DNA from: Thermoflexibacter ruber
Lineage (GTDB): Bacteria > Bacteroidota > Bacteroidia > Cytophagales > Thermoflexibacteraceae
Direction of reading: 5' to 3'
NCBI RefSeq assembly: GCF_900113045.1
Contig: NZ_FONY01000005.1
Location: forward strand, 1-64,000
Length of the DNA: 64,000 nucleotides
A program made the translations under genes and the position numbers. The notes under the pieces are model-generated. The model ran no database searches, was not told the origin of the DNA, and saw nothing but the letters and a program-made list of their open reading frames with translations. Positions 1 to 64,000 of this stretch are shown in pieces (position 1 is the stretch's first letter; each line of letters opens with the position of its first letter).

Positions 1-429
1 GCTATCGTCAGAGAAACTACCGTCAATGTCAGCGATGGTACGCTCAACATGAGTTTTATCCCTTCGGCAGATAGACCTTCGGTGGCAGCGATTGAGATTA
101 TCCAAGAACCTACCTCAAGTACAGCAAGAGTAGAAGAAAGCAGTGTAGCATGGAAAGAGGCTATTACAGCCCCTCTCATAAGTCCCGAGATAAAGGTGTA
201 TCCTAATCCGTTTAATGAGCAGTTTACTATTGAATTTCAAGATTTTATCTCTGGGAAGGCAAGGATAAGGCTGTATAACAGTTTGGGGCAGACCATAGAG
301 GAAAAAGAGGAATGGGTAGGCATCAGTGGTAAACAGGAAATCTCTGTACCTAAACTTTCGGAAGGAGTGTATTTCTTAGAAGTGCAGACGGAAAAATGCT
401 ATAAGATAATAAAAGTGATAAAATTATAA
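1..429 (+). CDS. 3' end of a malectin-domain T9SS-secreted protein (partial)
   Basis: The reading frame is open from base 1, so the gene begins upstream and the ATG at 49 is only an internal methionine. The first ~35 visible residues (VNVSDGTLNMSF followed by DRPSVAAIEI) look like the final strands of a malectin-type carbohydrate-binding domain. A linker of about 30 residues follows, then an ~80-residue T9SS type A C-terminal sorting domain, with IKVYPNPFNEQFTIEF, LYNSLGQ and SEGVYFLEV and a basic end. The known role of such a tail is export by type IX secretion and attachment to the outer surface. The catalytic or adhesive part is outside the window, so the activity is unknown; malectin domains often accompany carbohydrate-active enzymes. 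A strong hairpin terminator follows at 453. Confidence 0.8.
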   Translation, partial: AIVRETTVNVSDGTLNMSFIPSADRPSVAAIEIIQEPTSSTARVEESSVAWKEAITAPLISPEIKVYPNPFNEQFTIEFQDFISGKARIRLYNSLGQTIEEKEEWVGISGKQEISVPKLSEGVYFLEVQTEKCYKIIKVIKL

Positions 430-452
430 GATTTACTTTACCTAATAAAATC

Positions 453-489
453 ATTCCTCTGATATTCAAATACATATCAGAGGAATTTT
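453..489 (+). terminator. Rho-independent-type terminator after the malectin/T9SS gene
   Basis: A perfect 13-bp inverted repeat (453-465 with 474-486, core TCCTCTGATAT) encloses an 8-nt loop and is followed by TTTA. It begins 23 bp after the stop codon of the upstream gene. Confidence 0.85.
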
Positions 490-606
490 ACTATTAAGCT
501 ACTTATAAAATAAACTTTTGGGGAAATATGAACTCTAAAACTCAAATATTTTTACTATTTTGTGCTAAGTTTCACAATAGTATTAACTCATTATAGCAAC
601 AATCTT

Positions 607-3600
607 ATGAAACCTATCTTCAGAAGCACCTCCTATTGTCTTAGACAAATACGCTTATTTGCAAAATATATCTTGTTATGTATTTTATTACTTTTTCCCT
701 ATCTCTCTCACGCCCAACTCGTTACTTATTCCTTTACAGGGGCAGCGGGCAATGAAGTTACTTTCCCACCTGATAATCAGCCTACCAGTGGAACAGCAAG
801 TAATATGAGTAGAGGCTCAGGTTTGACTGCCTCTGCCTCAGCAAATACTTTTTCCGCAAGTGCATTTTCTACTATGGGAATAGATTTAAATGATTATTTT
901 ACTTTTAGTATTCAGCCTAATACAAGTTTTCAACTCATTATCAATCGGATAGAGTTTGATGAACGCCGTAGCCTGACAGGGATTCGCACCTTAGCAGTCA
1001 GGTCAAGCAAAGATGCTTATGCAACGGACTTGGCAGTTTTCAATGTCCCTGATGATGACCTTACTCGCACTCAAACTATTAATTTAGTGTGCTTTACAAG
1101 AATTACAGCCAATACTACCTTCCGAATTTATGGTTATGCCTCCGAAGCCGCAGGAGGAACTTGGCGAATTGATAACGTAAAAGTTTTTGGAAGTATCATT
1201 CCTCTGACTCCTCCCCACCCTATTATTACTAATTTAGAAGTTATTGACAATCAGAATCTTGAACTGACTTTTAGTGAAGAAGTAGAACAAATCTCTGCCC
1301 AAACCCCCACTAACTATTACCTCAACGGAAATACAGCCAAAAATCCCAACTTAGCAGAGAGAAATGTTAGTAATTTCAAAAAAGTAAAATTGACCTTTGC
1401 TACTCCCTTTCCTGACAACATAATGCAAACACTGTCAGTGATTAACGTCAAAGATTTATGCAATTTTGCAATTCCTTTGGCTACCCCTCAAACGCAAAAC
1501 TTTACTTTCGTACCTGATACTTCTCCCCCAGCTATTACAGGAGTTACTGTATTGAATTTGAATCAGATACGAGTTAAATTTTCTGAAAATGTAAACTTGA
1601 CTACCGCTCAAAATGCAGCCAATTATTTTTTGAATGGAGGCATTGGCTCACCTACTTCTGCAGTTCGCAATCCATTGGATAACAGTGAAGTAACGCTTAC
1701 TTTTGCTAATAGTATGACCATTCTGCAAAACTATATCCTTACCGTTACCAATGTGCAAGATAACGCTGGAAACGCTATTATTTCCGAAACTTTTAACTTT
1801 GTCCACCCTGACATTTACCCTCCTCTTTTAGTGCAATTGAAAGTTATTTCCCAAAACTCTATTGATTTGATTTTCAATGAAAACTTAGACCAACCTTCTG
1901 CCCAAACCTTAGCCAATTACAATATTGCAGGTAATCCACTTTTGACTGCTTTATTGGATAATATACAGAAAAATATTGTACATTTGTTTTTTTCTACCAA
2001 CTTCCCTGAAAACTCCAATAGGACTTTAAACATCAACAATATCAAAGACTTAGCAGGAAATACAATTAGCCCAATCGCCCAAGTTTTCCAATACGACACC
2101 CGCAGACCTACTTTGGATTTAGTAGAGTTTTTAGGCACAAACCAACTCATTTTGACTTTTTCCGAACCCTTAGACCCTATTTCTGCTCTTGTTTTTAACA
2201 ACTATCAGTTTACAACTCCTTCAAATTCAGTGCTTTTACCCACTGCTACAGCTTTTGTTAGTTCTTCCCAAGTTCGCTTGACTTTTCCCTACACTTTTCA
2301 GCAAGGAGAAACTTACAACCTCAGAGTTGCCCAAATCAAAGATTTGGCAGGAAACATTATGACAACAAGAAATGTCAGCCTTTCTTTTGATGTGCAAGCA
2401 CCTAACCTGCTTAATTTAATAGTTTGGAAAAACTTGAAAATGATAGAGTTGCGCTTTTCAGAACCTTTGGAAAAAATCAGTGCAGAAACAGCAAGCAACT
2501 TCTCTATCAGTAATTTAACAGATATGACTGCGCCTTCTCAGCCTACTTCTGCCTTGATTTGTGTAGATAATCCTACTATTCTCTACCTCAACTTTGCTAC
2601 TGCTTTGACCAATGACAAAGATTTTTCACTGACTATCAGCAATTTAAAAGACTTGTTAGACAATACTATCATGCCTATTTCTTCTAATTTCAATACTATA
2701 AAACCACGATTGGCAAAAATCAAAGTTTTGGACAAAGACAAGATAGATTTGTATTTTTCTGAGTCCGTACTCCCTGCTTTAGCAGAGGAAGAGAATAACT
2801 ATCTCATCAATAACATTCCTCCTTCCTTAGCTAATCTTGATGCCACAGATTTATCCTTAGTGCATTTGACCTTATCACAAAATATGGTCTTAGGAAATAG
2901 CAATACCTTACAAATCAAAAATATAGAAGATATAAATAGCAATATTATTGATTTGAGCAATACGAGTTTTACGTATCAAAATTTCGTCAGCCAAGTCGTA
3001 GTAAGGTCTGCCAATTTGCTTGATGTCATCTTTTCTCAAATCGTTCCTGATGTGCTTTCCGCCAATACAAATTTGTACTTTTTAAATAATGACCCAATGC
3101 GAAAAGCGGCGGGTGCGGTCTTAGACCAAAGCGACAAACACATAGTCAAATTGATTTTTGCAGAAAATTTTGCCCCTAATACTACTTATCAACTTACATT
3201 GGGAGGTTTTGCCTTGAACTGCGGAAATTACTTACCTGTCCAGACTCACACTTTTAGCTTAGATACAAGTATTCCAAGAGTAATTAGCGTTTTGTTCAAT
3301 TCTCCTACAGAAATAGAGGTAACTTTCTCAAAACCAATAGAAAAGAACTCCGCAGAAGCGATTAATCACTATACGATTTCCAATAGCATTGGCTTGCCTG
3401 CAAGCGTCAGTTTGAAAAGTAGCGATACTAAAACGGTAGTGCTAAGATTAGCTAACCCTTTGCAAATCAATGTAAACTATACGCTTACTGTGCAAAGCAT
3501 CAGGGACTTATTGGGCAATGTGCTTATTTCTCAAAACTTTTTTTTTGCTCGCCCTGCTGTACCTAAATACGGGGAACTCATTATTTCTGAGATATTTGCA

Positions 3601-6600
3601 GACCCTACCCCCAAAGTTGGCTTGCCAGAAGTGGAGTATTTGGAACTGTATAACAACTCACAAATTCCTTTTGAACTCAACGGAATCAAGTTGGAAGATA
3701 GCGGCGTGCAAAGACCCATAAGTAAAGAGCAAATCCTTCCAAATGAGTTTGTTATACTCTGCGCCGCAAGTCAAAAAGCTATTTTTGAACCTTTTGGAAA
3801 AGTTGTTACGGTTTCTTCCATGAGTTTGACCAACTCAGGAGAAGAACTCAAACTCATAGACCCCGATAATAACTTGATTTATAAGGTAAACTACTCAGAT
3901 ACTTGGTACAAAGACAATCAAAAAAAAGAAGGAGGTTGGTCTTTGGAAATCATTAATCCTAACTCAACCTGCGATGAGTCAAGCAATTGGATAGCTTCCC
4001 AAGACGAAAAGGGGGGAACGCCTGCCAAAGAAAATTCTGTTTGGAAAGAAAATCCTGATAAAACTACTCTCGAAATCAGCAAGTTGGAAATCATAGATTT
4101 GAAAACACTAAAATTGACTTTTTCTCAGAATTTGGATAGCTTGACTTTGGTGAATAAAAACAATTATCAAGTTTCCAACATCAACCTCTCTAATCTTATT
4201 TTTCAAGCAAAAAATGCTGTAAACTTGCAATTTTTCAATAACTTAGATAGTGCTACTTTGTATCAATTAGAAATCAAAAATGTGAAAGATTGTGCAGGAA
4301 ATGTGCTAAACACAGTCGTAGGGTTTGGCATTGGGAAAAGAGCAAAATTGCACGATTTGGTGATTTCAGAAATCATGGCAAATGAAATCTTGCCTACGCC
4401 CACTACTGAGCCAAGAGTACCACAAGCGGAGTATTTGGAAATTTACAACCGAACTAACTCGTTGATTATGTTAGGCAATCTGATTTTGAAAGATGCCACT
4501 GCCGAAATCAAAATGCCCAATACTTTCATCAAGCCCAAAAGCTACTTGGTGCTTACAAGTACCACAAAAGCAAGCCTTTTCAATGATAAAAATGTGATTG
4601 GAGTTACTTCTTTTATCACCTTGAACAATACGGGCGAGGAGTTAATCATCAAAGATAGTAGTGCTAACAACGTAATTCACAGCATAAACTACACAGATGC
4701 CTGGTACAAAGACGAGGAGAAGAAAAAAGGTGGTTGGTCTTTGGAAATGATTGATACAGAAAACTTTTGCGTTGAATCTGCGAATTGGAGAGCAAGCACT
4801 GCCCCCCAAGGAGGTACACCTGCCAAGTCTAATTCTGTTCTTGGAAAAGTGCAAGATAATACTCCTCCACAAGTTACTTCTTTTGCTATTCAAAATGATA
4901 ATCAAATTGTGCTAACTTTTAGCGAGTTGATAGAAGAAAGTAGTTTGAGAAATTTACAAAACTATGTCATTAACAATGGCTTATCGGTCAGCACTATTAC
5001 CATAGAAAGTCGCCAAAAAGTAATTTTAAATCTCCATCAGAAAATTAATGCCAATATGATTTATGAGTTGAAAATCAATGGCTTAAAAGATTGTGGAGAT
5101 AATAACTTGACTTACAGCACTTCTTTTGGTTTAGGTCGCTTGCCTTTGAAAAATGAAATTCTCATCACAGAAATTTTTGCAGATGAAACCCCACAAGTAG
5201 GCTTGCCTTTGGTAGAATACTTGGAAATCTTCAATAATTCCAATAGCGCGCTGACTTTGAATGGTTTACAATTGAGTGATGCTACAAGCACTGCTCGCTT
5301 GCCTAATGTAATTTTGCAACCACAAGAATATGCTGTTTTGTGCAGTAATACTCGGATTGATAGCTTTTTACGCATCATTCCAAAACCCAAAGTGATAGGA
5401 GTAAGCAGTTTTCCAAGTTTGAACAATACAGGAGAACTGCTTACTATCAGCAGAATAGATAATAGAGAGGTTATTCATTTTGTTAATTATTCAGATACTT
5501 GGTACAAAGACGCAGTAAAAAAGCAGGGTGGTTGGTCTTTGGAAATGATTGATATTCACAATATTTGTGGAGAAGAAGAAAATTGGACTGCCTCTATAGA
5601 CCCTTTGGGAGGCACACCAAGTCGACAAAATTCTGTATTTGCTTCTAATCCTGACATTACGCCTCCCCAAGTAAGCAATCTTAGTTTAATACAAAATCCA
5701 GACGAGCAGTTGCAAGTTATTTTTTCTGAAAAAATGGATACGCTTACTTTAAAGCAATTAGAAAATTACCAAGTAAGTAATTCATTATCAATTAAAAAGT
5801 TGGAGTTGGTTGATGAGAAAACAGTGAGATTTACGATTGATAAGAAAATAGAGGACAATTTGCTTTATACGTTGAGTGTTAAAAATGTGAAAGATTGTAG
5901 CGGGAATTTGATAGAAGAAAGTAATTTGACCTTTGGCAAAGGGAAAGCACCCAATTTTCACGAGTTGCTGATAACGGAAATCATGGCAGACCCTACGCCT
6001 GTGGTAAAACTCCCTGAAAGAGAATACGTTGAGATTTATAATAATACAGAGGCGGTTTTAAATCTTGCTGATGTCTATTTTCATGACGAAAGCGCAAGAA
6101 TCAGATTATCAGGTATTTTACGCCCAAGAGAATACGTAGTGTTATGTGCTAATTCGGTGTTGAAAGAGTTTGCTATACTTTTCCCAGACAGGCGTTTCAT
6201 TGGTTTGTCATCTTTGCCTTCTTTGACCAATGCAGGGGAAAAATTAGAGTTAAGAAACGGGAATGGAAATATTTTATTTTCAGTAACTTACAACGATACT
6301 TGGTACAGAGATGAGGTAAAAAAACAAGGTGGCTGGGCTTTGGAAATGATAGATACGAACAATCCTTGCGGGGAGGCAGAAAATTGGACGGCTTCGGAAA
6401 ATCCTTTGGGAGGAACACCCGCCTTGCAAAACTCTGTCAAAGGTTCTAACCCTGACCTTACACCTCCTATGGTAAGTGAATTGATAGTACAAAATAGTAC
6501 AATTTTGACCTTGCGGTTGAGCGAAAAAATAGATAGCCTTTATTTGACTAAAATTGAGAATTTTGACTTTGCCCCTACTTTGAAAATTAAGCAGATTGAT

Positions 6601-8388
6601 GTGCAGAGTGAAAAAGAAATCAATTTGATTTTAGAAACTCCTTTACAAGTAGAAGTACAGTATAGCTTACAAATCAAAGAATTAAAAGATTGCAGTGGGA
6701 ATACACTTACTAATTTATCTTTGTCTTTTGGTTTAGGAAGTGTACCTGCTTTTCAAGAAATTATCATTACTGAGTTTATGCCTGACCCAAGTCCTGTGGT
6801 CAATTTGCCAGAAAGTGAATACTTGGAAATATACAATTCTACTACAAAAGTATTGAGTTTAGGAGGCATGGCTTTGACTAACCAAACGACCTCTACAAAA
6901 TTGCCTTTTCAAGTGCTTTTTCCCAAAGAATATGCAGTTTTAGTTCCCAATAGTGCGGTTGCAGAGTTTAAAAGGCGATTTCCTTCTGCAAAGGTCATAG
7001 GGCTTTCGCCTTGGGTGAGTTTGCCCAATAACAGTGGGCGACTGACCTTGCGGAATAGTCGTGGGCAAATGGTTTTTGACCTTGCTTATTCCAGCGATTG
7101 GTACAAGGATATAGAGAAAAAAGATGGTGGTTGGAGCTTGGAAATGAGGGACTTAGCTTCTCCTTGTTTGGAAAGTGTAAACTGGGAGGCAAGCAAAGAC
7201 CTAAATGGAGGCACTCCTGCCAAAGCAAACTCTGTAAGCACCACAGTATCAGACAATACCCCACCTGCTTTGCTAAGGGTAGAGGCTGTGAACAACTCTC
7301 AAATTCGCTTAATTTTTAATGAAAAGTTGGACAGTTTGAGTGCTGTAAATGCTCAATACCAAGCAGATAATAATTTGAAAATAAGCAAAATACAATTTGA
7401 TTATTTACTACCTTACCAAGTAAACTTGACTTTTGAGCAAAATTTTGAACGAAACAAACTTTATACGATTGCTGTGAGAAGCATCAGGGATTGTAGTGGT
7501 AATGCTTTGATAAACAGCACGCAAGCCCAATTTGTTTTGCCAGAGCAAGGGCAAAAAGGAGATGTGCTGATAAACGAAATTTTGTTTAATCCCCCTACTT
7601 ATGGGGTAGATTTTGTAGAAATTTACAATATTTCTGACAAGTACCTCAATCTGCAAAATTGGCGTTTGGGCAATGCAAGCACTAATCACGTGATTTCCAG
7701 AGAGATTTATATTTTCCCACCTAAGACTTATTTGGCTTTGACGAAGGATAAAAAGCAACTCAAATCACAATATCCACAAGGAGTTGATAGCTTGTTTTTA
7801 GAAATGTCCTCTTTCCCAACTTACAATGATGATAGCGGCACGGCAATTTTATACAATGACTTAGTCGAGGAGTTGGATAGATTTGATTATCATAAAGACT
7901 TTCATTTCAGGTTATTAGACGATAAAAATGGTGTTTCTTTGGAACGCATTAGCTTTTCTGCCCCTACGAATGACCGCCAAAATTGGCACTCAGCTGGCTC
8001 GCCTACCTTTGGTACTCCTGCGTATAAAAACTCGCAAGCAAGACCTGATAATGCACCCCGCAGTTTGGCAAACGAATGCTTTACGCTTGAAAATAAGGTG
8101 TTTACGCCTGACGGGGACGGCTTTCAAGATTTGCTGTTCATCTATTATACTTGCAATGCCACCAATGTAACCGCCAATATCTTCATTTTTGATGCACAGG
8201 GACGCAGAATCAAGACCTTAGCCCAAAATCAGCTTATTTCGGCAAGTGGTTTTGTCCAATGGGATGGAACTGATGATAGCTACCAAAAAGCAAGGGTGGG
8301 GCAGTATGCTATTTTTATAGAACTCTTTGATTTGCAAGGGAATGTGCAGAGGATACAGCTAAATGCAGTGGTAGGAGCTAAGTTTTAG
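607..8388 (+). CDS. Giant secreted surface protein with Ig-like repeats, six lamin-tail domains and a FlgD/CHU_C-like C terminus
   Basis: The product is 2593 residues from the ATG at 607. The open frame extends to a GTG at 562, but 607 puts a signal peptide at the N terminus (KYILLCILLLFPYLSHAQ). Residues ~37-205 look like a beta-sandwich domain. Residues ~210-980 hold a series of SbsA/Big_5-like Ig domains, each with an LTFSE-type strand and a KDLAGN-type turn. From ~990 on, Ig domains alternate with lamin-tail domains (start signature EIFADPTP...EYLEIYNNS) beginning near 989, 1249, 1515, 1784, 2050 and 2318. The last ~95 residues (from FTPDGDGFQD near 2499) resemble the FlgD-Ig or gliding-associated C-terminal fold used as a type B T9SS signal. 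No catalytic domain is visible. It is probably a structural or adhesive surface protein; the function is unproven. Confidence 0.8.
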   Translation: MKPIFRSTSYCLRQIRLFAKYILLCILLLFPYLSHAQLVTYSFTGAAGNEVTFPPDNQPTSGTASNMSRGSGLTASASANTFSASAFSTMGIDLNDYFTFSIQPNTSFQLIINRIEFDERRSLTGIRTLAVRSSKDAYATDLAVFNVPDDDLTRTQTINLVCFTRITANTTFRIYGYASEAAGGTWRIDNVKVFGSIIPLTPPHPIITNLEVIDNQNLELTFSEEVEQISAQTPTNYYLNGNTAKNPNLAERNVSNFKKVKLTFATPFPDNIMQTLSVINVKDLCNFAIPLATPQTQNFTFVPDTSPPAITGVTVLNLNQIRVKFSENVNLTTAQNAANYFLNGGIGSPTSAVRNPLDNSEVTLTFANSMTILQNYILTVTNVQDNAGNAIISETFNFVHPDIYPPLLVQLKVISQNSIDLIFNENLDQPSAQTLANYNIAGNPLLTALLDNIQKNIVHLFFSTNFPENSNRTLNINNIKDLAGNTISPIAQVFQYDTRRPTLDLVEFLGTNQLILTFSEPLDPISALVFNNYQFTTPSNSVLLPTATAFVSSSQVRLTFPYTFQQGETYNLRVAQIKDLAGNIMTTRNVSLSFDVQAPNLLNLIVWKNLKMIELRFSEPLEKISAETASNFSISNLTDMTAPSQPTSALICVDNPTILYLNFATALTNDKDFSLTISNLKDLLDNTIMPISSNFNTIKPRLAKIKVLDKDKIDLYFSESVLPALAEEENNYLINNIPPSLANLDATDLSLVHLTLSQNMVLGNSNTLQIKNIEDINSNIIDLSNTSFTYQNFVSQVVVRSANLLDVIFSQIVPDVLSANTNLYFLNNDPMRKAAGAVLDQSDKHIVKLIFAENFAPNTTYQLTLGGFALNCGNYLPVQTHTFSLDTSIPRVISVLFNSPTEIEVTFSKPIEKNSAEAINHYTISNSIGLPASVSLKSSDTKTVVLRLANPLQINVNYTLTVQSIRDLLGNVLISQNFFFARPAVPKYGELIISEIFADPTPKVGLPEVEYLELYNNSQIPFELNGIKLEDSGVQRPISKEQILPNEFVILCAASQKAIFEPFGKVVTVSSMSLTNSGEELKLIDPDNNLIYKVNYSDTWYKDNQKKEGGWSLEIINPNSTCDESSNWIASQDEKGGTPAKENSVWKENPDKTTLEISKLEIIDLKTLKLTFSQNLDSLTLVNKNNYQVSNINLSNLIFQAKNAVNLQFFNNLDSATLYQLEIKNVKDCAGNVLNTVVGFGIGKRAKLHDLVISEIMANEILPTPTTEPRVPQAEYLEIYNRTNSLIMLGNLILKDATAEIKMPNTFIKPKSYLVLTSTTKASLFNDKNVIGVTSFITLNNTGEELIIKDSSANNVIHSINYTDAWYKDEEKKKGGWSLEMIDTENFCVESANWRASTAPQGGTPAKSNSVLGKVQDNTPPQVTSFAIQNDNQIVLTFSELIEESSLRNLQNYVINNGLSVSTITIESRQKVILNLHQKINANMIYELKINGLKDCGDNNLTYSTSFGLGRLPLKNEILITEIFADETPQVGLPLVEYLEIFNNSNSALTLNGLQLSDATSTARLPNVILQPQEYAVLCSNTRIDSFLRIIPKPKVIGVSSFPSLNNTGELLTISRIDNREVIHFVNYSDTWYKDAVKKQGGWSLEMIDIHNICGEEENWTASIDPLGGTPSRQNSVFASNPDITPPQVSNLSLIQNPDEQLQVIFSEKMDTLTLKQLENYQVSNSLSIKKLELVDEKTVRFTIDKKIEDNLLYTLSVKNVKDCSGNLIEESNLTFGKGKAPNFHELLITEIMADPTPVVKLPEREYVEIYNNTEAVLNLADVYFHDESARIRLSGILRPREYVVLCANSVLKEFAILFPDRRFIGLSSLPSLTNAGEKLELRNGNGNILFSVTYNDTWYRDEVKKQGGWALEMIDTNNPCGEAENWTASENPLGGTPALQNSVKGSNPDLTPPMVSELIVQNSTILTLRLSEKIDSLYLTKIENFDFAPTLKIKQIDVQSEKEINLILETPLQVEVQYSLQIKELKDCSGNTLTNLSLSFGLGSVPAFQEIIITEFMPDPSPVVNLPESEYLEIYNSTTKVLSLGGMALTNQTTSTKLPFQVLFPKEYAVLVPNSAVAEFKRRFPSAKVIGLSPWVSLPNNSGRLTLRNSRGQMVFDLAYSSDWYKDIEKKDGGWSLEMRDLASPCLESVNWEASKDLNGGTPAKANSVSTTVSDNTPPALLRVEAVNNSQIRLIFNEKLDSLSAVNAQYQADNNLKISKIQFDYLLPYQVNLTFEQNFERNKLYTIAVRSIRDCSGNALINSTQAQFVLPEQGQKGDVLINEILFNPPTYGVDFVEIYNISDKYLNLQNWRLGNASTNHVISREIYIFPPKTYLALTKDKKQLKSQYPQGVDSLFLEMSSFPTYNDDSGTAILYNDLVEELDRFDYHKDFHFRLLDDKNGVSLERISFSAPTNDRQNWHSAGSPTFGTPAYKNSQARPDNAPRSLANECFTLENKVFTPDGDGFQDLLFIYYTCNATNVTANIFIFDAQGRRIKTLAQNQLISASGFVQWDGTDDSYQKARVGQYAIFIELFDLQGNVQRIQLNAVVGAKF

Positions 8389-8520
8389 CCACGAATTGCT
8401 CTCGATACGAAGTATAAATTTGCACAAAGAGGGTTGTAGCCACAAATTGCTTGCGATGCGAAGTATGAATTTGCACCAAGAGGATTTTAAAGCCACGAAT
8501 TACACGAATTTGCACGAAGG
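8387..8520. repeat. Three-copy degenerate direct repeat with AGCCACGAATT start
   Basis: Copies lie at 8387-8433 (47 bp), 8438-8484 (47 bp) and 8491-8520 (30 bp, missing the middle ~17 bp). Each begins AGCCACGAATT or AGCCACAAATT and ends near TTTGCAC-AAG. The first two are 51 bp apart. Copy 1 starts within the stop codon of the giant gene. The third copy contains CACGAATTACACGAATTTG, a sequence type I associate with dispersed intergenic repeats of many environmental bacteria; that association is from memory and has not been checked here. Confidence 0.8.
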
Positions 8521-8592
8521 AGAAAAATAGTATCTGCAAATAAATGATAGTGAAAAGAAGTACCTGAAATCATGTTTGTCAAATAAAAATGC

Positions 8593-8600
8593 TAACTTTG
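8593..8600 (+). promoter_or_regulatory. Bacteroidota -7 box for rocD
   Basis: TAACTTTG matches the TAnnTTTG consensus, 42 bp before the rocD start codon. The nearest TTTG upstream (8575-8578) leaves a spacer of only 14 bp, shorter than usual, so the -33 element is uncertain. Confidence 0.5.
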
Positions 8601-8642
8601 TGAGGTGTTTAGTAAATTTTTTACACTTATAAGTAATACATT

Positions 8643-9887
8643 ATGTATCAAACAGTTACCTCAAGCCAAGAAGCAATCGCATTAGAACATCAATATGGTG
8701 CTTTCAATTATCATCCTCTACCTGTAGTACTTTCCAGAGGCAAAGGAGTTTATCTTTGGGACATAGAAGGGAAAAGATATTTTGACTTTTTATCAGCATA
8801 TAGTGCTGTGAACCAAGGACATTGTCACCCACGCATTATCAACGCTTTAACTGAGCAAGCCCAAAGACTTACTTTAACTTCGCGTGCTTTTCACAATGAT
8901 GTATTGGGCAGGTATGAGCAGTTCATTTGCGAATACTTTGGCTATCAGCGTGTTTTACCTATGAATACTGGGGTGGAAGGTGGAGAAACGGCGGTCAAAC
9001 TTTGTCGCAAATGGGCTTATGAAGTAAAAGGTATTCCTGCTAACCAAGCAAAAATAATTTTTGCAGAACGCAACTTTTGGGGAAGAACCTTAGCGGCGAT
9101 TTCCTCCTCTACAGACCCATTAAGCAGGCGTAATTTCGGTCCTTTTATGACAGGTTTTGAGGTGATTCCTTACAACGATTTGAGTGCTTTGGAAAAAGCT
9201 TTAGAGGATAAAAACATAGCAGGCTTCATGTTAGAGCCTATTCAGGGAGAAGCGGGGGTAGTAGTACCAGACGAAGGATATTTGAGAAAAGCATACGAAC
9301 TCTGCAAGGCTAATGATGTATTGTTTATAGCTGATGAGGTTCAAACAGGGATTGCACGCACAGGAAAGTTGCTCGCTTGTGATTATGAGGAAGTTAAGCC
9401 AGATATTTTAATTTTAGGAAAAGCACTTTCAGGGGGAGTTATGCCTGTATCTGCGGTCTTAGCCAATGATGAGATTATGCTGACCCTACGTCCGGGAGAG
9501 CATGGTTCTACTTTTGGGGGTAATCCTTTGGCTTGCGAGGTAGCTATGGCGGCTTTGAATGTAGTAAAAGATGAAAAATTGGCAGAAAATGCTTCCTATC
9601 TTGGTGAAATTTTCAGGACAAGAATGAATAAGTTGGTAGAAAAATCTGATTTAGTTGTTTTAGTACGTGGAAAAGGCTTGCTTAATGCTATTGTTATCAA
9701 TGACTTACCTACCAGTCAAACCGCATGGAATCTGTGTTTGAAAATGAAAGATTACGGCTTATTGGCTAAACCTACACACGGTAACATCATTCGCTTTGCT
9801 CCACCCTTAGTCATGACAGAGGAAGAACTGCATGAGTGTTGTGATATTATAGAAAAAGCTGTATTGGAAATGGAAAAAGAAATGTAA
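8643..9887 (+). CDS. rocD: Ornithine aminotransferase
   Basis: This is a 414-residue PLP-dependent class III aminotransferase, the usual length for ornithine--oxo-acid transaminase, which converts ornithine and 2-oxoglutarate to glutamate-5-semialdehyde and glutamate in the cytoplasm. Family features seen: N-terminal [20 protein letters not shown], the [14 protein letters not shown] segment, the cofactor-binding [15 protein letters not shown], the Schiff-base lysine in [10 protein letters not shown] (K260), and [13 protein letters not shown]. It stands alone, with its own -7 box and a strong terminator at 9912, so it looks monocistronic. No arginase or proline genes are next to it. Identification is secure from the diagnostic N terminus and active site. 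Confidence 0.95.
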
Positions 9888-9911
9888 AAATACTTGATTT
9901 TCAATGTATTT

Positions 9912-9950
9912 TAGCGATTGTTTTCTTTTTCTGAAACAATCGCTATTTTT
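9912..9950 (+). terminator. Terminator of rocD
   Basis: A perfect 12-bp stem (9912-9923 with 9934-9945, core AGCGATTGTTT) with a 10-nt loop is followed by TTTTT. It also shows that the in-frame extension of the next gene upstream to 9918 is not its true start. Confidence 0.9.
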
Positions 9951-10031
9951 CTTAGGGTATTTTTATGTAGAAGAGAACAAATCCTTTTAAGTAATAGTTT
10001 GTTATTTATAATCATTCCAAAGACATCATAT

Positions 10032-11249
10032 ATGTTAGACATACATCAAATTCGCAAACAATTTCCTATTTTACATCAAGAAGTCAATGGCAAACCCTTA
10101 GTGTATTTTGATAACGCCGCTACTTCTCAAAAACCTGCTCACGTAATTGAGGCTTTGACCAACTATTATCAAGGATACAATTCCAATGTGCATCGTGGCG
10201 TACATCATTTGGCAGAAAAGGCTACCCATGCTTTCGAGGAAAGCAGGGAAGCGGCGCGCAGATTTATTAATGCAGGTTCTTTGGAGGAAGTAATTATCAC
10301 CAAAGGGACAACCGAAGGAATAAACTTGGTAGCTAATGCTTATGGTCGGGCTTTTATTGATGAAGGAGATGAGATTATTATTAGCACTATGGAGCATCAC
10401 TCTAACATCGTGCCTTGGCAGATGCTCTGCGAAGAAAAAGGAGCAAAATTAAAAGTCATACCTATCAATGATGCAGGAGAGTTGGACATGGAAGCCTACG
10501 AAAAGATGCTCAATGAACGTACTAAAATTGTAGCTGTTGTTTACATTTCTAATGCCTTAGGTACGATTAATCCTGTCAAAGAAATTATCAGATTGGCGCA
10601 CAAAGCAAAGGCAGTAGCCCTCATAGACGGGGCGCAAGCAAGTCCGCACCTGAACGTAGATGTGCAAGACCTTGATGCAGACTTTTTTGTATTTTCTGCT
10701 CATAAGGTTTACGGTCCAACGGGGATTGGTATTTTATACGGCAAAAAGGCAATTTTGGAAAAAATGCCTCCCTATCTGGGTGGTGGAGAGATGATTAAAG
10801 AAGTTACTTTTGAAAAAACCACTTACAACGACTTACCTTATAAGTTTGAGGCTGGTACGCCCAATATTGGAGATGCCGTTGCCTTGAAATATGCTTTAGA
10901 GTTTGTAGAAAATGTTGGTAAAGACAATATTGCAAGGCATGAATACGAACTGCTTACCTATGCTACCGAACAGATGCAAGATATTCCTAAAATCAAAATC
11001 ATAGGTACAGCTAAAGAAAAAGCAGGAGTTATTTCCTTTGTTGCTGAGGGCATTCATCATTTTGACTTGGGCATGATGCTCGATGCCAATGGGATTGCGG
11101 TTCGTACAGGCAATCATTGCACCATGCCTTTGATGAGTAGATTTGGCATTAGCGGTACAGCCAGAGCTTCTTTTGCCGTTTATAATACCAAAGAAGAAGT
11201 AGATATTTTTGCCAAAGAGCTTAAAAAAGCCATAGAAGTAATGAGTTAG
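10032..11249 (+). CDS. sufS: SufS-family cysteine desulfurase
   Basis: This is a 405-residue PLP enzyme of class V. It removes sulfur from cysteine as an enzyme-bound persulfide for Fe-S cluster assembly. The start at 10032 gives the standard SufS beginning (MLDIHQIRKQFPILHQEVNG); the longer frame from 9918 would begin inside the rocD terminator. Visible motifs are YFDNAATSQKP, the PLP lysine in FSAHKVYGPTGIG (K225), and the catalytic cysteine in RTGNHCTMPLMSRFGI (C363). The usual form around the cysteine is RTGHHCAQPLM, so the residues before and after are slightly variant. No sufBCD, sufU or sufE gene is adjacent. The stop overlaps the convergent next gene by 4 bp. Confidence 0.93.
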   Translation: MLDIHQIRKQFPILHQEVNGKPLVYFDNAATSQKPAHVIEALTNYYQGYNSNVHRGVHHLAEKATHAFEESREAARRFINAGSLEEVIITKGTTEGINLVANAYGRAFIDEGDEIIISTMEHHSNIVPWQMLCEEKGAKLKVIPINDAGELDMEAYEKMLNERTKIVAVVYISNALGTINPVKEIIRLAHKAKAVALIDGAQASPHLNVDVQDLDADFFVFSAHKVYGPTGIGILYGKKAILEKMPPYLGGGEMIKEVTFEKTTYNDLPYKFEAGTPNIGDAVALKYALEFVENVGKDNIARHEYELLTYATEQMQDIPKIKIIGTAKEKAGVISFVAEGIHHFDLGMMLDANGIAVRTGNHCTMPLMSRFGISGTARASFAVYNTKEEVDIFAKELKKAIEVMS

Positions 11250-12064
11250 TAAGGAAGAAATCTTAACCTGATTTCTTCGCCTATGTCTTTGGCTTTCAAG
11301 AGAAAGTGTACCCTTAGCCCGATAGTAGGTGTTAAAATGTTAAGTTTTCTATCGGGTTTTATTTGCTTACCATCTTTATCAAACTGTGCCAAAGCAAAAA
11401 AATAGTCTGTTTCATGGATAAAAAATAAGCCCACACTCCACTTAGGGTTCAAGAAATACGCTACCTCTGCCTTGAGGCGAGTTTGGTCTATGCGGCGTTT
11501 GTTTTGAGGAACAGAAGGATTGCGCCAGTCAAACCAAGTCATGAGTTCGTAGGTCAAAGACGGTCTAAGTATATTGCCATTTCCTAAGACAAAATTATGT
11601 GCTAAGCCAGCTAAACCAGAGAATCTACCTTGATTTTCAAGGGTTTTTGATAGATAGCTAACTTGTTCTACTCCAAATTGTTTGAAAAACTCTACTTCAC
11701 CAATTTTTCCAGAGTGATTCAAATAGATTTTGGAAAAAAAAGTATCAAAGCGTTTTTCCATGACATATCTACCTGAAACTCCTAAGTTCCATTGATTAGA
11801 AAAGCGAAACTCGTAGCCCAAAGTATGTTGCATTAAGTATAGAGGAGCAACACTTAAATTTTCTACTAAGGGCGAAGTGCTGTATTTGAGGTTACTTTCT
11901 GCAAAAAGCATACTTCCATTTTTAGAAAAGTACTCAAAATTAAAATTAAACCAATAGGAAGTGGCTTGGATAGAACGCTCAGTTGGCATGACTTGAGCAA
12001 ATGAATAAAGGACAAGAAGATTAAAAATCAGAAAGATAGGGAATTGTCTTATGAGTTTAGCCAT
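11246..12064 (-). CDS. Outer-membrane beta-barrel protein, DUF2490-like
   Basis: The protein has 272 residues. A signal peptide (FLIFNLLVLYSFAQ) is followed by alternating aromatic and polar strands typical of a small outer-membrane barrel: QATSYWFNFNFEYF, HTLGYEFRFSNQWNLGVSGRY, LRPSLTYELMTWFDWRNP and a final aromatic residue (RFLPY). The arrangement, including WFDWR and the run of R/K before the last strands, resembles the DUF2490 family of Bacteroidota barrels, whose substrate is unknown. It lies 109 bp downstream of eboA on the same strand and converges on sufS with a 4-bp overlap. A TAGTTTTG -7-like box at 12132-12139 may drive it independently. Family assignment is by eye and moderate. 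Confidence 0.6.
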   Translation of the reverse strand: MAKLIRQFPIFLIFNLLVLYSFAQVMPTERSIQATSYWFNFNFEYFSKNGSMLFAESNLKYSTSPLVENLSVAPLYLMQHTLGYEFRFSNQWNLGVSGRYVMEKRFDTFFSKIYLNHSGKIGEVEFFKQFGVEQVSYLSKTLENQGRFSGLAGLAHNFVLGNGNILRPSLTYELMTWFDWRNPSVPQNKRRIDQTRLKAEVAYFLNPKWSVGLFFIHETDYFFALAQFDKDGKQIKPDRKLNILTPTIGLRVHFLLKAKDIGEEIRLRFLPY

Positions 12065-12131
12065 ATATTTTCAAATTTCTTTTCCATTTATTTACGAGAT
12101 TTTTTTAATTGTGGTTGTGTAAGACAAGATA

Positions 12132-12139
12132 CAAAACTA
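12132..12139 (-). promoter_or_regulatory. Possible -7 box for the DUF2490-like gene
   Basis: On the minus strand this reads TAGTTTTG, a match to TAnnTTTG, 67 bp before the start codon. I found no TTTG/TTG at the right distance, so support is weak. Confidence 0.3.
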
Positions 12140-12173
12140 CAATTAACATCTTTGCTCAGCATGTTCTTTCTTT

Positions 12174-13079
12174 TTATTGGTTTGCTTCGTGCCACTGCTC
12201 TGAAATACTTTCCCAAGAAAACTCTCCTTTTAAGGCTTTTTCTTTCAAATCCTCCATTCCTGTCAATAATTCCTTAACTTGCGCATGACTGCTTTCCAAG
12301 CATACCAACACTAAGGCTTGTCTTTGCAAAATATCATTGCTTTCTTTGAGTTTTTCTAAGTCTTTTAAGATGGTATCATTGATAAAATGTACCACAGGCA
12401 TCCATAGCTCGGGGGTAACTTTGCGACCTGCTGCCCATCTCTCATGAGCAAAATCGGAGCAGATTTGGGCTAAAGTCGCATTGGCTCTTTGCTTGATGCC
12501 TTGGATTTGATAGATTTTTTTCCCTGTAAAAATGGCTTTTAAAAATAGTTGATTCCAAGCATTTTCATCTAAAAACTCCGCAGGGAAGGGATTATTAAGG
12601 GCTACCGCCTCAAACACGGGAGCCATATTGGTTCTGATGCCTTCCGTGCATTGATAAATATATTTTTCTGGGAAAGGTAAAAGTGGCAAAGCGGCGTAAA
12701 GAGCTACCAGCTCATTTACTTCGGCAGTTTGGAATACTTTGCTTAGGATAGATACGTGATTTTCTGCATTTTCTGTCGGTAAGTATAATACAAAAAGTAT
12801 TCTTGTTGTTCTGTCTATTGTCCAATTTTTGAGAGTAAAGCCTTTGCGGATAGCGTTTGCTTCTGACTCTTCCATAGGACTAAGATGTAAATTTTGCTTT
12901 CCTACAAACCGCGGTGCAGAGGTAAAGGCAATATAGAAGTTTTGGGTAGAAAAACTATTAGCAAGTAGATGGATTTTCTGTTCTATCCAATTTTTAGCTT
13001 TTTCATCTACTTGTCTTACAAGAAGTTGATACAAAAAATTTCTTGCTTCAATTATGTCAGTTTGAAAAGTAGGCATCAT
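12174..13079 (-). CDS. eboA: EboA-family protein
   Basis: This is a 301-residue cytoplasmic-looking protein without signal peptide or membrane segments. The central block matches what I know of EboA: LDENAWNQLFLKAIFTG, then ...RANATLAQICSDFAHERWAAGR, followed by KVTPELWMPVVHF. EboA is part of the ebo cluster, which in cyanobacteria has been linked to moving secondary-metabolite precursors to the periplasm; its biochemical activity is unknown. Normally it sits with a TatD-like hydrolase, a UbiA prenyltransferase, a dehydroquinate-synthase-like protein and a TIM-barrel protein. None of these is adjacent here. A possible ebo partner, the phosphodiesterase-family gene at 33966, is 21 kb away. The start could also be the second of two adjacent ATGs (13076). 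Confidence 0.8.
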   Translation of the reverse strand: MMPTFQTDIIEARNFLYQLLVRQVDEKAKNWIEQKIHLLANSFSTQNFYIAFTSAPRFVGKQNLHLSPMEESEANAIRKGFTLKNWTIDRTTRILFVLYLPTENAENHVSILSKVFQTAEVNELVALYAALPLLPFPEKYIYQCTEGIRTNMAPVFEAVALNNPFPAEFLDENAWNQLFLKAIFTGKKIYQIQGIKQRANATLAQICSDFAHERWAAGRKVTPELWMPVVHFINDTILKDLEKLKESNDILQRQALVLVCLESSHAQVKELLTGMEDLKEKALKGEFSWESISEQWHEANQ

Positions 13080-13108
13080 TGTTTTTTAAAATGTAAGTGT
13101 ATTTTATA

Positions 13109-13140
13109 CAAAATTAGCTGTTTTCAAACATACCTACAAG
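13109..13140 (-). promoter_or_regulatory. Promoter of eboA
   Basis: On the minus strand, TAATTTTG (13116-13109) fits the -7 consensus and CTTG (13140-13137) lies 20 bp upstream at the -33 position. The start codon is ~30 bp further on. This suggests that eboA is transcribed separately from the GH95 gene. Confidence 0.5.
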
Positions 13141-13148
13141 TTTGGAAT

Positions 13149-13189
13149 ATCCTATTAGCTAATTAATTCTGTTAATTAGCTGATAGGAT
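13149..13189. repeat. Long intergenic inverted repeat between GH95 and eboA
   Basis: Arms of 18 bp (13149-13166 and 13172-13189, core TAGCTAATTAA) pair with a single T/G exception around a 5-nt loop. It lies 22 bp beyond the GH95 stop codon and just upstream of the eboA promoter. There is no clear T-run on either side, so it is either a GH95 terminator of a weak kind or an operator-like palindrome. Confidence 0.75.
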
Positions 13190-13210
13190 TGACTGACTTA
13201 CTTATGCCTC

Positions 13211-15607
13211 TTACCATACCATTTCCATTTTTTTTCCTGCTTTCAAGGCAATAGTCTTTTTTTGGCTGCCATAAATGAGGGTAGTCGTTCCGTCTCTTTT
13301 AGCATAGACTGTTGTTTTTTTAAGTTTACTATTTTCCCAATCCATGCTTACCTCAAAACCTCCTCTGGCACAAATTCCTTTGACTGAACCACTTTCCCAA
13401 GCATCTGGCAGTGCAGGAAGCAAGCGAATCTCGCTTTCGCTGGATTGCACTAACATTTCTGCCACTGCCGCCGCACCTCCAAAATTGCCATCTATTTGGA
13501 AGGGAGGGTGAGCATCAAAAAGATTAGGATATGTTCCCCCTCCACCTGAATACTTCGGTCTTATGCCGTCAGGTTCTACGTAGTTGAGTAATTCTCGGTA
13601 CATTTTGTAGGCACGATTTCCGTCCCAAAGTCTTGCCCACAGGTTGATGCGCCAGCCTTTTGACCAGCCTGTGGTTTCATCTCCTTTGATTTCTAAGGTT
13701 TTGCGACAAGCGGCGGCTAATTCAGGCGTTTTCTCTGGGTTGATATGGTGAGCAGGGTAAAGCCCAAATAAGTGCGATTGGTGGCGGTGTTTGGGTTCGG
13801 GGTCTTCCCAATCATGATACCATTCTTGCAAGTTTCCTTTTTTCCCAATTTGGTAAGGATAAAGGCGAGCAAGGGCTTGCTCCAATTTTTGACGAAAATC
13901 GGCATCTGTGTTCAGAATTTTGGCAGCCTTGATAGTCTGGTCAAAAAGTTCTCTAATCATTGCCAAGTCAGAAGTAGCCCCATACAAGGTTGCTCCCTCG
14001 TAGCCGTCATGGGTGCGGTAGCGGTTTTCAGGCGAAGTTGATGGCGAGGTAATCAAATTTCCATTTTTATCTTCTACTAACCACTCTAAGCAGAATTGTG
14101 ATGCTCCTTTCATGAGGTCGTAGGCTTCATTTTTTAAGAAATTTTCATCTTTGGTAAAAATATAATGCTCCCACAAGTGCGTACTGAGCCATGCGCCTCC
14201 CATGTTCCAATTTGCCCAAACGGGGTCGCCTTTCCCAAAATCACCTACGGGATTGCTCATCGCCCATATATCCGAATTGTGGCAAGCCGCCCAACCGCCT
14301 ACTCCATAAAAAGTTTTCGCTGTAATTTTTCCTGTTTGGGCTATATTTTTGATAAAACTTAAAAATGGAGCGTGCATTTCAGAAAGATTGGTATTCTCAG
14401 CCAGCCAATAGTTTTCTTCTGCATTGATGTTAGTGGTGTAGTTACTGCTCCAAGGAGGGCGAATGTAGGGATTCCAAATTCCTTGCAGGTTGGCAGGCAC
14501 GCCAAGAGTACGAGAACTGCTAATTAACAAATAGCGACCATACTGAAAGTACAATATCTCTAAATTCTTGTCTTCCTTGCCTGTTGCATAGCGTTTGAGG
14601 CGTTCGTCAGTAGGCAAATCAGGGGCTTCAGTCCTGCCCAAATCTAAACTCACTCTTTTATAAAACTGCTGATAATCTTGTAGATGCGACTTTTTGATTT
14701 GTTTAAATGATTTTTTCAAAGCTTTTGCCATTTTTTCGCTTGCTAATGCCTCATCATTTACTCCTTCGGTGGCTGGATTTTTGTCAAAACCATTAAAACT
14801 TGTGGCGATAGAAATAAAAACGAGTGCTTCCGTTCCGTCTTTGAGTCCCAAAGTGCTATCAGTGCTAACGATTGCACCGTCTGTAGGTTGGATTTTGATT
14901 AAGGTAGTAAATCGAGTACCTCTACCTTCTTCGAAAACTACGGCATTGGGTATATTTCCTCTATAATTGGGTTCGGCTTTGATAGGAGCGTAGCCCTTAG
15001 CTTTCAAGATTTTATCAGTTACAATAACTTTATTTCTAAGCAAGCTATTAAACTTCACCTCAAAATTTAATGTGCCTTTTTTGCTACTTGTGAGCCTAAT
15101 AAGCATGATTTGGTCGGGATAAGAAATGAAGTATTCACGAGCAAACTGAACGCCATTTACCTGGTAATTTACTTTTGAAATTGCCTCTCCCAAATTGAGT
15201 TCCCGATAATAATTGCTGGCGTTGCCTTCATGTTTAAAATCTATAAACATAGTCCCAAGTGGGGCGTAAGATTCTGAGAACTTACCTTGTAGCTTTTTAT
15301 TGAGTTCGTCAGCTAATTTGTAATCCTCATTTCTAAGTGCCTCCCTAATGGCAGGAACGTTTTTGTATGCCTCTGGATTCATGTTAGGATTGACAGGTTC
15401 GCCAGACCAAAGCGTGATGTCATTTAGGAAGATTTTGTCAGAAGCCACACCACCGAAAACCGAAGCCCCCATTTTTCCATTGCCTAAGACCAAAGTTTCC
15501 TCAAAATACTGTGCTGCTTGTTTATACCAAAGCGTTTGGGCAGACTGGGAATAGCAAATGAAGCAAGTGAAAAAAAATGGAACGAATAGATAAAGTGTTT
15601 TTTTCAT
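13211..15607 (-). CDS. Glycoside hydrolase family 95, probable alpha-L-fucosidase
   Basis: The protein has 798 residues, a signal peptide (LYLFVPFFFTCFICYS) and full GH95 length: N-terminal beta-sandwich (LWYKQAAQYFEETLVLGNGKMGASVFGG), (alpha/alpha)6 barrel and C-terminal beta domain. GH95 enzymes hydrolyse alpha-1,2-L-fucosides, or alpha-L-galactosides in some members, by inversion. The residues corresponding to the known catalytic set are present: N393 and N395 in TNINAEENYW, the acid E527 in TSPSTSPENRY, and D706 in FQIDGNFGG. HQSHLFGLYPAHHI is also typical. There is no T9SS tail, so a periplasmic location is likely. It lies 31 bp after hisA on the same strand and ~2.2 kb from SusD, so it could serve the nearby SusCD importer, though hisA and two other genes lie between. 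Confidence 0.9.
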   Translation of the reverse strand: MKKTLYLFVPFFFTCFICYSQSAQTLWYKQAAQYFEETLVLGNGKMGASVFGGVASDKIFLNDITLWSGEPVNPNMNPEAYKNVPAIREALRNEDYKLADELNKKLQGKFSESYAPLGTMFIDFKHEGNASNYYRELNLGEAISKVNYQVNGVQFAREYFISYPDQIMLIRLTSSKKGTLNFEVKFNSLLRNKVIVTDKILKAKGYAPIKAEPNYRGNIPNAVVFEEGRGTRFTTLIKIQPTDGAIVSTDSTLGLKDGTEALVFISIATSFNGFDKNPATEGVNDEALASEKMAKALKKSFKQIKKSHLQDYQQFYKRVSLDLGRTEAPDLPTDERLKRYATGKEDKNLEILYFQYGRYLLISSSRTLGVPANLQGIWNPYIRPPWSSNYTTNINAEENYWLAENTNLSEMHAPFLSFIKNIAQTGKITAKTFYGVGGWAACHNSDIWAMSNPVGDFGKGDPVWANWNMGGAWLSTHLWEHYIFTKDENFLKNEAYDLMKGASQFCLEWLVEDKNGNLITSPSTSPENRYRTHDGYEGATLYGATSDLAMIRELFDQTIKAAKILNTDADFRQKLEQALARLYPYQIGKKGNLQEWYHDWEDPEPKHRHQSHLFGLYPAHHINPEKTPELAAACRKTLEIKGDETTGWSKGWRINLWARLWDGNRAYKMYRELLNYVEPDGIRPKYSGGGGTYPNLFDAHPPFQIDGNFGGAAAVAEMLVQSSESEIRLLPALPDAWESGSVKGICARGGFEVSMDWENSKLKKTTVYAKRDGTTTLIYGSQKKTIALKAGKKMEMVW

Positions 15608-15638
15608 ATTTGTAGATAGGAATAAGCTAATTTGGGTA

Positions 15639-16358
15639 CTAATTAATCAATATTTTTAATTCTTCCAAATTAATTTTATTTTCATAAAGGGCTTTGCCTA
15701 CTATCGCTCCTTTCATGCCTATATTTTTGAGGTCTATGAGGTCTTGCAAGTTACTTACTCCCCCGCTTGCTATCAAAGAAGCATGAGGTAGGTTTTGTCT
15801 AAGGTGTTTGTAAAGTTCTATAGAAGTGCCTGCTAACATGCCGTCTTTGCTTACATCTGTGCAAATAACATATTTTACTCCTTTTTGCAAATACCCTTTA
15901 ATAAATGAAGTAACAGTGATGTCTGAGGTTTCCTGCCAGCCACTTATCGCTATTTTGTCTTCTTTGACATCTGCCCCTAAGATAATACGCTCAGCTCCAT
16001 ATAGTTGTAACCACTTTTCAAACAAGGCAGGCTGGCGTATAGCAATGCTTCCCCCTGTAACCTGAGCCGCTCCACTATCAAAAGCCAATTTGATGTCGTC
16101 ATCTGACTGCACCCCCCCTCCAAAATCAATTTTTAGTTTAGTATTTTTCGCAATATTTTCTAAAACTTTATGATTGACTATTTTTTTTTGCCTTGCGCCG
16201 TCTAAATCAACTAAGTGTAAGCGTCTTAAGCCCGCACTCTCAAACTGCTGAGCTACTTCCAGTGGATTTTCATTGTATTGTTTTTGTTGGTTAAAATCTC
16301 CTTGTGAGAGTCTTACACACTTCCCATTGATGATGTCTATGGCAGGAATGATGTCCAT
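15639..16358 (-). CDS. hisA: HisA, ProFAR isomerase of histidine biosynthesis
   Basis: This is a 239-residue TIM-barrel protein of standard HisA length. It isomerises the 5'-ProFAR aminoaldose to the ketose (PRFAR) in histidine synthesis. Both catalytic aspartates are visible: D8 in MDIIPAIDI and D130 in LGADVKEDK. The phosphate-binding FGGGVQSDDD, TDVSKDGMLAG and LIASGGVSNLQDL segments are intact. It is placed oddly, alone between a LysM-protein gene (40 bp upstream) and the GH95 gene (31 bp downstream), all on the minus strand, with no other his gene in the window. The three may share a transcript starting at the LysM promoter. Confidence 0.93.
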   Translation of the reverse strand: MDIIPAIDIINGKCVRLSQGDFNQQKQYNENPLEVAQQFESAGLRRLHLVDLDGARQKKIVNHKVLENIAKNTKLKIDFGGGVQSDDDIKLAFDSGAAQVTGGSIAIRQPALFEKWLQLYGAERIILGADVKEDKIAISGWQETSDITVTSFIKGYLQKGVKYVICTDVSKDGMLAGTSIELYKHLRQNLPHASLIASGGVSNLQDLIDLKNIGMKGAIVGKALYENKINLEELKILIN

Positions 16359-16398
16359 GATAGTTTTTTGATTAGGTTTTATAGAAATTTAAATAAAA

Positions 16399-16908
16399 TT
16401 AATTTTTACGTGGAATAGGAATCACAATTACTTGGTCAGCCCAAAGTTGTTTAGGATTCTTGATTTTGTTCGCTTCAATGACTTGCAGGCTTTGTAATCC
16501 ATATTGCTTAGCTATTTTTTCTATAGTTTCGCCTTGTTTTACTCTATGCAATGCTCTAATACGCACTTTCAATTTTTGGTTTTCAATAATTTTATCGTCG
16601 TCAAGTTGATTGAGTACTTTTATTGAGTCTATACTCATATTAAATTTTTCTGCAATTTTACTCAAGACTTCATTTTTACTTACACGATAAGAATAAACGA
16701 TAGAATCTTTGAAATCAGCAAGATAAAGAGAATCAATAGGGTTGTTGTTTTGAGTTGAATCTACGGGAATAAGCTTTTTTCTTTTCCAAGGGGGATTGGT
16801 CTGTAACATGATGTCAATAGTAAAGTATGCCACCAAAGCAACAAAAGCCACAGTGATAAATAGTAGTGTTTTCTGTTTTTTGGGTTGAGGAGTATTTACT
16901 GTTTCCAA
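16399..16908 (-). CDS. Membrane-anchored protein with two LysM domains
   Basis: The protein has 169 residues. A short lysine-rich cytoplasmic start is followed by one membrane segment (residues ~14-35, LLFITVAFVALVAYFTIDIM), a ~35-residue linker, then two LysM domains: ~71-115 (YRVSKNEVLSKIAEKFNMS) and ~118-165 (HRVKQGETIEKIAKQYGLQ). LysM modules bind peptidoglycan or chitin-like glycans, so the likely role is a cell-wall contact protein facing the periplasm. No hydrolase domain is attached. It is the first gene of a minus-strand run with hisA and GH95 and is divergent from the SDR gene. A well-formed promoter lies at 16952-16984. Confidence 0.8.
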   Translation of the reverse strand: METVNTPQPKKQKTLLFITVAFVALVAYFTIDIMLQTNPPWKRKKLIPVDSTQNNNPIDSLYLADFKDSIVYSYRVSKNEVLSKIAEKFNMSIDSIKVLNQLDDDKIIENQKLKVRIRALHRVKQGETIEKIAKQYGLQSLQVIEANKIKNPKQLWADQVIVIPIPRKN

Positions 16909-16951
16909 GATAGATTATTGTTTAAACTTTTGGATTTACTGATTTTTTTCA

Positions 16952-16984
16952 CAAATTTACAATAACAAATCTAAATCATACAAA
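16952..16984 (-). promoter_or_regulatory. Promoter of the LysM gene (and perhaps hisA-GH95)
   Basis: On the minus strand TTTG (16984-16981) and TAAATTTG (16959-16952) are separated by 21 bp, matching the Bacteroidota -33/-7 consensus. The start codon is ~44 bp downstream. Confidence 0.65.
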
Positions 16985-16990
16985 TATACC

Positions 16991-17686
16991 ATGATTGTAG
17001 TTACAGGAGGTACCAAAGGAATAGGTAAGGCTATCGTAGAGAAGTTTGCTTCTCAGGGTATCAATGTGGCAACTTGCTCACGCACTAAAAGCCAACTTAT
17101 AGCACTACATAGCGAAATAGAAACCAAATACAATGTCAATCTGCACTACTTAGAAGTAGATATGTCAGAAAGACGCGACATAGATATGTTTGTCAATTAT
17201 CTTCGCAGTTTTGACGAACCTATAGACGCAATCATCAATAATACAGGGTTTTATATAGCTGGTCAGTTGCATACAGAAGACGAAGGCATCTTAGAATCCA
17301 TGATGCGCACCAATGTATATAGTGCCTATCACCTTACACGTGGTTTGGTAGAAAGCATGATAGAAAGACAGCAAGGACATATTTTTAATGTTTGCTCTGT
17401 GGCAAGCATTAAAATTTTTCCTAACGGGGGTAGTTATAGCGTGTCTAAGTTTGCCTTGTATGGCATGACCAAACTCTTTCGCGAAGAGCTTAAAGAATAT
17501 GGTATCAAAGTTACAGCTGTACTTCCGGGTGCAACGCTTACTTCCAGTTGGGACGAGAACCAAGTCAGTCCTGAGCGATTGGTAAAGCCTGAAGATGTGG
17601 CAGAGGCTATCTTTACTGCTTATGCGATGTCAGCTTCCTCAGTAGTAGAGGAAATTATTATTAGACCTCAGTTAGGGGATTTGTAA
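16991..17686 (+). CDS. Short-chain dehydrogenase/reductase
   Basis: This is a classical SDR of 231 residues. The nucleotide-binding motif TGGTKGIG lies at residues 5-12, the structural NNTG (usually NNAG) at 83-86, and the catalytic set is S136, Y149 and K153 in CSVASIKIFPNGGSYSVSK. The lack of an acidic residue at the end of beta-2, with R31 in CSRTKSQL, is compatible with NADP(H) preference. The substrate cannot be told from the sequence. The gene is alone, divergent from the LysM gene and convergent with susD; a weak hairpin (around TAACAGTTA / TAACTGCTA, 17692-17720) lies after its stop. The C terminus (VVEEIIIRPQLGDL) is like that of the 3-oxoacyl-ACP reductase-like subgroup common in Bacteroidota. 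Confidence 0.85.
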   Translation: MIVVTGGTKGIGKAIVEKFASQGINVATCSRTKSQLIALHSEIETKYNVNLHYLEVDMSERRDIDMFVNYLRSFDEPIDAIINNTGFYIAGQLHTEDEGILESMMRTNVYSAYHLTRGLVESMIERQQGHIFNVCSVASIKIFPNGGSYSVSKFALYGMTKLFREELKEYGIKVTAVLPGATLTSSWDENQVSPERLVKPEDVAEAIFTAYAMSASSVVEEIIIRPQLGDL

Positions 17687-17775
17687 AAGAATAACAGTTA
17701 CCTAATAAAGATAACTGCTATCTAACAAACAAAATTGAATGAAAACTAACGTAGATATGATTAGAGATGAAAGAA

Positions 17776-19269
17776 TTAATAGCCTGGATTCTGCTTTACA
17801 TTAGGATTTAAGTCTATTTCGTTCAATGGAATAGGGTAAAGCAAATTTTTGCTTACATCAAATCTGGCATCAGCCCGAGCAGAGCTAAAGTCCCAATTTG
17901 CTAAATTGATTTTTCCTGCGGCGTGCCAACGCTTCAAGTCAAGCCAACGATGCCCTTCTTCCCCTGCTAACTCTATAAATCGCTCGTCCATAATCCATTG
18001 CATAATTCTATTTCGGTCTGCTTCGCCTGTATTCCTATTGGCAGGGACGGTGCCAGAAGGGTTCATATTTCTCGCTCTGGTGCGTACTTGGTTGATTAAA
18101 CCAATAGCTTCAGCCGTAGAGCCTCCAGACTCCAAAATTGCCTCTGCTTTGAGCAAAAGCACATCAGCATAGCGTAAAATACGCGGATTGTTTACTGAAG
18201 CTACCCCAGACTGAGAGTATTGGTTACGTGCTACATATTTTCTAATGTCATTGCCTTGTAGAGTAATTGCCCTACGCGGGTCGTCTGTTTCAAAAGCATT
18301 TCTCAATTTTTGCGTAGAATAATGGTAGGGTTGTCCAAACAAACTCCAATGGTTTTCATAATAGCCCCAATACGCCGAGGTAGAACCCACATTATTATCA
18401 AAGTCATTGGAAAGCCATACATTGTCAAAAGAAGGCTGGCTGGCTTGAAATTCAAATAAGGACTCTTCATTGTTTTCTTTGTCAAAGGCAAAGTTGTCCC
18501 CAAAGTTTGCCACCAATGACAAACCTGAAATCTTATTGAAAGCAGCAACCGCAGCAGTAAAATCAGCTGTTGATTTCTTGTAAGAGCCTCTGAATACTAA
18601 GGCTTTTCCTAAAAATCCATTAGCTGAGTTTTTGGTAACACGTCCTCTATTTGCAACGTCCCAACGGTCAGGAAGTAAGTTAGCTGCCTCTGTAAAATCT
18701 TTGATGGCTTGGTCTAAGAGTTCTGTATCTTTGGAACTTGGGTTAGTAGTTTTGTCAGTAGATTGGACACGCTCAGTGATGACAGGCGAAGTACCATAGT
18801 AGTTAAACAACAAAAAGAAAGCATAACCTCTTAAAAACAAGGCTTCGCCGCGATGTATTTCTTTCAATCCTGGTGTTCTATATACTCCATCTTTTACTGT
18901 ATTGATTTTGTCCAATAAAGTATTGGCTCTATTTACTATTTGATAAGCTACCCTGTAGAAAGTATTTAACCTTCCCTCAGCAGGTTGCAAGTTAAAAAAT
19001 ACTTCATAGGCATCTGTTCCTGTGGTAGTAATATCGTCCCCGGGTAGTTGCCAAAAGCCATGAATAGGATTGTTATTATTAAACCAGTAAAAGTCCGTAA
19101 GTTTGGCATAAACGCCCAAAGAAGTGCGGTCAAAATCAATTTCTTCCGTAAAGAAGGAAGCCTCTGTAGGATTGAGAGGTTGCAAGTCCAAACGGCTTTC
19201 ATTGCAGGCAGTATAAACGCCAAAAGAAAGCACAAAAACCAAAAAGAGAGTGATTCTGTAATTTTTCAT
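17776..19269 (-). CDS. SusD/RagB-family outer-membrane lipoprotein
   Basis: The protein has 497 residues. A lipoprotein signal peptide (FLVFVLSFGVYTAC, lipidated C22) is followed by the SusD start DLQPLNPTEASFFTEE, the TPR-like region with ALFLRGYAFFLLFNYYG and the SusD C-terminal signature (MDERFIELAGEEGHRWLDLKRW, then LYPIPLNEIDLNPNVKQNPGY). SusD proteins form the lid of SusC transporters and bind the incoming glycan or peptide at the cell surface. It follows susC by 83 bp on the same strand, so the pair is one transport unit. The ligand cannot be deduced; the GH95 fucosidase nearby hints at fucosylated glycans. Confidence 0.95.
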   Translation of the reverse strand: MKNYRITLFLVFVLSFGVYTACNESRLDLQPLNPTEASFFTEEIDFDRTSLGVYAKLTDFYWFNNNNPIHGFWQLPGDDITTTGTDAYEVFFNLQPAEGRLNTFYRVAYQIVNRANTLLDKINTVKDGVYRTPGLKEIHRGEALFLRGYAFFLLFNYYGTSPVITERVQSTDKTTNPSSKDTELLDQAIKDFTEAANLLPDRWDVANRGRVTKNSANGFLGKALVFRGSYKKSTADFTAAVAAFNKISGLSLVANFGDNFAFDKENNEESLFEFQASQPSFDNVWLSNDFDNNVGSTSAYWGYYENHWSLFGQPYHYSTQKLRNAFETDDPRRAITLQGNDIRKYVARNQYSQSGVASVNNPRILRYADVLLLKAEAILESGGSTAEAIGLINQVRTRARNMNPSGTVPANRNTGEADRNRIMQWIMDERFIELAGEEGHRWLDLKRWHAAGKINLANWDFSSARADARFDVSKNLLYPIPLNEIDLNPNVKQNPGY

Positions 19270-19352
19270 ACGTTTTTATTTTTAAAATCTTGTAGTAGGA
19301 ATCTGGAATTAGCATAACAACATTCCAAACTCCTAAGAAATAATTTGTATAA

Positions 19353-22300
19353 TTAAAATGTTGCAGATAAACCAAGCATAAATGTTCGTGCAGGTGGTAG
19401 TATATCATTTTCTGGGTCCGGACCTGTCCATCTGGTAAAGGTAAATACGTTTGTTCCACTAATAAATACCCTACATCTGTCTATTACTCCTGTTTTACTC
19501 ATTAGACTTCTGGGTAAGCTATACCCCAATTGGAAGTTCTTTAATCGCATAAATCCTGCATTTTCTACCCAACGACTTGAGAATCTGTTATTTCCTGCGG
19601 GGTCGTTGCGTACTGCTCTTGGCATAGTGGTAGAAGGATTTTGCGGAGTCCAACGGTTCAACACTGTAGTCCATTGGTTTACTCCCGTGCTGCTCATGCT
19701 TTCTCCTCCCCAACGTTCTCCATTGATTTTCTGCACATCGCCAATACCTTGGAAGAATATAGACAAATCAAAATTTTTCCAATTTGCACTTAGATTGATA
19801 CCATAGAAATAACCAGCTATGGTTTTTCCTATATAAGTTCTATCAAAAGCATTTACCACATTGTCTGGCTCATCGCTGTATGTTTTCCCGGGTTCGGTGG
19901 GTGCGCTACGCACATCCTCGAAGTACATATCACCAGGCTTAAAGTTATTTCCGTTATTGGCATCACGCTTCGTTGCTGTCCAAGCATTAATTTCTTCTTG
20001 GCTTTGGAAGATACCCCCTACTTTATACCCCCATAAGAAAAACAGTGGATAGCCTACTTCTATCCTTCCGCCTTCACCACCAAAGGGCTGGTCTCTAAAT
20101 ACGCTAATAGTTCTGTTCCTTACCGTAGTTAAGTTACCACCTATGTTAAAGGTAAAATCTTCACCAATTTTTCCATTGTATCCTAATTGTAACTCTACCC
20201 CGCTATTTCTTACAGAAGCAATATTAAGAATAGGTTGATTTTCATTTCCTACGCTTGCAGGAAGTTGTGAGCCTTGCAAGATACCTGAGGTCAATCTACT
20301 GTAATATTCAACGGTTGCTGTAATCTTATTATTTAAGAAAACACCGTCAAACCCTACATTGGTGGTGCTTGCCACCTCCCAAGATAAATCTACTACAGGA
20401 AAATCAGGCAATCTTACCCCAAATCGCAAATTTCCTACTGCATTACCAGCCCCAGAGCCTGTAGCATAGTCAGGCGTAGTGGAAACACTGGACAAGAAAG
20501 CAAATGAAGCCGTTTCTTGATTTCCTAACTGCCCCCAACCCCCTCTTAGTTTTAAGTCATTGATGAAAGTCAGGTCTTTCATAAAGTCTTCTCGGCTAAT
20601 TCTCCATGCCAAAGCAAAGGAAGGGAAAGTACCCCACTTGTACCCTGGTGCAAAGCGAGAGCTTCCGTCCCTACGTACAGTAACATCTGCATAGTATTTG
20701 TCGGCATATTTGTAGCTAACTCTACCCATGTAACCTTGTAGCCTATTGATGTTGCGGAAAGAGCCTGCATTAGAGAAAGGAGGAAGGTTATTGATGTTTC
20801 TGAACAGAGGGTCAGAAAATGGTATCTGTCCAGAAGAAGCCTGCAAAAAGTCATACTTATATTCTTGGTCCATGGCATTCAAAATCACATCAAAGCTATG
20901 GTCTCCAAAAGATTTGTTGTAAGAAACACTAAACTCTTTCACAAAATTAGTATTTCTTGTATGTCTTTCTCCATATCCTCCTTTTGATGTACCGTCATTA
21001 CCAGAGTAGGGATTGCCTGGCGTTTGCGAGAACAAATAATTGTTAAAGTCATTCCAATCGTTTCTTTTATTGTAATACCAGTCAGCACTGAATGTACCTC
21101 TAAATTTCAATCCTTTTACAGGCTCCATTTGCAAATAGGCTGTTCCCATATTCCTCAACATATTATAGCGGGTATCATTGAGTGCTTGTTGAGCGAAAAC
21201 ATTATTGTTCGTTTCTACACCCCAAAGTAGTGTAGGGTCACCATCAAAGACTTGGGCAGGAATAGGGAGTAAGAACAAAGGTCTTTGTGTATTTTGCCCT
21301 AACTCAGGATTAGGTCTAAACCTTGCGCTAATGGAGGGAGCGAAACCTGTGGGGTGAGTAGGGTCAAAAATTTGCTGCCAAGGCGAAGTTCTTGACACAT
21401 ATCCTAAATCGGTACGCGTATTGTCTAAAGCATTAATGTAACCTAAGCGGTAGGTAGCTCCTACTTCAAATATTTTAGAAATATTGCTTTTCACATTGGT
21501 TGCAAAAGAATAACGCTCCATGTCGTTCTGAACTAAGGTGCTTTGGGTTCTTCCATAACCAGCAGATACATAGTAAGTCGTCGCATCATTGCCTCCATAT
21601 ACTTTGGCACTATAGTCTTCTGTGATGGCATTTCTTTGGATAAGTGGTGTCTGCCAATCTACTGTAGGTCTATTGCCTAAAAATGCTGGACTTTGAGGGT
21701 TAAACTCTGGCGGAAGGTTCTTAGCTTCATCAGGGTTATTGGCATAAGCCTCTTGATATAGGCGAGTATATTGGTTCACATCAAGCATATCAAATTTCTT
21801 TGGAATATTCTGCACCCCACGAGAAGCGTTAAATTCTACTTTAGGTCTGCCTGATTTTCCTCGCTTTGTAGTGATTAAAATTACTCCATTGGAAGCACGA
21901 ACTCCGTAGATAGCGGCAGCAGAAGCATCTTTCAATACAGAAATAGATTCAATATCGTTAGGATTTATCAAGTTTAGTACGTTCACATTGCCGCGAATAT
22001 CTCCTATTAAGCCACCGCTTACGCCATCACCAAACTCAGTAAGAGGAATTCCATCAACTACATACAAGGGTTCTGCATAGCCAAAGGTACTTACTCCACG
22101 AATACGCACTTGTGGACGTGCATTAGGGTTGCCGCCGGGTGTAGATACAAACACCCCTGCCATTCTCCCTTGCATAGATAACTCTGGCTGCATCGCTACA
22201 CTTTTAGCTATATCTTCTGCCCCAACCACAGATACTGCTCCCGTCAAATCCTTTTTATCTCGTTCCCCATACCCAATGACTACTATATCCTGCAAGGTTT

Positions 22301-23018
22301 TCACATCTAAAGCCATTTTGACATCAATAGTAGTGCGATTTCCAATTTCTACCTCTTGAGTAGCAAAACCCACATAAGAGAAAACCAAAGTAGTCGTGTT
22401 ATCAGGTACAGAGAGGGAATATTTACCTTCGGAATCAGTAATAGTACCTACATTTGTTCCTTTGGCAACAATGTTTACTCCGGGAATAGGGCTATTGTCT
22501 TCCGCTGACGTTACTGTACCCGTAATACGTTTTTCTATTCTCAATAACTCCCTCTTTATACCTGCATTTAGCAAAGGCAAGGTGCTTATTTCCAAAGGAG
22601 TAAAAACCGAAGAGGCTGTATTAGGAATTTCCTTTATGTTCTCTTTGGGTTTTTCGGGCGTAATAATAAAGAGTTGGCTTTCCATCTGTTGATAACGCAA
22701 GCCCAAAGGCACAAGCAGGTTTTCTAATACTTGCTCTATTTTATCGCTTTGCGGAATAGTCGTTACAGTAAGTTTATCTGCTTTTACCGTCCCTGCATAA
22801 ACAAAGCGAACATTGTACTTGCTTTCTAAATTTTTAAGTACATTTTTCAGACTTTGTACGTTTTCTTTTTTCAAATCTCCTACTTGATAGCGGAGAGAAA
22901 GGTCATCTTGGCGACGTGCCAAGGTTTGTGCTTGCAAACTCGTCTGCAATAGGAGTGCAAACGCCGTGATAAAATAATAAAATCTCCAATTGGTTTTGTA
23001 AAGTAATTTCGTTTTCAT
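19353..23018 (-). CDS. SusC/RagA-family TonB-dependent transporter with STN signalling domain
   Basis: The protein has 1221 residues. The order is: signal peptide (YFITAFALLLQTSLQAQ), an STN (secretin/TonB N-terminal) domain ~residues 45-120 (LKNVLKNLESKYNVRFVYAG), a carboxypeptidase-regulatory-like Ig domain ~165-235 (ITGTVTSAEDNSPIPGVNIV), a plug with DLTGAVSVV and the RagA motif GVRASNGVILITTKRGK, and a 22-strand-type barrel ending in an aromatic residue (MLGLSATF). It imports large ligands together with SusD, powered by TonB. The STN domain is the part that in regulated systems contacts a FecR anti-sigma factor; fecR lies just 64 bp upstream. There is no sigma gene adjacent, which is unusual. 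Confidence 0.95.
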   Translation of the reverse strand: MKTKLLYKTNWRFYYFITAFALLLQTSLQAQTLARRQDDLSLRYQVGDLKKENVQSLKNVLKNLESKYNVRFVYAGTVKADKLTVTTIPQSDKIEQVLENLLVPLGLRYQQMESQLFIITPEKPKENIKEIPNTASSVFTPLEISTLPLLNAGIKRELLRIEKRITGTVTSAEDNSPIPGVNIVAKGTNVGTITDSEGKYSLSVPDNTTTLVFSYVGFATQEVEIGNRTTIDVKMALDVKTLQDIVVIGYGERDKKDLTGAVSVVGAEDIAKSVAMQPELSMQGRMAGVFVSTPGGNPNARPQVRIRGVSTFGYAEPLYVVDGIPLTEFGDGVSGGLIGDIRGNVNVLNLINPNDIESISVLKDASAAAIYGVRASNGVILITTKRGKSGRPKVEFNASRGVQNIPKKFDMLDVNQYTRLYQEAYANNPDEAKNLPPEFNPQSPAFLGNRPTVDWQTPLIQRNAITEDYSAKVYGGNDATTYYVSAGYGRTQSTLVQNDMERYSFATNVKSNISKIFEVGATYRLGYINALDNTRTDLGYVSRTSPWQQIFDPTHPTGFAPSISARFRPNPELGQNTQRPLFLLPIPAQVFDGDPTLLWGVETNNNVFAQQALNDTRYNMLRNMGTAYLQMEPVKGLKFRGTFSADWYYNKRNDWNDFNNYLFSQTPGNPYSGNDGTSKGGYGERHTRNTNFVKEFSVSYNKSFGDHSFDVILNAMDQEYKYDFLQASSGQIPFSDPLFRNINNLPPFSNAGSFRNINRLQGYMGRVSYKYADKYYADVTVRRDGSSRFAPGYKWGTFPSFALAWRISREDFMKDLTFINDLKLRGGWGQLGNQETASFAFLSSVSTTPDYATGSGAGNAVGNLRFGVRLPDFPVVDLSWEVASTTNVGFDGVFLNNKITATVEYYSRLTSGILQGSQLPASVGNENQPILNIASVRNSGVELQLGYNGKIGEDFTFNIGGNLTTVRNRTISVFRDQPFGGEGGRIEVGYPLFFLWGYKVGGIFQSQEEINAWTATKRDANNGNNFKPGDMYFEDVRSAPTEPGKTYSDEPDNVVNAFDRTYIGKTIAGYFYGINLSANWKNFDLSIFFQGIGDVQKINGERWGGESMSSTGVNQWTTVLNRWTPQNPSTTMPRAVRNDPAGNNRFSSRWVENAGFMRLKNFQLGYSLPRSLMSKTGVIDRCRVFISGTNVFTFTRWTGPDPENDILPPARTFMLGLSATF

Positions 23019-23082
23019 ATTTACACACTGTTTAGTTTATAATTAAAAAATCATGTGATAGTCAGAAAAAGGACTTCAACAG

Positions 23083-24150
23083 CTATCTTTTCCGAGAAAA
23101 AATAACTTCTTTGTCCCTTTTTTCTATTTTTATATCCAAAGCGGTAGATAGCACTTCAAAAAATAGGGTTTCGTTCTTGCAAGGAATAACCCCTGTTAAG
23201 GTTTCTTTCGCCATTTTCTTATCTTGGAACCTGACCTTTAAGCCATAAACTTCCTCTATCTTCAGAGCAATCTCCGCAAGAGGGGTATTCTCAAAAACAA
23301 ACTCCTGAGCTTTCCAAGAAGTATAAAGTTCGGTTTTCACTTTTTTCTTAGTGAAGGTTTGCTTATCAGCAAACACTTCTACGATTTCATTAGGGAGCAT
23401 TTCTACGGTTTGCGTTGGCTTGTTCTCTCCTTTGATATTGAGTTTTACTTTTCCCTCGTTGAGAACAACTGCTACTTGATTCTGGCGATTCCATACGTTA
23501 AATTGCGTTCCTACTACCTCTACGTCCACATTGGCAGAGTGAACCGTAAACTTTACCAAACCCTTGTTTACCTCATTTGCTTGTTTCTCTACTTCGAAAA
23601 AAGCTTCTCCATTAAGCCAAACCTCTCTACTTTTTCCCTGTTCCCAATTTTTAGCAAAGGTCAAAGTAGAATTACTGTTTAGCGTAACTTTTGAGCCATC
23701 TGGCAGGGTAATGCTTTGCGTTTCTCCGTAAGCAGTCTGATAGGTTACATTTCCTAAATAATTGGAAATGAAGAAATAAGCTAAGGCACTCAGCGTAAAT
23801 AATACAAGTAATCCCGCCGCTATTCTTCTCGCTTGCGAGGATAAGGCAAAGACTTTGCGTTTTTCGGTATTTCTTGTAATTGTAAGTATAGGTTGCTTTT
23901 GTTTGCGAAGGCTCATCTGCAGCCTTGCAATCGCCTCTTGGGTTTCTTGAGCATATTTCTCAGCATTCTTATTGGGTAAAAGTGAACGCAATAAAGCAGT
24001 AGCTTCCTCAATTTGGGTTTGTTTTTCAGGGTATTTTTCTAAAAAATTTTCCCAAAATATGTCTGCGTCTTTACTTTCTTTGAAAACCCATCGCTGAAAA
24101 GACTCATCTGCGGCGAAATCTTCCGTCAGGTATGTAAGGTATTTCTCCAT
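23083..24150 (-). CDS. FecR-family anti-sigma factor
   Basis: The protein has 355 residues. The cytoplasmic N-terminal part (~1-105) would bind an ECF sigma factor; one membrane helix lies at ~108-130 (IAAGLLVLFTLSALAYFFIS). The periplasmic FecR domain follows (YGETQSITLPDGSKVTLNSN, WLNGEAFFEVEK, VVGTQFNVWN), and a C-terminal DUF4974 domain (FENTPLAEIALKIEEVYGL). In the known FecIRA scheme it passes a signal from the STN domain of the outer-membrane transporter to a sigma factor. Here it precedes susC and susD in the same direction, but the expected ECF sigma gene is absent; the gene upstream is a protease. Its start codon directly abuts a perfect inverted repeat at 24153-24195. Confidence 0.93.
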   Translation of the reverse strand: MEKYLTYLTEDFAADESFQRWVFKESKDADIFWENFLEKYPEKQTQIEEATALLRSLLPNKNAEKYAQETQEAIARLQMSLRKQKQPILTITRNTEKRKVFALSSQARRIAAGLLVLFTLSALAYFFISNYLGNVTYQTAYGETQSITLPDGSKVTLNSNSTLTFAKNWEQGKSREVWLNGEAFFEVEKQANEVNKGLVKFTVHSANVDVEVVGTQFNVWNRQNQVAVVLNEGKVKLNIKGENKPTQTVEMLPNEIVEVFADKQTFTKKKVKTELYTSWKAQEFVFENTPLAEIALKIEEVYGLKVRFQDKKMAKETLTGVIPCKNETLFFEVLSTALDIKIEKRDKEVIFSRKR

Positions 24151-24152
24151 TG

Positions 24153-24195
24153 GCTTTCCTCTTATAAATTTTAATTTTGTAACTAAGAGGAAAGC
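24153..24195 (-). promoter_or_regulatory. Perfect 12-bp inverted repeat abutting the fecR start codon
   Basis: GCTTTCCTCTTA (24153-24164) and TAAGAGGAAAGC (24184-24195) are exact reverse complements around a 19-nt AT-rich loop. In the fecR mRNA the second arm (TAAGAGGAAAGC) ends two bases before the ATG and contains the only purine-rich, SD-like run (AGAGGA). The structure could gate fecR translation, bind a regulator, or end transcription of the upstream protease gene (45 bp past its stop); no T-run follows, which argues against an intrinsic terminator. Confidence 0.75.
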
Positions 24196-24239
24196 AAGGA
24201 AATTTTCTAACCAAAAATTTTAAACTTTTTTTACAAATT

Positions 24240-27200
24240 TTACCACTTCTCTATCTTTTTGACATATATCCCTTTCTCAGTCATAATGCTTAAAATATAA
24301 ACCCCTGAAGACAAGGCAGATAGGCTGAGTTTTTCTGTAAATTGAGAACTGTCTTGTATGGCAATGCTTCTTTGTATTACCGTTTGACCTGCCAAATTAG
24401 TGAGTTGTAAGGTAATTGCTTTCCCTAAATTTTCATCTTCTAAGGCAAGGGTAATTTCATCTTTAGTAGGATTGGGGAAAATCAATAATTTTTTGTTAAA
24501 TTCTTCATTATCAACTCCTAAAATCACAGAAGGTCTGGCAGTTACGGTATTGCTTCTTGGGCTATTGCCAAAGTCGCTGATAGCTACTACGTAGAAATAA
24601 TAAGTAGTTCCATTCTTCAGGTTACTGACAAGAGCGGAATTATATTGCGTAGTACCTATGAGTTCAGCAGGTTTGTCAGCCGTAAAAGCATAGATTTCAT
24701 ACGCAAAACTCAAAGGTTCTTTATTGCTTTGCCATAAGAGTAAGACTTCCTTGTTTCCCGCTTGTGCAAAAACGAAAGGAGCATTAATAGGGCAGGCTTG
24801 TAAGCTATAAGCCCCTATGTCTATTTTTTGGCGTTTTCTACCCAAAATGTCTATATCGGGTGCATTGTTCCCTTTTACCCCCTTGCCTACTGCAGGATTC
24901 GCTCCACTGCCATCATAGCAAAGCAGTTCAAAATTATTGGCTTCCGCATTGATAAAGAGCGGCTTGCTTTGATTTTGGTCAGTATTTTCTTTCAAAAAAT
25001 CTATAGTTGTGCGGTCGCTACTAAGGTTGCCCCCACGACTTGTAAAAAGTAAACTTGTTGCCACAGAAAGATTCCCACCTGCTAAATCTGGATTCGCTAA
25101 AATTGTATTCTGCAAAGTTGTATTAGAATTAATCGCCAAATTCAAGGCAGAGGCATTGTTATTCTCCTCACCCTGAGAAGGTTGAGGATTAGTTTTATTA
25201 TTAGCAAGAGTTACATTCGTCAAACTTAGCGTTCCTGCATTGTAGATTCCTGCTCCTGCATTAGAGGCTAAATTGTTCGCTACCACCGTATTAATTAGAT
25301 TAGTATTCCCATTTCCCTCTATCCAAAGTCCGCCTCCTATTTGCCCAAAGCGCGTTGTATTATCATTGTTAGCATTAGATTTATTATTGATAATGAATGA
25401 ATTGTTTATTTCTAATTGGGTATTAGCGGCTACAGCGATTCCACCACCTAAAGGAGCTTGATTTTGTTGGATACGCACATTTTCTAAAGTCAGTCTGCCT
25501 TTTGAAAGCCTAATGCCACCTCCACTCGAGTTAGAAGTAGAGTTTGCCAGAGGAGAGAGTGAACCGTTGGAAATTGTTAAGCCACTGATTTTAACAGGGT
25601 TGATACTACTGTTTTCTATATTAAAAATCCTAAAATCTCTCTCAGCTTCTCTTTGGATACTTACCTGACCTAAACCTGAGATATTTACACTCCTACGAAC
25701 AGGTAGCTCAGCGGTATTGAGCATGACCTTACTGACTGTAGAAGCAAAAGTGATATTAGCATTTTCGGGAGCGCAAGTAATAGCCTCTCTTAGCGAACCT
25801 GCCCCAGTGTCGTTGCCGTTTTGCACAATAAAATTTTGTGTAGCAGGTGCTTGCCCTGTAAACTCAACCGCACCTCTGTCGCCTATGCCTATTCTACTAC
25901 TGCCCAAGGCATCTGTGGCAGGAAAAACTCCGACCCCTGTATTAATCGCAGGGCTACAATAAGCAGGTATAAAAAGTAGTAAACGAGGGTCAGTATTTTG
26001 TAAATCAGAGGCTTGCATAGTAAAAGGGCTATTTCCCAAAGTGATATTTCCACCTTGCGAAGTAATTACTCCACCAAAAACATTACTAATACTTCCTTCG
26101 TGATTGATAATGGTGTTTTGCAGAGTCAGATTACTTGCTAAGTTTCTAATACCAACCCTATCGCTTGCGGCAGTATTATCAGTAATTGTGCAGTTTTGCA
26201 GGATAAGATTAGCGGCAACAAAAAAGCCATTTTGGATAGTAGCCCCGTTCTCAGGATTGGAGGTATTAAAAGCTAATACACAATTAATCAAGGTCATAGT
26301 CCCACCTCGAGTTTCAAAGCCATTTTGGATAGCTCCCCCCGTACCTCCTGAGATATTATTCAGAATAAAACAGTTTCTTAAAGTTAGCGTTCCTGTATTC
26401 AAAATAGCTCCTCCAAAATCTGCCACCCCTCCATTTTGGAGGGTTAAATTATTCATATTCACTACTATATTATTGATAGCAAGGTTTTGCGTACCTTTGG
26501 TAACTCTAAACAATCTGAAAGGTTCTGTGCTATTTCTTTTGATAACAACGGTATTGCTGCCTGAGCCACCATCAATCGTTAAGTCTTTTTCTATCCATAA
26601 AGAAGAATTTAACAAAACCTCCTTGACATGAGGAGCAAAAGTAATAGTAGAAGCAGGACAAGCCCTTGCAATCGCCTCTCTAAGAGAACCTTGCCCACTG
26701 TCATTGCCATTGGTAACTATTTGGTTGGTGTTTTGTGTAACTGTATAGTTCAAAGCAATCGCCTGCTCGCCAACGATTGACCCTGAGCGTGTTCTGACTG
26801 TGTACCAATACGTTTTCCCAACTTGTAGATTTCGCGTGTCAGTAATAAAAGTACTGCTTGTAGGGGAGTTTGGTAAAGGAATCAAATTCCCGTTGTTACT
26901 ATCTATTTCAAAAACATCATAAGCAGTGGCACCTGGTACTGCCGCCCAAGAAAGCTGAACATTTCCACAACCCGTAATATTAAAAGTGGCAGGTGTGCGT
27001 ACAATCTTAAAATTCCCTGTTTCAGCTACAATATTAGGTGAAAAAGCCCCACTTACTCGTAAGCGAACTTGGTCGTTAGGGTTGATGTTTGGAGTGAGCC
27101 AGTTAATAGCTGTAGCAGGAGTATTTACTGTTCCAATAGCCGTCCAAGTTCCCCCACCATCTAAGGAGTATTCCACTAACTGCGCCCCGCTTGCTCCCGC

Positions 27201-29225
27201 TTGTTGCCAATACACTGTTTGTGTGATATTTGGGCGGAGAATATCACCCGCTTGCGGATAGGTAATTTCTCTATAAAAAGGATTGACTGTCCAAGTAATT
27301 GCATAGTTTTGCGCTCCCAATGGTACAGCTGCCCCTATGACCGTAATGGTATAATTTCCTGCTGTAGGGTTGGTAATAGTTACTTGTTCTATATTATTGA
27401 CATTATCTATCTGCCTTGTAGCCAAAGCATTAGGATTGTTAGGGTTTAATACCCAAGGGTGAAAAACTGTTCCGTCAGGGGCTATTACTTGTAAGTTCAG
27501 GTTATTAACCAAAGCAATAGGGGTATTATGCAAGGCTTCGGGGTCTATCCAAGTAAGCATGATTTTCAATTCTGCCGTATTAGGTGCCACAGTGATAGTA
27601 CGGCTAATGCTTTGTCCCTGCGTAATTGCTCTCTGTTCAAAACGATTTTCCTCTAAGGCTTTTATGGCATTGATGCCGTTGAGTCTGCCAAAACCTGTTT
27701 TGTAGTCAGGGAGAGCATTGCCTATGTCGTCTGCATTATTGCAAAGCAAGGCTTTCACAAGGTCTGAAGTAGGATTGGTATTACTATGCAACTGCCTGTA
27801 CCTTTCATAGAGCAAAGCAGCTACGCCCGATACACTTGGTGTTGCCATAGAAGTCCCACTTTTGTTAGAATACTGATTTTCAAAACTTAAAGAAGTTACA
27901 TTTTCTCCAATGGCGGCAATGTCAGGCTTAATTCTTCCGTCCCTTGCAGGTCCGAAGCTACTTGTAGCGGAAATATTGTCTAAAGCATCTACATTGCCTA
28001 CAATAATGGCATTTTTGGTAACATCAGTAATCGTAGTAAAGCCACCTGCACAAGCCGATTGAGAATTTCCTGCGGAAACGCACTGAGTAAGAAAGGGATA
28101 GGCTCTTGCTAACATATCTCTCCTCCTTGCTCTGGCAGGATAATTGGACAGTCCTTCGCAAGCACTAATAGAGGGTCCGAAAGAGTTTTGTGTAATAACT
28201 ACACCGTTAGAAGGGTTAAATTCATCTATTGCGTTCAAAACCTCAGTTTCTACCGTCCTATTAGAGTTGATTCTATTGGGGTTATTGTCGCCAAAGCTAT
28301 AAGAATATAAAGTAGCTTTGGGTGCAATGCCTTGATTGGCAGGATTGATAAAACCTGAGCCAGCCAATGTTCCAGCTACGTGATTGCCATGGTCAGTTTC
28401 GTTGGGGTCAGTGAGGTCAGTATAAATTTCTTTATTGACCACTCTATTTCCCAAGTCCACATGAGGTCTTAAAATTCCGTCCCAAATCCCTACAATTACG
28501 CCATTGCCCAAGAGATTTCTCGGAGCATTGCCTAAAATATTGGCAGTGTGTCGGTTGCGGCTTACCCTATTGTTATGAATTTCTAAGGGACTTTCTGTCA
28601 TGCTAATAAACTGCACCCAAGGTGATTGGGCAAGGTTATACAATTGACTTTGAGGCAAATAAGCAGTAATGAGTTTAAAAAATCCACTTTTTTCTCGAAC
28701 TACTCCTTTGAGTTTTTTAATTTCCTCGGCTACTTCATCTATCCCCTCAGCAGAAAGCAGAGAAATATCTACGCTTACTAAATCTTTCCCCATTTTAGCA
28801 TACTCAGGAATAAATTTACCTATGAGTTCGGGGGCAACTTTTGCATTAAGAGGTAGCTCTACAAAAGCCCTGATTTGTAATTCTTGCTTTTGCTTTTCAG
28901 AAAGTTGGGTAGGAACAAGGGCAGTAAAGGCATAATCAGGCAGGTAGTCTATCAACTCAACGCCACTTGCTTTGATTTTTTTCCTTTGTGCCTCTGTCGG
29001 CAGTTTTTCAAACTGAACTACAAGTGGATATTTTTTTTCCAAAGACTTGCTTTTCAGTTGTTTATCTTTGATTGCTTTGCTTTTCAAAAACTCTATAGAG
29101 TTAGCTTTGATGCTCCACTCCCCTGTTTGGAGGCGCAGTTTGTAATCATTTTGCGCAAAAGTTGGTGAAAAGCAAGTAGATAGTAGAATAACAACAAAAA
29201 AAATATATAAGATTTGTCGTAACAT
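24240..29225 (-). CDS. Giant subtilisin-like (S8) T9SS-secreted protease with beta-helix repeats
   Basis: The product is 1661 residues from the ATG at 29225, chosen because it begins the signal peptide (LYIFFVVILLSTCFSPTFAQ); the frame runs open to 29258. An ~200-residue propeptide-like region precedes the S8 domain, which has an intact triad: D249 in GIWDG, H279 in DHGNHVAG and S459 in SGTSMATP, plus the QNSFGPS oxyanion region. A proprotein-convertase-like beta domain follows, then Ig/fibronectin modules, and two beta-helix segments opened by CSLREA-type motifs (GNDSGQGSLREAIA and GNDTGAGSLREAIT). Near the end lie another fibronectin module and a type A T9SS sorting domain (LLIFPNPTKDEITLAL, SGVYILSI). 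It is probably a cell-surface or extracellular protease; its substrate is unknown. It lies upstream of fecR on the same strand. Confidence 0.9.
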   Translation of the reverse strand: MLRQILYIFFVVILLSTCFSPTFAQNDYKLRLQTGEWSIKANSIEFLKSKAIKDKQLKSKSLEKKYPLVVQFEKLPTEAQRKKIKASGVELIDYLPDYAFTALVPTQLSEKQKQELQIRAFVELPLNAKVAPELIGKFIPEYAKMGKDLVSVDISLLSAEGIDEVAEEIKKLKGVVREKSGFFKLITAYLPQSQLYNLAQSPWVQFISMTESPLEIHNNRVSRNRHTANILGNAPRNLLGNGVIVGIWDGILRPHVDLGNRVVNKEIYTDLTDPNETDHGNHVAGTLAGSGFINPANQGIAPKATLYSYSFGDNNPNRINSNRTVETEVLNAIDEFNPSNGVVITQNSFGPSISACEGLSNYPARARRRDMLARAYPFLTQCVSAGNSQSACAGGFTTITDVTKNAIIVGNVDALDNISATSSFGPARDGRIKPDIAAIGENVTSLSFENQYSNKSGTSMATPSVSGVAALLYERYRQLHSNTNPTSDLVKALLCNNADDIGNALPDYKTGFGRLNGINAIKALEENRFEQRAITQGQSISRTITVAPNTAELKIMLTWIDPEALHNTPIALVNNLNLQVIAPDGTVFHPWVLNPNNPNALATRQIDNVNNIEQVTITNPTAGNYTITVIGAAVPLGAQNYAITWTVNPFYREITYPQAGDILRPNITQTVYWQQAGASGAQLVEYSLDGGGTWTAIGTVNTPATAINWLTPNINPNDQVRLRVSGAFSPNIVAETGNFKIVRTPATFNITGCGNVQLSWAAVPGATAYDVFEIDSNNGNLIPLPNSPTSSTFITDTRNLQVGKTYWYTVRTRSGSIVGEQAIALNYTVTQNTNQIVTNGNDSGQGSLREAIARACPASTITFAPHVKEVLLNSSLWIEKDLTIDGGSGSNTVVIKRNSTEPFRLFRVTKGTQNLAINNIVVNMNNLTLQNGGVADFGGAILNTGTLTLRNCFILNNISGGTGGAIQNGFETRGGTMTLINCVLAFNTSNPENGATIQNGFFVAANLILQNCTITDNTAASDRVGIRNLASNLTLQNTIINHEGSISNVFGGVITSQGGNITLGNSPFTMQASDLQNTDPRLLLFIPAYCSPAINTGVGVFPATDALGSSRIGIGDRGAVEFTGQAPATQNFIVQNGNDTGAGSLREAITCAPENANITFASTVSKVMLNTAELPVRRSVNISGLGQVSIQREAERDFRIFNIENSSINPVKISGLTISNGSLSPLANSTSNSSGGGIRLSKGRLTLENVRIQQNQAPLGGGIAVAANTQLEINNSFIINNKSNANNDNTTRFGQIGGGLWIEGNGNTNLINTVVANNLASNAGAGIYNAGTLSLTNVTLANNKTNPQPSQGEENNNASALNLAINSNTTLQNTILANPDLAGGNLSVATSLLFTSRGGNLSSDRTTIDFLKENTDQNQSKPLFINAEANNFELLCYDGSGANPAVGKGVKGNNAPDIDILGRKRQKIDIGAYSLQACPINAPFVFAQAGNKEVLLLWQSNKEPLSFAYEIYAFTADKPAELIGTTQYNSALVSNLKNGTTYYFYVVAISDFGNSPRSNTVTARPSVILGVDNEEFNKKLLIFPNPTKDEITLALEDENLGKAITLQLTNLAGQTVIQRSIAIQDSSQFTEKLSLSALSSGVYILSIMTEKGIYVKKIEKW

Positions 29226-29255
29226 AAGGCATTGAAGGATTTTAGGTTTATCGGT

Positions 29256-29300
29256 CAAAGATAAGCGAAACTACCTAAAAATTAGATGAAGTACCTAAAA
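29256..29300 (-). promoter_or_regulatory. -7 box and direct repeats upstream of the S8 protease
   Basis: On the minus strand TATCTTTG (29263-29256) fits the -7 consensus, ~30 bp before the start codon. No good -33 TTTG is present. Instead two exact copies of TTTTAGGTA (minus strand; 29280-29272 and 29300-29292) lie 20 bp apart where the -33 region should be, which suggests an activator-dependent promoter. Confidence 0.45.
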
Positions 29301-29456
29301 TTTTATTGATAAAATGTATAGTATATTTTGAGTAAAATGTAATGATTCATCTCTGATTAAACCTATGAATACATTTCATAGATGAAAAACCTAAGAACTT
29401 ATCACTTTTCAAATAATTTAACAAGTTCAAAAGAATGATTGCTATTTGAAGTTTTT

Positions 29457-29464
29457 TAACTTTG
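29457..29464 (+). promoter_or_regulatory. -7 box of the M16 peptidase gene
   Basis: TAACTTTG fits TAnnTTTG, 32 bp before the ATG at 29497. No clear -33 element was found at 19-21 bp. The same intergenic region holds a small hairpin (29363-29381, arms CTATGAA/TTCATAG). Confidence 0.5.
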
Positions 29465-29496
29465 ACGCACATTTTTCATTTAAAACAACACTGAAT

Positions 29497-32334
29497 ATGA
29501 AAAAAAATTTATTCTTTCTTGTATTAGCTTGTTGCTTTGCGTCTGTTGCCTTGGCACAAAGCAAATTAGTAGAAAAAGTAAGCAAAAAAGGCAATGAAAT
29601 TGTCATTCCTTATGAAAAGTATGAACTATCTAATGGCTTGACGGTAGTGATTCACGAAGACCACTCTGACCCCATCGTACACGTGGACGTAACCTATCAC
29701 GTAGGCTCGGCGAGAGAAGAGATTAAAAAATCTGGCTTTGCCCACTTTTTTGAACACATGATGTTTCAAGGCTCTGACAATGTGGCTGATGAAGAACATT
29801 TCAAAATTGTTACCGAGTCTGGAGGCACGCTAAACGGAACAACTAACCGCGACAGAACCAATTACTTTGAAACGCTGCCAGCTAACCAATTAGAAGTAGC
29901 TTTGTGGTTAGAAGCCGATAGAATGGGTTTTTTATTAGATGCTGTTACCCAAAAGAAGTTTGAAATACAGCGTGCCACAGTAAAAAATGAGAGAGGACAA
30001 AACTATGACAATCGTCCTTATGGATTAGCAGGAGAATACTCTGCAAAAAATTTATATCCTTATGGACATCCTTATTCTTGGCTAACTATTGGCTATGTGG
30101 AGGACTTAGACAGAGTAGATGTAAATGATTTGAAAAATTTTTTCTTGCGTTGGTATGGACCTAACAACGCCGTACTGACCGTAGGGGGCGATGTAAACCC
30201 CAAAGAAGTAATTAAATTGGTAGAAAAATACTTTGGCTCTATCCCAAGAGGTCCTGAGGTACAAGACATGAAATTACCTTGGGTAACTTTGGATAAAGAC
30301 CGCTATGTTTCTTATCAAGACAACTACATTCGCTTTCCTATGCTGAGAGTAGTTTTCCCTACCGTGCCTTCTACTCACCCTGACGCTACTGCACTAAGTT
30401 GCTTAGCTGAAATTATTGGGCAAGGACGCAACTCTATTTTCTTTGAAAAATTTACTAAAACACAAAAAGCGGCACAAGCAAATCTTTTTAATAGCACTTC
30501 TGAATTAGCAGGAGAGTTTACAGCAATGTTTGTACCTTTCCCCGGACAAAAGTTGGCAGATCTGGAAAAAATAATGCGTGAGTCTTTTGAAGAATTTGAG
30601 AAAAGAGGTGTTTCTGATGAGGCATTACAGCGATTCAAGGCAAGCGAAGAGTCTTCAATTATCAATGGCTTGCAAAGTGTATCGGGTAAAGTTTCTCAGT
30701 TGGCTTATTTCCAAACTTTCTTCAAATCTCCGAACCAAATAGGAAAAAGATTGGCAGAAGTGCAAAACTTGCAAAAAGAAGATGTCTTGCGCGTGTATAA
30801 CCAATATATTAAAGGCAAGGGAGCGGTGATTTTGAGCATTTATCCCAAAGATGCCCGAGATGTGGCCGCAGAGGACAACTACACCATAGATACTTCTATC
30901 TACAAAGCCCCTAATTATGGCTATGAAGGGTTGAGATACAACAAACCTAAAGATGATTTTGACAGAAGCAAAAGACCTGCAAGCGGTACTAATCCTGTAG
31001 TCAAAGTACCAGATATGTGGAAAAAAGACTTTGCTAATGGTATGAAGTTAATAGGCACCCAAAACGATGAGATTCCTACTGTTACCCTAAGAATGAGCAT
31101 CAAAGGAGGTCATCTGCACTCCATTAATGACATGACTAAAGCAGGAGTAGCTAACATGACAGCTCAGATGCTCAATGAAAGTACACAAAACTATTCTTCT
31201 GAAGCCATTAGTTCAGAGTTGGATAAGTTAGGCAGCAATATTTCCTTCGGAGCTGGCGAGGACGAAATCAGTGTACAAGTCTTTACTCTGAAGAAAAACT
31301 TAGAAAAGACCTTGACTTTATTGGAAGAAAAACTGTTCAGACCTAAGTTTGACCAAGCAGATTTTGAAAGATTGAAAAAGCAAGCCATAGCAGGCATTAA
31401 AAATCAGCAGACCCAGCCTACCTTCATTGCCAATACGGTGTATTCCAAGCTATTATACGGCAAAGACCATATCAAAGCGATGCCTCTATCAGGAACGGAA
31501 CAGACTGTTGGACAAATTACTTTAGATGATGTAAAGAGTTTTTATACTAACTATTTCTCTCCTTCGGTGAGCAATGTAGTAATCGTAGGCGACATTACTC
31601 AACAAGAAATTTTGCCTAAACTTTCTTTCTTAGAAAAATGGGCTAAAAAAGAGATAAAAATGCCAACTATTCCTGCGGCAAAAGCCATAGAAAAAACTAA
31701 AATCTACTTAGTACACAAGGAGAAAGCCGCTCAGTCAGAAATTAGAATTGGTTATGTAAATAATACGCTGAAGTACGATGCTACAGGAGAATATTACAAA
31801 ACAGTATTGACCAACTATGTCTTAGGCGGGGCATTTAACAGCCGCATCAACCTCAACTTGCGCGAAGACAAAGGCTGGACGTATGGAGCAAGAAGTGGTT
31901 TCTCAGGAGATAAAATGGACACACGCTTTACTGCCTCAGGGGGTATCAAGGTTACAGCAAGCGACAGTGCAGTAGTAGAGTTTATGAAAGAAATTAAAAA
32001 CTACGCCGAGAAAGGAATTACCGATGCTGAGTTGGAGTTCATGCGTAAATCTATAGGGCAGTCAGAAGCTCGCAACTTTGAAACAGGTTTCCAAAAAGCT
32101 GCTTTCTTAGGTAGAATTATCGAGTACGATTTAGCTAACAACTACACTGAAAAACAAAATGCTATTGTCAAGTCGATTACCAAAGAGGAAATCAACACTT
32201 TGGCTAAAAAACATTTGCCTTTTGACAAAATGGTAATTGTGATTGTGGGAGATAAAAATGTATTTGGTGAAAGACTTGGTACTTTGGGGTACGATGTGGT
32301 AGAACTCAATAGCGAAGGAGAACCCGCTAAGTAA
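29497..32334 (+). CDS. Secreted M16-family zinc peptidase (two-domain, PqqL-like)
   Basis: The product is 945 residues from the ATG at 29497, which gives a clean signal peptide (LFFLVLACCFASVALAQ); the frame is open from 29446. The first M16 domain carries the inverted zinc motif HFFEHMMFQG (H83, E86, H87), with the distal glutamate in ATVKNERGQNYDNR. A second M16 pair begins around residue 510 (KDFANGMKLIGTQNDEIPTV) and has no HxxEH, as expected for the inactive half that closes the chamber; RINLNLREDKGWTYGA is the conserved C-terminal motif. The known role is degradation of peptides, probably in the periplasm. It is monocistronic, with a -7 box upstream and a shared terminator at 32346. Confidence 0.92.
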   Translation: MKKNLFFLVLACCFASVALAQSKLVEKVSKKGNEIVIPYEKYELSNGLTVVIHEDHSDPIVHVDVTYHVGSAREEIKKSGFAHFFEHMMFQGSDNVADEEHFKIVTESGGTLNGTTNRDRTNYFETLPANQLEVALWLEADRMGFLLDAVTQKKFEIQRATVKNERGQNYDNRPYGLAGEYSAKNLYPYGHPYSWLTIGYVEDLDRVDVNDLKNFFLRWYGPNNAVLTVGGDVNPKEVIKLVEKYFGSIPRGPEVQDMKLPWVTLDKDRYVSYQDNYIRFPMLRVVFPTVPSTHPDATALSCLAEIIGQGRNSIFFEKFTKTQKAAQANLFNSTSELAGEFTAMFVPFPGQKLADLEKIMRESFEEFEKRGVSDEALQRFKASEESSIINGLQSVSGKVSQLAYFQTFFKSPNQIGKRLAEVQNLQKEDVLRVYNQYIKGKGAVILSIYPKDARDVAAEDNYTIDTSIYKAPNYGYEGLRYNKPKDDFDRSKRPASGTNPVVKVPDMWKKDFANGMKLIGTQNDEIPTVTLRMSIKGGHLHSINDMTKAGVANMTAQMLNESTQNYSSEAISSELDKLGSNISFGAGEDEISVQVFTLKKNLEKTLTLLEEKLFRPKFDQADFERLKKQAIAGIKNQQTQPTFIANTVYSKLLYGKDHIKAMPLSGTEQTVGQITLDDVKSFYTNYFSPSVSNVVIVGDITQQEILPKLSFLEKWAKKEIKMPTIPAAKAIEKTKIYLVHKEKAAQSEIRIGYVNNTLKYDATGEYYKTVLTNYVLGGAFNSRINLNLREDKGWTYGARSGFSGDKMDTRFTASGGIKVTASDSAVVEFMKEIKNYAEKGITDAELEFMRKSIGQSEARNFETGFQKAAFLGRIIEYDLANNYTEKQNAIVKSITKEEINTLAKKHLPFDKMVIVIVGDKNVFGERLGTLGYDVVELNSEGEPAK

Positions 32335-32345
32335 TGATATGAGAA

Positions 32346-32379
32346 AAAGAGGCTGTCTTTTTTGGACAGCCTCTTTATT
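32346..32379. terminator. Bidirectional terminator between the M16 gene and the coiled-coil gene
   Basis: A perfect 12-bp stem (32346-32357 with 32365-32376, core GAGGCTGTC) and 7-nt loop separate two convergent genes. It has A-runs on the left and T-runs on the right, as expected for termination in both directions. Confidence 0.9.
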
Positions 32380-32403
32380 TTGGTAAAAATATTTTTCATA
32401 TTC

Positions 32404-33054
32404 CTAATTATCTCCCTTAGGTGCGCCAGATTCCAATTCCAAACGGTCTTTCATACTTGCCCTTTCATTATCCTTGTAGATAACCGTCCATATTTCTCGG
32501 TCTTCTTCTTTCCTTTTGTCCAAGCCCATGATAGTGCGAAGGGCTTTTTTAAACTCATCTGCTTCCCAATAATCTTTGAAATGCCCTAAGGTATATTTGT
32601 AAATATTATCGCTATCCTTTTCTATGATAAGATTTTTGGCATCTCCCCCTACTTCGGAAATATCAATCCTATTTTTTACACCTACTTGCACTCTGTACCA
32701 CGTCCCTTTGGCATACTCAGGGTTTGTACCATTGTTTGCCTCATTTTTCTTGGCTTGGTTTATGGCATTACTGATAGAATCATACTCATTTTGCAATTTA
32801 GCTATTTCTGTATCTTTGTCGGTCATATCCTTACCTACGGTTCTAAGTTTACCCTTCAAACCTGCATTTTCTCCGCGCAATCTATTTAGTTCATTCACCA
32901 AGTCCCTGTATTGCAAGGGGTCAAGGTCTTTGAGCTTTCTTTTCCACTCTTTCTCTGCGGCTTTTTCTTCTGCGCTTGGCTTTTTCTTTTGAGCAAACGC
33001 ACCCAAGTCGATGCAAAAAATAAAGATTAATATTAAAAATATTTTTGTTTTCAT
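32404..33054 (-). CDS. Periplasmic coiled-coil protein with SPOR-like C-terminal domain (paralog B)
   Basis: The protein has 216 residues: signal peptide (FLILIFIFCIDLGAFAQ), a basic segment with DPLQYRDLVNELNRLRGEN, a coiled coil of ~residues 45-100, and a C-terminal ~90-residue domain beginning WYRVQVGVKNRIDIS that looks like a divergent SPOR fold (a small beta-alpha-beta domain that in other proteins binds denuded peptidoglycan). Proteins of this layout in Bacteroidota are often named ezrin/radixin/moesin-like only because of the coiled coil. It is clearly a paralog of the preceding gene (33154-33804): same length, same xPLQYRDxxxEx motif, same domain order. The two are 99 bp apart on the same strand, with an AATAGTT-rich spacer. 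Function is unknown. Confidence 0.75.
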   Translation of the reverse strand: MKTKIFLILIFIFCIDLGAFAQKKKPSAEEKAAEKEWKRKLKDLDPLQYRDLVNELNRLRGENAGLKGKLRTVGKDMTDKDTEIAKLQNEYDSISNAINQAKKNEANNGTNPEYAKGTWYRVQVGVKNRIDISEVGGDAKNLIIEKDSDNIYKYTLGHFKDYWEADEFKKALRTIMGLDKRKEEDREIWTVIYKDNERASMKDRLELESGAPKGDN

Positions 33055-33153
33055 GTTTCTTAAATAGTTAAATGGTTTTGATAGTTGGAATAGCTTGATA
33101 GTTAAATAGCTGAATAGTTAGTTCAAACAACTCATTACTTATAACTCAAACGC

Positions 33154-33804
33154 CTATTCTTTAAACAAATCTGTTTCCAAGTCGGCATCGGTAATCCCTA
33201 CACTTTTCAGAATGGTGCGAATATCCTCAGTCATGCGTTGTCCGTCTTTGTAAGCTACTACCCAAGGACTTGGCACGCCTATTTTCATCAAGTACTTTTT
33301 AAAAGCATAAGCCTCTTTGGGATTGTTAAAAGAGCCTAACTCGTATTTTAAAATATCGCCATCTTGTAAGATACCAAAATTGCGGTTATTGTCTTTGAAG
33401 CGAGAAAGGTCTATTTTGCGGTATGCTCCTACTTGTACTCTGAAAATCACTCCTTTAGATTTGAAAGAAGCATCTACTTCGTTGGGTTCTGTTTTTACTG
33501 TCGTATTTGCTCCTCCTTTTTTCAATTCGTCTATTTGCTTTTGTAGGCTTGCTTTCAGTGCTTCTTTGTCATCAAAACCAGCCTGCATACTTGCATTCTG
33601 TCGTTTCAAGGCTTCATTTTCCGCCTTGAGTTCATCTATTTCTTTGAGCATATCTCTGTACTGCAAAGGTTCTACCTTGCTCTTTTTTTCCTTCCACTTT
33701 TTACGCTCTTCTTTTTCCTTCTTGGCATCAGTTTTTTGAGCAAAAATGTTAGCCGCCAAGCAAAAAATAAATAAGAGCAACAGCGCGTAACGTAATAGTT
33801 TCAT
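33154..33804 (-). CDS. Periplasmic coiled-coil protein with SPOR-like C-terminal domain (paralog A)
   Basis: The protein has 216 residues: signal peptide (ALLLLFIFCLAANIFAQ), a lysine-rich stretch, EPLQYRDMLKEIDELKAENEALKRQ leading a coiled coil to ~residue 95, then a SPOR-like domain (IFRVQVGAYRKIDLS, LKYELGSFNNPKEAYAFKKYL). The RVQVGAY-type strand and the 'LG.F...EA..F' motif are those of SPOR domains, though the match is divergent. It is the upstream member of the tandem pair and is divergent from the phosphodiesterase-family gene. A periplasmic, possibly cell-wall-associated role is inferred from the signal peptide and the SPOR-like domain. Confidence 0.75.
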   Translation of the reverse strand: MKLLRYALLLLFIFCLAANIFAQKTDAKKEKEERKKWKEKKSKVEPLQYRDMLKEIDELKAENEALKRQNASMQAGFDDKEALKASLQKQIDELKKGGANTTVKTEPNEVDASFKSKGVIFRVQVGAYRKIDLSRFKDNNRNFGILQDGDILKYELGSFNNPKEAYAFKKYLMKIGVPSPWVVAYKDGQRMTEDIRTILKSVGITDADLETDLFKE

Positions 33805-33916
33805 AGTTTTATCTACCTTGTTAAAGTGATTAATAGAAAACTCGTAAAAATACGGACTAATTTACTGTTTAAAAGCATATTTTGAGCCAATATTTTCAAA
33901 ATTTCTTACAAACAGG

Positions 33917-33950
33917 TTGCAAGTTTTATGAAGTGGAAAATATAATTTTG
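33917..33950 (+). promoter_or_regulatory. Promoter of the phosphodiesterase-family gene
   Basis: TAATTTTG (33943-33950) fits the -7 consensus 15 bp before the start codon; TTG at 33917-33919 is 23 bp upstream, slightly far for a -33 element. A very short leader is implied. Confidence 0.45.
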
Positions 33951-33965
33951 CATAAATAAGGAACT

Positions 33966-35339
33966 ATGAAAAAAACAGTTGTTATCAATGTCGTAGGGCT
34001 TACTCCTTCGCTGATTGGGGAAAATACTCCCTTCCTCCATCAATGGGCAAAACAAGGCTCTCTTTCCTCTATCAACCCTGTACTTCCTGCGGTAACTTGC
34101 TCTTTACAAGCTACTTATCTCACGGGCAAATACCCTAATGAGCATGGTATTGTGGGTAATGGCTGGTATTTTGAGGAGGAGTGTGAAATCAAGTTTTGGC
34201 GACAATCTAATAAGTTAGTTCAAGCAGAAAAAATTTGGGAAAAGGCAAAAAAAATAGATAGGTCATTTACCTGTGCTAACCTATTTTGGTGGTACAATAT
34301 GTACTCTACGGTAGATTATAGCGTTACCCCCCGTCCGCAATACTTGGCAGACGGACGAAAAATGCCAGATTGTTATTCTTTTCCCGCAGATTTGAGAGAT
34401 AAATTACAAGAAAAATTGGGTATATTCCCTTTATTTGATTTTTGGGGTCCCAGAACGTCTATCAAATCAAGCCAATGGATAGCAGAAGCCTCCAAATTGG
34501 TAGAAGAATGGCATAGCCCTACTTTGACTTTGATTTACCTCCCTCACTTAGATTATAATTTCCAAAGACATGGTACTCAGCACCCTTCTATCCCAAAAGA
34601 TTTGAGAGAAATAGACCAAGTTTGCCAAGATTTGATTACTTTTTACGAAAAAAGAGCGACACAGGTCGTAGTGCTTTCAGAATACGGCATTACTGATGTG
34701 AACCACCCTATTCACTTGAATAGAATTTTAAGACAGCATAATTATTTGGCTATCAGACAGGAAAGAGGTTTAGAACTCTTAGATGCAGGAGCAAGCAAAG
34801 CCTTTGCCGTAGCCGACCACCAAATAGCCCATGTTTACGTCAATGATAAAAACGAACTAAATAAGGTCAGAGCCATTTTAGAAAATACTGTAGGGATAGA
34901 ACTGATTTTAGGCGAAAAGAGCAAGGCAGAATTTGGCTTAAATCATTCTCGTTCAGGCGATTTTGTAGTAGTCGCTGACAAGGATTCATGGTTTACTTAC
35001 TATTATTGGTTAGATGATAAAAAAGCCCCTGATTTTGCTCGCATCGTAGATATTCACAAAAAACCGGGCTATGACCCCGTAGAAATGTTTGCTAACCCTA
35101 AAATCAAACTTCTGCCTTTGGTAGTAGCAGGGAAATTGCTAAAAAAGAAGTTAGGGTTCAGAATGTTGATGGACATTATCCCCTTAGACGCTACTTTGGT
35201 CAAGGGTTCGCACGGCAGAATTCCTGAAAATGAGGGAGATAGACCACTCTTAATTTCTAAAAGAAATGACTTGTTATCAGAGCGGCATATAAATTCCTCG
35301 ACAGTGTTTGATATTTTGTGGAAACACTTAATCAGTTAA
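33966..35339 (+). CDS. Alkaline phosphatase superfamily / nucleotide pyrophosphatase-like protein, EboF-like
   Basis: The protein has 457 residues and no signal peptide. It keeps the NPP/phosphodiesterase framework: TPFLHQWAKQGS, PAVTCSLQATYLTGKYPNEHGIVGN with the expected nucleophile T44, HLDYNFQRHG near 197, ADHQIAHVYV, and GSHGRIPE near 414. However, three usual metal ligands are changed: the N-terminal DG motif reads NVVGL, and the SDHG motif reads SEYG (~residues 238-241). This pattern resembles the phosphodiesterase-type protein found in ebo clusters (EboF in some schemes); that link is from memory and moderate. eboA is 21 kb away in this window. Divergent from the SPOR-like pair; its 3' end converges on parB with a 26-bp gap. 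Confidence 0.75.
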   Translation: MKKTVVINVVGLTPSLIGENTPFLHQWAKQGSLSSINPVLPAVTCSLQATYLTGKYPNEHGIVGNGWYFEEECEIKFWRQSNKLVQAEKIWEKAKKIDRSFTCANLFWWYNMYSTVDYSVTPRPQYLADGRKMPDCYSFPADLRDKLQEKLGIFPLFDFWGPRTSIKSSQWIAEASKLVEEWHSPTLTLIYLPHLDYNFQRHGTQHPSIPKDLREIDQVCQDLITFYEKRATQVVVLSEYGITDVNHPIHLNRILRQHNYLAIRQERGLELLDAGASKAFAVADHQIAHVYVNDKNELNKVRAILENTVGIELILGEKSKAEFGLNHSRSGDFVVVADKDSWFTYYYWLDDKKAPDFARIVDIHKKPGYDPVEMFANPKIKLLPLVVAGKLLKKKLGFRMLMDIIPLDATLVKGSHGRIPENEGDRPLLISKRNDLLSERHINSSTVFDILWKHLIS

Positions 35340-35365
35340 TCTTTTCATAAAAAGTAAAGATGAAC

Positions 35366-36286
35366 TTAGGCAAGCATTTCTAAAATTCTATTCAAATCTT
35401 CCTCAGAAACAAAAGGAATTTTGATTTCGCCTTTATTATCCGCGCCTTTTTTAATTTGTACCTTTGTACCAAAGCGACTTGACAACTTAGATTGGAGTTG
35501 CAAAAGGGCATAGTCCGCAGGCTTTTTTTGTGAATTGGGCTTTTTCTCCTCTCTATCTGCTAATTCCCTAACCAAATCTTCCACCTTTCTTACAGAGAGG
35601 TCTTCCTCTATAATTCGCTTATAAATAGAGAGTTGGATATCCACACTGTCTATGTTGATAAGCGCGCGAGCGTGTCCCATGCTTACTTTGCCGTCCCGAA
35701 GACCTGCTTGAATATCGGGAGGGAGTTTGAGCAAGCGCAGGTAATTATTCACCGTAGTACGCTTCTTCCCTACCCTATCGCCTAACTCCTCTTGTTTCAA
35801 GTTGCATTCTGCTATAAGTCTTTGATAACTCAGAGCTACTTCCACAGGGTTGAGTTCTTCGCGTTGGATATTTTCAATCAGTGCCATTTCCAACATTTGT
35901 TGGTCGTTGCCTGTGCGAATATAAGCAGGAATTTCCGTCAAACCTGCCATCTTGGAGGCTTTCAGGCGACGCTCCCCAGAGATGAGTTGGTAGGTGTCTT
36001 CGTCTAATTGCCTAACTGTAATGGGTTGGATAATGCCTTGTACCTTAATAGATTCAGAAAGTTCTTTTAAGGCTTCTATATCGAAGTTAGTACGAGGCTG
36101 AAAAGGATTAACCTCTATTTTGTCCACAGGAATTAGGCTAAACTGCGTAGCTAAGTGCCTCAATTCTTCTAACTCTTTGGAAACGCCTTCCTCTGTAAGT
36201 ACTGTCCTGTTATCGCTTAGAAGTGCATCTAAGCCTCTGCCCATAGCACGTTTCTTCAACTGTGGTGTTTTTTTCTCGTCAGCCAT
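35366..36286 (-). CDS. parB: Chromosome-partitioning protein ParB
   Basis: The protein has 306 residues. The N-terminal Arg-rich start (RAMGRGLDALL) contacts ParA. The ParB/Sulfiredoxin CTPase fold contains VNPFQPRTNFD, GIIQPITVR and the GERRLKASKMAGL motif; the HTH follows with ENIQREELNPVEVALSYQRLI and KKRTTVNNYLRLLKLP. The C-terminal dimer domain is present (SSRFGTKVQIKKG...FVSEEDLNRILEML). ParB binds parS sites and spreads as a CTP-dependent clamp to segregate the replication origin. It is 13 bp downstream of parA in the same operon. No good parS was seen in the window. Such genes are often near oriC, but I see no dnaA or DnaA-box cluster here. Confidence 0.96.
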   Translation of the reverse strand: MADEKKTPQLKKRAMGRGLDALLSDNRTVLTEEGVSKELEELRHLATQFSLIPVDKIEVNPFQPRTNFDIEALKELSESIKVQGIIQPITVRQLDEDTYQLISGERRLKASKMAGLTEIPAYIRTGNDQQMLEMALIENIQREELNPVEVALSYQRLIAECNLKQEELGDRVGKKRTTVNNYLRLLKLPPDIQAGLRDGKVSMGHARALINIDSVDIQLSIYKRIIEEDLSVRKVEDLVRELADREEKKPNSQKKPADYALLQLQSKLSSRFGTKVQIKKGADNKGEIKIPFVSEEDLNRILEMLA

Positions 36287-36299
36287 TTTTATTTTTTAC

Positions 36300-37073
36300 T
36301 TATTTTGCAATTCCGTTTTTGTCCAAAATCTCTTGGGCTAAGTTCAAGTAACTTTGCGTACCCTTGCTTTCTGCATCATGAGCAATGGCAGGAAGTCCGA
36401 AACTTGGAGATTCACTTAGACGAATATTTCTTGGGATAATAGTCTTGAATACCAAGTCTTTAAAGTGTGTATTTACTTCCTCTACTACTTGGTTTGCCAA
36501 CCTAAGCCTTGCATCGTACATGGTTAGTAAAATTCCCTCTATTTCCAACTCTGTATTCAGTCTGCTTTGAATAATCTTAATGGTATTCAATAACTTACCC
36601 AAACCTTCCAAAGCAAAATATTCGCACTGCACAGGTACTATTACCGAATCGGAAGCAGTCAAAGCATTGACCGTAACCAAACCCAAAGAGGGCGAGCAGT
36701 CCACTAAGATAAAATCGTATTCGTTTTTGACTGTACCAAGGGCTTCCCTCATGCGTTCCTCGCGGTTTTTAATGTTAATCATCTCTATCTCAGCTCCTAC
36801 CAAATCTATATGCGAAGGAATAATATCTAAGTAATCAAAAGAGCTTGGTACAATGACCTCCTTGACATTGGTCTGATTAATCATGCAGTCATAAATACTT
36901 TTACGTACTTCTTTGGGGTTCATGCCCAAGCCAGAAGTAGAATTTGCTTGTGGGTCAGCATCTACCACTAAGGTTTTATATTCTAAGGCGGCTAAACTTG
37001 CGCCCAAGTTGATTGCAGTTGTTGTTTTTCCTACTCCACCCTTTTGGTTGGCAATAGCGATAATTTTACCCAT
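36300..37073 (-). CDS. parA: Chromosome-partitioning ATPase ParA (Soj)
   Basis: This is a 257-residue deviant-Walker-A ATPase. The start at 37073 gives MGKIIAIANQKGGVGKTTTA; the open frame goes on to 37136, but the extra 21 residues are unrelated to the family. Seen: the P-loop KGGVGKTT, the switch motif VDADPQANST, and DFILVDCSPSLGLVTVNAL. It drives origin segregation with ParB. It is transcribed leftwards from a promoter at 37134-37166, divergent from pyrG. Confidence 0.96.
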   Translation of the reverse strand: MGKIIAIANQKGGVGKTTTAINLGASLAALEYKTLVVDADPQANSTSGLGMNPKEVRKSIYDCMINQTNVKEVIVPSSFDYLDIIPSHIDLVGAEIEMINIKNREERMREALGTVKNEYDFILVDCSPSLGLVTVNALTASDSVIVPVQCEYFALEGLGKLLNTIKIIQSRLNTELEIEGILLTMYDARLRLANQVVEEVNTHFKDLVFKTIIPRNIRLSESPSFGLPAIAHDAESKGTQSYLNLAQEILDKNGIAK

Positions 37074-37389
37074 GATGTTGTTTTTTTCAATGCTACATGA
37101 ACTGTTTAGCAAATATGCACGATTTTGGCGTTGCAAATATAAATTTTTACCAGATTTTTAATGCAATTAGGCAGAAAGATTTTTCTCTGATGGGCTTATA
37201 AAGCATACTGACTAAGGAAACAAGTTTTAATATTTTGATTAGCAAAGTTTTATAAGAATATTTTTTGTAAATCAATTTTTATCTCAGTATAATCCTCTGG
37301 CAAATAATATTGTTACCCTTTGTAAAGCATATTTTTTTAAGTAGATTTGCACCCAAATTTTTTGAGCATCTTTAAACTGCATCTAAATC
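37074..37389. promoter_or_regulatory. Divergent promoter region of parAB and pyrG
   Basis: The 316-bp intergenic region carries one promoter in each direction. For parA: TATATTTG on the minus strand (37141-37134) with TTG (37166-37164) 22 bp upstream. For pyrG: TTTG at 37319-37322 and TAGATTTG at 37342-37349, spacer 19 bp, an excellent match, predicting a leader of about 33 nt. The rest is AT-rich, and I see no small gene in it. Confidence 0.65.
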
Positions 37390-39009
37390 GTGGCTAATAC
37401 TAAATATATTTTCGTTACAGGAGGAGTTACCTCTTCCTTGGGCAAAGGCATTGTTTCTGCTTCTTTGGCAAAATTGTTGCAAGCAAGAGGTTTCTCTGTA
37501 ACTATCCAAAAGTTTGACCCCTATATCAATGTCGACCCCGGCACCTTGAACCCCTACGAGCATGGAGAGTGCTATGTAACCGATGATGGTGCAGAAACTG
37601 ATTTAGACTTAGGGCATTACGAGCGTTTTCTCAATATTCCTACTTCCCAAGCCAACAACGTAACCACAGGGAGAATCTATTACAACGTGATTATGAAGGA
37701 AAGAGAAGGTGCATATTTGGGAAAGACAGTGCAGGTTATCCCTCATATTACTGATGAGATTAAACGCAACTTTTTTGCTCTTGGGCAAACAGGAAAATAT
37801 GACATCATCATTACAGAAATAGGTGGTTGCGTGGGCGATATAGAATCTTTGCCTTTCATAGAAGCAGTACGTCAGGCTCGTTGGGACTTAGGTCCTGAAA
37901 ATGTCATTGTGATTCACCTCACTTTGATTCCTTACCTAAAAAAAGCAGGAGAACTAAAAACTAAACCTACTCAGCACTCTGTAAAAAAACTCTTGGAAGA
38001 GGGAATCCAACCTCAAATTTTAGTTTGCCGCACTGAGTATCCGCTACCTTATGATATTCGCAGAAAATTAGCTCTATTTTGTAATGTGGACATCAATTCA
38101 GTAATTGAGTCTATTGATGCAGAAAGCATTTATGATGTCCCTTTGCTAATGCGTAGGGAAAGGCTGGACGAGATAGTATTAGAAAAACTGCAACTCCCTA
38201 AGAATCAAACGTTAAATATAGAGGATTGGAAGCAATTTTTAGGGAAACTAAAAAACCCTACTAATGAGGTAAATATTGCCTTAGTGGGCAAGTATGTAGA
38301 ACTTCCCGACGCATATAAGTCTATTTCTGAGGCATTTGTTCATGCAGGAGCAGAAAACGAATGTAAAGTAAACCTTAGTTTTATTCGTTCCGAAGAACTG
38401 ATTAGCATAGACGAAGTGGATAGCAGATTGGGGGACATGGACGGCATACTGGTCGCTCCCGGTTTTGGCGATAGAGGAATTGAAGGAAAAATTAGAGCAG
38501 TAGGTTTCGCAAGGGAAAAAAATATTCCATTTTTTGGCATCTGCTTAGGAATGCAATGTGCAGTGATAGATTTTGCAAGGAATGTCCTTCACTTAGAAGG
38601 GGCAAACTCTACGGAAATGAACAAAGAAGCACCGCACCCTGTAATAGACATGATGGAAGACCAAAAGAAAATCACAATGAAGGGTGGAACGATGCGTCTG
38701 GGTGCGTACCCTTGTGAGTTAAAAAAAGATTCTTTGGCATGGAGCATTTACAAGAAAAAAGAAATCCAAGAACGCCACAGACACCGTTACGAGTTCAATA
38801 ACAATTATTTAACTCAATTTGAGCAGGCAGGTATGATTGCCTCTGGTATCAACCCCACTACCCAATTGGTGGAGATTATGGAGTTAAAAAATCATCGATA
38901 CTTTGTAGGGGTACAGTTTCACCCTGAATTAAAAAGTACAGTAGCCAACCCACACCCACTTTTTGTGCGTTTTGTCAAAGAAGCGATAGAGTACAGAAAG
39001 GAAAAATAG
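37390..39009 (+). CDS. pyrG: CTP synthase
   Basis: The protein has 539 residues and starts at GTG. It makes CTP from UTP, ATP and glutamine. The N-terminal amidoligase domain is intact ([47 protein letters not shown]). The C-terminal class I glutamine amidotransferase domain has the triad C385 (FFGICLGMQ), H511 and E513 (QFHPELKS). Length and motifs are standard. It has its own consensus promoter and ends one base before the stop codon of the convergent divIVA-like gene. Confidence 0.97.
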
Positions 39010-39010
39010 T

Positions 39011-39784
39011 TTACAAGCTATCGAAAAAAGAAGCCAAGTCTTGATTTTCTGAGATATTGATAGCACTTTGCTGTGCAAAGTGAGAGCCATTTACTCCATT
39101 TACATAGGCAGGAGGTTCAGAAAGCTCATTTATGTTGCTTTCTGTTTTCTTTTGAGAATTGGGATAGTTTTTATCTAAATTTTGTAGGGTTTGCTTGGTT
39201 TGCTCATTATTTCTTTGCATGAACTCATTGGCTTTCTTTATTTCTTCTTCGTAAAAAACGGTACGCTTGTAGGTATCTATTTGTGTAATTTTCCCAAGCG
39301 TATCTTTCAAGAAATCCGTCATCTGTGAAGTGAGTTTTTCTTTTTGCTTCTCTATCAGCCTGTAGCTGTAATCCAGTTTCCTCAATTCTTCTCTCATCTG
39401 AGCCAAAGAATTATAAGCCAACTGGTTGGCTTCGCGAGTTACTATTTTGGCTTGTGTTTTTGCTTCCTCTATAATCTGATTGGCTTTTACTTGACCCTCC
39501 TGAAGTATCAAATAGGCTTCCTTTTGGGCTTGTTCTCTTAAAACATGGTTGCTCTGCTCTAAATCTTTTAAAGTAGTGAGTAAAGAGGCTTCAATTTGGC
39601 GAAGGCGATTAAGTTCGTTGAGGGCTTCGGCTAATCTTCGCTCCAAATCTTCATTTTTGACAGTCATATTCTCCCATGCTACGGACATAGCTTGTAAAAA
39701 AGCATTTACGTCTTCTTTGTCGTAGCCGCCAAAGGTTACTTTGTCAAAAGACTTTTTGCGAATATCTAAAGGGGTTACTTTCAT
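39011..39784 (-). CDS. DivIVA-domain coiled-coil protein
   Basis: The product is 257 residues from 39784 (MKVTPLDIRKKSFDKVTFGGYDKEDV); a start at 39796 would add four residues. The first ~60 residues match the DivIVA lipid-binding domain (PLDIRKKSF, GYDKEDVNAFLQ). A long coiled coil runs from ~45 to ~210, with the KEAYLILQEGQVKANQIIEEA segment typical of DivIVA-like proteins, then a low-complexity tail ending ASFFDSL. DivIVA proteins sense membrane curvature and organise cell poles or division sites in Gram-positives; Bacteroidota homologs exist, but their role is not defined. It is 85 bp from nuoJ on the same strand. Confidence 0.85.
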   Translation of the reverse strand: MKVTPLDIRKKSFDKVTFGGYDKEDVNAFLQAMSVAWENMTVKNEDLERRLAEALNELNRLRQIEASLLTTLKDLEQSNHVLREQAQKEAYLILQEGQVKANQIIEEAKTQAKIVTREANQLAYNSLAQMREELRKLDYSYRLIEKQKEKLTSQMTDFLKDTLGKITQIDTYKRTVFYEEEIKKANEFMQRNNEQTKQTLQNLDKNYPNSQKKTESNINELSEPPAYVNGVNGSHFAQQSAINISENQDLASFFDSL

Positions 39785-39881
39785 CACCGAATTCATATTA
39801 AACTATAGGGCAAACGCAAGATAAATAAAAAACGAGATTTATACAATATAAGTTTCTAAAAATTATGCCAATCTGTTAAAA

Positions 39882-40403
39882 TCATACTTTTCTCCCTGCT
39901 ATTAAGGCAGTTCCGACTAAGGCAAGCAAGAGCAAAACCCCCACTACTTCCAAAGCCAATACCTGATGAGTCATCAATTGCAGCCCTATTGGTTCTATGG
40001 TAGAGGCAGGGTGGTTATTTTTGTGTGTCTGATGCGTAATTTCTTGAATCCAAGCTAAACTTTGGAAATCAGTCTTGAAAATCAATGAGATAAGTAAAAC
40101 AAAAACACCAACTCCCAGCAAGCCAGCTATCAAAGGATATTGGTGAGAGGTTAAGATTTTGCCATTTTGTAACTTATTGGTAAACATTACTCCAAAAATG
40201 AGCAAAATCAGTATGCCACCTACATAAACCATGACTTGTGTAACTGCTACTACATCAGCCATTAGAAAAACATAAATTCCTGCAATGCCAACAAAAGTAA
40301 GCAAGAGCGTAAAAGCTGCATAGATTACATTCTTGGTAAATAAAATAAAAATAGCAGAAAAAAAGACCAAAGCTGCAAATGAGTAAAATACAACTAACTC
40401 CAT
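39882..40403 (-). CDS. nuoJ: NADH-quinone oxidoreductase subunit J
   Basis: This is a 173-residue membrane protein with about five hydrophobic helices. The NuoJ signature is clear: YAAFTLLLTFVGIAGIYVFL followed by VAVTQVMVYVGGILILLIFGVM. NuoJ is a membrane-arm subunit of respiratory complex I. The remaining nuo genes are not in the window, which is unusual because nuoH-nuoK normally flank it. The gene is followed by the divIVA-like gene; the nearest upstream genes are the divergent tRNAs. Confidence 0.9.
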   Translation of the reverse strand: MELVVFYSFAALVFFSAIFILFTKNVIYAAFTLLLTFVGIAGIYVFLMADVVAVTQVMVYVGGILILLIFGVMFTNKLQNGKILTSHQYPLIAGLLGVGVFVLLISLIFKTDFQSLAWIQEITHQTHKNNHPASTIEPIGLQLMTHQVLALEVVGVLLLLALVGTALIAGRKV

Positions 40404-40549
40404 AAATTGCCAATGCTACAAAATTTCTAAACCGCAAATAAAGTAAAGTATTTTGAAATAAGAAAACTGTAAATCAATATTTTACTCATCAAGCCTAAAA
40501 GGTGCATCAACTCTTATGTATCCAAATGAATATTTTTTTTAAAAATAGT

Positions 40550-40580
40550 TTTGCGATTTCGTAAAAACTACTTACCTTTG
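40550..40580 (+). promoter_or_regulatory. Promoter of the tRNA genes
   Basis: TTTG (40550-40553) and TACCTTTG (40573-40580) are separated by 19 bp, an ideal Bacteroidota promoter, 39 bp before the first tRNA. Confidence 0.75.
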
Positions 40581-40619
40581 CACCGCAATTAACGATTTTA
40601 ACCAATCAACATACATCAT

Positions 40620-40704
40620 AGAGGGATGGCTGAGCGGTTTAAAGCGGCGGTCTTGAAAACCGTTGACTGTAACAGGTCCGGGGGTTCGAATCCCTCTCCC
40701 TCTG
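40620..40704 (+). tRNA. tRNA-Ser (anticodon TGA)
   Basis: The 85-nt gene has a perfect 7-bp acceptor stem (AGAGGGA with TCCCTCT), an anticodon loop with TGA at 40654-40656 (reads UCA), a long variable arm as in all tRNA-Ser, and a T arm with GTTCGAATC. The discriminator is G; CCA is not encoded. Confidence 0.95.
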
Positions 40705-40714
40705 CTAAAAATTC

Positions 40715-40745
40715 TGCCAAAGTGAATAGCTTTGGCAAAGTTTTT
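40715..40745 (+). terminator. Hairpin terminator between the two tRNAs
   Basis: An 8-bp stem (TGCCAAAG 40715-40722 with CTTTGGCA 40730-40737) has a 7-nt loop and is followed by AAGTTTTT. It may only partly stop transcription, since no separate promoter is obvious before the next tRNA. Confidence 0.65.
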
Positions 40746-40762
40746 AAAAAGTAGCCTTACTT

Positions 40763-40836
<74 letters not shown>

Positions 40837-40846
40837 CTGCAAGTAG

Positions 40847-40879
40847 AAAAACCTTTGCAATTTTTTTGCAAAGGTTTTT
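40847..40879 (+). terminator. Terminator after the tRNA genes
   Basis: A 14-bp stem (40847-40860 with 40866-40879, core CCTTTGCAA) and 5-nt T loop, ending in TTTTT. Being flanked by A-run and T-run, it may work in both directions. Confidence 0.88.
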
Positions 40880-40962
40880 ATTTTGTTAGTATTCAAGAGT
40901 TAGCGAATATCTATTTTCTTATTAATAAAGTACCTGGTGGCTTGGAAAGCTAAACCCAAAGT

Positions 40963-41673
40963 TTAATTCACTTTCTTGATAGAGCCAGAGCCACTGCTTT
41001 TAAAGATTTGTTTTTGTGGATTACCCGCAAAACGAATATCCCCAGAGCCAGAAACTCTGGCATCGAGTTCTTCGCTTGCATGTACCTTAGCATTACCAGA
41101 ACCAGAAATATTTATTTTAGTGAAAGAAGATTTCAAGTCTATTGCTTGCACATCGCCAGAACCAGAGATACTAATACTTTGTTCTTTGGTATTTCCTGTA
41201 ATTTCTATATCTCCTGAACCACTCAAAGAAACGTTTAACCTTTGTGTTGCTAATGCGCCTTTAAACTTACCAGAACCCGAAAGGGCTAATTCAAAATCTT
41301 CACTTTTGATAGTGGATTTGGTGCTGATGCGAGAAGAACCACTCGAGTTTATTTTTTCTAAGTTCTTGTAAGTTAGTACTATATCTACTGTATAGTTATA
41401 ATTATTCCTTGAATTCCATTTATCATTGCGAATACGAATGTTGAGTGTGCTACCTTCGTTTTCAGTAATAATGTCGTCTAAGTCAATTCCTGAAGCTGTA
41501 ATTTTTACACTTTCAGTATTCCCTTCTTGGAGCGTTACATTGAAGCTACCTCCAATTTTTACAGTTTTGAAAGCTTCAAGTTTTCTTTCCTCAGTCTTTT
41601 GGGCAAAAACTGACTGACTAATTAATGCTATGCTAAGCACAATCATCAAATATAAGATTAAATGTTTTTTCAT
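40963..41673 (-). CDS. Exported head-GIN (DUF2807) beta-helix protein
   Basis: The protein has 236 residues. A signal peptide (LILYLMIVLSIALISQSVFA) is followed by the DUF2807/head-GIN domain (FKTVKIGGSFNVTLQEGN, VKITASGIDLDDIITENEGSTLNIRI). The remainder is a regular ladder of SGSG-containing turns (LSGSGKFKG, LSGSGDIEI, ISGSGDVQA, ISGSGNAKV, VSGSGDIRF) that would form a small right-handed beta-helix. Such proteins are abundant in Bacteroidota, exported and of unknown function. It is divergent from the giant beta-helix gene and ends downstream of the tRNA terminator. Confidence 0.85.
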   Translation of the reverse strand: MKKHLILYLMIVLSIALISQSVFAQKTEERKLEAFKTVKIGGSFNVTLQEGNTESVKITASGIDLDDIITENEGSTLNIRIRNDKWNSRNNYNYTVDIVLTYKNLEKINSSGSSRISTKSTIKSEDFELALSGSGKFKGALATQRLNVSLSGSGDIEITGNTKEQSISISGSGDVQAIDLKSSFTKINISGSGNAKVHASEELDARVSGSGDIRFAGNPQKQIFKSSGSGSIKKVN

Positions 41674-41806
41674 ATTGAAATAATGTGTTTAAATTTTTGG
41701 TTGAAAGACACAAGAAAAAAAGAAGAGTTGCATTCTACACAAAAAACTTAAAAAAGAATTTACCTAATAAGAAATAACCAAGTTGAAAATTTTGTTATCT
41801 GTATCA

Positions 41807-41837
41807 TTCGTTTTAAAAAAGAATTTTCATAAATTTG
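41807..41837 (+). promoter_or_regulatory. Promoter of the giant beta-helix gene
   Basis: TAAATTTG (41830-41837) matches the -7 consensus; TTCG (41807-41810), a near match to TTTG, lies 19 bp upstream. The predicted leader is ~75 nt, which supports the ATG at 41919 rather than the TTG at 41835, which lies inside the -7 box. Confidence 0.5.
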
Positions 41838-41918
41838 TTAATCAATTACTGTTCATCGCCCAACAAAAAAAGACTTTCTATCGTACCCACTAAAGCAATA
41901 ATAATTACTCACTTACTT

Positions 41919-44900
41919 ATGCGTATTTTTTTTAGATATAGCTTATTTTTTATCGTTGTATTACTTTCTCTAAATGTTCAGGCACAAACCTACAATGTAG
42001 CTAACGGAGATGTTGCAGGGCTAATTACAGCTATCAACTCAGCTAATACAGATGGAGGAAATAGTATTATCAACTTAGCAGTGGGGGGAACTTATACCTT
42101 GACAGTTGTAAACAATACTGGAGCCTCTGGGGACAATGGGCTTCCTATTATTTTACTCGATGGTACATTGACTATCAACGGCAATGGCGCAACTATTAGC
42201 AGAGGTGCAGGTCCCAATTTTCGTATTTTTGAGCTAGCAGCTAATGCCAACTTCACTGCCAATAATTTGAGAATTACCAATGGTTTTGCTACTGCTACAG
42301 GTGGTGGGGCTATTTTAGGCATACCGGGCAGTGCAGTTACGTTAAATACTTGCACTATTGAAAATAATCAATCAGCGGTGAATAGTAGTGCTATTTTGGT
42401 TACTAATACAGGAACTTCCCTTGTAATGAATAGATGCACTGTGAGAAACAATGCAGGAAGTGGAGTATTTGCTGTAGGTGGAGCAACTTTTACTATCAAT
42501 AATAGTACAATCTCTGGCAATGGAGGCAATGGCATTAATACTACAGCCACAGATAACTGCTCGATTACAAATTCTACCATTAGTGGAAATGGAGTGAATG
42601 GAATATTGTGGGAAACAGGTACACTTAATTTAATAAACTGTACTATAGCTAATAATGCTACAGCAGGATTTACTTTTGGGATAGGTACTCCCGTCATGAA
42701 CTATCAAAACTGTATATTTGCCAATGGGACAAATATTGCAGGTGCAGGTACGGCTACCAACCAAGGAGGGAGTGTTTTGGCAGGTTTTCCTGTGGTATGG
42801 CTCGCTGCTTTGGCTGATAATGGTAGTTTTGTCCAAACTCACGCCTTGCTTGGAGGGAGTCCAGCGATTAACGCAGGAGTAAATATGCCCAGTCTGCCTC
42901 CAGCTATCGACCAAAGAGGAGCATCTCGTATAGGGCAGTTAGATGCAGGGGCTTTTGAGTTTAATGGCGTTTTGCCTACCGTAGTTACTAATACTCAAGA
43001 TGACGGCTTTGGCTCGCTTCGGCAAGCTATCCGAAGTGCAAACTTTAACGGAGGAGCGCAAACTATTAGTTTTAATATTCCTATTGCTGACCCCAACTAT
43101 GTAGCCCCACATTGGACGATTACCTTAGCTTCTATTTTGCCAAGTTTTACTACTCCTATCAACTTAGACGGTACTTCGCAAACAGGTTATGTGGCTAATA
43201 CTTCTACTACAGGAAACAATGCCGTTTTACCTATTATCTTGAATGCCAATGGGACAGGGCATGGGCTTATTTTAAATGATGCTACTGCGGCAAACTCAAC
43301 TATTCAAGGTATCAGAATAACCAACTGGGGAACGGGAGTAGGTGATATTGGTATTTTGGTAGGGGATTTTGGCAATGCCACAGGCTCTACGATTCGGAGT
43401 TGCGTTATTGACAATGGTTATATTGGTATTAGTATCCCACAAACGACTAACACCACTATTGGGGGAATAGCTTTAGCGGATAGGTGTGAAATAACTAATT
43501 GTTTTACAAGTATTAGCTTAAACAACCCTGCCTCAATAGGAAATAGAATTCTTGGAAATTTAATTTATGCTAATACAGGAACAGGAATTGGCATTGATAT
43601 AAATGCTGACGGGGTTACTACCAACGGACCCAACCCACGTATTTTACCTAATCAAGGACAAAACTTCCCCACACTTGCTTCTGCAATTGCAGGGGCGACC
43701 AATACTATAATTGCAGGCGTTCTCAATAGCCAAGCAACAAGAAATTATAGAATAGAGTTTTTTTCAAGTGTAACCCCCAATCTCTCTGGAAATGGAGGCG
43801 GTGAAAACTATTTAGGCTTTATCAATGTAACTACTGATGGTACAGGTTCAGTTAATTTTAATTATACGCACCCTGCTGTACTGCCCGCAGGATTATACAT
43901 TTCCGCTACAGCTACCGACTTAACTGCTAATAATACCTCTGAATTTGCCATTAATGTTAATGTGGTACCTTCAGTTTTTGTTGTCAATAGCACAGGCGAC
44001 CAAGGTGATGTAGCACTTGGAGGTGTTTTGGGCGATGGTATTTGTGGAAATGGAATTACTTGTACGCTTCGAGCTGCTATTGAGGAAGCCAATGCCTTCG
44101 CAGGAACACAGACCATTGCTTTTGGCATTCCTATTGTCGACCCTAATTATTTTGCTGCACCTACCCCCTATTGGTCTATCCGACCACTTTCTTTTTTGCC
44201 TGTGATTACGGAAACCCTTATTATAGACGGCTGGTCGCAAACAGGTTTCAGTGGTACTCCTCTCATAGAAATAAATGGGGTAAACTTAAGTAATAGTTTT
44301 GGTTTAAATATCCAAGCTACTGATTGTGAAATCAGAGGGTTAGTCATCAATAATTTTAATAGTGGCGGTGGGGGCAATGATGTAGGCATCGGTATTTTTG
44401 CCAGCGTGCCTACGAATATGAATAACTGGATTTATGGCTGTTATATAGGCACAGATATTACAGGAGCTATTTCCGTCCCTAATGACCAAATAGGTATTTG
44501 GATAAATACTAATGCCAACAGCAACTTAATAGGAACGAATGGAGATGGCATAAACGATATTCAAGAAAGAAATATCATCAGTGGGAATGGCGGCTATGGC
44601 ACAAGTGCGGAAATACGCATACAAAGTACTGATAATATCATTAAAGGGAACTACATTGGTATCAATAGAAATGGAACAGCAGATATTAGCCCTGCCCAGC
44701 ATGGGCTTTGGATAAGTAATGGAAATGGGAGCATTATTGGAGGGACATCAGCAGTAGAAAGAAACGTTATCGGAGGGGTAAATCAAAATGCCTTAGTCTT
44801 ACAAAACTCCTCAAACTGCACAGTAAAGAATAACTATTTGGGAACAAATGCAAGCGGGACAGCCTCTATTCCCAACAACATAGGTATTTTAATTCAGCAA

Positions 44901-47900
44901 GGCTCAAGCAATAATGTCATTGGCGGAACCAGTGCAGCAGACAGAAACTTGATTTCAGGAAATTCCAATTCGGGTATTTTTATCCAAGATATTGCAACGC
45001 AACTCAATCAAATTCAAGGAAATTACATAGGTACAAATGCAAGTGGAACAGCAGCAATTGGTAACAATACAGGGATTTCTGTTTTTAGTCCTAACAATAT
45101 CATTGGAGGTACTGTAGCTGGTGCAGGAAATCTCATTTCAGGCAATCCAAACGCCAACATAGGTATTTTTGCTGCTGATGCTACGAATAATTTAATTCAA
45201 GGAAATTACATAGGTACAAATGCAAGCGGAACGGCGGCTATCTCTGGTGCTACTGTAGGGATTTCCTTAAATGGATCTTCCAATACAACTGTAGGAGGTA
45301 CAACAGCAGGGGCAGGAAACATCATTTCAGGGAGTAGTATCTGCGGTATTCGCATATTTACTTCCAATGATAATACTATTCAGGGCAACTACATTGGTAC
45401 TAATGTAGTCGGTACAGCTGCAATCCCCAATTCATCAGGTATTTTGATAGAAAATGGAGCAAGTAATAACCTCATTGGTGGAACAGTAGCAAGCGCAAGG
45501 AATATTATTTCAGGAAATACACAGAATGGCATTAGTATCAGCAGTATAAGTACTTCTAACAATCAAATCGCAGGTAATTATATAGGTACAGATGCTACAG
45601 GAAGTAATGCTCTTGCTAACGGTTTCAATGGAATACTTTTGAATGGAGCGGGAACTAATAATACCATTGGCGGAACAGTGGCTGCGGCAGGAAATGTAAT
45701 TTCTGGGAATACACAAAGAGGAATCTTTATTAACCAAACTTCTGCTACCCAAGTTAAAGGGAACTACATCGGAACGGTTGCTACAGGCACATCTACCTTA
45801 GGAAATGCTTTAGAAGGCATTTTTATTTCTAATAGCAGTAACAATATCATTGGCGGAAGTACCATCAATGAACGAAATATTATTTCTGGGAATCAATCAG
45901 CAGGTATAAGCATTATAGCCCTAAGTAGTGGAAACTCCAGCAATAATGCAATCAAAGGAAATTACATAGGCACTGATGTTTCAGGGAATCTGGCTTTACC
46001 CAATAATGGAAATGGTATAAGCATTAGTGATTTTAACCTTGCCAATACTATTGTCAATAATAGCATTGGGGGTATCGCTCCTAATGAAGGAAACGTGATT
46101 GCTTACAACTTAGGCGATGGGATTAATCTTTCTAAAAGAAATGCACTTAGCGTTTTTTCAGGAAATCTCATTGCTCAAAACAGTATTTTTGCTAACCAAA
46201 ACTCTGGAATAGACTTAGCTGGAGATAGTGCAGACGGCATTACCCCTAACGACCCCCAAGACACCGATACAGGAGCAAATGCCCTACAAAACTATCCAAA
46301 CCTCTCTGCTTCTTTCGCCCCTATAGGCACTTTCGACACTCAAATTCAAGGCACTTTCAATAGTACACCTTCTTCTACTTTTGCGGTGGAGTTTTTTGCT
46401 AACCCTGTAAATGAAAGGCAAGGCAAAATTTATTTAGGAACAGCTACTTTTTCTACCGATGCCAATGGAGATACTATTTTTGATATTACTATTCCCAACA
46501 AAATTGTCCCTAATGGCTACTATATCACTGCTACTGCAACCAATCTTTCTACTAACAATACCTCAGAGTTTGCCGCACAAATTCAGCACGTCAATACTAA
46601 CACACCACAAAATATCGTTACTAACACCAATGATTCTGGGGCTGGCTCTTTGCGAAATGCTATGGAGTTTGCCAACTTCAATGTAGGTTTAGATACTATC
46701 AAGTTCGACATTCCTAATACTGATGCGGGCTATGTAGTCAGTGGAGATTATTTTTCTATTAAACCTATCTCTCCCTTGCCTACTCTCACCGACCAAGTAG
46801 TAATTGACGGTTACTCACAAGTAGGTTCTACTTCTAATAATTTGGCAGTAGGAAATAATGCAAAGTTGAGAATAGAAGTGGACTTCTCAAATTCAAGTGC
46901 TTTCTTTGGTTTTGCTTTAAATGCACCTAATAGTGTTATCAAAGGCTTAGTAATTAATAATTTAGCAAACGGCTATGGTATCATATTCAATAGTCCAAAT
47001 TGTGCGGTGCAAGGCTGTTTTATTGGCACAGATGTAAGCGGTTTAGCCAGCAAGCCCAATAGCTACGGAATGGCACTGGGTAACAATACTATTGTAGGCG
47101 GGTTTGCTCCTGAGTTTCGCAACCTAATTTCTGGGAATGGTGGAGCAGTCGTCTGTCTTGTTGGTGCTGGAGTATCAGGAAGCATCATTCAAGGCAATTA
47201 TATTGGAACGAATAGAAACGGAACAGCAAGTCTGCCTAATGGTTTGGGAATTGATTTATATGATGCTAATAGCAATACAATAGGAGGAACAAGTGTAGGG
47301 GCAGGAAACCTAATTTCTGGGAATGGTTCTTCTGGCATACTTATTAGAGGTTCTTTCCCACTCAATAACAATATCATTCAAGGAAATTTAATAGGCACAA
47401 ATGCAAGTGGGACTGCTGCTCTTGCTAATGGAGGGGCAGGCATATACATTGAAGGCACAACTGCAAGCAATAACATCATAGGAGGCAATACTGCGGGCGC
47501 AAGAAATATTATTTCAGGGAATTTTAATTTTGGGATTCGTCTTGTTTCTGGTGCAAGTAATAACATCATACAAGGCAACTATATCGGTACAAATAGCAGT
47601 GGCTCGGCAGGTATCGCCAACCAAGCAGGAGGGATATACATAGATAGTCCGAATAACCTGATTGGAGGAACGTTGGCAAGTGCAAGAAATGTGATTTCTT
47701 CCAACTTTTTTAATGGTATTTTACTGCAAGGAACAAATGCAAATGGAAATAGCATACAAGGCAACTATATTGGTATTGCTGCCAATGGGACAACCGCCTT
47801 GGGAAATAGCTTAGGAGCGGTCAGAATAGATGGAGGCGCAAGCAACAACACCATAGGGGGAACTGTAGCAGGGGCAGGAAATATTTTAGCCAATAGCACT

Positions 47901-50900
47901 GACCCAAGTGGTTATGGAGTAGCGATTACGGGAGCAGGAAGTGCCAATAACCCTATTTTAGGCAATCGTATTTTTAACAATGGACAGTTAGGCATAGACC
48001 TTGGGGCAGATGGCGTAACTTTTAACGATACCAACGACTTAGACGTAGGGGAAAACGATTTGCAAAACTTCCCCACTTTTGTTGAAGTTTTCCCCATAGG
48101 AAGCAATCTGCGATTTATAAATTTTGGCTTAAATACCACAGACGGCAACTATCGCTTAGAATTTTTCTCTAATACTGTCGCAGACCCAAGTGGCTACGGC
48201 GAAGGGCAAAACTACTTAGGTTTTACCAATGTTACAGTTACAGGCAATAATTTCACAAGCCCTAATTTTGATGTGCCTATTACTGCACCTTTGGGAAGTT
48301 TGATTACTGTTACAGCTACTAACTTAGCCACTAATAATACCTCTGAATTTTCTCAAGCAGTAGGTAACTGCAAACCTGTCATTACTTCAGTAACCGATGT
48401 AAGCTATGCCACTTGTACAGGTTTAAGGGCTTTTGTCCGTTTCACTGCCTCCAATGCACCTGACGGCACTTATTCTGTGGACTTAGGTGGAGGATTTACC
48501 ACCTCTGGCACAATGACAAGTGGCATCATGACCTTAGAAGTGCCGCCCGGCACCTTGGTTGATGACCCTACTATTACGCACACTTCTGGCTGTACCTCCG
48601 ATTACTTCTTGACTACTTTCAATTTACCTACTACGGGTATTTACATTCCTCCTGATATTCAAAGTGTTACTTTGGTGAACCCCACACGTTGCGACAAACC
48701 TGATGGCAAAATCATTATTGCAGTTTCTGCAGGCAGTGCAGGACAAGCCGCCAATGTAGATATAAATAATGATGGTACTTTTGACTTCGCGCTTGTCCCC
48801 ATCAATGCCAATAACCAAATCATCATTGACGGTTTGGAAGGAGGTATTGCTGTTGGAAATGCAGTGAGGATTTCTCTACCTTTGCTAAGTTGTGTTTCTC
48901 CGCCTTTTAGCTTTTCAGGTGTATTAGAAAAATTGCCTTTGCCCGACAATACGCTTTCACTTTCTATCAATTTGCCTGAGATTTCTCCTAATACCTCAGC
49001 AAGTATAGGTATTATCAACTCACAGCCTAATATAAGCTATCAATTAAGAAATGTAAGCTCTCAACTTTTAATCAAAGAACCTATCGTTTCGTCTGGCGGA
49101 ACACTTACTCTTACTACCGAAGTACTTGACAGAGATGCTACTTATGAAATCATCGCACAAAATACAACAAGTAAATGCACAAGTATTTTTACCCAAAAAG
49201 TGAAAATCAAGGTAGTTTATGGCTTGCACCCAGACGACTCTTTGGCTCTGGCAGAGGTGTATAGAGAAGTAACAGGCATACCTTGGGACCCAAGCAAACC
49301 TTTGAGCAAATGGGAGAGAGTTACCGTCAAAGGCGGGAGAGTTACCGTACTCAATTTGAGTAGGTTAAATTTGAAAGGTAGGATTCCTGAAAGCATTTTG
49401 AAACTCAAATTTTTAACACTCTTACTCATTCAAGACAATTTTTATCAGTTTACATCTTTTGAGCGTTTCTTCTCTCTTGGGGTCTTTTTTGCCGTTAATT
49501 ATTCTCCCCAGTTTGATGTATTGGAAACTAAAGACACAACTGCACTTGAAAGAAGCAATGTAAATTTTGATAGTAAAATAGAAGGGGCAAACAATCGCTA
49601 CCAATGGTACAAAGACGGTGTACCTATTGGCAACAACCCCACAGCAAGCACCTCGTATTTGCGACTTTCTAAAATTGGTTTAGAAGCAGAAGGAGCATAT
49701 ACTTGCTTGATAACTAACCCTCAAGCCCCTCTACTAACGCTTAGGCGTGGAACTGTCAATCTTACAGTACGTCCCTTAGCGGTCAATCCTACCGACTCTT
49801 TAATTTTAGTGAAATTTGCACAAGGTTTAGGGATAGAAAATTGGACAAAAAAATGGGATTTTACCAAGCAAGTAGCTACTTGGGAAGGATTAGTATTTGA
49901 AAAAGGGAATGTTGTGGGTATTAACTTGATAAACAATAACTTGAAAGGTAGTATCCCTGACGTTTTTGTAGTAGGAAATAACATCATATCTAAACTTAGA
50001 ATTTTGAATCTTTCCCAAAACCAGATTTCGGGCTTGTTGCCTCCTTCTTTGGCTTTGCTTACTGAGTTAGAATACTTGGACTTGAGCAGCAATCAATTAG
50101 AAGGTACGCTCAATCCCAATATTTTTAATATCAAAAGTTTAGTTACTTTGTGGCTCTCTTACAACAAGTTAAATAAAATAGAGAAAGGAATAGGTAATTT
50201 AACAAATCTGAAAAACTTATTTTTAAATGACAATGAACTCACAGAACTACCTGAGGAGATAAACAATTTGACAAACTTGGAAATCCTGAACTTGCAAAAC
50301 AATAATTTAAAAAGTTTACCAAATGGGTTTGCTAATTTACAGAAATTAAAATTTTTGGATATTTCCAATAATGAATTAAGTGCAATGCCTTTGGGAATCA
50401 GTAGCTTAAAAGCCTTAGAAATCTTGCTTGCTCATAATAACTTTATTAAGACACTTTCTGTGGATTTACTGAACTTAGACGCACTTCGCCAATTCAGTAT
50501 TTATAATAATCTGCTCGAGTTTGGCAGTTTAGAACCCTTGCGTATATGGTGGACAAGCAAGCCTATTAAGATTGCCTATGCTCCACAAGGCAAAATAGGC
50601 ACATTTCAGGAAATTTTGACACAGATAGGTCAAAATGTTATTTTCACTCTACAAACCTCTGGTACAGCTAATCGCTATCAATGGTTTAAAAACGATAATT
50701 CTATAGCCAATGCGGTCAATGTCAATTTTTCTATTCAAGGCATAAGAGCAACTGATGCAGGGATTTACACAGTACAAGTCCGCAATAACTTAGTGCCTGA
50801 TTTGATTCTACAAAGTGAAAACTATGTATTATTAGCAGATTGCAGTGCTTTAAACGCAGGCAACAAGCCCAAAATACAAATAGAAGGAGCAACCCTATTT

Positions 50901-51581
50901 TGTGGAAGGGAATCTATTAATACTCGGCTTTTGGCTTCTACCACTGAGGCTAATGTAACTTTCCAATGGTTACTCAACGGCATTAAAATTGGCAATGCCA
51001 ACCAAGCAAGCCTTGCCGTCAAAGATGAAGGAAGATACAGGGTGCAAAGCATTAGTCCTGACGGATGTACCTATACCTCTGATGAAGTGATAGTTACCGT
51101 TTCCCCTGAGTACGTCGTCAATATCAGCAAAAATGGAGATGTATTAGAAGCAATTTCTGATAGACTTCTAAACAGTTTCGAGTGGTTTTTAAATGGCAAC
51201 TTATTGCCCAATGAAATTAGCAAAAGTATTATTGCCAAAGAATCAGGTACTTACTTTGTAAGAGTAACTGATAGACAAGGTTGTGTCAGTATTTCCAGAA
51301 ATGAGAGCATTACCATTACAGGTATAGAGGAAACGGATTTGCAAAATAGCATGGTACTCTTTCCTAATCCTTCGCAAGAGATTTTTTACCTGCAATCTAA
51401 AAAAGAAAAAATCCTTAGCATCAAAATCTATGATGCTCTTGGGCGAAGCATGAGCAATTCATACAGCATGATTTCGCCCAAAGAACTCAAAATCAACCTT
51501 AAAGGACAAGCTACGGGAATATACTGGGTAGAAATCCAAACAGAAAAGAACAGTTTGATTAAGAAAATAGTGAAAGAATAG
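41919..51581 (+). CDS. 3220-residue T9SS surface protein: beta-helix repeats, LRRs and Ig-like domains
   Basis: The product begins at 41919 with a signal peptide (FFIVVLLSLNVQAQ). Four right-handed beta-helix blocks follow; the last three open with CSLREA-like motifs (NTQDDGFGSLRQAIRSANF ~residue 354, CTLRAAIEEANAF ~710, NTNDSGAGSLRNAMEF ~1566). Blocks three and four are NosD-like ladders built on NxIxGNYIGTNASGTAA and IGGTxAGAGNIISGN. From ~2150 come Ig-like domains, a short LRR (~2440-2500), an Ig domain (NRYQWYKDGVPIG), a longer LRR array (~2660-2880; LTNLKNLFLNDNELTELPEE), two more Ig domains and a type A T9SS sorting domain (MVLFPNPSQEIFYLQ, ATGIYWVEIQTEK). No catalytic residues are recognisable. 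It is most likely an adhesin or glycan-binding surface protein; that is inference. Confidence 0.85.
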   Translation: MRIFFRYSLFFIVVLLSLNVQAQTYNVANGDVAGLITAINSANTDGGNSIINLAVGGTYTLTVVNNTGASGDNGLPIILLDGTLTINGNGATISRGAGPNFRIFELAANANFTANNLRITNGFATATGGGAILGIPGSAVTLNTCTIENNQSAVNSSAILVTNTGTSLVMNRCTVRNNAGSGVFAVGGATFTINNSTISGNGGNGINTTATDNCSITNSTISGNGVNGILWETGTLNLINCTIANNATAGFTFGIGTPVMNYQNCIFANGTNIAGAGTATNQGGSVLAGFPVVWLAALADNGSFVQTHALLGGSPAINAGVNMPSLPPAIDQRGASRIGQLDAGAFEFNGVLPTVVTNTQDDGFGSLRQAIRSANFNGGAQTISFNIPIADPNYVAPHWTITLASILPSFTTPINLDGTSQTGYVANTSTTGNNAVLPIILNANGTGHGLILNDATAANSTIQGIRITNWGTGVGDIGILVGDFGNATGSTIRSCVIDNGYIGISIPQTTNTTIGGIALADRCEITNCFTSISLNNPASIGNRILGNLIYANTGTGIGIDINADGVTTNGPNPRILPNQGQNFPTLASAIAGATNTIIAGVLNSQATRNYRIEFFSSVTPNLSGNGGGENYLGFINVTTDGTGSVNFNYTHPAVLPAGLYISATATDLTANNTSEFAINVNVVPSVFVVNSTGDQGDVALGGVLGDGICGNGITCTLRAAIEEANAFAGTQTIAFGIPIVDPNYFAAPTPYWSIRPLSFLPVITETLIIDGWSQTGFSGTPLIEINGVNLSNSFGLNIQATDCEIRGLVINNFNSGGGGNDVGIGIFASVPTNMNNWIYGCYIGTDITGAISVPNDQIGIWINTNANSNLIGTNGDGINDIQERNIISGNGGYGTSAEIRIQSTDNIIKGNYIGINRNGTADISPAQHGLWISNGNGSIIGGTSAVERNVIGGVNQNALVLQNSSNCTVKNNYLGTNASGTASIPNNIGILIQQGSSNNVIGGTSAADRNLISGNSNSGIFIQDIATQLNQIQGNYIGTNASGTAAIGNNTGISVFSPNNIIGGTVAGAGNLISGNPNANIGIFAADATNNLIQGNYIGTNASGTAAISGATVGISLNGSSNTTVGGTTAGAGNIISGSSICGIRIFTSNDNTIQGNYIGTNVVGTAAIPNSSGILIENGASNNLIGGTVASARNIISGNTQNGISISSISTSNNQIAGNYIGTDATGSNALANGFNGILLNGAGTNNTIGGTVAAAGNVISGNTQRGIFINQTSATQVKGNYIGTVATGTSTLGNALEGIFISNSSNNIIGGSTINERNIISGNQSAGISIIALSSGNSSNNAIKGNYIGTDVSGNLALPNNGNGISISDFNLANTIVNNSIGGIAPNEGNVIAYNLGDGINLSKRNALSVFSGNLIAQNSIFANQNSGIDLAGDSADGITPNDPQDTDTGANALQNYPNLSASFAPIGTFDTQIQGTFNSTPSSTFAVEFFANPVNERQGKIYLGTATFSTDANGDTIFDITIPNKIVPNGYYITATATNLSTNNTSEFAAQIQHVNTNTPQNIVTNTNDSGAGSLRNAMEFANFNVGLDTIKFDIPNTDAGYVVSGDYFSIKPISPLPTLTDQVVIDGYSQVGSTSNNLAVGNNAKLRIEVDFSNSSAFFGFALNAPNSVIKGLVINNLANGYGIIFNSPNCAVQGCFIGTDVSGLASKPNSYGMALGNNTIVGGFAPEFRNLISGNGGAVVCLVGAGVSGSIIQGNYIGTNRNGTASLPNGLGIDLYDANSNTIGGTSVGAGNLISGNGSSGILIRGSFPLNNNIIQGNLIGTNASGTAALANGGAGIYIEGTTASNNIIGGNTAGARNIISGNFNFGIRLVSGASNNIIQGNYIGTNSSGSAGIANQAGGIYIDSPNNLIGGTLASARNVISSNFFNGILLQGTNANGNSIQGNYIGIAANGTTALGNSLGAVRIDGGASNNTIGGTVAGAGNILANSTDPSGYGVAITGAGSANNPILGNRIFNNGQLGIDLGADGVTFNDTNDLDVGENDLQNFPTFVEVFPIGSNLRFINFGLNTTDGNYRLEFFSNTVADPSGYGEGQNYLGFTNVTVTGNNFTSPNFDVPITAPLGSLITVTATNLATNNTSEFSQAVGNCKPVITSVTDVSYATCTGLRAFVRFTASNAPDGTYSVDLGGGFTTSGTMTSGIMTLEVPPGTLVDDPTITHTSGCTSDYFLTTFNLPTTGIYIPPDIQSVTLVNPTRCDKPDGKIIIAVSAGSAGQAANVDINNDGTFDFALVPINANNQIIIDGLEGGIAVGNAVRISLPLLSCVSPPFSFSGVLEKLPLPDNTLSLSINLPEISPNTSASIGIINSQPNISYQLRNVSSQLLIKEPIVSSGGTLTLTTEVLDRDATYEIIAQNTTSKCTSIFTQKVKIKVVYGLHPDDSLALAEVYREVTGIPWDPSKPLSKWERVTVKGGRVTVLNLSRLNLKGRIPESILKLKFLTLLLIQDNFYQFTSFERFFSLGVFFAVNYSPQFDVLETKDTTALERSNVNFDSKIEGANNRYQWYKDGVPIGNNPTASTSYLRLSKIGLEAEGAYTCLITNPQAPLLTLRRGTVNLTVRPLAVNPTDSLILVKFAQGLGIENWTKKWDFTKQVATWEGLVFEKGNVVGINLINNNLKGSIPDVFVVGNNIISKLRILNLSQNQISGLLPPSLALLTELEYLDLSSNQLEGTLNPNIFNIKSLVTLWLSYNKLNKIEKGIGNLTNLKNLFLNDNELTELPEEINNLTNLEILNLQNNNLKSLPNGFANLQKLKFLDISNNELSAMPLGISSLKALEILLAHNNFIKTLSVDLLNLDALRQFSIYNNLLEFGSLEPLRIWWTSKPIKIAYAPQGKIGTFQEILTQIGQNVIFTLQTSGTANRYQWFKNDNSIANAVNVNFSIQGIRATDAGIYTVQVRNNLVPDLILQSENYVLLADCSALNAGNKPKIQIEGATLFCGRESINTRLLASTTEANVTFQWLLNGIKIGNANQASLAVKDEGRYRVQSISPDGCTYTSDEVIVTVSPEYVVNISKNGDVLEAISDRLLNSFEWFLNGNLLPNEISKSIIAKESGTYFVRVTDRQGCVSISRNESITITGIEETDLQNSMVLFPNPSQEIFYLQSKKEKILSIKIYDALGRSMSNSYSMISPKELKINLKGQATGIYWVEIQTEKNSLIKKIVKE
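45011..45226 (+). repeat. Near-identical coding repeats within the giant gene
   Basis: A 33-bp stretch at 45011-45043 recurs exactly at 45194-45226, 183 bp (61 codons) apart, encoding IQGNYIGTNAS. Shorter variants recur throughout 44640-47960. These are internal protein repeats, not a CRISPR array. Confidence 0.8.
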
Positions 51582-51587
51582 GTAATC

Positions 51588-52244
51588 TCATATCTCTATC
51601 TCTGGAATTTCGCCTTTTACGATGAGTTTCCCTTCGGTAGAAGCAATGATTTCTTCTACGGAAACGCCTTTGGCTCTTTCCAAGAGTTTAAAACCTCCTT
51701 CGGGCAGTACGTCCAAAACTGCCATGTCTGTTACTATTTTTTTTACACAGTTCAAGCCTGTAATAGGCAAGGTACATTTTTTCAAGAGTTTGGACTGCCC
51801 ATCTTTGCTTTTGTGTTGCATAGCCACGATAATATTTTTAGCAGAAGCAACCAAGTCCATTGCCCCACCCATGCCTTTGACCATTTTATTGGGAATCTTC
51901 CAATTGGCAATGTCCCCATTTTCAGATACTTCCATCGCTCCCAAAATAGTGAGGTCTATGTGTCCACCGCGAATCATGGCAAAACTGTCTGCCGAACTAA
52001 AAAGACTTGCTCCCTTCGTCATGGTAATTGTCTGCTTGCCCGCATTGATGAGGTCAGCATCTACCTCCTCCTCCGTAGGGAAAGGTCCCATACCGAGCAA
52101 CCCATTCTCTGATTGTAACACTACATTCATGCCCTCAGGAATATAGTTAGCCACTAAGGTAGGAATACCTATACCTAAATTCACATAATAGCCGTCTTTG
52201 ACTTCTTTGGCTATTCGCTTTGCAATACCGTTTTTATCTAACAT
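51588..52244 (-). CDS. 3-oxoacid (succinyl-CoA-type) CoA-transferase subunit B
   Basis: This is a 218-residue family I CoA-transferase beta subunit. Seen: VNLGIGIPTLVANYIP, the active-site glutamate E46 in SENGLLGMGPFP, GGHIDLTILGAMEVSENGDIANW, and MGGAMDLVASAKNII. It forms the catalytic half of enzymes such as succinyl-CoA:acetoacetate transferase. The A subunit gene, normally directly upstream, is absent: upstream lies a 135-bp gap with an inverted repeat and then a restriction enzyme gene, so the partner must be elsewhere. Convergent with the giant gene, 6 bp apart. Confidence 0.93.
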   Translation of the reverse strand: MLDKNGIAKRIAKEVKDGYYVNLGIGIPTLVANYIPEGMNVVLQSENGLLGMGPFPTEEEVDADLINAGKQTITMTKGASLFSSADSFAMIRGGHIDLTILGAMEVSENGDIANWKIPNKMVKGMGGAMDLVASAKNIIVAMQHKSKDGQSKLLKKCTLPITGLNCVKKIVTDMAVLDVLPEGGFKLLERAKGVSVEEIIASTEGKLIVKGEIPEIEI

Positions 52245-52286
52245 TTTGTTTATTGGTTAAGTAAATTATGTTTTTTTCTTCTTTGT

Positions 52287-52348
52287 AATTCATGTGATAA
52301 CAGCATGAATAACTGATATTCCTCTTTTCACGTGTTATCAGATGAATT
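52287..52348. repeat. Inverted repeat between the restriction gene and CoA-transferase gene
   Basis: Arms of 16 bp (52287-52302, AATTCATGTGATAACA; 52333-52348, TGTTATCAGATGAATT) pair with one mismatch around a 30-nt loop; the left arm with its neighbour also forms a smaller TTCATG/CATGAA dyad. It lies downstream of the restriction gene and 43 bp upstream of the CoA-transferase start. There is no T-run. It may be an operator, a 3' mRNA structure, or the edge of an inserted segment. Confidence 0.7.
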
Positions 52349-52379
52349 GCAATTTATTCATTCCCAATGCATTTTTTAT

Positions 52380-53426
52380 CTATAATAACGTCAATAAGCT
52401 TTGTACTCTTTGCCATTTATATTCCCCATCTTTAAAACAAGCCTGATTGTATAGATTTTGCAATTTTTTATTTGTCAATTTTGCTTTGAGTTGCCCCTCT
52501 TGACTGAGAAAATTGTATTCTTCAAATAAATACCATTTTTCTAACAAAATCAAGTAGTTTTGCCTTTGGGTAACTCTATTTTGAGGCTCACTTAAAAAGT
52601 CATATTCCTTCATAAAATTGGGGGAAGCAATCGTATTGATGATTTCTAAGATTACTTCCATAGTGCCTGTAACTCCTGAAAGAAAATCCCAAAATTCGCC
52701 TGACAATAAAATCTCTGCCTCGTCAAAATATTTGGTAAAACCCACACTGTATTCCATAAAACGTTTTTTGTCGTATCCACAAGGCGTATCACTCAAAGGG
52801 TCGAAGGGAAATGCTAAAAAGTATTTTATGGCTTTGCTTGGATATTTAAGTTTCAATGCAGCTTTTGCCTCTAAAATTTTTTGCTTTTCTACTTTGAAAA
52901 CACCTTTGTTAGGCTTTACTGTTTTTATTTCTATGCACACTATCTCTATATTATTTTCAAAAAACACATCAGCCGTAAAGTCTGTGCCTTCTACTAAATT
53001 GCTAATAATTGGTTTCTGAAAAATTAAGTAATTTTCTCTTAGCAAAGATGGATTTTGATTGCCATTGCTTAAATCAGTGATGATTTGTGAAATAGCATCT
53101 TTTTGGCTTTGTTCAATGTGCAAATTATTTCTTTTACCAGTAGTAAATTCTTTTTTTTCGCCTCCACAAAGAATTTGAGCGGTGTTTTCAAAGAATGATT
53201 GCCCCAAACTTGTGTTTAAGCCGTGTAACCAACTGCTCAAACTAATAAGCGTAGGAATAGATGACACTTTGCCATCTAATTTGTCCGAAAAAGCATTTAC
53301 AAATGCCTCGTGAAATGGAGCATTTCGGTTGCTACTAACATCTTCAGGAAATTTCTCAAACTGACTATATAAAGTTCTGATGACTTGTGTAGCAATTTGT
53401 TGTTTTGTTAGATTACTAAGTGCCAT
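52380..53426 (-). CDS. Type II restriction endonuclease, TdeIII-like
   Basis: The protein has 348 residues. It resembles the TdeIII family of type II endonucleases (prototype site GGNCC), judging by the N-terminal region with FHEAFVNAFSDKLDGKVSSIPTL and SLSSWLHGLNTSLGQSFFE, and the segment LLRENYLIFQKPIIS. A PD-(D/E)xK core is visible: TDFTADVFFENN with D153, then IEIVCIEIKTVK with E166 and K168. It lies 4 bp after the methyltransferase gene on the same strand, the normal layout of a restriction-modification operon. The cleavage site is not predictable with certainty from sequence alone. The frame looks intact. Confidence 0.8.
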   Translation of the reverse strand: MALSNLTKQQIATQVIRTLYSQFEKFPEDVSSNRNAPFHEAFVNAFSDKLDGKVSSIPTLISLSSWLHGLNTSLGQSFFENTAQILCGGEKKEFTTGKRNNLHIEQSQKDAISQIITDLSNGNQNPSLLRENYLIFQKPIISNLVEGTDFTADVFFENNIEIVCIEIKTVKPNKGVFKVEKQKILEAKAALKLKYPSKAIKYFLAFPFDPLSDTPCGYDKKRFMEYSVGFTKYFDEAEILLSGEFWDFLSGVTGTMEVILEIINTIASPNFMKEYDFLSEPQNRVTQRQNYLILLEKWYLFEEYNFLSQEGQLKAKLTNKKLQNLYNQACFKDGEYKWQRVQSLLTLL

Positions 53427-53430
53427 AATT

Positions 53431-55005
53431 TCATTTTGCTTTCAAATGAAAAATAATTTCCGAATACGCTCCTTTATCTTTTTCTGTTCTGTTCAGAACA
53501 GGACGTTTGTATTGATTGACAATTTGCATACCTGCCATTTCTGCAATTTGTGGATATAGATTATTTTTATCGTTTGCCACTAAAAAAATATCGTAATCAT
53601 CAGCCAAAAATCTTTTGCAGTTATTTAGCACGTTGGCAATGCCTTTTGCGTAATCTTGTTGGGCTTGTTTCGTTTGTTTTTTTGCCATAGAGCCTATCTC
53701 TTGCTCGTCTTTTCTTTCAAAACCAAACAAATCATAGGCGTAGGCGTGCTGTTCGTGGTAGTCAATTAAACCGACATACGGCGGACTTGAAAAAATACCT
53801 TTTATTTTTTGTTTTTGGGCTAATTCGTAAAATGCAGGAAATTTGTTTTCTAATTCTGCAAAAATGTCTATTGTTTCCGAATTACCATTTAGGCAATATT
53901 GAAACGTATTAGTCCGCAATTTTAAAAATTCTGCAAATCGTTGAATAGTGTCTTTGCAATACCTTTCCCACCAAGAAACTATTGAAAACAAAGGTTTGCA
54001 AATTTTTCCGTGCTTGGCACAGTAGTAAGTAGTAGTTACGGGTTCTACCAAAGTCGCCAAATCTGCGTGAGTGGTTGCCCTGCAACTGCGAATAGTACGG
54101 CTCAAAATCACGGTAAGCACTTTTTTGGTATGTGGGTTTTGTACGTTTTTGATTTGTTCAAATACAAAATCAATTTCGTTACGAACCGTTTGCAAATACC
54201 ACTTGCCTAAAAAAGTATGCTGTTGGTCTTGCTTAATCTTTATTTGATATTTGCCTACTAACTCATTAAATTTTTCCAACATAACCTTTTCGTGTATTTC
54301 GGTGTAGGCTTTTTCATCAATTTCTTTTTTTCTTACCTTAATCTTAAATTCGGGTGAGGGGAAATATTTTTTATCGTATTCCGTTAAAAAGTCGGAAAGT
54401 TCTTTTTCAAAGGCAAGGTGTGGCGAATTGGCTACAAATTTTTTTAGATTTTTGCTTATTTGTTCTATTTCTTGATAAAGGTTTGCCAAATCCACTTTTG
54501 AAACTTTTACGTTGCCTATCAAAGCATTAAAAGCCGAAACATCTACACCAATGGCGTGTATGCCCAACTCATTAGCTTGTACCAAGGTTGTACCACTGCC
54601 ACAAAAGGGGTCAAGCACAATATCGCCTTTTTTGAAAAAAGTTTGGGTTTTAAATTCGTCTGTATGGTCGTCTAAAAAGTATTCTACTAACTGCGGAATA
54701 TACTTGCCTTTGTAAGGGTGCAAGCGGTGTACGTGTTTGGTAGTTTCGGCTTCTTTCAGGTGTTCAAAACTCAAAGCCCAATTCAAATCACTGCCCAATT
54801 TATCTTTCCAATCCAACTCACGACTTCCGTAATAGCCTTCGTAATATTTAATAAGTTCTTGTTTGTCAATCAGAACTGTTCCATTATTTCCTGCTTTGGG
54901 TATTCTGCCATAATTTACCAAGTAGGAAATGTTGGAAGTAGTTACATTTTTGCTGATATATCGGCTTGCAAACTCTGCGGCTTCTTTGAGAGTGAGAAAC
55001 TCCAT
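53431..55005 (-). CDS. DNA methyltransferase of the TdeIII-like restriction-modification system
   Basis: The protein has 524 residues. An N-terminal helix-turn-helix of excisionase/MerR type (LTLKEAAEFASRYISKN) leads to the AdoMet-binding motif I DPFCGSGTT (132-140). The amination motif SSPPY (Y410) comes far later, so the target-recognition region lies between, the order of alpha-class amino-methyltransferases. SPPY is most common in N4-cytosine enzymes, but N6-adenine cannot be excluded. It modifies host DNA to protect it from the nuclease encoded 4 bp downstream. The start is 36 bp after lysS ends, so it may be partly co-transcribed from the lysS promoter. Confidence 0.88.
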   Translation of the reverse strand: MEFLTLKEAAEFASRYISKNVTTSNISYLVNYGRIPKAGNNGTVLIDKQELIKYYEGYYGSRELDWKDKLGSDLNWALSFEHLKEAETTKHVHRLHPYKGKYIPQLVEYFLDDHTDEFKTQTFFKKGDIVLDPFCGSGTTLVQANELGIHAIGVDVSAFNALIGNVKVSKVDLANLYQEIEQISKNLKKFVANSPHLAFEKELSDFLTEYDKKYFPSPEFKIKVRKKEIDEKAYTEIHEKVMLEKFNELVGKYQIKIKQDQQHTFLGKWYLQTVRNEIDFVFEQIKNVQNPHTKKVLTVILSRTIRSCRATTHADLATLVEPVTTTYYCAKHGKICKPLFSIVSWWERYCKDTIQRFAEFLKLRTNTFQYCLNGNSETIDIFAELENKFPAFYELAQKQKIKGIFSSPPYVGLIDYHEQHAYAYDLFGFERKDEQEIGSMAKKQTKQAQQDYAKGIANVLNNCKRFLADDYDIFLVANDKNNLYPQIAEMAGMQIVNQYKRPVLNRTEKDKGAYSEIIFHLKAK

Positions 55006-55041
55006 TGGCTATTCATTTTTTTATTAATACGTAAAAACAAC

Positions 55042-56760
55042 TTAACTCACCCACTTTTCTACCTCTTCTTTGCTTGGTAGCTTTACTTCTAACTTCATTT
55101 TCTTTCTCATGCCACCTAAGTCATTGAATAGTTTGTTGGCGTTAGCTTTTTTCAAGTCCTCTATGGTTAAAAAGCCTAATTTTTGAATAATAGGGATTAT
55201 TTCCTCTGGTACACCTATGTTTACATAGTCCTGTACCTCAGCCAATTTCACCTTTTGTTCAGGTTTCATTTGAGGGAAGAAAAGCACTTCTTGGATAGAC
55301 GAATTGTTAGTCATGAGCATTGTCAGGCGGTCTATTCCTATGCCAATACCCGCAGTGGGCGGCATACCGTACTCCAAAGCACGCAAGAAATCCTCGTCCA
55401 TTGCCATCGCCTCCTCGTCCCCCCTTTCTGCCAATTTGAGTTGCTCCTCAAAGCGTTCTCTTTGGTCTATGGGGTCATTTAATTCCGAATAAGCATTGGC
55501 TACTTCTTTTCCATTCACAAAAAGCTCAAAGCGTTCTACAAAACCTGCTTTGCTTCTGTGTTTTTTCGTCAGAGGCGACATTTCCACAGGATAATCTATG
55601 ATAAAAGTAGGCTGAATCAAGTTTGCTTCTACTTTTTCTCCAAAAATTTCGTCTATGAGTTTGCCCTTACCCATCGTTTCATCTACTTCTATTTTCCATT
55701 CTCTACAAAGTTGGCGCAAGGCTGTTTCATCATAGTTCTCTATGTCCACTCCTGTATATTTGGCGATTGCCTCTGTGATAGAAAGTTTGGCAAAAGGCGC
55801 ATGGAAATTAATGATGTTTTCTCCTACTTTTATCTCCGTAGTTCCGTGTACTGCTAAAGCTACTTTTTCAAAAATTTCCTCTGTAATGCCCATCATCCAA
55901 TGGTAATCCTTGTACGCCACATAAAACTCCAAAGCAGTAAACTCAGGGTTGTGTGTTCTATCCATGCCTTCGTTGCGGAACATCTTGCCAAATTCATAGA
56001 CTCCATCAAAACCACCTACAATTAATCGCTTCAAATACAGCTCATTAGCAATACGCATATACAAAGGCATATCCAAGGTATTGTGGTGCGTTTTGAAAGG
56101 ACGCGCCGCCGCCCCTCCATGAATAGGTTGCAAAATGGGAGTTTCTACCTCGAGCCAGCCTTTTTCGTCAAATATTTTCCTCATGGTAGAAATAATTTTT
56201 GCCCGCTTGATAAAAATATCTTTGGTCTGTGGGTTAATAATCAAGTCAGCATAGCGTTGGCGATAGCGAAACTCTACATCAGTAACAGCATCATATACAT
56301 TACCCTGCTCATCAGTCTTTACTATGGGCAAGGGTTTTAACGACTTAGTAAGTAGCTTAAATTCAGTTACATGAATAGTAATTTCTCCTGTTTGAGTAGT
56401 AAAAACAAAACCTTTTGCCCCGATAATATCTCCAATGTCCAAGAGCTTCTTGAAAACGGTATTGTAGAGTGTTTTGTCTTCAGTTGGGCAAAGGTCATCT
56501 CTACGAAAGTAGAGTTGGATACGCCCTGTCGCATCTTGCAACTCTGCAAAAGAAGCGTTACCCATGATGCGAAAACCCATCAATCGCCCTGCAATAGATA
56601 CGTTTTTGTAGTCTATTTTTCGCCTCTCATAATTTTGGAGAATATCTCTGGCAGTTACGTTTACCTCGTACAGTTCAGCAGGATAAGGGTCAATGCCCAA
56701 TTTCATTAGTTCCTCTCTCTTTTGTCTGCGCTGAATTTCTGGCTCACTTAGATTTTGCAT
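55042..56760 (-). CDS. lysS: Lysyl-tRNA synthetase, class II
   Basis: The protein has 572 residues. The N-terminal OB fold (VSIAGRLMGFRIMGNASFAEL) is followed by the class II catalytic core: motif 1 near FIKRAKIISTMRKIFDEKGWLEVETPIL, motif 2 in FRNEGMDRTHNPEFTALEFY, and motif 3 in GMPPTAGIGIGIDRLTML. It charges tRNA-Lys. After the usual end (SIQEVLFFPQMKPE) there is an extension of ~65 residues with a helix-hairpin-helix-like segment (VPEEIIPIIQKLGFLTIEDL); I recall such tails in other Bacteroidota LysRS. It sits upstream of the restriction-modification pair. Confidence 0.96.
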   Translation of the reverse strand: MQNLSEPEIQRRQKREELMKLGIDPYPAELYEVNVTARDILQNYERRKIDYKNVSIAGRLMGFRIMGNASFAELQDATGRIQLYFRRDDLCPTEDKTLYNTVFKKLLDIGDIIGAKGFVFTTQTGEITIHVTEFKLLTKSLKPLPIVKTDEQGNVYDAVTDVEFRYRQRYADLIINPQTKDIFIKRAKIISTMRKIFDEKGWLEVETPILQPIHGGAAARPFKTHHNTLDMPLYMRIANELYLKRLIVGGFDGVYEFGKMFRNEGMDRTHNPEFTALEFYVAYKDYHWMMGITEEIFEKVALAVHGTTEIKVGENIINFHAPFAKLSITEAIAKYTGVDIENYDETALRQLCREWKIEVDETMGKGKLIDEIFGEKVEANLIQPTFIIDYPVEMSPLTKKHRSKAGFVERFELFVNGKEVANAYSELNDPIDQRERFEEQLKLAERGDEEAMAMDEDFLRALEYGMPPTAGIGIGIDRLTMLMTNNSSIQEVLFFPQMKPEQKVKLAEVQDYVNIGVPEEIIPIIQKLGFLTIEDLKKANANKLFNDLGGMRKKMKLEVKLPSKEEVEKWVS

Positions 56761-56954
56761 TGTTTTATTTTTAATCTATAATCTATTAATTTGAAATCTG
56801 GAATGAAACATAAATCATTTTATTTCAGATTGGTTTTAAGCTATTGCTTGCAAAAATACGCAAAGAAGTGTTTTTTTAAAAAAAAACGATAGATATGACT
56901 AATTAATTATTTTAGATAAGTAATTCAACAAATTAAAATGTTCCTTTGCCTCTA

Positions 56955-57039
56955 TCTAAATCTTTCCCTTGTGGGGGAAGACTTTGTGAGTATCAATATT
57001 TTGACTCCCTTCCCAAGAGAGAAGGGTTGGGATGGGGCA
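56955..57039. repeat. Dispersed Bacteroidota-type intergenic repeat element
   Basis: The ~85-bp unit reads TCTAAATCTTTCCC-GTGGGGGAAGACTTTG followed by TTTTGACTCCCTTCCC and GAAGGGTTGGGATGGGGC, so it has two C-run/G-run stem-loops. Elements of this wording occur between genes in many Bacteroidota genomes as I recall; only one copy lies in this window. Confidence 0.6.
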
Positions 57040-57188
57040 GTTATAAAACTATATTTATTCAGACCTAAGTGCTTGTAAAACAAAATATTATATATTCAAT
57101 TTGTCTGATTACTTATCACTAAATCCATTTGAAAAATATAAAATCAAAAATATTTACATAAATTTAACAAAAAATAAATGTTATAACA

Positions 57189-57219
57189 TTTGTTGTTTTG
57201 ACATTTATTTATAACTTTG
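57189..57219 (+). promoter_or_regulatory. Promoter of the yceI gene
   Basis: TTTG (57189-57192) and TAACTTTG (57212-57219) are separated by 19 bp, a perfect Bacteroidota promoter. The predicted leader is ~45 nt. Confidence 0.75.
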
Positions 57220-57272
57220 CGTCGTGATATATGTAAAAACATTAATCGTTAAAACAATAAATTTTTAAAATT

Positions 57273-57797
57273 ATGGCAAAGTGGACAGTAGATACAAATC
57301 ACTCGGAAGTACAGTTTAAAGTAAAGCACTTGGTTATCTCAACCGTTACAGGAACTTTTAATAAGTTTTCTGCGGAATTAGAAGCGGAGAAAGAAGATTT
57401 TACAGATGCTAAGATTTCTTTTTCTGCGGATATTGATAGCATAGATACTAACAATGAACAACGTGATGCACACTTAAAGTCTGATGACTTTTTTAATGCT
57501 GAGAAATTCCCTCAAATGACTTTCAAGTCTTCTTCTTTAGAAAAAAGCAACGGTAAATACATACTAAAAGGAGATTTGACCATACGTAATATTACGAAGC
57601 CTGTTGTATTAGACGTAGAGTTAGGAGGAGTAGCTACTGACCCTTACGGTCAAACAAAGGCTGGATTTGAAGCAGTAGGAAAAATCAATCGCAAAGAGTT
57701 TGGTTTGATGTGGTCAGCAGTTACCGAAGCAGGTGGAGTAGTAGTAAGTGATGAGGTAAAGATTTTGCTTAACATACAGTTTGTAAAGCAAAATTAA
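57273..57797 (+). CDS. YceI-family lipid/isoprenoid-binding lipocalin-like protein
   Basis: The protein has 174 residues and fills one YceI domain: WTVDTNHSEVQFKVKHLVISTVTGTF at the start, DAHLKSDDFFNAEKFPQMTFKS in the middle, and GFEAVGKINRKEFGLMW near the end. YceI proteins form a beta-barrel that binds polyisoprenoid or amphiphilic molecules. There is no signal peptide, so this version should be cytoplasmic, unlike E. coli YceI. It has a consensus promoter and a hairpin terminator and is monocistronic. Confidence 0.92.
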   Translation: MAKWTVDTNHSEVQFKVKHLVISTVTGTFNKFSAELEAEKEDFTDAKISFSADIDSIDTNNEQRDAHLKSDDFFNAEKFPQMTFKSSSLEKSNGKYILKGDLTIRNITKPVVLDVELGGVATDPYGQTKAGFEAVGKINRKEFGLMWSAVTEAGGVVVSDEVKILLNIQFVKQN

Positions 57798-57809
57798 TTC
57801 TCTCTGTCC

Positions 57810-57842
57810 AGACCTATGAGGTTTTACAAATCTTATAGGTCT
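57810..57842. terminator. Terminator between yceI and the nif3-like gene
   Basis: An 11-bp stem (AGACCTATGAG 57810-57820 with CTTATAGGTCT 57832-57842, one G-T pair) lies between convergent genes and overlaps the stop codon of the nif3-like gene. No long T-run is present, so termination strength is uncertain. Confidence 0.6.
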
Positions 57843-58944
57843 AAGTTTCTGTAAAGTAGGTTATTGGATTGGTATTGGTTTCTGAAACATACAAAGTTAG
57901 ATTCTCAAACTTCTTAGCCAATAGTTCAGCTAAAAGTTCTTTGGTAAACTGTTCACTTTCATAATGCCCTATGTCTGCAATAACGATTTGCCCGTCTGCA
58001 TCAAAAAATTCGTGGTATTTGTAATCAGAAGTAATAAAAAAATCTGCCCCAGAGGCAATGGCATTGCGAAGCAAAAAACCTCCTGCACCTCCACAGACTG
58101 CTATTTTTTTTACTTTTTTGCCTAAAAGTTGGGTGTGTCTGATGCAAGTGAGCTGCATTTTTTCTTTCAAGTACTTCAAAAATTCTTGCTCACTCATAGA
58201 TTCTGGCAGATTGCCTATCATTCCACTACCCACTTCCTGATTTTCATTTTCCAAAAGGTGAAGATAATAAGCTACTTCTTCGTAAGGGTGTGCCTTTCGC
58301 ATAGCATTTAATACTTGACTTTCCAGATGAGCGGGTAAGATAACTTCTATTCTCATTTCTTGCACTTTTTCAAGTTTACCAGCTTCGCCTATGTGGGGCG
58401 AGGCTTTTTCATTAGGTTGGAATGTACCCTCGCCCACAACGGTAAAACTGCAATTTGAGTAATTACCTATATTACCTGCTCCAGCAGCAGAAAGCGCATT
58501 TAACACTTTGTCTGCATCATTTACAGGAACAAAGGTAGTCAGTTTTTTAAGCAAGTTTTTTTTAGGAAGAAGAACTTTGGTGTGAGTTAATCCTATTTTC
58601 TGAGCTATTTTGGCATTTACTCCGTTTAGCACATTGTCTAAATTGGTATGAATGGCATAAATAGCAATATCATTTTTAATTGCCTCAATCACTGTGCGTT
58701 CTACATAATTTTTACCTATCAATTTTTTTAAGCCACTAAAAATAATAGGGTGATGGGCTATGATAAAATTGCATTTTTTAGAGATGGCTTCATCTACAAT
58801 ACTTTTTATACAATCCAAAGTCAATAATACGCCTGTAATTTCTTGGCTTAGATTCCCTATGATTAGTCCTGAGTTATCATAGCTTTCTTGATAGGACACG
58901 GGAGCTGTCTGTTCTAAATACTGTACGATTTCTCTGATTGTCAT
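57841..58944 (-). CDS. Nif3-like dinuclear metal-centre protein (YbgI/DUF34 family)
   Basis: The protein has 367 residues. Metal-binding motifs of the family are present: the first histidines in FIIAHHPIIFSGLKKL, AIHTNLDNV, and near the end ADIGHYESEQ. A PII/CutA-like insert (~residues 120-230, ending HPYEEVAYYLHLLEN) makes it the long form found in Bacteroidota and Firmicutes. The family forms hexameric toroids with two metals; its enzymatic role is unsettled (some members are annotated as GTP cyclohydrolase type 2). It is the last gene of a three-gene minus-strand operon, 18 bp after the yjjX-like gene. Confidence 0.92.
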   Translation of the reverse strand: MTIREIVQYLEQTAPVSYQESYDNSGLIIGNLSQEITGVLLTLDCIKSIVDEAISKKCNFIIAHHPIIFSGLKKLIGKNYVERTVIEAIKNDIAIYAIHTNLDNVLNGVNAKIAQKIGLTHTKVLLPKKNLLKKLTTFVPVNDADKVLNALSAAGAGNIGNYSNCSFTVVGEGTFQPNEKASPHIGEAGKLEKVQEMRIEVILPAHLESQVLNAMRKAHPYEEVAYYLHLLENENQEVGSGMIGNLPESMSEQEFLKYLKEKMQLTCIRHTQLLGKKVKKIAVCGGAGGFLLRNAIASGADFFITSDYKYHEFFDADGQIVIADIGHYESEQFTKELLAELLAKKFENLTLYVSETNTNPITYFTET

Positions 58945-58962
58945 TAATGCTATTAAGTTTTA

Positions 58963-59490
58963 CTAATACAATAAGGGATTAACGAAAGGAATTAAAGCAA
59001 AGCAGACCGCAGGAGCATATAATCCAGCGCGGTCTATTTCACCGTGAGTCAGAATCCCTACTGAACCTAAGTGATGCTTAGAATTGACTTTACCAAAAAC
59101 AATATCATCTGCTTCGCCAAGTTCTTTGCCTTGTTGGACAAGGGTGACTACTTGGTGGGGAAGTTGGAAGGAGGCTGTGCGAGATTCTCCTTTTTTATCT
59201 TTAGAAAGAATAATTATCCAAGCAAAAGCATACATTTCATTATCTTTTTTCTCTATTCCTCCTTCAATACCTACCCAAAAATCGGAGTTTTCCACTTTTT
59301 TTTGTGCATTTTTCACTCTGTTCAATGCCCCTTGGTAAGTTTCTATATCTGAAAAAGGCTGGTCGCTCACCATAGAAGGAACGTTTATCCCAATAATTTC
59401 AAATACATCATCTATTTTCATCTGTTCAAATCCTTCCCTTACTGCTCTGATTTTCGCTGGATTTTGAGAGGCTACCACTATCTTTTTCAT
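58963..59490 (-). CDS. yjjX: Inosine/xanthosine triphosphatase (YjjX family)
   Basis: The protein has 175 residues. It begins KKIVVASQNPAKIRAVREGF and contains GINVPSMVSDQPFSDIETYQGALNRV, FWVGIEGGIEKKDNEMYAFAW and GSVGILTHGEIDRAGLY, the conserved blocks of the ITP/XTP phosphatase family (NTPase_I-T). It removes non-canonical purine nucleotides from the pool. Its ATG shares one base with the stop codon of the upstream lipoprotein gene (TAATG), indicating translational coupling. Confidence 0.9.
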   Translation of the reverse strand: MKKIVVASQNPAKIRAVREGFEQMKIDDVFEIIGINVPSMVSDQPFSDIETYQGALNRVKNAQKKVENSDFWVGIEGGIEKKDNEMYAFAWIIILSKDKKGESRTASFQLPHQVVTLVQQGKELGEADDIVFGKVNSKHHLGSVGILTHGEIDRAGLYAPAVCFALIPFVNPLLY

Positions 59491-60965
59491 TATCTTATCA
59501 AGAATGTAATCTGACGTACTACTTCTGGGTTTTTCAAATCTTTTACTTTAATGATGAGATTATGAGTATCTACTACTCGGCTATCAGGTACCCTAAAACG
59601 ATTGACACTATTAGGATTAGCAAAGTCAAAAGGCAAAGTAATATCTTCTCCTTTGAGATTGACTATAGTAGCTTCCTGCCCCGGCGGTCCCCAGAGAATT
59701 TGGATATACTCCAACCCACTATCATCTTCTATTTTTCCTTCTATCTGCACCGTCTGCCCTCTCCCCACTATATTAGCTGATGTAGGACTAAGCACAAGTT
59801 CTTTACCATCTACATATACGTTAGCAATAAAGATTACAGGAGGCTCATCTCTGATGACGGTAATTAGTATGCGGATAGGAGTAGCAAGGTTGCCTGCAAT
59901 ATCTCTCACTGAGATAATTAACTCGTAAATAGACCCTGCTGGAGCATTAGCTGGTGGTTGGAAAAGATTTGGATTGGCACTTGCGAAGAGTTCTGCCAAG
60001 TTTACATTCGTTGCACCATTGAGATTTCTTTCAAAAACTACTCTTCGGGGTTGATTTACTTCATTAAAAGTAACTGTCAGTGTTCCTAACCCTCTGTTGT
60101 CAGTAGCCGTGCCTTCTAAAATTCTAAAATTACTTCCTTCTATTAGGTTTACTTCTCGGTTGGCATTAATTTGAGGACTGGTTCTGGTAATATTCAGCGA
60201 AGGGGCTTGGTCATCACAGTTAATAATGAAATTGAAACTTTGGGAGGCAGAGTTCCCCTCTCCGTCTAAGGCAGTAACGGTCAGCCTCAGTATTCTTCCA
60301 TCTGGAATGTTACTTGGGATTCGTATGTCGCGGTCGAAAAGTCCTACAAGTCTTACCGTGTCGCTATTGACTACTCTTGCTGTATTGAGCAAATTAGCCG
60401 CTCCATCGTTCAAAGAAACTCTGACTTCCCTAATACGGATATTGTCAGTAATCAGACCTGCTAATTGGATAATAGACGAACGACAAGTAATAAAATTACC
60501 AGTAATATCTCTTTCTGGAGCTACCCCTACCCCTGTGCTTATAACTAATAAGTTATTGATTCTTGGAGGACGATTATCACCAAGTAGTTCAAAAATAGTA
60601 TCTTTGGGGACAGATTGTAATTTTGAAAAGTCTTGTAATCTCACAGATAGGTTGTAAATTCCTAAAGGAGCATCTTTAGGAATAGGAATTTTCAAGGTAT
60701 CTTCATAACGCCTACCTTTGATAGAACGGCGGCTAAAGTATCTCCATGGGTTATTTGCGGGAGGTACTTGCCGATTGATGCTGACAGTAACAGAGTCTAA
60801 GCGACTATTGTCCCGATAAGTTAAGAATATCTGAATAGTATCTTGTATGTGGTAAACAAGACGCAGGTTATTTACATCCTGAATAGTAGGCGCAATTTTG
60901 TCCACAATAGGAATACAAGACCATATCAAAGCAAGACATAAAAGTAAATACTGAGTGCGTTTCAT
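59490..60965 (-). CDS. Lipoprotein with Ig-like beta-sandwich domains, function unknown
   Basis: The protein has 491 residues. A lipoprotein signal peptide (YLLLCLALIWSC, lipid at C17) is followed by four or five Ig-like repeats of ~90 residues, each opening with a proline-rich DxxPP/DxAP turn (DKIAPTIQDV, DNRPPRINNL, DDQAPSLNIT, RDEPPVIFIA) and containing a TDNRGLGTL-like loop. This resembles DUF4625-type and Ig domains in Bacteroidota surface lipoproteins. No enzyme motif is visible. The stop overlaps the yjjX start by one base. Function unknown; a periplasmic or surface scaffold is plausible. Confidence 0.75.
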   Translation of the reverse strand: MKRTQYLLLCLALIWSCIPIVDKIAPTIQDVNNLRLVYHIQDTIQIFLTYRDNSRLDSVTVSINRQVPPANNPWRYFSRRSIKGRRYEDTLKIPIPKDAPLGIYNLSVRLQDFSKLQSVPKDTIFELLGDNRPPRINNLLVISTGVGVAPERDITGNFITCRSSIIQLAGLITDNIRIREVRVSLNDGAANLLNTARVVNSDTVRLVGLFDRDIRIPSNIPDGRILRLTVTALDGEGNSASQSFNFIINCDDQAPSLNITRTSPQINANREVNLIEGSNFRILEGTATDNRGLGTLTVTFNEVNQPRRVVFERNLNGATNVNLAELFASANPNLFQPPANAPAGSIYELIISVRDIAGNLATPIRILITVIRDEPPVIFIANVYVDGKELVLSPTSANIVGRGQTVQIEGKIEDDSGLEYIQILWGPPGQEATIVNLKGEDITLPFDFANPNSVNRFRVPDSRVVDTHNLIIKVKDLKNPEVVRQITFLIR

Positions 60966-61071
60966 GTTAGTAGCTTTCTCAAAAAATTTATGTGCTAATA
61001 TACAAAATTTATTTCTAAAATTTAAACTTAGTTAAATTAAGTTCAAACTTCATGTTTTAAAGCCAAAACTT

Positions 61072-62355
61072 TTATATCATTCCTTCGATGCTTCCAAAAA
61101 CAAAACCACTGATGACTTTAGGGTAAAAATACGTTGATTTTTGAGGCAGAGTATAACCACTTTGGCAAACTTGTTTGATTTGAGTAATGCTAACAGGATT
61201 GACGATGAAGGCAGCCTGTGCTTTGCCCTGCAATACTTCTGTTACACACTCTGTAAAATTGCGTTCATAATAGATATAAGGGCTACTTCTTTGCATTTTT
61301 CCTTCAATACCTAAGGCTTTTTGAAAAATGAAATAATGAAGCACTGTAAGGTCTAACTCTTTGATAATCTCTGGAAAATCCCATGAAATTTCTTTCAAAC
61401 TGCTCTCATGTAAAGTAATTTTAAAAGCACTGTCTTTGAATATTACTCCAAAAGTCCATCTTTTCCCACTAATTATCTCGTTCAAATCAAATACCCTGTC
61501 GACAGATTTAACGGTAAAATATTTAGCTAAGTTTTCTAAGAACGTGCTTTTGTCAAAATTAGCAAAATTTTTAAGCAGTCGGTGGGTAGGCAAAACTTTC
61601 AAATCATCGGACTCGCTATTGGTAAGGAAAATTAAGTGAAAATGATAACCCTCTTCGCCTGTAGCTAAAGAATTTTTTTTCATTTGCTTGTGCTTAAGCA
61701 GTAGGGAACTTTCGTATCGGTGATGACCGTCTGCCAAAATAATTTGTTTGTTTTTCAAATGATTCATAAAGATTTGAATAGTCTGTTCATTTTCTATTCT
61801 GGCTAATACATCTCTAACTCCTTGATAATCTTCAGTTTGACAAATTGGATTTTCCATAGCCTTGTCCATGTATTTTTCTAAGAGATGCTGTTGGTCAGTA
61901 TAGATGCCATGAGTCGGGCTGGTATGCAGTTGGGTTCTTTCTAAAAGTTCTACACGGTCATTCACAGCATGAGGAATAGTATTCTCGTGCCTGAGCAGTA
62001 TGTTATCTTCCCATTCATAAACTCGTATCATACAAATGAAACCTTTGCGACAAAGAGTTTCTGTATGCTCTGGCAACGAAAAATACTGGTAATATACATA
62101 GATAGCAGGCTTTTCATCTTGTATAATGATACCCTCTTTTTTCCATTTTTCTAATGTTGTCAAAGCTACTTCACCTGCACTTTTTCCATTCTGTAGCAAA
62201 GGGACAGAAAGATGAATACTGTTGTAAGGTTGATGATACAATTTTTGCCTTTGGGCTTCAGAAACCACATCAAAAAGTGGTGCTGTTAGCTGGTTGATGT
62301 TAGGAATTAAAAAATCATTGTATCGCCATGCGCGAAAAGGGCGAATATCTGCCAT
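61072..62355 (-). CDS. DUF1015 family protein
   Basis: The protein has 427 residues and full family length. It starts DIRPFRAWRYND with APLFDVVSEAQRQ, a variant of the usual APPYDVV, and has the strongly conserved ILADGHHRYESSLLLK motif and a C-terminal FYPKVISGFVF. The family is widespread and was sometimes found next to serine-biosynthesis genes; its activity is unresolved. It is separated from neighbours by 106 bp and 50 bp. Confidence 0.9.
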   Translation of the reverse strand: MADIRPFRAWRYNDFLIPNINQLTAPLFDVVSEAQRQKLYHQPYNSIHLSVPLLQNGKSAGEVALTTLEKWKKEGIIIQDEKPAIYVYYQYFSLPEHTETLCRKGFICMIRVYEWEDNILLRHENTIPHAVNDRVELLERTQLHTSPTHGIYTDQQHLLEKYMDKAMENPICQTEDYQGVRDVLARIENEQTIQIFMNHLKNKQIILADGHHRYESSLLLKHKQMKKNSLATGEEGYHFHLIFLTNSESDDLKVLPTHRLLKNFANFDKSTFLENLAKYFTVKSVDRVFDLNEIISGKRWTFGVIFKDSAFKITLHESSLKEISWDFPEIIKELDLTVLHYFIFQKALGIEGKMQRSSPYIYYERNFTECVTEVLQGKAQAAFIVNPVSITQIKQVCQSGYTLPQKSTYFYPKVISGFVFGSIEGMI

Positions 62356-62405
62356 ACTTTAAAAGAGTATAAAATACTAAAAATAAATTACTTATGAATT
62401 TCCGC

Positions 62406-64000
62406 TTATATCCAACTGCTTGTCAGTCCGTCTATTTCTTTCATTAGTTCTATGGAATGAGCTAAAGCCTTGATAATCTGTTCTATTTGCTCTACTTCCA
62501 AGAGAATGTTTCTATCCTTTCGCTCTTTGAGTAACTTTTTCAAAACGGGGTAGCCACCAATGATAAAATTAAAAACTTCCTCTGAAACGTTATTAAAATA
62601 CTGATTTTCATTGATGTATATTCTCCCTACTTGATTTTCCACTACATAATCTATTTTTTCCACTATGTTGTTGCCCTGCCCTATAAAATCACCAAGTGAG
62701 CCAAGTTGCTTCTTTTTGAGCAAATGACAGTCTATCAACTGTTTCCCTAAGTCAGAAAGTTGCTTGAAAATATGCTTATCTTCTGTAAATGGTATCTTGG
62801 GGAAGTCTATTTTCAACAATTCGGCATATCTCTGACGATACGAAGGGCTGTAAAGTACTGCATAGAGGTAGCCAAAAATTTCTTGGGGGGAAAAATAGCA
62901 TTGATAATATTCGTCTATGTATTTTCTAAAATTGGCAGTGAAATTCTCCTCTTTCCTATAATTACCATTTTTTCCACTGTATTCTATCTGCGGCTCGCTC
63001 ACTTGATTTCCAAAAAATATTTTCTCAATGCCATTTCGCAAGATATATAGGGGGAAAACCACAGCTCCGCCTCGATAAAACAAATTTGTATCAGAAATCT
63101 TATCTGTAACAAAACTTAAATTCCACTCATTCCCACCAACTACCCGCCCTGCCCTTCCAGAAACAAGTGCAATGTTGCTGTCTTGGATATTCAGCATGAT
63201 TTCTTTTCTTGGTCTATCAATCAGAATTTCGTGAAAAAATAAAATCCTATTGTCAAAAGGTCTGTATTGGCAGACTTGATAAAACATATCCTCCTCTTTC
63301 AACTTCCTCAAATCTTCTCTTTTTTTGTTCAGGGAGAAAGTGGGAGAATTTTCTAATTGATATTTCTCCACTATTTTTTCATTAGAGATACCTGCATTTT
63401 TCAAATCAGCTATTCTCTTTTTTAGTTCTGTTTTGTCAAAAGCATACACAAAATGATCTCTGTGTGTGGTTATGCCAGATGATTTTATTTGAAAAATATC
63501 ATTTATGCTCCAAAACTTATTGTAAGCATTCTTTAGAGTAGGACTAATTTCTTGAAATAAATAGAGTGGTGATTCGGGTACAAACTCTTGCCACTGTATA
63601 GCATTGATATTTTCTTTCAAACATTGTGCATACTTTGCCTTTCGCGTTCCATAAAAGTCAGTATAAAAAAACTTGGTAGGCAAACCTTTTTTCTTGATAA
63701 AGAGAGAAATCGCTACCCCTTGTTCTATGTCAAAAATGTTTTCATCTCGTCCTCCCTCAGGCGTTTTTTCCTTCATCTTAGCATTCCCATGTAAGTTGAT
63801 GAAATACATCTGATTAAATGTATTCATCAGGCTTTGCCTCATACCCAAAAAAGTTGGATTAAACAAAAAAGTATGGTTAGTAATTATCCCCACTATTCCC
63901 TCCTCCACTGCATCTATCTTATCTTGTGCAAAACGGATAAACTTCACATAATCATCTTGTAAGCCTTTGGGATTTCTTTCCTTAATTTTTTCTCCATCAA
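62406..64000 (-). CDS. C-terminal part of a type ISP-like restriction-modification enzyme (partial)
   Basis: The frame stays open through the right edge: the GTG at 63947 is internal and preceded by DGEKIKERNPKGLQDDYVKF. The visible ~530 residues begin just past where the NPPY amination motif should be. FIRFAQDKI, GIVGIITNHTFLFNPTFLGMR, FINLHGN and DENIFDIEQGVAISLFIKK are typical of the methyltransferase domain of single-chain type ISP/type IIG enzymes. The remainder (YRPFDNRILFFH onwards, VFPLYIL, YLYAVLYSPSYRQRYAELLKIDFPKIPF) is the target-recognition region. Upstream helicase or nuclease domains would lie outside the window, so whether the protein is complete is unknown. Confidence 0.85.
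   Translation of the reverse strand, partial: DGEKIKERNPKGLQDDYVKFIRFAQDKIDAVEEGIVGIITNHTFLFNPTFLGMRQSLMNTFNQMYFINLHGNAKMKEKTPEGGRDENIFDIEQGVAISLFIKKKGLPTKFFYTDFYGTRKAKYAQCLKENINAIQWQEFVPESPLYLFQEISPTLKNAYNKFWSINDIFQIKSSGITTHRDHFVYAFDKTELKKRIADLKNAGISNEKIVEKYQLENSPTFSLNKKREDLRKLKEEDMFYQVCQYRPFDNRILFFHEILIDRPRKEIMLNIQDSNIALVSGRAGRVVGGNEWNLSFVTDKISDTNLFYRGGAVVFPLYILRNGIEKIFFGNQVSEPQIEYSGKNGNYRKEENFTANFRKYIDEYYQCYFSPQEIFGYLYAVLYSPSYRQRYAELLKIDFPKIPFTEDKHIFKQLSDLGKQLIDCHLLKKKQLGSLGDFIGQGNNIVEKIDYVVENQVGRIYINENQYFNNVSEEVFNFIIGGYPVLKKLLKERKDRNILLEVEQIEQIIKALAHSIELMKEIDGLTSSWI

Follow-up and report, generated by a model that had tools for sequence, protein, structure and literature searches.

A perfect inverted repeat at the start of a fecR gene in Thermoflexibacter ruber, its possible bearing on read-through RNA, and a promoter-like motif in fecR leaders

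In Thermoflexibacter ruber, a perfect inverted repeat ends two bases 5' of the ATG of an anti-sigma factor gene. Its position raises the question of whether the repeat controls the translation of this gene and, if so, in which transcripts. We analysed the locus within a stretch of 64,000 nucleotides (assembly GCF_900113045.1, contig NZ_FONY01000005.1, positions 1 to 64,000), hereafter referred to as the window. The repeat is real and lineage-specific, and most likely it either blocks the translation of RNA reading in from the upstream gene or does nothing.

The repeat and its gene neighbourhood

The arms of the repeat, which span positions 24153-24164 and 24184-24195, pair at 12 of 12 positions around a 19-nt AT-rich loop (24165-24183) and comprise, with the loop, 43 bases. 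On the minus strand, on which the fecR ATG is located at 24150, the 5' (upstream) arm is 24184-24195 (sense GCTTTCCTCTTA), and the 3' (downstream) arm is 24153-24164 (sense TAAGAGGAAAGC). The latter contains the purine run AAGAGGAAAG. An earlier note, made from the letters alone, had described a 12-bp repeat of this geometry, and its coordinates proved exact.

The fecR gene (23083-24150, minus strand) encodes a 355-residue FecR-family anti-sigma factor featuring both the FecR domain (PF04773, 61.9 bits; cut-off, 24) and the FecR_C domain (PF16344, 44.2 bits; cut-off, 24.4). Downstream, on the same strand, are genes encoding a SusC-like TonB-dependent receptor (19353-23018) and a SusD-like protein (17776-19269), as in the FecI/FecR/TonB-dependent transducer systems of SusC/D loci in Bacteroidota. 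The locus differs from these systems in that no cognate-type sigma gene is adjacent. A neighbouring FecI-type ECF sigma gene, which is usual though not strictly required for fecR, is absent, and the upstream position is occupied by a subtilase gene (PF00082; 24240-29258, minus strand), the product of which carries a type IX secretion C-terminal sorting domain (PF18962). The protease gene ends 89 nt 5' of the fecR ATG on the same strand, and 44 nt from the stem.

The only clear ortholog of this fecR gene (66-67% identity) was found in genome G002, in which an ECF sigma gene lies directly upstream, in the place held by the protease gene in the window. The T. ruber ortholog of that sigma gene (80% identity) maps to contig C80 (G000:C80:16864-17442), with no fecR adjoining; fecR in this genome has lost its neighbouring sigma gene. 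Another sigma/fecR pair is joined in the congener G001 (C46) and parted in both T. ruber and G002. Homologs of its sigma gene map to C24 (L053) in T. ruber and to C21 (L050) in G002, and those of its fecR gene to C74 and C180. The adjacency of protease and fecR is special to T. ruber: in G001 and G002, the homologous protease gene is not located beside fecR, and the genes flanking the protease gene differ across all three genomes. The idea that fecR translation is coupled to that of a preceding sigma gene was also considered; it does not fit the window, where the protease gene stands upstream.

Frequency and conservation of the repeat

Perfect repeats are abundant in this genome. Five repeats of at least 12 bp, with loops of up to 30 nt, occur in the window, as against 0.15 expected per 64 kb of random sequence with the dinucleotide make-up of the window. 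In 464 kb, corresponding to the window and 20 further stretches of a 5.5-Mb genome assembled in 123 contigs, we counted 32 repeats of at least 12 bp (loops of up to 40 nt), 15 of which have loops longer than 10 nt. The corresponding figures in four simulated Markov-2 sequences were 1-5 and 0-5, and the frequency of these repeats in the genome is about ten times that in the simulations. One repeat elsewhere in the window, at 453-486, consists of 13-bp arms (ATTCCTCTGATAT/ATATCAGAGGAAT) and an 8-nt loop, and precedes an open reading frame of 2608 codons; no long T run follows it.

Among the 313 genes in the 464 kb, only fecR has a perfect repeat of at least 9 bp that ends in its start region (0/312 for the others). 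The 53-nt sense strand has a predicted folding energy of -16.6 kcal/mol (z -5.3), a value equalled by none of 200 shuffled sequences, and the 117-nt fecR leader folds at -24 kcal/mol (z -2.6 relative to shuffles). Because repeats of at least 12 bp are common in the genome, the position of the repeat, though striking, could still be due to chance when the whole genome is considered; if they were spread evenly over an estimated 4,500 or so starts, a few coincidences with start codons would be expected.

An Rfam search of the repeat yielded no family match, and the two chance-level matches obtained fell far below the gathering score. No relative was found in the viral contigs searched, and the sole related record in the genome-contig collection was G002. 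The leader of the G002 ortholog aligns well with the window leader, yet it folds like shuffled sequences (z -0.11), with a half-paired fold at the site of the window repeat. In the MAFFT alignment, six of the 12 pairs are standard in G002, three of these being G-U, and no double change is observed, whereas a hand alignment made by eye keeps five pairs, one of which is a double change. Compensatory changes in the arms, which the earlier note had suggested looking for, did not emerge from the MAFFT comparison. When the repeat was assessed as a conserved RNA element (riboswitch, leader or thermometer), its arms turned out to be neither conserved nor co-varying in G002.

A repeat of the same dimensions, with perfect 12-bp arms and a 19-nt loop, is present in the congener G001 at a paralogous fecR gene (L043, 40% identity; start at 4113, minus strand) located 52 nt downstream of a sigma gene. 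This repeat extends from about 41 bases 5' of the ATG into the ATG and is unrelated in sequence to that of the window. The match is AT-rich and is a single case.

A start hairpin as a general trait of fecR genes was rejected. Perfect repeats of at least 9 bp were found at the start in three of 55 fecR leaders, including that of the window, and repeats of at least 8 bp in none of 54 independent leaders. The repeat-at-start count took in 21 survey loci with reliable starts; L018 was dropped because of its doubtful start, even though it favoured the trait. L018 carries a 12-bp perfect repeat (TGCAAACGATTG, 12-nt loop), which ends about 4 nt before the doubtful fecR start and each arm of which resembles, by eye, a LacI-type operator. 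In a first fold survey, the controls for which came from one genome only, fecR leaders appeared more stable than controls (z -0.80 and -0.08, respectively; p 7e-4). With matched order-level controls, no enrichment in z was observed for fecR leaders (p 0.1). Among 22 family leaders, the test on z gave p 0.24 and that on start pairing p 0.023; an enrichment in pairing at the family level (p 0.004, n = 10) had no counterpart in z when the set was widened.

Hairpins that are long but imperfect, with the fecR ATG in the 3' arm, are present, in nearly identical form, in two related genomes (L153 and L154; z -4.8 and -4.6). They were not retained as kin to the window repeat, since such cases occur also among controls (22/573 with z < -3). 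One control gene (L192:9523), which by eye resembles an IS200-type tnpA, has its start codon in a hairpin (z -7.9) and gave the fold survey a positive control that had not been planned.

The repeat may have no function, having arisen in a drifting AT-rich leader as a lineage-specific repeat, either by chance or through template-switch "correction" of half-paired sequence, for which a fold such as that of G002 would be the raw material. The loss of half of the pairs in the nearest ortholog, the lack of repeats in the 54 independent leaders and the genome-wide abundance of long perfect repeats all favour this explanation. The absence of comparable repeats at the 312 other starts, the folding z-score of the 53-nt strand and the second 12-bp/19-nt repeat at the paralogous fecR gene of the congener argue against it. 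We regard a lack of function as a serious possibility, albeit short of probable, and as the chief competitor of the explanation favoured below.

A promoter-like motif in fecR leaders

Comparison of leader sequences revealed a two-part promoter-like motif, AAGTGAGTA-N16-CTCTTT, which is shared by fecR leaders from across the order and is strong in the aligned G002 ortholog; the upstream block, AAGTGAGTA, is common to four fecR leaders of the genus. Starting from seeds chosen by eye, a gapped model was derived from 49 non-redundant leaders, with the window and the G002 ortholog held out, and had the form AAGTGAGTA - N16 (17) - CTCTTT. Five of 39 short leaders lacked a usable start. When leaders were scored with the model trained without their own family, 17 of 55 reached a control p of 0.05 or less, and nine a p of 0.01 or less. 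The independent set initially included 60 leaders from other genomes; two that lacked an ATG and four redundant ones were set aside, leaving 54. Scores of at least 12 bits were obtained for eight of these and for 5/275 order-level controls (Fisher 2e-4), and scores of at least 14 bits for four and 0/275, respectively; the distributions of all scores also differ (Mann-Whitney 8.5e-6). Copies of the motif were noted, across families, in the fecR leaders L033, L034, L038, L006, L168, L136 and L248.

In the G002 ortholog, which had been held out, the copy reaches 14.1 bits, as do 0.6% of controls. The window copy, found in the same aligned place, is weaker: it scores 7.2 bits, a value reached by 28% of 312 control upstream regions, or 8.2 bits (p 0.20) with the model trained without its family. 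The predicted upstream promoter block (24207-24216, minus strand; TTTTGGTTAG) is aligned with TTTTGATTAG in G002, and the predicted -10 block (24183-24190, minus strand; CCTCTTAG) with GCTCTTTG. The final seven bases of the repeat's 5' arm belong to this predicted -10 block. In the paralogous fecR gene of G001, the predicted -10 box is located within the repeat loop. No copy of the motif was found ahead of the susC and susD genes tested or the protease gene, and those ahead of the sigma genes tested are weak, the best scores being 8.6 and 10.6 bits in two genes. On the basis of its form and place, we infer that the motif is an ECF promoter.

A search of open-licence papers on FecI-type promoter motifs in Bacteroidetes revealed nothing recognised as describing AAGTGAGTA-N16-CTCTTT. 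Two papers describe a CGT-box motif, SM6, as an ECF promoter in F. psychrophilum (PMC9723704), and PM2-like promoters for SigW-1 and SigH-1 of B. thetaiotaomicron (PMC12596196); a 2020 paper states that no motif was known for any alternative ECF factor of B. thetaiotaomicron (PMC7366714). As in these systems, conserved elements lie upstream of ECF-linked genes. The fecR motif differs from the ECF or non-canonical motifs described in these papers: it lacks a CGT box and is located ahead of fecR.

Start accessibility and read-through RNA

Given the overlap of the predicted -10 block with the 5' arm, transcripts from the predicted fecR promoter would begin in the loop, at about 24173-24178 as judged from the -10 spacing, and would lack the hairpin. 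The earlier note had named arms not conserved among close relatives, or a transcription start between the hairpin and fecR, as findings that would refute it; the comparison with G002 and the best-supported predicted start, which lies within the loop, go partly against the note. In folding predictions, start pairing was shown to be lost when the 5' arm is missing: the mean unpaired probability of positions -14..+3 is 0.16 in RNA with both arms and 0.75 in RNA that starts in the loop. The predicted fold of the former extends the 12-bp hairpin to 19 bp with bulges, and its stem covers the start, as expected of a read-through-blocking hairpin.

In Bacteroidota, structure over a start codon is expected to impede initiation. 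According to two reports, SD-like motifs occur at background levels at Bacteroidetes starts (PMC3155529; PMC6847099), a structure of -5.2 kcal/mol causes a fivefold drop in a Prevotella reporter (PMC3155529), and data on F. johnsoniae agree that initiation depends on an unstructured start (PMC6847099). In T. ruber, SD-like 4-mers are found at -15..-4 in 16 of 313 genes, and at -45..-34, taken as background, in 19 of 313. As these 4-mers do not exceed background, the purine run of the 3' arm, although present, is not a ribosome-binding signal, and the masking of an SD sequence envisaged in the earlier note falls away. No 16S rRNA from which to derive the anti-SD was found in the three genomes.

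The best explanation, which we put forward tentatively and with somewhat less than even confidence, is that the hairpin acts only in RNA that reads through from the protease gene, closing the fecR start there. An ECF-type sigma factor would use the weaker motif copy of the window, transcription would begin in the 19-nt loop, and the resulting RNA, carrying the 3' arm only, would be freely translated. RNA entering from the protease gene would carry both arms and form the 12-bp hairpin over about -14..+7, thereby hiding the fecR start. The hairpin would keep read-through transcription from yielding anti-sigma factor, as in some insertion-sequence transposase genes. Read-through into fecR is likely, to judge from the sequence, because no terminator-like site was found on the minus strand in the 89-nt gap between the protease gene and fecR. 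Since the predicted fecR promoter would start RNA inside the repeat, the repeat probably matters just for RNA entering from the neighbouring gene.

The earlier note had suggested that an RNA or DNA element at this place would add a control point; taken as a model, this means a hairpin in every fecR mRNA that lowers or regulates FecR translation. The start is indeed predicted to be buried when the RNA carries both arms, but mRNA transcribed from the best-supported predicted promoter would be without the hairpin, SD-like motifs are unused in this genome, and the arms are not conserved; as a model for all fecR mRNAs, it is unlikely. A DNA operator, in which a dimeric regulator binds both arms over the -10 box, would agree with the location of the arms on either side of the predicted -10 and start site, and with their spacing of 31 bp, about three helical turns from centre to centre. 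However, the arm is not a repeated site: an exact match to the arm occurs at one other place in 5.5 Mb (C69:10125), and copies with at most one mismatch are as common as those of the reversed pattern (21+20 vs 21+19). The G001 repeat, moreover, is of unrelated sequence, and we consider an operator improbable. A dispersed repeat element was rejected, the arm not being repeated across the genome.

In a check for an intrinsic terminator (a G+C-rich stem followed by a T run), no T run was found after the repeat on the minus strand. By eye, the sequences at 32346-32376 and 40847-40879 resemble terminators, and the fecR start repeat does not. The 3' end of the G002 protease homolog features its own hairpin with a T run, whereas that of the G001 homolog has none. 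The earlier note had offered as an alternative that the repeat is a 3' structure of the protease mRNA. Its place after the protease stop codon and ahead of fecR would suit such a structure or a terminator, but this reading is very improbable: no T run follows, no terminator-like site was found in the gap, neither protease homolog has the repeat, and the leader aligns with the G002 fecR leader, where no protease gene stands.

Discussion

The proposed block of read-through RNA has known counterparts. In the transposase genes of IS10, IS50 and IS200, hairpins at the start codon protect from read-through transcription. As predicted for the T. ruber locus, transcription of the gene itself begins downstream of the 5' arm, so that only incoming RNA folds over the start codon. 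The T. ruber case differs in that the gene is a chromosomal anti-sigma gene and the repeat is not conserved; both its transcription start and read-through are predictions.

A broader scheme, in which the fecR genes of the order have their own ECF-type promoter and some leaders of the genus add a read-through-silencing hairpin, is rather doubtful. An ECF-type promoter directly before fecR would set the transcription of the anti-sigma and SusC/D genes apart from that of the sigma gene. If read-through RNA is indeed blocked, the output of anti-sigma factor would stay tied to its own regulated promoter after the scrambling of gene order, and stray RNA would be made untranslatable. The wider gain lies in the promoter-like motif of fecR leaders and in the split sigma/anti-sigma pairs. 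With few motifs in print, the fecR motif would offer a starting point for locating the sites that FecI-type sigma factors recognise in Bacteroidota.
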